DNA from: a virus
DNA length: 28,493 nucleotides
IMG/VR virus record: IMGVR_UViG_3300005663_002609
Location: 1 to 28,493 of that record
Direction: 5' to 3' (one strand)
Below the pieces are notes generated by a model. It made no database searches. It saw only the letters and a list, made by a program, of their open reading frames with translations, and was not told the origin of the DNA. Shown in pieces: positions 1 to 28,493 of this stretch; within the stretch, counting starts at the first letter, position 1, and each line of letters starts with the position of its first letter. The position numbers and the translations under genes were made by a program.

Positions 1-163
1 GTTGAAGCCATCGCCAATTATATTCTACAGATTTTTTATCATATCCAAAAAGCTGTGAACGCATTAAATTATCTAAGACGATTACCTCTTTGCCCTTTTT
101 GGCATAATATTCAGCAGCATGGCTACCAACAAGTCCGGCACCGCCAGTAATTAGTATTCTCAT
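1..163 (-). CDS. NAD-dependent sugar-nucleotide epimerase/dehydratase, N-terminal fragment
   Basis: Only the first 54 codons lie in the window; the gene runs off the left edge. The N-terminus begins MRILITGGAGLVGSH, the glycine-rich GxxGxxG dinucleotide-binding loop of extended short-chain dehydrogenases, followed about 20 residues later by VIVLDNL, where an acidic residue normally binds the adenosine ribose of NAD. Enzymes of this family (GalE/RmlB-like) epimerise or dehydrate nucleotide sugars in the cytoplasm. It follows the sulfotransferase gene after a gap of about 40 bp and would close the glycan-modification set. The exact sugar cannot be told because the catalytic YxxxK region is outside the window. 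Confidence 0.85.
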   Translation of the reverse strand, partial: MRILITGGAGLVGSHAAEYYAKKGKEVIVLDNLMRSQLFGYDKKSVEYNWRWLQ

Positions 164-205
164 GATTTCATTTTAAAATTACATTCAGGATCTCATCAAT
201 ATAAG

Positions 206-904
206 TTAACTTTTTTCCCATTTGAAATCCCTCTCCAATAGCTGATAAAGTCGCTGGTTATGTGGCAAGAAATATTGCCTAAGCCATTTTTCTGTCTCGT
301 GCGAAATCTTTGGATGCTCATTCAGCCCTTTATTTTCTTTCTTCTTCCTAGGGTCCCAATATTCATATGACTCGAATCTTTTATCTGGCAGGCCCAGAAA
401 TTTGAAACATTCGCTTAATATCAGACCTTGATCTTTAAAGAAATCTTCGCTCCTTATTATCAGGAATTGCTCACGACCGAAATATTCGAACCATCGAAGC
501 AACTGGTCAGCGTAGATCCCCCATTCGAGTACTGGATGATTATGTTGCATAAGGTTCTGTCGCTCGGGTCCCATCTTTTTGCGGTTGCAACAGAAATGTG
601 ACCACGTTCTAATCGTTGGGTCTCTCAGCATGGCTATTAATTTCGTCCTTGGAAACCAGTTATGAATAAGTTTCGGGCATTGAGAACAAAACAGATACAT
701 TGCCGATGCATCGCAAAGCGAGACTTCAGGGCCAGCGTCAGGAAATTGATTTTTATACCATTCGATTCCTTTTTCGTAATGGTTGTCAAAAAAACAGATT
801 TCCTTCTTCGCTCCTTTTATTCTCGGATGCCTTATCAGATTTTTGTATAGCGAGCTTGTTCCGCAACGGGTCGATCCGATTAAGAAAAAATCAGGCAACT
901 TCAT
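206..904 (-). CDS. sulfotransferase (PAPS-dependent)
   Basis: This 232-aa protein has the two PAPS-binding elements of the sulfotransferase family: a 5'-phosphosulfate loop near residues 10-20 (GSTRCGTSSLY) followed by the usual KEICFFD segment, and a 3'-phosphate motif near residues 93-104 (LRDPTIRTWSHF) with the conserved Arg and Ser. Such enzymes move sulfate from PAPS to a hydroxyl or amine, commonly on a carbohydrate. The start overlaps the stop of the upstream glycosyltransferase by 4 bp (ATGA), so the two are probably translationally coupled. The acceptor is unknown; from context I infer a sugar made or attached by the neighbouring glycosyltransferases. No PAPS synthesis gene is visible, so the host would have to supply it. 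Confidence 0.85.
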   Translation of the reverse strand: MKLPDFFLIGSTRCGTSSLYKNLIRHPRIKGAKKEICFFDNHYEKGIEWYKNQFPDAGPEVSLCDASAMYLFCSQCPKLIHNWFPRTKLIAMLRDPTIRTWSHFCCNRKKMGPERQNLMQHNHPVLEWGIYADQLLRWFEYFGREQFLIIRSEDFFKDQGLILSECFKFLGLPDKRFESYEYWDPRKKKENKGLNEHPKISHETEKWLRQYFLPHNQRLYQLLERDFKWEKS

Positions 905-1719
905 TCAGCTAACCCTATACATTGATTTATCCATTTCCATATATTATCTGGCGTGCTGGTTGAGAGGAACAACTTTTTTGCCTGCTGGCCTATCATCCGG
1001 CATCGATCTCTATTTTCTCTGCAATATTCTATAACCTCGATCAAGTCTGAATAGTCTGGCCTGCAGGTCAAGTAGTGTATGCCGGCCTGGGGTTGCCTCC
1101 GAAAAGGAAGCATGATGTCCAGGGGAGGCGATATGGTGCATGCCCCGAAAGCCATATATTGCAATTGTCCCCGATCCAAGATATTATTGCGTGCACCAGG
1201 CACACATACAGAAACTAAGCAATTATTTATTTTCCTCCAGAAAGACTCCTGAGAAGTAATATTGGTATCTACTTGGGTACCGTATCGCTCCTTTAGTTTC
1301 CGTTGTACAGTATTGCGTCTCTGTTTGGCGGTCGCACCCGGTCTTTGATTGTTCAGTATGAACTCGGCATTGCCCCCATAACAGATGGTCTTCTCAAGTT
1401 CTTGATACTTTTTCCAATTATAGAAGCTGATGGGCGTTAGCGGATAGAGTCGCGGTATATCGCTATGGTATTTTTTTGAATAATGATATTTGAATGCGAT
1501 GTCGAACTCCGACAAATCGAGCGGAAGCCTCATATGGTCGCCGTAGTCGATGAGCACATGCTTGTGAGCGAGCCAAATCCCAAAGCCACTGTCATTGCAC
1601 ATATCATCGTAATATCGCAGATTCACGCCAACAGCCTTAATCATTTCGAAGAAGAACCGATAATGCGTGTCATAGTATCGCTGATTATTTTTGCGTGGCA
1701 CTGCTATGCTTTTAATCAT
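901..1719 (-). CDS. putative glycosyltransferase (GT-B-like)
   Basis: This 272-aa protein has a C-terminal half resembling CgeB-like or GT-B glycosyltransferases. Near residues 165-200 it has a hydrophobic strand, a PGARNNILDRGQ segment and then QYMAFGACTISPP, the place where such enzymes bind the donor nucleotide and show an 'E/QxMAxGxxxI' pattern. The C-terminal region is a helical run typical of the family's tail. No signal peptide or membrane segment is seen. It sits between a GT-A enzyme and the sulfotransferase and overlaps the latter by 4 bp. Donor and acceptor are unknown; the family call rests on pattern only. Confidence 0.6.
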   Translation of the reverse strand: MIKSIAVPRKNNQRYYDTHYRFFFEMIKAVGVNLRYYDDMCNDSGFGIWLAHKHVLIDYGDHMRLPLDLSEFDIAFKYHYSKKYHSDIPRLYPLTPISFYNWKKYQELEKTICYGGNAEFILNNQRPGATAKQRRNTVQRKLKERYGTQVDTNITSQESFWRKINNCLVSVCVPGARNNILDRGQLQYMAFGACTISPPLDIMLPFRRQPQAGIHYLTCRPDYSDLIEVIEYCRENRDRCRMIGQQAKKLFLSTSTPDNIWKWINQCIGLAE

Positions 1720-1729
1720 ATCTTGCCTT

Positions 1730-2395
1730 TTATCTGTTTACTATTCCTCCATCTATGACACGCTCGAAAGTCGTACCCCAGATCAGACCTTTGCCTCTGC
1801 GTTGTACGCTGATGCCTCTGTCATGTTGCTTACTTTTCTGCGCCAGCGAGTGTGTATCATCAAAACGGCGATGATGCAGAAGTGTCACAGTATCACAGAA
1901 GAAGAACTTCTTATGCACACGTGCATAACGGCCAATCTCGAAGTCGCTACTAAAATGCACAAAATCCGGACAGAAAGTCTGTCTATTGGGAAAGTGCTCA
2001 ATAAACTTTCTACCCATCAATCCGAAGGCCGAATCTACGCCTGTGGGCTTCTGTTTGATGCCAATGAGACCGTCACCGTCAGGGAAGTAAGACTCCATCG
2101 CTGCAACGACCTCGGCTAGTAATGTGGGCGGAAAAACTAGATCATCCGCGGCATAGAATACCCCGTCGCCTCGGGCATATTGCAACGCACGGTTGATCGA
2201 ATATATCCAATCGCGACGCTCCTTGTTGTATAGCACAGCTACGGGCCATTCGGTCACGACCGGCAACAATCTCGGATTGCCATCGATGACAACAAAAATA
2301 GTAGTATCCTTGTGCGTGCTTTCTAATATAGTCTTAACGGTTGCCTCCAATAATGCCAACCGATTCCAAGTGGGAATTAACACATCAATGTGCAT
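1730..2395 (-). CDS. GT-A-fold glycosyltransferase, paralogue 1
   Basis: This 221-aa protein begins MHIDVLIPTWNR, the first beta strand of family 2-like GT-A glycosyltransferases, and has a D-D motif in GDGVFYAADDLVF near residues 75-88, the usual metal and nucleotide-sugar site. A strong ribosome-binding site (AAGGAGAAG) precedes the ATG. It is closely similar along its whole length to the gene immediately upstream; shared segments include IPTWNR, DGDGL, KFIE, FCPD and the C-terminal LxWG pattern. The pair is therefore a tandem duplication. It lacks a transmembrane anchor, so it should be cytoplasmic. The sugar donor cannot be predicted. Confidence 0.75.
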   Translation of the reverse strand: MHIDVLIPTWNRLALLEATVKTILESTHKDTTIFVVIDGNPRLLPVVTEWPVAVLYNKERRDWIYSINRALQYARGDGVFYAADDLVFPPTLLAEVVAAMESYFPDGDGLIGIKQKPTGVDSAFGLMGRKFIEHFPNRQTFCPDFVHFSSDFEIGRYARVHKKFFFCDTVTLLHHRRFDDTHSLAQKSKQHDRGISVQRRGKGLIWGTTFERVIDGGIVNR

Positions 2396-2398
2396 AGA

Positions 2399-3052
2399 TT
2401 ACTTCTCCTTTCGCAATAGTTGAAAGTCGCGTCCCCATAATAGCCCTGCCTCTCTGCGCGCGTTGATAAAATGAAAATCCTGCACCTCCATAGGTTTGGC
2501 TATACTATAAGTAGCATCTTTAATACGGTGATGAATCACCCGTGCCTCCTCACATATATGGAGACGATTAATACTACGGGCGAACCGCCCCAACTCAGAG
2601 TCGCTACCATAGTGTACATAGTCCGGACAGAATACGCACTGCTCCGGGAATCGTTCGATAAACTTGTGGCCAAACAGTCCGAACGCCGTGTTACAACCGA
2701 CGACGCTCTGCTTTATCGCGACTAGCCCATCGCCATCCGGGAACTTTTCTTTCATCGCGACGACTGCATTTGCTATGCAATCCTTGTCGAAAACCAAATC
2801 GTCGGAGGCATAGATTATGCCATCCCCATGGACGAATTGAAGGCCCTTATTTATCGAGAATACCCAATCGCGACGCTCTTGGTTCACTATTATTGCGACA
2901 TCCCACCTCGAAACTGTTTCTATGAGTTCTAAGTTCCCGTCGATAATTACGAAAATGGAAATATCCTTTTGGATGCTCTGCTCAATCGACTTGACGCATG
3001 CTCGGAGTAATTCTGGCCGGTTCCAGGTCGGGATTAATATGTCAATATGCAT
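2399..3052 (-). CDS. GT-A-fold glycosyltransferase, paralogue 2
   Basis: This is a 217-aa paralogue of the next gene downstream, with MHIDILIPTWNRPELL at the N-terminus and GDGIIYASDDLVFD carrying the acidic pair. I chose the ATG at 3052 because it aligns exactly with the start of the paralogue. An upstream in-frame TTG at 3091 would add 13 lysine-rich residues but has no ribosome-binding site, and the GGAG before the chosen ATG is rather far away (about 15 nt). The stop lies three bases before the next ATG, so the two genes form one transcriptional unit. Probable role: adding a sugar to a virion or host surface glycan. Confidence 0.75.
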   Translation of the reverse strand: MHIDILIPTWNRPELLRACVKSIEQSIQKDISIFVIIDGNLELIETVSRWDVAIIVNQERRDWVFSINKGLQFVHGDGIIYASDDLVFDKDCIANAVVAMKEKFPDGDGLVAIKQSVVGCNTAFGLFGHKFIERFPEQCVFCPDYVHYGSDSELGRFARSINRLHICEEARVIHHRIKDATYSIAKPMEVQDFHFINARREAGLLWGRDFQLLRKEK

Positions 3053-3094
3053 TTTTATTTTTTTTATCTCCGTATTTTTTCGGAAAGACAAGCA

Positions 3095-3973
3095 TTAGAC
3101 ATTTAAAGTCCTTTTATATTCTCGAACGTATTTTTTTATTTGGTCCATGGCATGACAATGCTGTAAAGCATAAAGCCGTGAACGTTCTTGAAAATCTTTA
3201 AGAATAGGAGGATTGTCTATAAGCCACAGAAGTCGCTCTTCCAGAGTCGCGAGCGATGCATAAACAAAGGGCACTTTCATCACTTTATTGAAAATGGCAC
3301 AGCCGAAACACGCACCCTCTAGACTCGTACGATGCCAATTGCCTGTGACCACATCGTCAATAAGGATGTGCGACTGCTGTTTGAGGCGAAGGTTAGTCGT
3401 ATACGGCCTTCCTTCAATCCATACTATCTCCACGGCCCTTTTCTTGGCCACGTTCTTGAGTATCACCTTCACTTCATAATAGCCTTTGCTGGCCGGGTTT
3501 CCGATTGGCGTCTTGTTCGATGGCGCGAATGCTATCTTTATCGAAGGCTTGCGACGCATGGGCCTGTACTCATCGGGGTCAATAATATTCGGCAAGCCTT
3601 TGAGCTTATATTCTCTCTCTTGAAGCGGTTGCTTTATCGTGTAACAGCGGTCGGCAAAATTCATCAATGCCTTCCAGTTGCCGATTCTGGGGAGAGAATG
3701 AAATTGGGCAATCACCTTCTTTTTGTCCCTCAAATTTTTAAGGGCCGGGACGAGGTAGTTGTGTATGTGCCATAACTCGCTTGTTTTCAGGACTTTTACG
3801 GCAACACCATTGCCATCGTTGAGAAGGAGATGGTAAGGAAAAGTCCGACCATCCCAGTAGGCTGCCCGTCCGTTTATGAGGTTCACATCGATGAAGGTAT
3901 ATTTTTTGAGCGCCTTATAGAGTTCCCAGGGCGCAGCTGCCAGGGGGGTGCTGGCGAATATCGCCACTTTCAC
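3095..3973 (-). CDS. GT-B glycosyltransferase, family 4-like
   Basis: This 292-aa protein starts at a GTG that overlaps the stop of the cupin gene (GTGA), with GGAGG upstream. The N-terminal Rossmann half contains the pattern LWHIHNYLVPALKN near residue 67-80, where family 4 enzymes have their IHxH-like acceptor segment. The C-terminal half has IAFAPSNK, VEIVWIEG and then TSLEGACFGCAIFN, equivalent to the E-x7-E donor-binding region. No signal peptide is seen. It belongs to the run of glycan genes and would act in the cytoplasm on a nucleotide-sugar donor. The family assignment is moderate and the substrate is unknown. Confidence 0.65.
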   Translation of the reverse strand: MKVAIFASTPLAAAPWELYKALKKYTFIDVNLINGRAAYWDGRTFPYHLLLNDGNGVAVKVLKTSELWHIHNYLVPALKNLRDKKKVIAQFHSLPRIGNWKALMNFADRCYTIKQPLQEREYKLKGLPNIIDPDEYRPMRRKPSIKIAFAPSNKTPIGNPASKGYYEVKVILKNVAKKRAVEIVWIEGRPYTTNLRLKQQSHILIDDVVTGNWHRTSLEGACFGCAIFNKVMKVPFVYASLATLEERLLWLIDNPPILKDFQERSRLYALQHCHAMDQIKKYVREYKRTLNV

Positions 3974-4314
3974 TTCCTTATCCCTCCTTGGTTTTCTCTC
4001 TCGATATCTGGATCCTCAAGAAACACATAATAAATCTCGATACACTCGGTGTTCTCCAGGCCTTCGAATTGATGGAAGAAATCGGGAGGAACTCCTGAGA
4101 TTTGTCCAGGGCCGATTATAGTAATATCGGGAAGCCCATCTCTCCAAATGATGATTTTCAATTTGCCCGATACTACATAAAAGAGATTATATTTCCGATT
4201 GTGCTTATGTTTCGAGCAGTAGCCGAATTTATTGATGGACAGATGATAAGCCGAGAAAGTCGCAGTACGATAGATTTCGGTCGTTAACCCCCAAACTTTG
4301 CCCTGCGCAATCAA
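3970..4314 (-). CDS. small cupin-fold protein
   Basis: This single-domain cupin has the first motif in YCSKHKHNRKYNLFYVVSG and the second in GPGQISGVPPDFFHQFEG. The His residues of both motifs are kept, so metal binding is plausible. The open frame extends upstream, but those residues overlap the preceding gene and look non-native. I chose the TTG at 4314 because it overlaps the upstream stop (TTGA) and has CGGAGA about 8 nt before it; an ATG at 4350 is an alternative adding 12 residues. Cupins next to sugar-nucleotide genes are often isomerases or epimerases, but no specific reaction can be assigned here. Confidence 0.7.
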   Translation of the reverse strand: MIAQGKVWGLTTEIYRTATFSAYHLSINKFGYCSKHKHNRKYNLFYVVSGKLKIIIWRDGLPDITIIGPGQISGVPPDFFHQFEGLENTECIEIYYVFLEDPDIERENQGGIRK

Positions 4315-5033
4315 TGTAAAATCTCCGAGAAAGATTTTTTCGGAAAACATGGTAAAGCACTGGCTGGATTGAGATTGATAACCTCTATGCCCATCTTTTT
4401 TGTCTTGATCGCCGGCATTCTGAAGTATTGCTTGAATCTCTGGACCGTGTTGGGTCTGTGGGGAACAGGATGGCCTTCGTGCCAGTGTGTCTTTTCGCCT
4501 GCGTATTTCATATCGAATCCAAGCAGGTATATGGGGCTTGCTCCCAGGCATGCAGCCAGGTTCAATGCGCCATACCCAGAGTTATTGCCGTGTCCGATTC
4601 CTTCGTTCATCGTGGCAGGAAAGGCACGGAATCCCTGTGAGTAGCTTCTCCACACGCGGAGGATAAAAATCTTTTCTGGCAGTGTACAGTTATATGTACA
4701 GAGCCAGACCTTGTATGCATTGGAAGCGGCAAATTTCTCAGCAGCTTCCGGTCCATATTTTCCATTGATTATCCAGCGGAGGAACCGCGTATCCATAGAG
4801 AAGATTATTGTAGGGTCAAACTTTTCATAAACCCGATTTACGCCTATAACACGATGACCCCGGAGCAGACTCCAATTGAAGTCCTCAAGGCTCGGCCCAC
4901 CGCCAGCAATGAAGCACGATTTGCCCTTCCAGCTCCTATCAGGCAACACTTCATGAATGAAACGGTTTGTCAGTTGTTCCGAGCCGAACGGGAATTTTTC
5001 TCTTCCCTTTACTTGAGAATCGTCTATCTTCAT
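4311..5033 (-). CDS. MptE-like / DUF115 Rossmann protein
   Basis: This 240-aa protein has the signature of the DUF115/MptE-like family: FIAGGGPSL near residues 41-49, then HRVIGVNRVYE, then FSMDTRF. A second conserved block runs through SGYGALNLAACLGA and YLLGFDMKY, and ends with an HWHEGH cluster near residues 183-188. Family members include archaeal 6-hydroxymethylpterin diphosphokinase and the Rossmann part of motility-associated factors that help glycosylate flagellin. Phage copies lie among glycan genes and have no assigned reaction. It overlaps its neighbours by 4 bp on both sides. I infer a role in handling a nucleotide-activated sugar, not pterin synthesis. Confidence 0.65.
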   Translation of the reverse strand: MKIDDSQVKGREKFPFGSEQLTNRFIHEVLPDRSWKGKSCFIAGGGPSLEDFNWSLLRGHRVIGVNRVYEKFDPTIIFSMDTRFLRWIINGKYGPEAAEKFAASNAYKVWLCTYNCTLPEKIFILRVWRSYSQGFRAFPATMNEGIGHGNNSGYGALNLAACLGASPIYLLGFDMKYAGEKTHWHEGHPVPHRPNTVQRFKQYFRMPAIKTKKMGIEVINLNPASALPCFPKKSFSEILH

Positions 5034-5296
5034 TCATCCTCCAATAGAAGATGCCAGTGGCAGTGGTCTTTTATCGTCCGCATCTTCTTTCGAAACCCAC
5101 GGAATCTCTTTCCAAAGAGCCACTGGCACACTTGCTCTGCACCGTACTCATAAAGCGGTCGTGCTTTCTCTCCATGCTCACGAAACACCACCATGGGTGT
5201 CCCGCAACTCAGGCAGTCGCAAATAACCGAGGCTTCGGACTTCCAGTACCATTTCGTCAGTGGCTTCAGTTCGCAGAGCTCGCAATCCTTCTTCAC
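5030..5296 (-). CDS. miniature HIT-like protein
   Basis: This 88-aa protein has the histidine-triad pattern H-x-H-x-H followed by hydrophobics near its C-terminus (H78, H80 and H82 in DHCHWHLLL). The N-terminal part carries several cysteines (C5, C8, C26, C28, C31), which could bind zinc. HIT proteins hydrolyse or transfer nucleotides through the central His. At 88 residues it is shorter than the usual HIT protein of about 110-150 residues. A GTG start overlaps the stop of the connector gene (GTGA), linking it to the head genes, and its stop overlaps the MptE-like gene. It thus sits at the border of the structural and glycan modules. Confidence 0.5.
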   Translation of the reverse strand: MKKDCELCELKPLTKWYWKSEASVICDCLSCGTPMVVFREHGEKARPLYEYGAEQVCQWLFGKRFRGFRKKMRTIKDHCHWHLLLEDE

Positions 5297-6426
5297 GGGG
5301 CCATGAGCACAGGTTTTCTTTTCACGTACAATCTGAGATAGAAATCCGCCTCCCCTATGCCTGTCAGCACATCGGCTTCAGATGTTGCCAGATTCGTGTA
5401 TGAGTAGTCGCCTATTTTCTCGCTCTTCTTAAGGCCGGTGTAGGTGTAGAGTGTCGGATCGTTCTCCCATTTGGCCAGGATGACCGCTGCCTGCTTTATC
5501 GCCTCCGGCACCGCTACACTCTCACCCATCGTGCCTATGACCTGGATATTGTTATAACCTCGGGGGAAAAGCCCTTCTGTGATATCAGCAGCTATGGCCC
5601 CTATTCCAGCAGTCAGGATTCCCACGTTGTCAAAGTAAATCGAAGATGAAAGAGCTGCCCAATTCCCCAAATAAAGTTTGTAATTTGCAAAGTCTGGATG
5701 GCTTGTGAAGTCGAGCGAATAATCAGTCCATGCCAATACGTTTGAAAGCTGAACATAAACCTGGCCAGGTGTCCAAGTCCCATCGGCTTTCAGGGATACG
5801 TTCAGGACGCTGTTCCACAACATGAACTCAGCTGTCTTTGCCGCTACGGAATTCAGGTATTTGAATGCCAGTCTATAACTCCTGTTTCTTCGAAGCGATA
5901 AGTCCTGCTCTATTCCTGCTTGGCTATTCAGTGCATCAATGTCCATCTTCACGCAGTAGTTTCCGACCTGCACTTGAATCGTGTCCCGATTGATTGTCGA
6001 TGTGCCAGCGGTCGTTTCTACCCAATAATAAAGATCAGTCGTCGGCGCAGCGACTTTCCAGTTGAAAAAATCGCCGTCCCGTATGGCATTCGTCCCCCAC
6101 ATACTATCGCCGATGCAGGGATCAAGATAGATGCTGTTGACATCCCATGTGTACCAGGATGAATCGAGTTCAACGCACGAGATATAGATATTCGTCACGG
6201 TCAGGATATCCGTCTCAAGCGGCAGGAAAAGGCGGTTCTTTTCATTCCCGTTGAGTTTAATATCGAATGCCTCACCGCCCCATTTGGTCTCTGTGACCTT
6301 ATCGATTATCTGCTCGACCTTGTCTATTATCTCCTGTTGCTCTTCAGTGCTTATCCCAGAAGGCCAGTTGTCAATATGACCTGCACATAGATAGTCTCCA
6401 CAGACATCCCCTGAGATAAATTCCAT
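5293..6426 (-). CDS. gp6-like head-tail connector with inserted carbohydrate-binding-like domain
   Basis: The 377-aa protein has three parts. Residues 25-105 (helical EEQQEIIDKVEQIIDKVT, then a beta-rich segment) and residues 285-377 (FPRGYNNIQVIGT, EAIKQAA, KKSEKIGDYSY, TGIGEADF) together look like one head-tail adaptor of the gp6 class, which forms a ring under the portal. Residues about 112-272 look like a family 4/9 carbohydrate-binding beta sandwich: an N-terminal RDGDFFNW, then VGNYCVKM, RSYRLAFKY and a closing SIYFDNVGI. The insertion therefore splits a structural adaptor. The ATG has a GAGGTGAGC ribosome-binding site. Domain boundaries are estimated by eye. Confidence 0.65.
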   Translation of the reverse strand: MEFISGDVCGDYLCAGHIDNWPSGISTEEQQEIIDKVEQIIDKVTETKWGGEAFDIKLNGNEKNRLFLPLETDILTVTNIYISCVELDSSWYTWDVNSIYLDPCIGDSMWGTNAIRDGDFFNWKVAAPTTDLYYWVETTAGTSTINRDTIQVQVGNYCVKMDIDALNSQAGIEQDLSLRRNRSYRLAFKYLNSVAAKTAEFMLWNSVLNVSLKADGTWTPGQVYVQLSNVLAWTDYSLDFTSHPDFANYKLYLGNWAALSSSIYFDNVGILTAGIGAIAADITEGLFPRGYNNIQVIGTMGESVAVPEAIKQAAVILAKWENDPTLYTYTGLKKSEKIGDYSYTNLATSEADVLTGIGEADFYLRLYVKRKPVLMAP

Positions 6427-6445
6427 TGCTCACCTCGGGAATTAA

Positions 6446-7234
6446 TTATTCGATTACTCTTTTCTGTGCACTCTTCACATAGTCGACATACAGATGCTTC
6501 ACAGCGGCTTCGCCAGCCTGGATTCCGAATCCGAAGGCCAGTTCCGTGGTCGGGATATTGGTTGTATGCGAGCCAGTTGCAGCGATGGTCTGCGGGAAGT
6601 TTCCGTCAGTGATGAGAAAGTACCTAATCGTTGCGTCTCCATCCCAGTGGATGCCGAGCCTATACCAAGTGTCGTCGACCAAAGTCGCTATCGCACTCGT
6701 TTCCGTGGCCACAGCACCACCCACGCGAGTGGCAAAATCGAGCAGTGCATTGCCGTCATCCTTTTTAAAGACGGCATAGTCATTCGGAGCTACGCCGAAC
6801 CAAGTATGTCCTTGAACATAGCCGAACCAAAAATCACACTGTGTAACATCAGCAAGGTAGAACCGAATTTCCCCGTAAAGGGGGTAACAATTGACCAACT
6901 TCCAGCATTCGCACATCTGTGTGAGCTCGCCGTTATCGTCGTTGTCGCCTTCGGTGACCAAATCTAAGACGCCGTTCACCATATCGGTGCAGTCGGGCGT
7001 TGAAACGCCTGATCCCGTCGGGCTCTGGCTCAAGTACCAGTCGTAAGTGGTGTCTGGTTGATGGCAGAAGTCATCTTTGAACCTGTGGCAGTCGATAATA
7101 TCGATGGCATCTTTCAGCCAGCGTTGCTTGTGAGAATTGATGTGGATGTTGAACATTTCGAATTCGCGCCAGATTTGCTCGGGCTGATGCGCGCCTACGT
7201 TAGTCTTTGGGTATTTGTCATAAGCTTGTCCCAT
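6446..7234 (-). CDS. concanavalin A-like lectin-fold structural protein
   Basis: This 262-aa protein lies between connector genes in the head operon. Its central and C-terminal part (residues about 75-255) reads as a jelly-roll: alternating strands such as GVLDLVTEG, GEIRFYLAD, FWFGYVQG, WYRLGIHWDG, TIRYFLITDG and ELAFGFGIQ, ending in LYVDYVKSA, a pattern typical of LamG/ConA-like domains in phage structural genes. The first 70 residues are helical and may anchor it to the particle. It starts 17 bp inside the previous gene with a clear GGAGG site. I infer a decoration or glycan-binding role; no catalytic residues are evident. Confidence 0.6.
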   Translation of the reverse strand: MGQAYDKYPKTNVGAHQPEQIWREFEMFNIHINSHKQRWLKDAIDIIDCHRFKDDFCHQPDTTYDWYLSQSPTGSGVSTPDCTDMVNGVLDLVTEGDNDDNGELTQMCECWKLVNCYPLYGEIRFYLADVTQCDFWFGYVQGHTWFGVAPNDYAVFKKDDGNALLDFATRVGGAVATETSAIATLVDDTWYRLGIHWDGDATIRYFLITDGNFPQTIAATGSHTTNIPTTELAFGFGIQAGEAAVKHLYVDYVKSAQKRVIE

Positions 7235-7556
7235 TTTTTTCCTCCAATTTTTTGATTAGGTCGACCTTCTTCATGAAGAAGGCGCCTTCCACTCCCCTGC
7301 CCGCGACAATTGCACGCAGCTCATTTATGCGGTAGTCGCTGTAGTTGATGGTCTGTGGCAACGACTCCGGAGCCTCCGGTCGGCTGGACTTTATGATCTC
7401 AAATCCTAGATGGTCCGATTGCTCAAACCTCTTGAGATCCTCCAGCACGCCTTCGTCGCAAACTTCATAAGGCATAAGCCTGTTGATGAAGAGATTGCCT
7501 ATGCGGGTGGGGAATGTCATACGGCCATAGCCGTAATTGGTCACTATGCAACGCAT
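7218..7556 (-). CDS. small head protein with C-terminal SAP/Rho-N-like helix pair
   Basis: This 112-aa protein directly follows the major capsid gene (2 bp after its stop). The N-terminus is beta-rich (IVTNYGYGRMTFP, GNLFINRLMP). The last 40 residues (SDYRINELRAIVAGRGVEG, then KKVDLIKKLEE) match the helix-extended-helix pattern of SAP/Rho-N-like domains, which bind nucleic acid. Proteins with this layout occur between capsid and connector genes in phages and are often annotated as head fibres or connectors. I chose the ATG at 7556, because the longer frame would begin inside the capsid gene. Function is inferred from position only. Confidence 0.6.
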   Translation of the reverse strand: MRCIVTNYGYGRMTFPTRIGNLFINRLMPYEVCDEGVLEDLKRFEQSDHLGFEIIKSSRPEAPESLPQTINYSDYRINELRAIVAGRGVEGAFFMKKVDLIKKLEEKNGTSL

Positions 7557-7558
7557 CT

Positions 7559-8677
7559 TCAACACTGATGGGTGAGGCACTTGGTGAACACGATGGCATT
7601 GACGTTCTCAATGGCTAGTGCAACTTTCATGGTGTAGAAATAATAGGTGCATTCGTCGGCCGCACTACGTTGCGGTTCCATCTTTATCTCTTTCTGTATG
7701 CCAATGATGAGGTTGTTCTTGAAAGTGAGCAATACGTCTGTATAGCTTCCCGTTCCTAATATTCCGTAGTTATCAGGTGTCAGGCCATCTGCACCGAGGT
7801 TGCTCGGCATGAGCGGGACATCAACGATAGGCACGCGGCCGTACTGCGGGGTAACCTTGCCCGTAAAAACGGCATCGCCCAACGCCGTTGCCCTTGCGCT
7901 GAGAGCAGATATATAATCCATCGTTACGAGATCGCTGTTCAGGAACGTCATGTTTTGCAGGCCAAATGCGGCTTTGTACGCGGCCGGCATGTTTTTTATC
8001 ATCTGCTCGTACTTGAATTCCCAATTATACGGCTGGGAAGTGTTTTGCTCGGCTATCATGCCGGGTATCTCCCATTCGGCAGCGGATGAGGTGTCGCATG
8101 CTTCCTTGATATTCGCAGCGCCGCACACATCGTTGTAATAAGTTTGGCCACTCTGACTATGGGTGATTATGTAGCGCCAGCCGTCCCATAGGCTTTCGAT
8201 GTCATCGGGGCACCAGGCAGTGCCGCCTCCATTTCCTTGATAACCTTGCGTGTCGCCCATCCAGTAGGCAAACTCTAGTTCGTTGGCTATCTGCTTGGTT
8301 ATGATCTGCACGAGATGGGTCTTGAAGGCTGGACCTTCAATATTCTCTTCTATATCGTCATCGAATATGGCCACGCAGCCACGTATCTTCTGCGCTGTGA
8401 GGGTTATGCGGTTATGAGTCCACTGCTTCTTGTACTTGCTCTCATCGAAATAATTGCCGGGATAGAGGAATTTGCCTTCTCCGAATCCGATGTGACGGAT
8501 GTATTTTGTGGGCTTGGACATCTTCTCGAGTCGCGCATAGTTCTTCATTATGCTCTGGTCGTAGATGCAGTCGATGAATTTGTCGGCCTCCTCAGGGGTG
8601 AGATCGATAGTCGGCAGGGCGATGAGATTGTACTTTTCGAGCTTCTTTTGTCTAAGCAACGATTTTGAATCTTTCAT
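7559..8677 (-). CDS. major capsid protein, HK97 fold
   Basis: This 372-aa protein follows the scaffold-like gene and precedes connector genes, the canonical place for the major capsid protein. Its length and sequence layout fit the HK97 fold: an N-terminal helical arm (EEADKFIDCIYDQS), an E-loop-like beta stretch (TKYIRHIGFGEGKF), a spine-helix region (FKTHLVQIITKQIANELEFA) and a C-terminal P-domain with YGRVPIVDVPLMP. It has a good ribosome-binding site (CCGGAGGAAA). The glycine-rich GYQGNGGGTAW and the Cys-containing middle suggest a small insertion in the A domain. No protease cut site can be placed from sequence alone. Confidence 0.8.
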   Translation of the reverse strand: MKDSKSLLRQKKLEKYNLIALPTIDLTPEEADKFIDCIYDQSIMKNYARLEKMSKPTKYIRHIGFGEGKFLYPGNYFDESKYKKQWTHNRITLTAQKIRGCVAIFDDDIEENIEGPAFKTHLVQIITKQIANELEFAYWMGDTQGYQGNGGGTAWCPDDIESLWDGWRYIITHSQSGQTYYNDVCGAANIKEACDTSSAAEWEIPGMIAEQNTSQPYNWEFKYEQMIKNMPAAYKAAFGLQNMTFLNSDLVTMDYISALSARATALGDAVFTGKVTPQYGRVPIVDVPLMPSNLGADGLTPDNYGILGTGSYTDVLLTFKNNLIIGIQKEIKMEPQRSAADECTYYFYTMKVALAIENVNAIVFTKCLTHQC

Positions 8678-8700
8678 ATTTTCCTCCGGTTTGAAATTTC

Positions 8701-8734
8701 AAAAACCCCCTCCTAGTTTTTCACCAGCAAGGGG
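8701..8734 (-). terminator. weak terminator-like hairpin before the capsid gene
   Basis: On the minus strand an 18-nt loop is closed by CCCCT and AGGGG, followed by five T residues. It lies in the 96-bp gap between the scaffold-like and capsid genes. The stem is short, so it may modulate read-through or mRNA ends and not stop transcription outright. Confidence 0.3.
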
Positions 8735-8773
8735 ATTGATGGAAAGTCGTCTTCTTCTTCATCGTCCGCGCCT

Positions 8774-9472
8774 TTATTCGTCTTCCTGGCCGTCGATGCT
8801 CTTTTTTGTAGGTTTCTCCTTCAGCTCCAGTTGCTCAAGTCGCTCGTCAATCATCTTCTGAATATCCTCCTTCTGCTTCTTCTCCGACTCTTTCTCCAGC
8901 CTCTCCTTCTCGGCCTTCTCCAATTCAGCCAGCTTCTCTAGCTTGGCCTGAATCTCGGGGCTTATTTTCTCTTCGCCATCTGTCTTCTCCTCCTCCTCTT
9001 CTTCCTTCTTGACTTTTAGGCCAAGCAAGGTCTTGAGAATATCAATGGCTCTTGGCCCGTCTTTGATGTGTCCGAGTGCCGTAGCGATCTGTGCTTGAGT
9101 GGTTTTGGAGAGCTTTGCTCCAGCCTTGTCGATCTCCTCCTCAACTACGGGATAGTCGTAAGAGACCTTCTTGACAAAAAACTGGATGGAATCTTCTAAA
9201 TCATCTGGGATGTCTTCATACTGGCTCACGATATCCAGCTTCGCTTCTATCTCTTTCTGGACTTTGTCGTCGAGTTTCTCAATTCTCTCGACCTGTTCTT
9301 TCGTGAGTGTGCTTTCGACATCCTCGTCTGCTTCGGCTAAAAACTTTTTCAACTTATCAATAAATGTCATGTTTTTTTCCTCCATTTTTTTGATGAAAAA
9401 CTTCTTTCTGTTGGCAGGAGATTTACAAAGCGTAATCTCGTTGATTTCGATATCAAATAGTTTTCTTGGCAC
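8774..9472 (-). CDS. scaffold-like prohead protein
   Basis: This 232-aa protein starts at a GTG preceded by GCGGAGG. The first 30 residues (DIEINEITLCKSPANRKKFF) are the 'SPANR' pattern normally found at the end of prohead protease and XkdF-type proteins. The rest is highly charged and helical, with a run of glutamates near residues 157-162 and a long Lys/Glu coiled coil to the C-terminus. Coiled, acidic-basic proteins between protease and capsid genes usually act as capsid scaffolds and are cleaved by the protease. The order protease, this gene, capsid supports that role. The scaffold call is an inference from composition and position. Confidence 0.65.
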   Translation of the reverse strand: MPRKLFDIEINEITLCKSPANRKKFFIKKMEEKNMTFIDKLKKFLAEADEDVESTLTKEQVERIEKLDDKVQKEIEAKLDIVSQYEDIPDDLEDSIQFFVKKVSYDYPVVEEEIDKAGAKLSKTTQAQIATALGHIKDGPRAIDILKTLLGLKVKKEEEEEEKTDGEEKISPEIQAKLEKLAELEKAEKERLEKESEKKQKEDIQKMIDERLEQLELKEKPTKKSIDGQEDE

Positions 9473-9518
9473 AGTAAACCTCCGCTATGTGAATTTTTGG
9501 TCTTGTCCCCTTTTGTGC

Positions 9519-9571
9519 AAAAAAAAAGGCATCCCAAGACTAGCAAAAGCCTTTGCTAGCCCTAAGATGCC
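9519..9571 (-). terminator. strong rho-independent terminator in the scaffold leader
   Basis: On the minus strand a long hairpin (outer arms GGCATC/GATGCC, inner arms CTAGCAAA/TTTGCTAG, joined by wobble pairs) is followed by nine T residues. It lies downstream of a promoter and upstream of the scaffold-like gene, so it would act as an attenuator of that gene, or end transcripts coming from the protease gene. Confidence 0.7.
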
Positions 9572-9594
9572 AAGCTCAAATACCTTGTCTTAGG
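9561..9594 (-). promoter_or_regulatory. candidate antiterminator hairpin
   Basis: On the minus strand CCTAAGA pairs with TCTTAGG, with an inner CAAG/CTTG pair. The 3' arm is the same sequence as the 5' arm of the terminator at 9519-9571, so the two hairpins cannot both form. This is the usual geometry of attenuation control. Confidence 0.5.
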
Positions 9595-9621
9595 TTTTAG
9601 GCTTCAAAGCTTCTATATTAG

Positions 9622-9650
9622 AAAATAAATAAAGATTCAATAAATGTCAA
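9622..9650 (-). promoter_or_regulatory. sigma-70-type promoter for the scaffold-capsid unit
   Basis: On the minus strand TTGACA (9650-9645) is followed after 17 nt by TATTTT (9627-9622), a perfect -35 and a good -10. The predicted start near 9615 lies just before the antiterminator and terminator hairpins, so the transcript would carry a leader of about 140 nt to the scaffold start. Confidence 0.6.
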
Positions 9651-9754
9651 GAAGAAATAAATTTATTTACTCGCTCTATGATTTGCTCTTTATTATTATA
9701 AACTTCATTTTCCCATATCACTAAGCATTCATTTTTTTCGCAAGAATTCAAGGC
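9647..9754 (-). pseudogene. C-terminal remnant of a Vsr/EDxHD-type homing endonuclease
   Basis: In one minus-strand frame, a stop codon is followed by about 34 codons reading ...NECLVIWENEVYNNKEQI... and then RVNKFIS before a stop. The 'vLviWE.E' strand followed by an amphipathic helix ending in a hydrophobic FI is the usual C-terminus of Vsr-like homing endonucleases of phages. No start codon with a ribosome-binding site and no nuclease core precede it; it starts at the end of the protease gene. I read it as debris of a lost free-standing endonuclease. Short length makes this uncertain. Confidence 0.4.
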
Positions 9755-11496
9755 TTAGCTTTGCTCCGGCCACCCATGGAAAATCCTTCAAGTTCTTTAT
9801 TTTCAACCATTTTCCATATCTTATCATTTGATATGTGAATCATAAGCCAAAAAGCTCCAGCTGGTATGGTTTCGCTACCTTTAACGATGTCTGTTTCGGG
9901 GATAAATGCTTCTATAATCGGGAAGAAATACCGTTTGCCCTTGTGATTTATCTTGATTCTCTTGGTGTCTGTGGCATAGCGCTTCATGAATCCGTGCATC
10001 ATTTTTTCAATTTCTTCTGTTGTGGCAAGATCTCCCTGTGTATCTTCAGTATCCGGCTCATATACAATTCCTCCTGCAAGTCTTTTTGCCTTATCAACTT
10101 TGATTATCTTGAATATCGTGCCTTTCTCCGTCTTCAGAGGGATATTCCTCACGGCCACAACCTCATCCTTATTCATTACCACAATTTGCTTTTTCGTCTT
10201 TTCCGTATGCTCACTACATGTCGGAATATATGCTCGACCATCGGCCCATATATAAGCTTTCGTAGCCGCCTTTTCACACCAATGACATTTCTGCGGTTTG
10301 CTTATACTGCCCTTTCTAACGTTTTCTTCTACATTATAGGTCGCCTTTTCTTTATGCTCTTTCACCCATGCCTTCGAAGAGACCATCGTCCAGGCCTTTA
10401 CTCGCTTGTCAAACAGATAGGTGCGTATCTTCTTTATCTTCCCACAGTAAAGCGCAGATATGCCTTGCCCTTTTTCTATGGTTAGCGTGGCCGTCACCTC
10501 GCAATCGGGACCCACAGGGATGCGTATCATATTGTTCTCCTCCGGCTTCTCTATGGGAAAGGCTTTCTCCAATTCCTCTGCATCGTATTTTTTCAGCTCG
10601 GGTACTTCTTTATCGAATTGCCTATAATGTCCCACTAAGTGGTTATAGACTCCCTTCCTGTCCGCATCTGGTATATCAACTCCGCCCCTTGCTCCGAGGA
10701 GTGCGCCCATGGCTGCGCTCACAGCTCGCCATACGGCTTTCTTATCCGACATCCTATGATGCGACAGTTTGTAGCTACTCTTTATATCGGGCTTTGATGA
10801 GTCATACCAAGCATAAATCTGCTTCAAATCGTCCACCTCAGCCTTCACGGTCTCTTTAGCACCTGCCCATACCGTTGCCTCCTCAGCCATGCCCAAATCT
10901 TTAAACGCTATGGCCCCTTTCTCCACAACTACCACTTTCTTAATCTTCTTCACCTTCCGCGTCTCCTCATGCGATTTCAGCACTAGATCGAACAGCGGTA
11001 TGTATGATTTGTCTGGCCCTTTTGGTTCATATATGAAGTTCGGTTCCTTGTTCGTCTGTTCTTTTACAAGCTCGCCTATTTTCGCCTCAAAAACCTCATT
11101 GCGGTACTCTTTCGCAGTCCGAATGATGACATCTATCTTCTCGGCCATCACCGGGGATTTGATGAATTCGCCACATACGCTCACATAATTCGGTATCGCC
11201 ACCATATCGCCCAGTGCTGGGACATCGAGTTTCCAGAACGATGTTTTGAAGATGCGATTGTGTACCTCCTTGTCCAACGGTCGCTCACGGAAGAGCTTTA
11301 TGCCTCGGTTCTCCATCTCGCTCCGTAGCAGGAGATACTTCGTCAGGAACCACCGGCGATCCATGCCGACGGCCTTCTGCACATCGGAGCTTGCGAAGTA
11401 GCGGTCAAAGATATTGAGACATCGGCTCCTCAGATGACTTAGCTCCTCATCTAACAGATCCTTAAGCTGTTTGTCTGTTATGTTTTCTATTCTCAT
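9748..11496 (-). CDS. XkdF-like prohead protease with N-terminal extensions
   Basis: This 582-aa protein is much longer than a plain XkdF-like protease. Its C-terminal domain (about residues 465-578: GIVYEPDTEDTQGDLA, IKINHKGKR, then WLMIHISNDKIWKMVEN and LEGFSMGG) matches the XkdF/S78-like serine protease of phage heads, which cuts scaffold and capsid during maturation. A central Cys cluster (CHWCEKAATKAY, later CSEH) looks like a zinc-binding module. Residues about 245-305 (HHRMSDKKAVWRAVSAAMGA, then YNHLVGHYRQF) match a region commonly found in phage proteases of this type. It has a GGAGG site and precedes the scaffold gene. Confidence 0.75.
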   Translation of the reverse strand: MRIENITDKQLKDLLDEELSHLRSRCLNIFDRYFASSDVQKAVGMDRRWFLTKYLLLRSEMENRGIKLFRERPLDKEVHNRIFKTSFWKLDVPALGDMVAIPNYVSVCGEFIKSPVMAEKIDVIIRTAKEYRNEVFEAKIGELVKEQTNKEPNFIYEPKGPDKSYIPLFDLVLKSHEETRKVKKIKKVVVVEKGAIAFKDLGMAEEATVWAGAKETVKAEVDDLKQIYAWYDSSKPDIKSSYKLSHHRMSDKKAVWRAVSAAMGALLGARGGVDIPDADRKGVYNHLVGHYRQFDKEVPELKKYDAEELEKAFPIEKPEENNMIRIPVGPDCEVTATLTIEKGQGISALYCGKIKKIRTYLFDKRVKAWTMVSSKAWVKEHKEKATYNVEENVRKGSISKPQKCHWCEKAATKAYIWADGRAYIPTCSEHTEKTKKQIVVMNKDEVVAVRNIPLKTEKGTIFKIIKVDKAKRLAGGIVYEPDTEDTQGDLATTEEIEKMMHGFMKRYATDTKRIKINHKGKRYFFPIIEAFIPETDIVKGSETIPAGAFWLMIHISNDKIWKMVENKELEGFSMGGRSKAKP

Positions 11497-11518
11497 TTCA
11501 ATAACCTCCGAATGTTTT

Positions 11519-11656
11519 TTATTTATTCACATGAACCTTTTTATTCCTGCATTCGCTGCTCATGCATTGCCAAAGGGCTTTACGCCCGCAGCATCCCTTC
11601 TTTATCAGCTTCATCGGCTTGCCGCAATCGGGACACGGTTTATTTCCGTGTGCCAT
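11519..11656 (-). CDS. 45-aa zinc-ribbon protein
   Basis: A short reading frame encodes MAHGNKPCPDCGKPMKLIKK, followed by a GCC and a later CMSSEC segment. The CPDC and CMSSEC pairs would form one zinc site. It overlaps the end of the previous small gene by 17 bp and ends 22 bp before the protease ATG, so it fits the operon tightly. The ribosome-binding site (AAGAAG) is modest. The function is unknown; zinc ribbons of this size bind nucleic acid or mediate protein contacts. Confidence 0.55.
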   Translation of the reverse strand: MAHGNKPCPDCGKPMKLIKKGCCGRKALWQCMSSECRNKKVHVNK

Positions 11657-11753
11657 TATTCTTCTTACGAGAAGGGTTGTTTTTTTTGCCCTCGGGCTTG
11701 CGCGGAGGCCGGAACTTCTCGCGCGTCAGCCTTCTCAATCTTCCGCAACACAT
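11640..11753 (-). CDS. 37-aa very basic protein
   Basis: An ATG one base after the stop of the DUF1360-like gene, with GGGGAGA before it, opens a frame coding MCCGRLRRLTREKFRPPRKP and a Lys/Asn/Arg-rich tail. About 40% of residues are basic. It overlaps the next gene by 17 bp. I do not recognise a family; a nucleic-acid-binding role is possible. The tight packing supports it being real, but a frame this short could also be chance. Confidence 0.4.
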   Translation of the reverse strand: MCCGRLRRLTREKFRPPRKPEGKKNNPSRKKNNGTRK

Positions 11754-11754
11754 A

Positions 11755-12066
11755 TCAGTCTCCCCACAGCCGGCTCATCGCCATGCTCTGCAGGCCAGCG
11801 AACCAAGCTACCGCCAGGATGGTGAGAACGATGTCCATTCCGACCCAGCCACAATCGAACAGTCTGACCGAGAATATAATCACCATGATGACCGCCACCC
11901 AATGCGATAGGCAATAACAACAGGTGAAAAGATCGCCAAAAAATTTTGAACGTTCCTGAATCCATTCTCTCAAATCCTCTAATAGTTGCGAATGGGCAAT
12001 GAAGAAAGATATCGAAGCAGTTATGACTGACAGTAAGAATGCTTTTAAAATCATGCTTCCAGGCAT
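11755..12066 (-). CDS. DUF1360-like small membrane protein
   Basis: The 103-aa protein has three hydrophobic segments: near residues 5-24 (ILKAFLLSVITASISFF), near 50-70 (HWVAVIMVIIFSVRLF) and near 75-95. The motif LFTCCYCLSHWVAV before the second segment is the hallmark of the DUF1360 family (Cys-x2-Cys followed by a Trp). I placed the start at 12066 because AAAGGAGAG lies just before it; a longer frame starting at 12165 would overlap the preceding gene. Family members are integral membrane proteins of unknown role, common in phages. A lysis or envelope function is possible but unproven. Confidence 0.65.
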   Translation of the reverse strand: MPGSMILKAFLLSVITASISFFIAHSQLLEDLREWIQERSKFFGDLFTCCYCLSHWVAVIMVIIFSVRLFDCGWVGMDIVLTILAVAWFAGLQSMAMSRLWGD

Positions 12067-12131
12067 AGCGACTTCTCTCCTTTCTTTAGCTCTTGCCAGA
12101 GTTCGTTTAGCCAATAAACTTCCTTCATCAT
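12051..12131 (-). CDS. possible 26-aa peptide
   Basis: An ATG overlapping the stop of the upstream gene (ATGA) begins a frame coding MMKEVYWLNELWQELKKGEK and ending in CLEA. It has no good ribosome-binding site, but its length exactly spans the gap to the membrane protein and overlaps its start by 16 bp, so it could serve for translational coupling. It may be chance. Confidence 0.25.
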   Translation of the reverse strand: MMKEVYWLNELWQELKKGEKSLCLEA

Positions 12132-12373
12132 GTGTAGTTATAGGTCGCCCGCAGATTCCACACAAAATTAAATTTTTCGGAACGATCCGCCCAAAGGATT
12201 GAGACTATCCGGTTGGTTCCGTCATAGGCTATCTTCTTTATCCGCCAGATCGCGACCGCCGTCCTGTGCTGATCCTTAGGATGCGTCTCACCGATATATT
12301 CTTCAAAATCCGTCCCGGCTTTGTATGCAATCCTTTGAGAATACTGGTCTGTGCTTTGATAGTACCAAGACAT
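12128..12373 (-). CDS. 81-aa phage protein of unknown function
   Basis: This small protein has a strong ribosome-binding site (TAGGAGGATGAC before the ATG). Its second half (AVAIWRIKKIAYDGTNRI, then SILWADRSEKFNFVW and RATYNYT) is an antiparallel beta pattern seen in short proteins of unknown function in phage structural operons. It has no signal peptide, membrane segment or catalytic motif that I recognise. It lies between two predicted membrane protein genes and the stop overlaps a possible short peptide. Confidence 0.65.
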   Translation of the reverse strand: MSWYYQSTDQYSQRIAYKAGTDFEEYIGETHPKDQHRTAVAIWRIKKIAYDGTNRIVSILWADRSEKFNFVWNLRATYNYT

Positions 12374-12387
12374 GTCATCCTCCTAAA

Positions 12388-12642
12388 TTATTTTTTCACA
12401 AACGGCAGTAAGCTTTTGACATCGGTTACGGTCAACAAGCCACTCGTCAATCCGCAGATTGCGAATGTGAATGCCGCATATAATAGCCACCACTTTAAGC
12501 CCATTTCTGGGGCAAATTTCACCAACACAAATATGATCATAGACACATAAAATGCGAGAGTGATAAGTGCTAAACTAGCCCAGCCAAAGTTTGCCCTGCG
12601 ACCCCATCGCTTTTTCTCGTTGTTAGGTTTTGATTCTGGCAT
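12388..12642 (-). CDS. 84-aa two-TM membrane protein (holin-like)
   Basis: A basic N-terminus (KPNNEKKRWGRR) is followed by two hydrophobic segments, about residues 20-43 (FGWASLALITLAFYVSMI) and 52-72 (WWLLYAAFTFAICGLTSG), and a charged C-terminus. Size and topology fit a class II holin, but the positive N-terminus could also fit another small membrane protein. An AAAGGAGG site precedes the ATG. It follows the fibre gene and precedes the other small membrane gene. Neither the endolysin nor the other candidate holin is adjacent, so the lysis call is tentative. Confidence 0.55.
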   Translation of the reverse strand: MPESKPNNEKKRWGRRANFGWASLALITLAFYVSMIIFVLVKFAPEMGLKWWLLYAAFTFAICGLTSGLLTVTDVKSLLPFVKK

Positions 12643-12661
12643 CCTTGCCTCCTTTAAGGAT

Positions 12662-15600
12662 TTAATTTATTTGCACTCCATGATATTCTAATTCGTCTAT
12701 ATCCAAAGTACTGCCGCCTGAAGCGTCAAGATGAATATCTATGTCGCCATTAACATCACATGGCTGTAGTCCCATTTGATGACTATGTACATTATTCGGT
12801 TTTCCTGCCACACTATTACAATAAAAAGTACCAGCCGTCGCATTCTTCCTCAATTCTAGATGAACATCAGTCCCTCCTCCAGAAGCCGAATCATCAATCT
12901 CAGTATGAATGGCAATCACTCTTATTCCCTTTGGCAACATAGCGTCTGAATCAGCTTCCAGATTCAAATCTGTATAAGCCAAGTCGCTTTGGGCTAAAAG
13001 TCCGTCATAGGCATTGCTTTGGATCTTCTTCTCAAGCCAGATAAACTCCTGCGACTTCTTCTGGTAATTTCCCTCGCCTATAGCTGAGCCGTATACGAGC
13101 ATTGGCTGGTTAACATAAACAATTGTAGTGCCATCGACATTCCCTGCCAGGTCTGTTCGAACTTGAAAATGAACATTTGAAGCGGCAGAGGCAATCACTT
13201 TAGTTATTTCTAACCATTCAAAGGCTCCTCCTCCTGTATGATAGTCCCCATTTGTCGTGGTTACTCCATCATAAGCTCTCAAATATGCATGGCTGGCTGC
13301 TAAGGTTTTTACCCATACTCCAAAAGTTACGGTCCGCCCTGCAAAATGTTTTAAGTGATATTCATTACTGTAATAAGTTTTAGGAAATAGAAGGTAAAAA
13401 CCTCCTGCATTTGGAACCATCTTAGCGCTATAGAAACTTCCATCTTTTGTATTCGTACCATCATGCTCACGATAAATATGACCAACAGTATTTTTTTCCC
13501 ACATATCACAAGCTAGGATATCCGCAGCTGTGGCTCCTGGAGTGATTTCGTAGCTAGTGACTTCATCAAAGAGCATAGTCCCTGCTGTGGCTGTCTGTTT
13601 ATAAACCACCAACCAATGATTTGTTTCTGTAGCTTCAAATGATACTGAATAGAGAACCCAAGCTCCGCTTGATACTCCGTCCTTCTTGGCAATACTCGCA
13701 ACTTTGTCTGCCGTTACAATTCCTAAACGAAAATCTTCATCTCCCGATGTTCCGCTTTTTACATAAGCTGAAGCCTTGTATATTTTTCCTACAACTAACC
13801 CCGCCATTTGCTGATCTGCACTTTGCCAAGCCCCTCCTGTTCGATCTATTTGCAAACAATTCCCAACCTCGCCTCCTGCCTCCGTTGTCAAAGTTGAATT
13901 AATAGCATCCCATCCAGGAGGAGGGTCTGTATCAGTTGCGAATCCTCCATTCCGAAGCTTACCAACTTGAACTGCGCCATCCGACATATTTATTGAGGCT
14001 GTTTCCACTCCTCCGAAAGTTATCGTTTCATTGTTTACAAAGGCGAAATCGCTTGACACCGCTCCAACTGTTACGACTCCTGTGGCATCGTTCGTAGCAA
14101 ATGCTCCCGAGCCTATTGTATAAGATATGACTTTGGCTACCGCTCCACTCGTTCCCCCAACAGCGGCATCGCCTACGCTAGGAGCTGAACCACCACCTGC
14201 CGATCCTGCGTCATAAGTAATAGTTGCAATCCCTTTATTTGTATCAGATTGAGACCAGACTCCAAAACCTGAATTAGATAATAAATTCTCTCTAATAGGA
14301 TTGTCAGCAACCCAAAGAGCACCATCTACTTCTACACTGCCCTCAAAAAGAACATCCCCTGGAGTTGTGGCAAAATCAGGAGTCGCCGAACCACTCGCTC
14401 CGAATCTGAATATTGCTGCTAATTCATCACCCACATCTACCGACCCATCCGATGCTCCCGTCATTGCATAGAAATCAAAGTAGTGAGCTATCTTTACATT
14501 GGCTTGTGCCCTCTCTCCTATAACCACGCCTGAATAATCATTAGTATCCGCTCCCTCATCATTGGTTAAAACAAACGTGGGACTCAAATAACTATTGTGG
14601 TCTGTCATTCCGCTAGGATTAAGTAGGCTATACCAAAGTGCCGTAGTACCTGAACCCATGAAAACATGAACCAGCAAATCATCTCCGCCAGCATTCTCGT
14701 CCCAATTTGTCTGCCAATCTATTGCAGTCCCCCAAGCTATCCAGGCATTATCTTTCGCCCAAAATTTATTGGTCGTTATAACATCACTCGCACTTTCGAA
14801 GACGGCTGCCGCTGCAAAATAAACATAGCCATCTTCGATATATAGGGCATGGGAGCCCTCGGCATCTATTCTTATCGTAGCTTCTTCTTTTGAGCTTGCA
14901 GTAGCCCCCGTGCGGGCATCGTCAATAAAAATAAGTGGTTGACCTTCTGTGCCTGCCACTGCCGTCTGAGTTATAATCGCACGGTCAGTTGCTCCCGCCC
15001 AATTCCAGTACACATTGTCGGCATATTCCACTATGCCGGACTGTGCGTAAAGTGCCCAAGAAATGGCCTGCTCTGTGTTTAATACGAGGAGTGCTTCGCT
15101 GGGTTCATCTACCGTCGCCCCTTCTGCTTCTGATGTTATTGCCACAAGTGCCACGTCCTCAGTCTGAGTTGCTGAAGCTTGGTAAATGTTCAGATAATCA
15201 GATGCTTCCGCCCAAGCCATGCTCACCTCATCGGTGAAAGTAGCTCTCTGGTCAAAATAAACCTCTCCGGTTTGGACATAAAAAGCATATGTCCCCGCCG
15301 CATTCATAACTATGGTGGCTTCGCCTACTGCGTTCGCAAATGCTCCTGTTCTATCATCATCAATGAAAATCAGAGGTTGGTTTTCTATTCCACTCTCGCT
15401 ACCTTGATGAATAACCATATGGTCAGCGGCGTCTGCCCATTCTATAAACACATCTTCAACCTGTGTAGTGTCGGCGGCGAAATAAGCCTGTCCGGTTTGG
15501 ATGTAAAAAGCATAAGTGCCGGCAGCATTCATTACGATAGTGGCTTCGCCCACGGTATCTGCGGTCACTCCTGTTCGGTCATCATCAATATTTATCAGTG

Positions 15601-16090
15601 GTACGGTAGCGACGCCAGCCACAGCCGTTTGCGTTATTGATACGTGGTCCGCAGCCTCAGTCCAAGCCAAGGTGAAATCTTCCGACGTCGAAAAATTGTC
15701 CGCCGCAGCCGTCCAGTTTATGTGCTTGTTGGCCACCCAGTTCGTAAGCTGGTCATGGTCGACCAGATCCCCACCTCCTACCTCGTGCGATGCAGCGTGT
15801 GCAGCCGGTGCTCCTGGAGCTGCCCAGCTTGGTATGCCGGCGGCAAGCGTAAGCACGTTTGTATTGGCCCCCGTGGCCAGGTTCACCCATGCCGTGCCGT
15901 TATAATATAGTACGTTCCCAGTAGCCAAGCCCGTAAGTGTAACATCTCCCAAATCCCCTAAATCCGAACCGGAGACGGGTTCGTAATAGTCCAGCTTCCG
16001 GGTGAACGGATTGTATTTGTAACGCGCCGAAAGCGGTATTGCTATGAGTAGGCACAGCGCGATGAGAAAGCTAATTAATCGTTTTGTCAT
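12662..16090 (-). CDS. large fibre-like protein with signal peptide, repeats and carbohydrate-binding domain
   Basis: This 1142-aa protein begins with a Sec-type signal (TKR, then LISFLIALCLLIAIPLS) and is followed by YKYNPFTRKLDYYEP, a short motif often seen at the start of phage fibres. Residues about 140-437 form four repeats of roughly 75 residues (each starting AWTEAADH-like and holding FIDDDRTG). Further on come an NLLSNSGFGVWSQSD segment and a family 4/9-like carbohydrate-binding beta sandwich (RNGGFATDTDPPPGW, then TMLFDEVTSYE). The C-terminal third is beta-rich. It overlaps the preceding gene by 20 bp. A signal peptide on such a protein is unusual. Confidence 0.65.
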   Translation of the reverse strand: MTKRLISFLIALCLLIAIPLSARYKYNPFTRKLDYYEPVSGSDLGDLGDVTLTGLATGNVLYYNGTAWVNLATGANTNVLTLAAGIPSWAAPGAPAAHAASHEVGGGDLVDHDQLTNWVANKHINWTAAADNFSTSEDFTLAWTEAADHVSITQTAVAGVATVPLINIDDDRTGVTADTVGEATIVMNAAGTYAFYIQTGQAYFAADTTQVEDVFIEWADAADHMVIHQGSESGIENQPLIFIDDDRTGAFANAVGEATIVMNAAGTYAFYVQTGEVYFDQRATFTDEVSMAWAEASDYLNIYQASATQTEDVALVAITSEAEGATVDEPSEALLVLNTEQAISWALYAQSGIVEYADNVYWNWAGATDRAIITQTAVAGTEGQPLIFIDDARTGATASSKEEATIRIDAEGSHALYIEDGYVYFAAAAVFESASDVITTNKFWAKDNAWIAWGTAIDWQTNWDENAGGDDLLVHVFMGSGTTALWYSLLNPSGMTDHNSYLSPTFVLTNDEGADTNDYSGVVIGERAQANVKIAHYFDFYAMTGASDGSVDVGDELAAIFRFGASGSATPDFATTPGDVLFEGSVEVDGALWVADNPIRENLLSNSGFGVWSQSDTNKGIATITYDAGSAGGGSAPSVGDAAVGGTSGAVAKVISYTIGSGAFATNDATGVVTVGAVSSDFAFVNNETITFGGVETASINMSDGAVQVGKLRNGGFATDTDPPPGWDAINSTLTTEAGGEVGNCLQIDRTGGAWQSADQQMAGLVVGKIYKASAYVKSGTSGDEDFRLGIVTADKVASIAKKDGVSSGAWVLYSVSFEATETNHWLVVYKQTATAGTMLFDEVTSYEITPGATAADILACDMWEKNTVGHIYREHDGTNTKDGSFYSAKMVPNAGGFYLLFPKTYYSNEYHLKHFAGRTVTFGVWVKTLAASHAYLRAYDGVTTTNGDYHTGGGAFEWLEITKVIASAASNVHFQVRTDLAGNVDGTTIVYVNQPMLVYGSAIGEGNYQKKSQEFIWLEKKIQSNAYDGLLAQSDLAYTDLNLEADSDAMLPKGIRVIAIHTEIDDSASGGGTDVHLELRKNATAGTFYCNSVAGKPNNVHSHQMGLQPCDVNGDIDIHLDASGGSTLDIDELEYHGVQIN
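14780..15670 (-). repeat. four imperfect coding repeats in the fibre gene
   Basis: The fibre gene has four tandem units of about 75, 75, 71 and 75 codons. Units one and two are nearly the same at the protein level (EATIVMNAAGTYAFY in both), and the third and fourth have diverged. DNA identity between the first two is visible (both have a GGTGGCTTCGCC-like stretch), so they look like recent duplications within the gene. Confidence 0.6.
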
Positions 16091-16472
16091 TTTCCTTTAC
16101 CTCCTTTTTGATCTGCTCCTCCAACATCTTCCGCCGTAACTGTTCTTGCAACTTGAGGAAGTCGGAGCGCTCTATAAAAATGCCCCCCTCGAGATTCAGC
16201 ACTACGTCTTCAGGCATATCCTTGAACTCCTCGAAGCGGGTCTTAAGTTCTTTTTTATAGGCTTCCACTTTCTCGTCAAATTTTTTATTGAAATCGTTCA
16301 GCATCCACTGCAAGTTCTCTTGCATGTACTCCGGCAACTTCCACGTCTTTACCTTCTTCGCGTCGGCTGGTGGCTTCGGTTGCTCCTGCCCCAAAGCAAT
16401 TAGGTGAAAATAGCCGCCCATAATTAGGGTAAATATAAAAACGCTAATGAATAATTCCCTCATGATTTTCAT
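16071..16472 (-). CDS. secreted or membrane-anchored coiled-coil protein
   Basis: This 133-aa protein starts at ATG 16472, which has a good AAGGAGG site 10 nt upstream. It has an N-terminal hydrophobic stretch (MRELFISVFIFTLIMGG) that acts as a signal peptide or anchor, then a Pro-rich linker and a long charged helix region (FDEKVEAYKKELKTRFEEF) and a C-terminal coiled coil. It overlaps the fibre gene by 20 bp. A longer frame from a TTG at 16541 would add 23 residues that come from the duplicated cassette and would bury the signal, so I prefer the shorter form. I do not recognise a family; a partner for the fibre is an inference. Confidence 0.6.
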   Translation of the reverse strand: MKIMRELFISVFIFTLIMGGYFHLIALGQEQPKPPADAKKVKTWKLPEYMQENLQWMLNDFNKKFDEKVEAYKKELKTRFEEFKDMPEDVVLNLEGGIFIERSDFLKLQEQLRRKMLEEQIKKEVKENDKTIN

Positions 16473-16485
16473 TCTTTTTTCCTCC

Positions 16486-16679
16486 TTGGCGATGTTATTG
16501 TGCTTCAATATATCCGTGAGTGGATTGGGCATGCTATGCAATACTATAACCCCCTGGATTTCGGATATTTACGGAAGGCGGTTTTTTTATACCGTTGTTT
16601 ATAGGCGGGATACAAAAAAAGCGGGCAAATTACCCTCTTGACAAACTATTTATATAATTTCTTTTATCTCAAAGTCTTT
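16486..16679 (-). repeat. duplicated leader/start cassette, copy A
   Basis: This 194-bp segment is about 90% identical to 27894-28084. In minus-strand order it holds the last codons of the 93-aa gene, a terminator-like hairpin, a spacer, a GGGGGTT ribosome-binding site, a TTG start and the first 19 codons of an NlpC/P60-like frame. In this copy the gene from which the last codons come is absent, so the copy is a transplanted fragment. A T-G wobble keeps the hairpin. Confidence 0.9.
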
Positions 16680-16703
16680 GTAAAGCAAAGATTTTCGAAA
16701 AAA

Positions 16704-16727
16704 GCGATAAATATCGGTATTTATTGC
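16704..16727 (+). promoter_or_regulatory. operator-like palindrome upstream of the plus-strand cassette
   Basis: GCGATAAATA and TATTTATTGC form 10-nt arms around TCGG, with one mismatch. It lies about 31 bp before the -35 of the plus-strand promoter, in the AT-rich divergent region. It may be the site for a small regulator such as the RHH-like protein of the cassette. Confidence 0.45.
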
Positions 16728-16757
16728 ATTATTTGTGCAGATTTATGCAGATTTTAC

Positions 16758-16786
16758 TTGACAAGCGCAATCAAATATGAGACAAT
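16758..16786 (+). promoter_or_regulatory. sigma-70-type promoter of the plus-strand cassette
   Basis: TTGACA (16758-16763) is followed after 17 nt by GACAAT (16781-16786), a perfect -35 and a 4/6 -10. Expected start near 16793, giving a leader of about 180 nt before the LPD29 gene. The direct repeat GCAGATTT (16737 and 16747) lies just before it. A GGGGTCTTCCCC hairpin lies just before the ribosome-binding site at 16961. Confidence 0.6.
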
Positions 16787-16971
16787 AAGTATGCAATGAG
16801 AGAGGAAAGAAAGAGAAGACAACGACGGTGGTCGCCCCTCCGTTCTTTTTGGTTCTCGATTATGAGAACGTTTCTGAGCGACCAAGGATTTTTCGACAGG
16901 ATGGTGATGGCATGAGAAAGAAAGACGGCCACTTGATTGGTTCGGGGTCTTCCCCTCTCAAAGGAGGCATC

Positions 16972-17871
16972 ATGATTCAAGGAAACAAGTTTCAAGGAAA
17001 TCTTGAAGTCGGCATGCGTGTTTACGGCGCCCTCTACGGCGGACGTGATGGCATCATCTTCAAGATAAGGGGCGATCAAAGTCCAGAAAGTATTCGTAGT
17101 CTGGGCGGAGGTTGCGTAGTAACGGGTGGCTCAGCTACTATCGACGTTGTGTTCGCAAAAGGCACGATCAGTCGAGGCATCCCCGAGTCAATCGTTCGAG
17201 GCGTTCAGTGGAGCATCAGTGACGGCGATCTGGCCAACGAAGAAGAGATACAACACGCTCTGGCATATGCTGAACTCGAAAGCAGACGAAAAGAGATGAG
17301 TGACAAAGAAGAAGCTCAAGCGAAAGAAGAGTGTCGCAAAGCTTTTCTCGCTGCTCACCCAGAGCTAACTCCAGTAGATCCTGAAAAGTACGACTCGCTC
17401 ACTAAGGGTGGCAAGAACTTGAGACGAGAATTGAAAGACGCTTTCCCAGAAACCAAATTCTCTGTTCGATCTCGTTCTTATTCTGGTGGCGATTCAATCG
17501 ACATCAACTGGACTGACGGCCCGACGACTGAAGTAGTTGAGAAGATATCCGGCAAGTATCAACAAGGCGATTTCAACGGGATGGAAGACATTTACGAGTA
17601 CAGCAACAGCAACGTCTGGCCAGATGTTTTCGGTGGAGCAAAGTATGTAATGACTAATCGATCTTATTCGAACGAGGCTTATCTTCAAGCTGTCGCAGAA
17701 GTTGAGAAAGAGTGGGCCATCAAGCTCAAAGTTTCATACACTTCATTCAACTCTGCTTATATCTCCAATGAAGATGACAAGAATGTTGATGATGCAAGCA
17801 ACGCACGTTATTGGTCAGGAAGTCAGTTGGTCAACCGGAAGCTTTCAGAGACCGATTTCAGAAAACAATAA
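16972..17871 (+). CDS. LPD29-domain polyvalent-type protein
   Basis: This 299-aa protein begins at ATG 16972, preceded by AAAGGAGG. The N-terminal 100 residues ([18 protein letters not shown], then [15 protein letters not shown]) form a beta-rich domain often found with LPD29. The segment at about residues 146-207 ([20 protein letters not shown], then [16 protein letters not shown] and EKISGKYQ) fits the large polyvalent protein-associated domain 29. Polyvalent proteins are injected or transferred phage and conjugative-element proteins that manipulate the recipient. It lies on the strand opposite the head operon, with its own promoter. An earlier start at 16828 would have no ribosome-binding site. 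Its exact activity is unknown. Confidence 0.7.
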
Positions 17872-17882
17872 AGGAGGCTAAA

Positions 17883-18041
17883 ATGACTCTTGAAAAAGCA
17901 AAGAGGATCGTCGGTAATCAGGGGACTTGGGCATTGAGAAACATGGTGAGGGCATTGAAGATGCTCCCACGGCTCAACACTCCAGAAGATGAGGAACGGC
18001 TCGAAGCAGCAAAGGTCGTATTAAAAAGTCGGAGGATATAA
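17883..18041 (+). CDS. 52-aa small helical protein
   Basis: A short gene begins 9 bp after the LPD29 stop with a GGAGGC site. It encodes [20 protein letters not shown] followed by a basic helix and a second helix rich in Glu and Ala ([18 protein letters not shown]). Its stop overlaps the next ATG by one base (TAATG). It resembles no family I can name. It is the second member of a tight four-gene plus-strand unit. Confidence 0.6.
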
Positions 18042-18196
18042 TGATTGGCCCGAAAATTCATAAGGTCAACGGCGAAGAGAAATTCAAGTGTAGCAAATGC
18101 AAACAATTCTTTGATACACTGAAAGGCTCAGCATACTACACACGGTTTCGTGAAAAACGATATCGATGGTTGTGTGATTCTTGCTTTTCGCTTTAA
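18041..18196 (+). CDS. 51-aa zinc-ribbon protein
   Basis: The ATG overlaps the upstream stop and has a GGAGG site. The protein carries FKCSKCKQFF and WLCDSCFSL, two CxxC knuckles separated by about 26 residues, which together would bind one zinc ion. Small zinc ribbons in phages often act as nucleic-acid- or protein-binding adaptors. It lies between the 52-aa gene and the RHH-like gene. Confidence 0.65.
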   Translation: MIGPKIHKVNGEEKFKCSKCKQFFDTLKGSAYYTRFREKRYRWLCDSCFSL

Positions 18197-18211
18197 CGAA
18201 GGAGAAATAAA

Positions 18212-18364
18212 ATGAAAAAATCTGAAATCCTTTACGTCAGGCTCGACGCTAAACTCTACAAAGAAATCAACGAATGTGCAAAAGAAGAAGGCGGTAGATC
18301 AGCAGCGTCTATCGCTAGGCAAGCTATTGTGGAATTTTTGGAAAGGAAAAAATCTAAGAAGTAG
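18212..18364 (+). CDS. 50-aa ribbon-helix-helix (CopG/Arc-like) protein
   Basis: The gene begins after AAGGAG with MKKSEILYVRLDAKLYKEIN. The N-terminal strand (ILYVRLD) followed by a helix (AKLYKEINECAKEEG) and a second helix beginning SAASIARQAIVEFLER is the ribbon-helix-helix layout. RHH proteins bind palindromic operators as dimers and often repress their own operon. The operator-like palindrome upstream of the cassette is a fair candidate target. It is the last gene of the plus-strand unit, followed by a strong terminator. Confidence 0.65.
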   Translation: MKKSEILYVRLDAKLYKEINECAKEEGGRSAASIARQAIVEFLERKKSKK

Positions 18365-18381
18365 CTTTCCCACCTGAAGAG

Positions 18382-18412
18382 GGGTCGCCTATTTCAGGCG
18401 ACCCTTTTTTTT
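18382..18412 (+). terminator. strong rho-independent terminator of the plus-strand cassette
   Basis: A 9-bp stem (GGGTCGCCT/AGGCGACCC) around ATTTC is followed by eight T residues. It ends the plus-strand unit 18 bp after its last stop. The minus-strand gene that ends here has its stop inside the stem, but no U tract on that side. Confidence 0.9.
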
Positions 18413-18613
18413 ATATTTTTCTGCTTCCTGTTTTGTTATTTCCTTATAGTTGTCCGCATCGCTGGCGAGTCCGGTCACAGCGATCGTTTCAGGATCAAAC
18501 ACCCATTTCTTGCCGTCCCATCTTTCTAGGATTATCGGGCTTGCTTCTAGGTCAACTCGCATTAACGAGCCTTCGACCTCTTCAATCGTGTAGATGTAAT
18601 ATTTTATGCTCAT
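18389..18613 (-). CDS. 74-aa small phage protein
   Basis: This protein encodes a beta-rich domain (MSIKYYIYTIEEVEG, then ASPIILERWDGKKWVF) and a short acidic-basic helical tail (ITKQEAEKYKKKG). It lies near the end of the head operon, just after the MuF gene and a 39-aa gene. Its stop falls inside the terminator of the opposing cassette. The tail resembles those of short phage proteins. It could be a simple structural-operon passenger or, by position, an immunity partner of the MuF effector; nothing in the sequence decides this. Confidence 0.6.
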   Translation of the reverse strand: MSIKYYIYTIEEVEGSLMRVDLEASPIILERWDGKKWVFDPETIAVTGLASDADNYKEITKQEAEKYKKKGRLK

Positions 18614-18655
18614 CTCTTAGTTTATTTTATCATATTTTTTATCGCAATTCTGCCT

Positions 18656-18775
18656 TTATCTTTTGGGTTTTTTCTTCTCCCTCTCTTCTTTCTTTCGTTG
18701 TTCTATTGAGGCACCCTTCCAATCCTTTGTCCTGCTCAATTTTCTTGCCAGCTTCTCTTTGTCTTTTTCTCTCAT
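18656..18775 (-). CDS. 39-aa basic charged peptide
   Basis: The ATG overlaps the stop of the MuF gene (ATGA), with a GGAGGAG site before it. It encodes MREKDKEKLARKLSRTKDWK, a short neutral piece (GASIEQ) and a Lys/Glu-rich tail. More than 60% of residues are charged. The start/stop overlap shows that it is coupled to the MuF gene. No family is recognised. Confidence 0.55.
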   Translation of the reverse strand: MREKDKEKLARKLSRTKDWKGASIEQRKKEEREKKKPKR

Positions 18776-20838
18776 GGGCCTATCTCCTCCAAATATACGT
18801 TAAGAACCTTTCTGGGTTTTCCTCCCTCGGTCCAAGGTTTAAGCGTCTCTTCTTCAATGCGTGTTATTTTAAATCTATGAGAATTTACAATAACTTCACC
18901 CTCTTGGGCCTGCATCGAAAAGCTGGAGATATCCAACTCTTGCGTGTGCGTCCGACCTTTTTTCAAATAAAATCTTATGTTATTACCTTCTGCTTCTGAA
19001 AATATTTTCATGGTCGACTTATTTGTTGTCCAACTTGAAATAACCGTATCAATCTGGGCAATCTCCCCTGCTTTATATTTCTTGAATGCAGAATAAGTAT
19101 CATCTGCGACACCATAAAGCCCCCGATACAAAGTCATTTCTGTTGCGCCATCAACATAGGTGAGGAATAATTTTTCCATTATTTCTGCATCTTTTTTTAT
19201 CTGGATTCCAAACTGATGCACCATGTTCTCTCTTTCAATCTCCCCTGCATTCAAATACTTTCGGATCATTAAATAGCTATCATCTGACCACGTTTGAATA
19301 ATTTCTATTTCCGCAGCTGTTACATTTTTATAAAAATTAGCCCGCTGAATAAATAAATTCTCTGCACCCTGGGGCATCACAAAGTTATCCCAGTTTTTAA
19401 TCATTTGAGCATTCAACGCTTCTACTATTTCAGGATTCGTAGAGACTCGTGCTTTTTCATATATCAGATGATTTTTTTCAACGATCGATACTCCCTGCTT
19501 GGTATGATATTGGACTTCAAAAGTCAGTTTACTTCTGGGGTCATAATACTTTGCATTGATGCCCTGGTAGGGACCCTTTTTCCCGTAATAATTAGTGACC
19601 TTTTTCAGTTTGTAGCCCTGCCTTGATAATTGGAGATCTATTTGATTTACGATGGAAGCAAAATTTTTCGTAGGCGCCACGACTGTATACCGGACCGTAT
19701 CTTGTATCCCTTTTGCTATTTGCTCCATTGACATGGATGGATGTTTTTGGGCTAGCTTAGCCATCTTTCTTTCCATCGAGCCTGCTGTCTTTAGTCTGAA
19801 TTCAAGTTTATTGAGGGAAGCCCCAGTGTCGGATGTAATTCCTTTCATACTACGTGTTATGCCAGGCTCATATTTTTTGGCATGGCTTGAAAGCTCATTC
19901 GCATAAGAGCTTGGAGGTTTTATCTTCCCACTCATCACCCATGTTCCCTCGCAATTCGGATGCGCCGGCAATACACCAGAGGCTGCAGCCAGTGAATAGA
20001 TACGGCCATTGTTCATTTGGCAATCATCGTCCGGTGCGTCGGGATCCTCTACGCGCTCCAGATTCTTTACTCCCATTTGGCCATAGCCTTGTCTCTGCCC
20101 CTCGGTCAAAGCGTATGCCGATTCTGTCCGAGCTATGGTCATGGTTCTGCGACGGTGAAGCCGACCTGCATATCGCTCTGCTTTTTTAGCTGCTTCTTTT
20201 GCGACTACACCCTCTGCTATAAGCTTTGTGTGAAAATTACTAACCGCTCCAACCTGCCGGCTATTCAATCCAACAATCGGTCGTAATTCCCTGGCTATGG
20301 CTGGCATCGACTTCCCTGCTTGGATTCCGGTGGTGATGACGTCTCTTATTCCTTGCATCGTTTCTGCGGTTATCTCCACGACAAGTTCTGCTCCGTGTGT
20401 GTTCACCCAATTTACAGCCTCGATGCCAATCGGGTCGAAGCGCGCCTGCTTCTCCACCATGCGTCGCTCCATCACAGCGTTGCCGCCTTCAGTGAGGATT
20501 TCCATGAGCTCCGGTTTTATAAGCTCCTCACCATGGCGCCTGATTTTTTCCCAGTCTGCTATGCTCTTTACCATTGTCGCAGGGGTTTGGCCTCGCATCC
20601 TGGAAAGACCCGCCCTGAGCTTCTTATCCGTAAATTCAAGCCACTCTTTGATTTTAGGGACTATCTTGCGTTCAGCCTTTCTGTGCATCAGCACATAGTT
20701 TCGGTGTGCTCTCCGCGTACTTCTATCCTTCGCAAGGATGATGTCTATCGCAATCAGCTGTATCTCTTCAGGGCTTGCTGGCATAGGATAGTTCAGAGGA
20801 TGTTCAAGAGTATTCATTTTGGATTCGTCTAGTATCAA
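18772..20838 (-). CDS. MuF head protein fused to RelA/SpoT-like and ADP-ribosyltransferase domains
   Basis: This 688-aa protein has three parts. Residues about 170-300 are the MuF/SPP1 gp7 minor head domain, with TIARTESAYALTEGQ and the closing PAHPNCEGTW. Residues about 335-465 look like a RelA/SpoT-type nucleotidyltransferase: DTVRYTVV, NYYGKKGPYQGIN and FEVQYHT, corresponding to the EIQIRT motif. Residues about 505-688 fit an ADPrib_exo_Tox-type ART, with LYRG (R572), SSWTT (601-605) and EGE (646-648), the R-S-E set. MuF proteins enter the capsid with the portal, and some act as polymorphic toxins. It starts at a TTG overlapping the preceding stop; ATG at residue 8 is an alternative. Catalysis is not shown. 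Confidence 0.8.
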   Translation of the reverse strand: MILDESKMNTLEHPLNYPMPASPEEIQLIAIDIILAKDRSTRRAHRNYVLMHRKAERKIVPKIKEWLEFTDKKLRAGLSRMRGQTPATMVKSIADWEKIRRHGEELIKPELMEILTEGGNAVMERRMVEKQARFDPIGIEAVNWVNTHGAELVVEITAETMQGIRDVITTGIQAGKSMPAIARELRPIVGLNSRQVGAVSNFHTKLIAEGVVAKEAAKKAERYAGRLHRRRTMTIARTESAYALTEGQRQGYGQMGVKNLERVEDPDAPDDDCQMNNGRIYSLAAASGVLPAHPNCEGTWVMSGKIKPPSSYANELSSHAKKYEPGITRSMKGITSDTGASLNKLEFRLKTAGSMERKMAKLAQKHPSMSMEQIAKGIQDTVRYTVVAPTKNFASIVNQIDLQLSRQGYKLKKVTNYYGKKGPYQGINAKYYDPRSKLTFEVQYHTKQGVSIVEKNHLIYEKARVSTNPEIVEALNAQMIKNWDNFVMPQGAENLFIQRANFYKNVTAAEIEIIQTWSDDSYLMIRKYLNAGEIERENMVHQFGIQIKKDAEIMEKLFLTYVDGATEMTLYRGLYGVADDTYSAFKKYKAGEIAQIDTVISSWTTNKSTMKIFSEAEGNNIRFYLKKGRTHTQELDISSFSMQAQEGEVIVNSHRFKITRIEEETLKPWTEGGKPRKVLNVYLEEIGP

Positions 20839-21140
20839 TTCCCTCTTCCTTTCCTTCCTCCATGCGGGATTACGAACTGAGGCTTTGTTATCATAGAGCC
20901 CTCTTGCTTATTCTTGGCCGATTCCCTCTGCTCATCAATCTCCTCCTGGGTCACTTCCTGCATGAATGCGACATTGCATTCTTTAAGCAACGGAATGACC
21001 ATATTCAGGCCTTCCTGCCTTTTGACCATGAGAATCTGGTTATGGAATATCTCGTCCCACTGCTTCTCGCTCTCGTCCTTTATGTTGCCGTCGACGATAA
21101 TATTTATCCGTGGCTCTTTAAGGCAGATTAAGATTGGCAT
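20835..21140 (-). CDS. 101-aa conserved phage protein, unknown
   Basis: This protein has an N-terminal beta portion (LICLKEPRINIIVDG), a helical middle (ESEKQWDEIFHNQILMVKRQ) and a charged tail ending in a Gly/Arg-rich GGRKGRGN. It lies between the small HTH-like gene and the MuF gene, sharing a 4-bp stop/start overlap with the latter. The ATG follows TAGGAGG. Proteins of this position and size are common in phage head modules but I cannot assign a role. Confidence 0.6.
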   Translation of the reverse strand: MPILICLKEPRINIIVDGNIKDESEKQWDEIFHNQILMVKRQEGLNMVIPLLKECNVAFMQEVTQEEIDEQRESAKNKQEGSMITKPQFVIPHGGRKGRGN

Positions 21141-21149
21141 TCATACCTC

Positions 21150-21377
21150 CTATACCAGTGTTTCAACATAATACCTGCTTAACAGATATCGCTTGATGTA
21201 TTCACACTGTTCCTCACTAGGCTTCATCGTTCCTCTGAAAAGCGCGGCTATAAACACCTCCGTCCATGTCCAGCCCAACGTCGTCATGCTCGTTGCGAGC
21301 TGGGCGTTGGTCCACGATTTTTGCGTTTTGTACCTTCTCAGCAGTTCGACCGCATCTTTAATTTCGGGTTGGTTCAT
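21150..21377 (-). CDS. 75-aa helix-turn-helix-like protein
   Basis: This protein is all-helical. SWTNAQLATSMTTLGWTW followed by VFIAALFRGTMKPSEEQC is the recognition-helix pattern of a Cro/C1-like HTH, with the conserved 'G..kPs.eq' loop. Its ATG overlaps the portal stop (ATGA) and is preceded by AGGAGGC. It is unusual for such a regulator to sit between portal and MuF genes. It may bind DNA as a regulator, or use the fold structurally in the head. The HTH call is by pattern. Confidence 0.5.
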   Translation of the reverse strand: MNQPEIKDAVELLRRYKTQKSWTNAQLATSMTTLGWTWTEVFIAALFRGTMKPSEEQCEYIKRYLLSRYYVETLV

Positions 21378-22867
21378 TTTGTTGCCTCCTGCTTAGCGAT
21401 TTTTATTATCTGGGTAGCCAACTTCGGCTTCCCCTTTATGACCATCTTCACGGCCTCAAGCACGGTCGCCTTCTTCTCCATGGCGTCCTCGCCGATCGGC
21501 AGGTATGTGGATGAGACGAAATATTGATTGCCCTCCGGATAGACCTTCTTGCCCAGCCTGGTGAGAATCTGATTCGATGTGAGTGCGCCTAGGCCAAAAT
21601 ATATCAGGTCACGCTTCGCCTCACCATCCAAGTCACGCACATCGAGCTCATTCAATTCGAATATATAGTCCTCGCATTTGAGCCCCTCGAAGATCAGCTT
21701 TCGGGTGACCAACCGTTCTATATCTTTCTCGAGCGGCGTCACAACGCTTGCCACATAGATCTTCGTGCTCTCTCCGGCCGTGGAACCCCCTAGACTGCCT
21801 TCCTCGGCTATCCCGATACGATAAGGAGGCATCTTGTACGCAACAAGCACTTCATCGCGAAGACTCTTGTAATAAACAGCGAACGAACCTTCTTTCACAT
21901 CGACGCTCAGCTTTACGTATTCGAATGTACTGTCACGTCCTGGATGAATGCACATCGTCTTGTGCGCATTATCGGTGCCTTTTATTTCGACATCCATAAA
22001 GTCTGATATCTGCTTGGCGCTTGCCTTGTCCCACTTTCCTTTGAGAATTATGAGAGCGGCCGGTATGCCATAGTTCTCGAAGAAGGCCAAGTTATAATCG
22101 CGCACTCCGATGAGTCCCATAATACTCCCTATCGAACTCAGAATATTTGGTGCTCCGTAATAGTCGCTCTGCGGATAATAGTTCCGATAATAGATTAGCT
22201 CATTCGCGCGTTTCTCTCCCTCTGCCCCTTTTTCCTTTCCTGTCTCTAAATTTATGTCTCCTTCTACACCGAATCGCTTAAACCAAACCTTTTCGTCCTC
22301 TCGGACTTGGCAATATTTGTCAAAATCCTTATGCACTCGGATAGTCTGTGCCGGTACGTGCCACATGCCATTGACCAAACCTTTCTTCTTTCCAGCTTTA
22401 CTACGCGAGATTTCCCAGCCCCACCAGCCGATGCAACCCCAATCTATTACGCCCCGCTCGAGCGTCTGCTCGAATGTCTCATCTCGGTCGCCGCCGGAGT
22501 TCTCTATAAACTCTATTATTCTTTCCTTCTCCTGGTTGTTCTCTTTTTTGCCTTCGCGGAGCTCGAGTCGCCAGCCCTGGCCAACCACATCCTTGGCTAT
22601 CTGCTTTACGCACGCGTCAAAATAGCCACAGTTATCCTTGAGCTTCAGCAGGGTCGATGCCTCGAACGGCAACCCCACAAGGTCGTTCTGCTCAAGCCAA
22701 GTCTGCTCTTCCCTAAGTTGCGTACTCTTCGCCTTCTCCTCTTTCCTCTCCGCAGCTTTCAGAACCGATATCGGGAATAATCCTTTTGTCGTGTAAATAT
22801 AGCTCGCAGTGGTAACCCAGCTTTCATCATATTCATCTTCTAGTTTCTTTTTTATCGCTGGCATCAT
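21374..22867 (-). CDS. portal protein
   Basis: This 497-aa protein follows the large terminase. Characteristic parts of phage portals are visible: DNCGYFDACVKQIAKDVVGQ (start of the wing), QSDYYGAPNILSSIGSIMG and NLAFFENYGIPAALIILKG in the central wing and stem area, then AYKMPPYRIGIAEEGSLGG near the crown helix. The length fits the PBSX-like or HK97-like portal of about 450-520 residues. Portals form the 12-mer ring through which DNA enters and leaves the head. It starts with ATGATG after AGGAGG. Its stop overlaps the next gene. Confidence 0.85.
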   Translation of the reverse strand: MMPAIKKKLEDEYDESWVTTASYIYTTKGLFPISVLKAAERKEEKAKSTQLREEQTWLEQNDLVGLPFEASTLLKLKDNCGYFDACVKQIAKDVVGQGWRLELREGKKENNQEKERIIEFIENSGGDRDETFEQTLERGVIDWGCIGWWGWEISRSKAGKKKGLVNGMWHVPAQTIRVHKDFDKYCQVREDEKVWFKRFGVEGDINLETGKEKGAEGEKRANELIYYRNYYPQSDYYGAPNILSSIGSIMGLIGVRDYNLAFFENYGIPAALIILKGKWDKASAKQISDFMDVEIKGTDNAHKTMCIHPGRDSTFEYVKLSVDVKEGSFAVYYKSLRDEVLVAYKMPPYRIGIAEEGSLGGSTAGESTKIYVASVVTPLEKDIERLVTRKLIFEGLKCEDYIFELNELDVRDLDGEAKRDLIYFGLGALTSNQILTRLGKKVYPEGNQYFVSSTYLPIGEDAMEKKATVLEAVKMVIKGKPKLATQIIKIAKQEATK

Positions 22868-22884
22868 TGCCTCCTTAAGCCAGG

Positions 22885-24411
22885 CTACATCACCCAGCTT
22901 TCATCAGGCCTCGGTTCGGGCTTTTTCTTCTTTTTCCCCTCGGGCAGTCTGCCGAATGGCTTCGGCGCTCGCTTTTTTTTATCTTCTTTCGTCTCTTCCT
23001 CTTCTTTCATTCCGAGATGGTAGACCCAACTAGGCTGTTCCTCTCCCTGCATATTCACCATAACAATTGAACCCGCACAGACATTGGCCAAGTCATCATG
23101 ACCCCTTGAATAATGCGTCACAAGATCCTTTCCCCCCGGTCTCGTTCTCCTCTCCAATCCGACAAATTGGGCCTTCAGTTTTTTGTTATCGAGAAGTTCC
23201 ACCGCTCCATTCGATAGCAGTGGAAGAAAATTCAAATACAGTTCCGAAGCGGTCAAATCAGAATACTCGATGTCTATGCCGAGATCCTCGAAGGATTCCT
23301 GCACCCATGCTTCGGCATAATGGTCCGCATAAACTTTCGATATGCCGTATCTATTCAGGATCTTCACATATTCTTTAACCACATTCTTCGGCCGGAACGG
23401 AGGAATCCTTTCCTCAAGGACATCTAGGACAATTCTTTTTCTCCCCTTATGGGAAATACCGAGTGTGAATGAATCCTGCCTTCCGCCGCTCGGGTCCAAG
23501 AATGCAAAATACTCGGTCCCGTATTTCTTGGCCACCCCGAACCGCCCCGGCACGGTCATCTCATCAATAAGCTCTGGCGGGATATAGGACTCGATATCCT
23601 CCCTGAATGCACTGTAATACTCCGCCCGTGCATGCGAATAATCCTTCTTCAGCGCCCTCTCGATCTTCCTCTTGTTGAAAAATGGATTCATGCTCATCGT
23701 GTCCGAAACCCAGATCAAAGTGTTCGGGTCATCCTTGCCGAAATAATCCTTGTACTCGCTATACAAAATCCCGAACTTCGCGTAGGCGCTTGAAATTCCG
23801 ATTAACTTTCCCCCAGGAATGAGTCCGGGCAAAAGCCCCTTAATCAGCTCATCAGCCGGATTGACCGAGTTCTCATCCTTCATAAAAGCCAATTCATCGA
23901 GAATCGCACCGATATAAAGTGGTCCACGAATCGCTTTGAAATTCGCCGTCCTTATCATTATCACAACCGAATTCTTCAGTTCTATTTCCCATGTTAGGGG
24001 CCTAGCTACCTGCTCCCTGAATGTGGGATTTGAATCGAGGATCCCGTTGCAATATTGGAAAACTTCCCTCGCTTGGACCTTATCCGTTGCAATGATAGGG
24101 TAATAGACCTTTTGCCCTGGTCTCACATGCGACTTCCAGAAATCCGCGAAAACAGATGTGTATACGGCTAGGCAAGATGCTATCAAGCTTTTGCCCGACT
24201 TCCTGCCTGATACGCAATAGATGGATTCAATCGGCTGCTTGGGAGGCCTTCTACGCTCAGTGAATTTTCTATAAACCTTCCTTTCCTTCTGATCCATGGG
24301 GATAGCATAGATCGATTTGAAAAATACCTTCCAGTTGAAGAAAGATTTGTCCTGCTCTTTTATGTATCCACCTATCAGTCGTGGATCATCGAAGACTTCG
24401 ATAATGTTCAT
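22885..24411 (-). CDS. terL: terminase large subunit
   Basis: This 508-aa protein has a Walker A loop (GRKSGKS, residues about 69-75) and Walker B (YIGAILDELAF). The C-terminal nuclease half has the Asp motif in EYFAFLDPSGGRQDS, a second acidic site in SKVYADHYAEAW and a final SRGHDDLANVC. These are the ATPase and RNase H-fold nuclease parts of the DNA packaging motor. It lies after the small-subunit candidate and before the portal. The ATG is adjacent to the preceding stop (TAAATG). The C-terminal 40 residues are lysine-rich. Confidence 0.9.
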   Translation of the reverse strand: MNIIEVFDDPRLIGGYIKEQDKSFFNWKVFFKSIYAIPMDQKERKVYRKFTERRRPPKQPIESIYCVSGRKSGKSLIASCLAVYTSVFADFWKSHVRPGQKVYYPIIATDKVQAREVFQYCNGILDSNPTFREQVARPLTWEIELKNSVVIMIRTANFKAIRGPLYIGAILDELAFMKDENSVNPADELIKGLLPGLIPGGKLIGISSAYAKFGILYSEYKDYFGKDDPNTLIWVSDTMSMNPFFNKRKIERALKKDYSHARAEYYSAFREDIESYIPPELIDEMTVPGRFGVAKKYGTEYFAFLDPSGGRQDSFTLGISHKGRKRIVLDVLEERIPPFRPKNVVKEYVKILNRYGISKVYADHYAEAWVQESFEDLGIDIEYSDLTASELYLNFLPLLSNGAVELLDNKKLKAQFVGLERRTRPGGKDLVTHYSRGHDDLANVCAGSIVMVNMQGEEQPSWVYHLGMKEEEETKEDKKKRAPKPFGRLPEGKKKKKPEPRPDESWVM

Positions 24412-24840
24412 TTATTCCTTTTCCTTGTATTCTTCCTTGATCTTATCGAGGCTGAAGACCTTCTCGGCTTTTTTCTTATCCAGGCCAAGCACAACTAGAG
24501 ACTGCCTGCAACTATTCATAAATGCTATGAACTGGGTCGACAGGACTGGCTGGAGTGATATAATCCCTTTCTCTAAAAGCTTTGGGTTCAGGATCCCTTC
24601 CCTTTTGCAATATAGGGAGGCCAGAAGAATAAATCCGTATGCCTCTATTATGGTTTTAATTAAAATTTCTTTTGCAGATGTCAATTCTCCTACTTGATCA
24701 ATCAGGTCTTTCTCTAGATCGTCTAAATATTTCTGCAATCTCCTATGGCCGCGGATGGAAGGATGGATTTTATTATCCCTAAGCCATATGTAGGCGCCGT
24801 GTTTTATCGTTTTTTTATCTTGCTTTTTATGGGATGCCAT
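24412..24840 (-). CDS. putative terminase small subunit
   Basis: This 142-aa helical protein directly precedes the large terminase, with its stop codon touching the TerL ATG. The N-terminal segment (TIKHGAYIWLRDNKIHPSIR) followed by HRRLQKYLDDLEKDLIDQVG and a long helix with IIEAYGFILLASLYCKREG has the arrangement of small terminase subunits, which bind the pac or cos site. The C-terminal helix ends in a Lys/Glu-rich tail. There is no clear HTH motif visible, so the assignment rests on position and overall composition. Confidence 0.6.
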   Translation of the reverse strand: MASHKKQDKKTIKHGAYIWLRDNKIHPSIRGHRRLQKYLDDLEKDLIDQVGELTSAKEILIKTIIEAYGFILLASLYCKREGILNPKLLEKGIISLQPVLSTQFIAFMNSCRQSLVVLGLDKKKAEKVFSLDKIKEEYKEKE

Positions 24841-24947
24841 GGTCTAAAAACACCTGAAAATAGTTGTGAAATGGGAAATTATGCTCGATTTCGACCCCAT
24901 TTTGGGATGCATTCCCGCATAACTAAAATAATTTTCCCACTTTATAT

Positions 24948-25082
24948 TCAAATCCCTAACTCCTTAATTTTAAACAGTTTAGCCTGATTCCTAGTTGACA
25001 TAATACTCATTCTGCGACACAGTACCCCAGGGGGAATTGCCACAACCATTCGACTCCCTTTCCTGGATAATCGGCTACGCAC
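24948..25082 (-). CDS. possible 44-aa small protein
   Basis: In the 302-bp gap upstream of the terminase genes, a GTG preceded by GCGGAGGAAATA opens a 44-codon frame: MRSRLSRKGSRMVVAIPPGV, then a basic segment and a C-terminal KELGI. The first part (RKGSRMVVAIPPGV) is weakly like the beta hairpin of AbrB-type DNA-binding domains. The ribosome-binding site is perfect and properly spaced, which supports expression. The rest of the gap shows no other gene; it contains AT-rich sequence that could hold a promoter or packaging site. Confidence 0.45.
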   Translation of the reverse strand: MRSRLSRKGSRMVVAIPPGVLCRRMSIMSTRNQAKLFKIKELGI

Positions 25083-25142
25083 TATTTCCTCCGCTTTCAC
25101 ACTAAATTTTTAACATCCTCTTTACTCTTTAAATATTGATAT

Positions 25143-25355
25143 TTATTTTGATTTATATTTTTTATTAATCTTATCTTCTATCCTATCCATCCTCTTCTCA
25201 AGATTTTCCACGGCCTCCTCCAGCGTCGCCATCCGCTCGCCGTAGGGGTTGTTCTTCTTTACGCTTTTCTCCCGGATGATTTTCAGCGCCATAATCAGCG
25301 CTTGAATCAACATTCCGAAGCTCAGAATTATCAGCCAAGCTATCTTCCCTTCCAT
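25143..25355 (-). CDS. 70-aa membrane-anchored coiled-coil protein
   Basis: The protein has one hydrophobic segment near residues 6-24 (AWLIILSFGMLIQALIMAL) and an amphipathic helix rich in Glu, Arg and Lys (EEAVENLEKRMDRIEDKIN). It is tightly packed after the methyltransferase (3-bp gap) with a GGAGGA site. A membrane anchor plus a cytoplasmic or periplasmic coiled coil occurs among holin accessory proteins such as the XhlA type, where the order is reversed. A lysis role is possible given the nearby peptidase, but not proven. Confidence 0.55.
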   Translation of the reverse strand: MEGKIAWLIILSFGMLIQALIMALKIIREKSVKKNNPYGERMATLEEAVENLEKRMDRIEDKINKKYKSK

Positions 25356-25357
25356 CG

Positions 25358-27040
25358 CTATCCTCCTCTCATCTCCAATTGCCTCGGGCGACTTCGCCAG
25401 TATGCCGTCCGCCTCTTAGCTATCTCTATGTATTCATCCTCCTTCTCTATACCAACACATTTACGCCCCGCATTATGAGCTGCTATTGCGGTCGTTCCAG
25501 AGCCTATGAACGGATCGAGGATTACCTGGCCTTCACGGGTTACAAGCCTGATCAGCCATTCGAATAACTTTATGGGCTTTACCGTTGGATGGACGTTTTT
25601 ATTTATTTCTATTCGCTCAAGTTCAGGATTCTTACATTTGCAGGGGTTATAATCTAATTGCAATTTGCCACAATTTTTACATCTATACCTGCCAAATCTG
25701 TGCTCAGTTTTATCCTTCTCCTCCATTCCTTCCAGCCCTGCATTCCTCTCGCCCCTCGATGCCTTGGCACAATAGAAGAAACGGGAAGCACCACCTGAGT
25801 CGCCATAGCTTACTTGAACATCTCCAGCCCCGCCTAACCCACCATGCTCAACAAAGAATCCTTCCTTTGTTCGTATGTTATCTTTGCCACTTTTTAGTGT
25901 CCCACTCTGCTCGTCCAGCATCCTACCTGCTTCCTCATCCAAGATTACATTGGCAGGGAAGCGTCCTTTGGGATGGGCTGGTTCTACTTCTTTGTGCTCT
26001 CCAAAACCCTTGCCATACATTCTACCATCATAATTAACAGTTGGGGTTTCTGGTCTCCTTGCTATACCTGCAACTCTACACTCATCCACATTAACTGCAC
26101 CGACCCCCCACTTTAGCACATTGTCGACATAGCTCCCTTCTGGTGGCTTGACCGCCCAGATTATCGGCTCGTATGCTGGCTTGATTCCACCCACCTTGAA
26201 GCCATCCCAGTGTTTAGCGAGATCGGTTGAGGCAAGGCTTATATCAAACTTATCTTTATAACCAGCTTGACCAAGGTTCCCCAAGTGAATTTTATTATTC
26301 GACTTCCCTGTTATTTTTCTCTTCGCTTCTTCAAGGTTGCTAAATGGAAGTTGTAAAAAGCTCTTAATTTTATTGAATTGCTCAACAGTCAATCCTTGTA
26401 TATGGCTCGACTTGTTATAAAGCCATCCCGTTGGCTTGCCATTTTTACTCAAAAAGAGATGGGTTAATTCTTTTTTTGAAATACCTCGCTCTTCAGAAAC
26501 CTTCAAGATGTAATCAATAAACCATGAAATATCTTGACCACCTCTCTTATCAATCATCTTCCCTAAATCCTGTGCCTTCGGGAACCCACTCCCATACAGC
26601 CACATCAGCGTGTCCTTGATAATGAATCCCGAGTCCTCAATCGCACAGGCCAGACGATGACTGGTCCGGGTCCCGCCCATCACCAGCATTGACCCTCCAG
26701 GTTTCAGCACTCGGTAGGCTTCGGTGAGCCATTGCTTCATTTGTTCCTGATATGCCTTGTTTCCCGTTGGGCTAAAATCATACGAACCTGCGATTGCAGC
26801 AGGAGAGTGAATAGACGAGTTTTTCCTCCCCGTTAAATTCGGATTATCATTTCGCCTTGCAATAGCTTTTTGAAATTCTTTTGTTGCCATTATTTGTTCA
26901 TTTTTAACAAAATCTGGACTGAAGGTATCCCAGTCTTTATTCATAAATCGCAATCCATAAGGGGGATCTGTCACTATCGCATCCACAGAGTTCGGCTTCA
27001 TCGCCTTCATAACCTCGATGCAGTCGCCTTTGAGCATCAT
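25358..27040 (-). CDS. DNA methyltransferase (N4/N6) with HTH-like insertion
   Basis: This 560-aa protein has DPPY at residues 25-28, the catalytic motif of N6-adenine/N4-cytosine methyltransferases, and FIGSGTT at 511-517, the S-adenosylmethionine-binding motif, in beta-class order. Between them, residues about 171-235 read as an HTH-like insertion (DYILKVSEERGISKKELTHL, then WLYNKSSHIQGL). Residues about 454-469 carry a Cys cluster (CKNCG and PCKCK). Family members of this length in phages protect DNA from host restriction. No cognate restriction enzyme is visible. The target sequence is unknown. Confidence 0.85.
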   Translation of the reverse strand: MMLKGDCIEVMKAMKPNSVDAIVTDPPYGLRFMNKDWDTFSPDFVKNEQIMATKEFQKAIARRNDNPNLTGRKNSSIHSPAAIAGSYDFSPTGNKAYQEQMKQWLTEAYRVLKPGGSMLVMGGTRTSHRLACAIEDSGFIIKDTLMWLYGSGFPKAQDLGKMIDKRGGQDISWFIDYILKVSEERGISKKELTHLFLSKNGKPTGWLYNKSSHIQGLTVEQFNKIKSFLQLPFSNLEEAKRKITGKSNNKIHLGNLGQAGYKDKFDISLASTDLAKHWDGFKVGGIKPAYEPIIWAVKPPEGSYVDNVLKWGVGAVNVDECRVAGIARRPETPTVNYDGRMYGKGFGEHKEVEPAHPKGRFPANVILDEEAGRMLDEQSGTLKSGKDNIRTKEGFFVEHGGLGGAGDVQVSYGDSGGASRFFYCAKASRGERNAGLEGMEEKDKTEHRFGRYRCKNCGKLQLDYNPCKCKNPELERIEINKNVHPTVKPIKLFEWLIRLVTREGQVILDPFIGSGTTAIAAHNAGRKCVGIEKEDEYIEIAKRRTAYWRSRPRQLEMRGG

Positions 27041-27046
27041 TCTTTA

Positions 27047-27349
27047 TTACCAGACCTCTCTGGTTTTTTTTCGGAGGCGATCAATCTCCTGCTGGAGCAT
27101 CTCGACCCAGACCATGAACTCGCCGGTCACGATGACATCGCCCTCGCGCGTCTCTCCAGTTTCTCCTTCCTCTATGGTCATCTTCTGGCCGGCGACCGTG
27201 AAGCCAATGATGTCCACCCCCGGCCCAGGCTTCAATACGTCATAAACGGGTTGGGGCACGGATGGCCTAAACAAACTGCAACTAGCGATGCTCAAAAATA
27301 GAATCGCGCAACTTATTGAGATCAACCTCTTCCAAAGCTTTTCTGACAT
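27047..27349 (-). CDS. phage lipoprotein
   Basis: From ATG 27349 (GGGAGA site) the protein begins with a basic stretch and a hydrophobic run (LISISCAILFLSIASC); the Cys at residue 24 (LSIASC) fits a lipobox. The following SLFRPSVPQP linker and a charged helix (MVWVEMLQQEIDRLRKK) suggest an outer-membrane lipoprotein with a coiled tail. Such small lipoproteins act as outer-membrane spanins (Rz1 type) in lysis, but a plain surface lipoprotein is also possible. It overlaps the previous small gene by 68 bp in another frame, which recalls Rz/Rz1 packing. Confidence 0.6.
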   Translation of the reverse strand: MSEKLWKRLISISCAILFLSIASCSLFRPSVPQPVYDVLKPGPGVDIIGFTVAGQKMTIEEGETGETREGDVIVTGEFMVWVEMLQQEIDRLRKKTREVW

Positions 27350-27452
27350 CTTCCAATTCTCCCTTGTTTTTTTGTTCTTGGAGTTCCGCATAGACTTTTT
27401 TCGTTATTTTCAAAAACTCCAATATAAGAATTATTATTTCTTTGGCTGTCAT
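27282..27452 (-). CDS. 56-aa coiled-coil protein overlapping the lipoprotein
   Basis: The ATG overlaps the NlpC/P60 stop (ATGA). It encodes MTAKEIIILILEFLKITKK followed by a charged helix (EELEDVRKALEEVDLNK-like) and stops inside the lipoprotein gene. The short hydrophobic start (IIILILEFL) is not long enough to span a membrane fully. It shares 68 bp with the lipoprotein in another frame. It may be a spanin partner or a simple adaptor. The stop/start overlap supports its reality. Confidence 0.5.
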   Translation of the reverse strand: MTAKEIIILILEFLKITKKVYAELQEQKNKGELEDVRKALEEVDLNKLRDSIFEHR

Positions 27453-27949
27453 TTTTTTTTAATCAAAAAAGGATCCACTATCTTGTATATCTGTTGGTAT
27501 CTCCTCTTCCTGCAGGCAGCGACTTTTTCCAAGGATCTTTGCTTCACATAAGCATTGTTCCTTCTTGCATCCTCTATCGTCTCCGTGAGCTGTCCACCGC
27601 CTGCGGCATGAATAAGCAGATGATTGTCCTTCATAACGGCCACATGGACTGCCTTGCCTTTCTTATTAAGCCAGAAAACCAAACAACCCATGTAGGGCTT
27701 TTTCGGTTCAACGCATTTCCTCGCTTTGAATAACTTGTAGAGTCCATTGGCGGAGTAATCCTCGGCGTCGTCGAATTCGCCTATACCCTTGAACCCCTCC
27801 ATCATTAATCCGGAGCAATCCAGCGAAGAGAAGTCGTCTCCGGCCCATGTGTACGGGGTCCCTATCCACTTCTTCACATAATCGACAAACTCGTTGGCGA
27901 TGTTGTTGCGTCTCAATATATCCGTGAGTGGATTGGGCATGCTATGCAA
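27449..27949 (-). CDS. NlpC/P60 peptidase
   Basis: The protein has the catalytic Cys in SSLDCSGL (C45), His in AVHVAV (H102) and a third polar His in LIHAAGG (H114). This is the triad of NlpC/P60 endopeptidases that cleave stem-peptide bonds in peptidoglycan. In phages they act as endolysins or virion-associated hydrolases. I use the TTG at 27949 because AGGGG lies 8 nt before it; ATG at 27940 is an alternative. The first 19 residues are encoded by a duplicated cassette and appear also before another gene. No signal peptide is visible. Confidence 0.75.
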   Translation of the reverse strand: MHSMPNPLTDILRRNNIANEFVDYVKKWIGTPYTWAGDDFSSLDCSGLMMEGFKGIGEFDDAEDYSANGLYKLFKARKCVEPKKPYMGCLVFWLNKKGKAVHVAVMKDNHLLIHAAGGGQLTETIEDARRNNAYVKQRSLEKVAACRKRRYQQIYKIVDPFLIKKK

Positions 27950-28084
27950 TACTATAACCCCTGGATTTCGGATATTTACGGAAGGTGGGTTTTTTATACC
28001 GTTGTTTTTAGGCGGGATATAAAAAAAGCGGGTAAATTACCCTCTTGACATACTTTATGTAATTTCTTTTATCTCAAAGTCTTT
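27894..28084 (-). repeat. duplicated leader/start cassette, copy B (probable parent)
   Basis: This 191-bp segment matches copy A at 16486-16679 with about 90% identity. Here it connects the intact 93-aa gene with the peptidase: last codons of the former, terminator-like hairpin, leader, ribosome-binding site, TTG start and first codons of the latter. Because both flanking genes are intact, this is likely the source of copy A. Confidence 0.9.
28021..28042 (-). terminator. weak terminator-like hairpin in copy B
   Basis: On the minus strand GGGTA and TACCC form a 5-bp stem around ATT, followed by GC and seven T residues. It lies just after the 93-aa gene. Copy A keeps the stem with one T-G wobble at 16623-16635. 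The short stem makes termination partial. Confidence 0.4.
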
Positions 28085-28336
28085 CTGATGCAACGACCTG
28101 TACCATATCTCTTTCGTGCAAATCATTGGGGATTCGAATTCCCTGACAATCCTTAATTCCTCTACAGTTATATCACCGACTACTACTTTCACCATTCTTA
28201 TTTCTCTTTTTCTCACAGCCAAAAAGCAAAATATATTGTTGTCGGAGAGAATTATCTTATATCCGTTTTTGGCCAAATCATTCCTGGCCTTTTCTTTGGC
28301 CCTTGATAATCTTTTCTTTATAGCTATATCATTCAT
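28055..28336 (-). CDS. 93-aa protein of unknown function
   Basis: The N-terminus is a basic helix (RLSRAKEKARNDLAKNGYK), followed by a beta pair (NNIFCFLAVRKREIRMVKVV), a helix (TVEELRIVREFE) and a C-terminal tail with EIWYR and FEIKEIT. The layout faintly recalls PD-(D/E)XK-type or Holliday-resolvase-like folds, but the usual Asp and Glu-x-Lys are not evident. The last codons lie inside the duplicated cassette. The start follows an array of GCCNN units by 24 bp. I cannot assign a function. Confidence 0.5.
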   Translation of the reverse strand: MNDIAIKKRLSRAKEKARNDLAKNGYKIILSDNNIFCFLAVRKREIRMVKVVVGDITVEELRIVREFESPMICTKEIWYRSLHQKDFEIKEIT

Positions 28337-28360
28337 CTAAACATGCTCTTTCTTGGTCAA

Positions 28361-28440
28361 GCCGCGCCTCGCCGTGCCTTGCCCTGCCGCGCTTCGCCAG
28401 GCCATGCCTCGCCTCGCCGCGCCCAGCCTTGCCTCGCCAT
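28361..28440. repeat. degenerate pentanucleotide array (GCCNN)16
   Basis: Sixteen consecutive 5-bp units, all in phase, keep GCC (one unit has GCT) while the next two bases vary: gc, tc, gt, tt, ct, gc, tc, ag, at, tc, tc, gc, ca, tt, tc, at. It is very GC-rich inside an AT-rich region and adjoins a poly-A stretch (28444-28470). It lies upstream of the 93-aa gene, in what would be its leader. It has no visible coding sense, since a 5-bp period drifts through all frames. Confidence 0.85.
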
Positions 28441-28493
28441 GCTTTATCAAAAAAACTCAAAAAAAAATCTTTATCATTGCGAATCCGCGCCCT

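Follow-up and report, generated by a model that had tools for sequence, protein, structure and literature searches.

What is encoded by a stretch of phage DNA in which a fixed triplet alternates with two apparently free bases, sixteen times over and in perfect register? The locus that raises this question lies at 28361-28440 of a linear virus record of 28,493 bases, the whole of which was analyzed and is termed the window hereafter. The window carries the head and packaging genes of a tailed phage (large terminase, portal and head morphogenesis), with nearly all long ORFs running on the minus strand. On the opposite strand to most of these is a 347-aa ORF (16828-17871, plus) combining the LPD29 and LPD30 polyvalent-protein domains.

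On the plus strand, the array consists of 16 in-phase 5-bp units, 15 of which start with GCC and one (at 28391) with GCT, and a further GCT unit starting at 28441 is a possible 17th. On the minus strand, which is the coding strand of the neighboring genes, it reads (NN GGC)16, i.e., (GGCNN)n, with AGC in place of GGY in two of the 17 triplets. When the 80 bases were shuffled 2000 times with dinucleotides kept, in-phase GCC triplets never exceeded 8 (mean 3.2) against the 15 observed, confirming that the GCCNN array reported in the preliminary description is real. Likewise, when up to two mismatches are allowed, the window contains 14 matches to five GGCNN units, all within or at the edges of the array (mean of 0.01 in shuffles), and TRF detects it over the same span. 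The variable positions are diverse, with 8 distinct NN among the 15 internal pairs. The array is intergenic, belongs to a minus-strand operon, has the same sense as the neighboring genes and, as had been described, sits directly upstream of a 93-aa gene, with a gap of 24 nt on the minus strand. This 93-aa ORF has no homologues among the viral contigs or the array loci fetched by then and no match to a known accessory gene, and its single-sequence fold reaches a pLDDT of only 59. Rfam gave no match, and no named phage matched the array region in BLAST.

To place the array in a wider setting, an exact scan for ten GGCNN units was used, which recovered at least 120 stretches from IMG/VR and at least 120 from bacterial and archaeal genomes. 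Among the matches listed, five or more distinct NN are seen in 115 of the 120 from viruses versus 9 of the 120 from cellular genomes; the other 111 of the latter have four or fewer and are mostly simple repeats. Thus, degenerate GGCNN arrays are typical of viruses. They occur in flanking sequence ranging from about 34% to 80% G+C, all 16 NN are represented across the collected arrays, and AA is the most frequent NN and is enriched at the 3′ end. One near-homogeneous array at a contig end (L055:6676-6751), made of GGCTC and then GGCAA repeats, is unlike the degenerate ones. Similar arrays are found deep inside many contigs and in finished phage genomes, which disposes of the earlier concern that the one in the window is an assembly artefact of the contig end. 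Where genes were called on both sides, 91 of 155 arrays lie between two genes running in the GGC direction and 19 of 155 between two running in the opposite direction, although the intergenic placement is partly true by construction because the crude gene caller masked the arrays. Read by eye, two arrays of a single locus (L018) begin 5-14 bp after a stop codon and leave 19-41 bp to the following start.

Clustering of the proteins encoded next to the arrays yielded one dominant family, present at 50 loci. An alignment of 42 of its members (mean identity 24%) keeps a glycine-rich C-terminal motif resembling GxGxFRPxFGxF; all 42 match phrog_4652, a family of unknown function, and no Pfam model gives a convincing match to the family. 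In an hmmsearch with a profile of this alignment, a single solved chain was significant, namely 36pp, the "SUSP1 Vipr protein" (E = 1.4e-39, residues 1-189). The AlphaFold model of one member (L076; pLDDT 93.7) finds its best Foldseek matches in Csm and type VII complexes, with E-values of 4e-6 for the Csm3/Cas7 chains, to which it aligns in VIA-align over 157 residues with Z = 12.3 and an rmsd of 4.2 Å. Hence, the members of the dominant neighbor family are Vipr homologues with a predicted Cas7/Csm3-type RAMP fold.

Such a homologue is present in 89 of the 119 array-bearing records (42/50, 34/50 and 13/19 in the sets searched); as the profile was built from 42 of these 89 records, the independent share is 47 of the remaining 77. 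Among 32 viral records selected with an unrelated pattern, and among three with homogeneous repeats, none has a Vipr homologue. The known phages VpaE1 and Trine, which served as positive controls, have GGY/NN arrays adjoining their Vipr gene. The preliminary description had raised the possibility that the array always lies upstream of one gene family: this comes close, in that the arrays of the relatives flank one gene, although it is vipr, on either side of it, and not the 93-aa gene, for which no relatives were recovered. In three records (G053, G094 and G140, those of L021, L064 and L110), the Vipr homologue contains one in-frame TAG or TGA, for which broken genes, sequencing errors and stop-codon recoding are candidate explanations. 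A second array-adjoining family (L047:8179-8646 and 20 further non-redundant members), with an FEWDD...AAxxYRxxQAR motif, corresponds to phrog_15946, also of unknown function; together with other array neighbors, such as ParB-like and winged-helix-like proteins, it probably represents accessory genes.

It was this neighbor protein that led us to the description of the Viral Interference Programmable Repeat (VIPR) systems (PMC13142463; bioRxiv 2026.04.26.720920), a literature search by motif name alone having returned no match. These systems combine Vipr, a small RAMP protein, with vrRNAs of 9-16 YNNGG repeats that have a constant GGY and a hypervariable NN (PMC13142463). Two bases of double-stranded DNA are read by each NN pair, and the one base between successive pairs, usually the codon wobble base, is skipped; the targets are mostly satellites and prophages (PMC13142463). 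That study demonstrated repression in E. coli. For other phages, it showed that vrRNAs are expressed and bound by Vipr, established the one-base skip and found repression, and for Escherichia phage SUSP1 it found that NN changes in the vrRNAs alter the DNA target.

The array of the window fits this description in its tandem 5-nt GGY/NN organization, its 16 units, its hypervariable NN and its intergenic, sense-strand location in a phage, and in its relatives the neighboring gene is homologous to Vipr. It differs in that its triplets are GGC only, plus one or two AGC units, in that the downstream gene is the 93-aa orphan, and in that the 28.5-kb window has no vipr gene. On the strength of the GGY/NN match and the Vipr-homologous neighbors of its relatives, we are confident that the array represents the guide portion of a VIPR vrRNA that an uncultivated tailed phage encodes on its minus strand (Table 1). 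A structured 3′ tail would have little room in the 24 nt before the next gene; in the relatives, such tails vary widely, and several of them are likewise short-spaced.

Table 1. Features at the array end of the window and the observations on which they are based.
Position	Strand	Feature	Basis
28030..28042	-	Terminator-like hairpin with a trailing T run, 3′ of the 93-aa ORF	Weak: one found versus 0.7 expected in shuffles
28055..28336	-	93-aa ORF, orphan; possible accessory (vap) or unrelated gene	Low-confidence fold
28337..28360	-	Spacer from array to start codon, 24 nt; would contain the 3′ tail of the vrRNA or its beginning, as well as the ribosome-binding site	
28361..28440	-	Putative vrRNA guide region, 16 NN-GGC units, AGC at 28391-28395	Unit count, shuffles, minus-strand reading
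28441..28445	-	Imperfect leading unit AGC, possible 17th unit	Minus-strand reading
28446..28474	-	T-rich leader on the 5′ side of the array in sense orientation (the poly-A tract of the preliminary description)	
28485..28493	-	AGGGCGCGG at the contig end, possible last units of a second upstream array	Nine letters

The missing vipr gene has to be set against the position of the contig end, which is only 53 bp from the array and on its upstream, sense-direction side, where vipr would be expected. A second array, of which the nine letters AGGGCGCGG on the minus strand would be the end, could explain why the assembly stopped there. No contig extending the record was found with the exact 24-mer from its end, and the search for relatives through the terminase gave one 4-kb fragment, 88% identical, which is without the array region. 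The absence of vipr from 28.5 kb would also be expected of an orphan vrRNA, i.e., a guide whose Vipr is supplied in trans by a helper phage, a prophage or the host, or which is a decaying remnant of a complete system. Of the 119 array-bearing records, 30 show no Vipr, many of them fragments and some of them long contigs, and satellites encoding vrRNAs have been reported (PMC13142463). Nevertheless, we consider an orphan unlikely, given that the contig ends at a frequent location of vipr and that the array is near-perfect, with no decay of the kind that a remnant would display. Separately, six array-bearing contigs measuring 20-48 kb (L014, L022, L056, L069, L077 and L101) yielded no Vipr homologue and are candidates for orphan guides or for divergent Vipr proteins.

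The wobble-skip rule predicts that NN usage should resemble the first two codon positions, which allows the code to be tested without targets. Across all the collected arrays, NN usage is best fitted by codon positions 1-2 of the sense strand (KL 0.10, r 0.49), as opposed to KL values of 0.15-0.33 for positions 2-3, 3-1 or any reverse-strand pair. The window array behaves similarly, with a log-likelihood of -38.1 for codon positions 1-2, -40.4 or worse for the others and -41.6 for a uniform model. This composition fits guides copied from coding sequence with the wobble base skipped, as a correlation rather than a proof. In the one-skip reading, the guide of the window becomes the codon-like string ATn GAn AAn TGn GCn GAn GAn ATn CTn GAn GCn AGn AAn ACn GAn GCn, and the coding sequence aimed at would read [IM][DE][NK][CW]A[DE][DE][IM]L[DE]A[SR][NK]T[DE]A[FL]. 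The decoded string may resemble small terminase subunits; the window's own protein adjoining the terminase is different. The variant of the orphan reading in which the guide borrows Vipr from another element and is aimed at a coding sequence for this peptide, perhaps a packaging gene of a competitor, appears quite improbable to us.

In the viral contigs, the exact 12-unit one-skip pattern has no match, three 8-unit blocks give 23, 9 and 96 matches, which is chance level, and the best extension of these agrees at 25 of 34 positions, not convincingly beyond chance. The decoded peptide had no tblastn match, and for none of 311 arrays, compared at skips of 0-3 with their shuffled order, did the sequences fetched by then include a convincing target.

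The same NN statistics bear on three readings that dispense with a guide. First, the array might be translated: it is open on the minus strand with an ATG at 28440 and would encode the small protein MARQGWARRGEAWPGEARQGKARRGAA. The argument that a coding repeat must have a period of three is wrong in this case, as units of 5 bp, when translated, repeat every 15 bp or 5 aa. However, a GGCNN array has no stop codon in any frame as long as NN is not TA, which makes the openness uninformative; TA is about as common in the relatives as in codon-pair usage (0.033 versus 0.024), and unit number and phase vary freely. We regard a coding role as extremely unlikely. Second, adenine-targeted mutagenesis of a (GGCAA)n ancestor, in the style of diversity-generating retroelements, would account for the prevalence and 3′ enrichment of AA and for the nearly homogeneous GGCAA array of L055. 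Against this, no reverse transcriptase was found among the window proteins scanned, NN composition follows codons and the published mechanism already explains the pattern; we regard such an origin as extremely unlikely. A mutational process acting on NN, as suggested in the preliminary description, is unnecessary if these bases are the guide information. Third, the array could be a ladder of regulator sites, bound by a TRAP-like RNA ring protein or by a DNA-binding protein at each half turn, or folding as an RNA into two-tier G-quadruplexes, which GG at every fifth nucleotide could permit. In the TRAP geometry, a fixed triplet is likewise spaced by 2 nt; TRAP-site ladders have another triplet, no RAMP protein and free bases without information. 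A regulator ladder leaves both the hypervariable, codon-like NN and the link to a Cas7-like gene unexplained, and we hold it to be very improbable.

Much of the original view of a fixed triplet with a free dinucleotide survives in the VIPR reading, namely that it reflects a selected ladder produced by neither slippage nor coding and is possibly an RNA near phage genes. What changes is where the meaning resides: the constant triplet would be a scaffold for the RAMP protein and the free NN the information, together constituting a non-contiguous guide. Outside VIPR, a close comparison is with Class 1 CRISPR-Cas, with its Cas7/Csm3 backbone and crRNA: the neighbor protein of the relatives shares the predicted RAMP fold (Z 12), and the function published for Vipr is likewise to recognize DNA under RNA guidance. 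Unlike those systems, the arrays lack identical repeats and long unique spacers, the guide letters being scattered two by two, and no cas1, cas2 or multi-gene effector was seen. A CRISPR array as such is ruled out by the 5-bp units with two free bases.

Following the published model, we propose that transcription of the vrRNA of the window would run the same way as that of the phage genes. Copies of Vipr, a Cas7-related RAMP protein with a single RRM that is most likely encoded just past the contig end, would line up along this RNA on the GGC triplets. The NN pairs would remain available for pairing with double-stranded DNA, one target base being skipped from each pair to the next, and the bound complex would silence a gene in a competing phage or a satellite. 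The variable letters together probably spell the address of such a target, probably in a competing phage.

VIPR, a phage-borne system related to CRISPR, was already described in 2026, and the array of the window is a new, incomplete member from an uncultivated phage with its protein gene out of view. It nonetheless constitutes an independent find of a class of RNA-guided DNA recognition that was made known only months ago and is maybe older than CRISPR, and the plain pattern GGCNN with at least five distinct NN finds VIPR systems. As the code is known, each array may be read as an address, making phage-phage interactions predictable from sequence alone.
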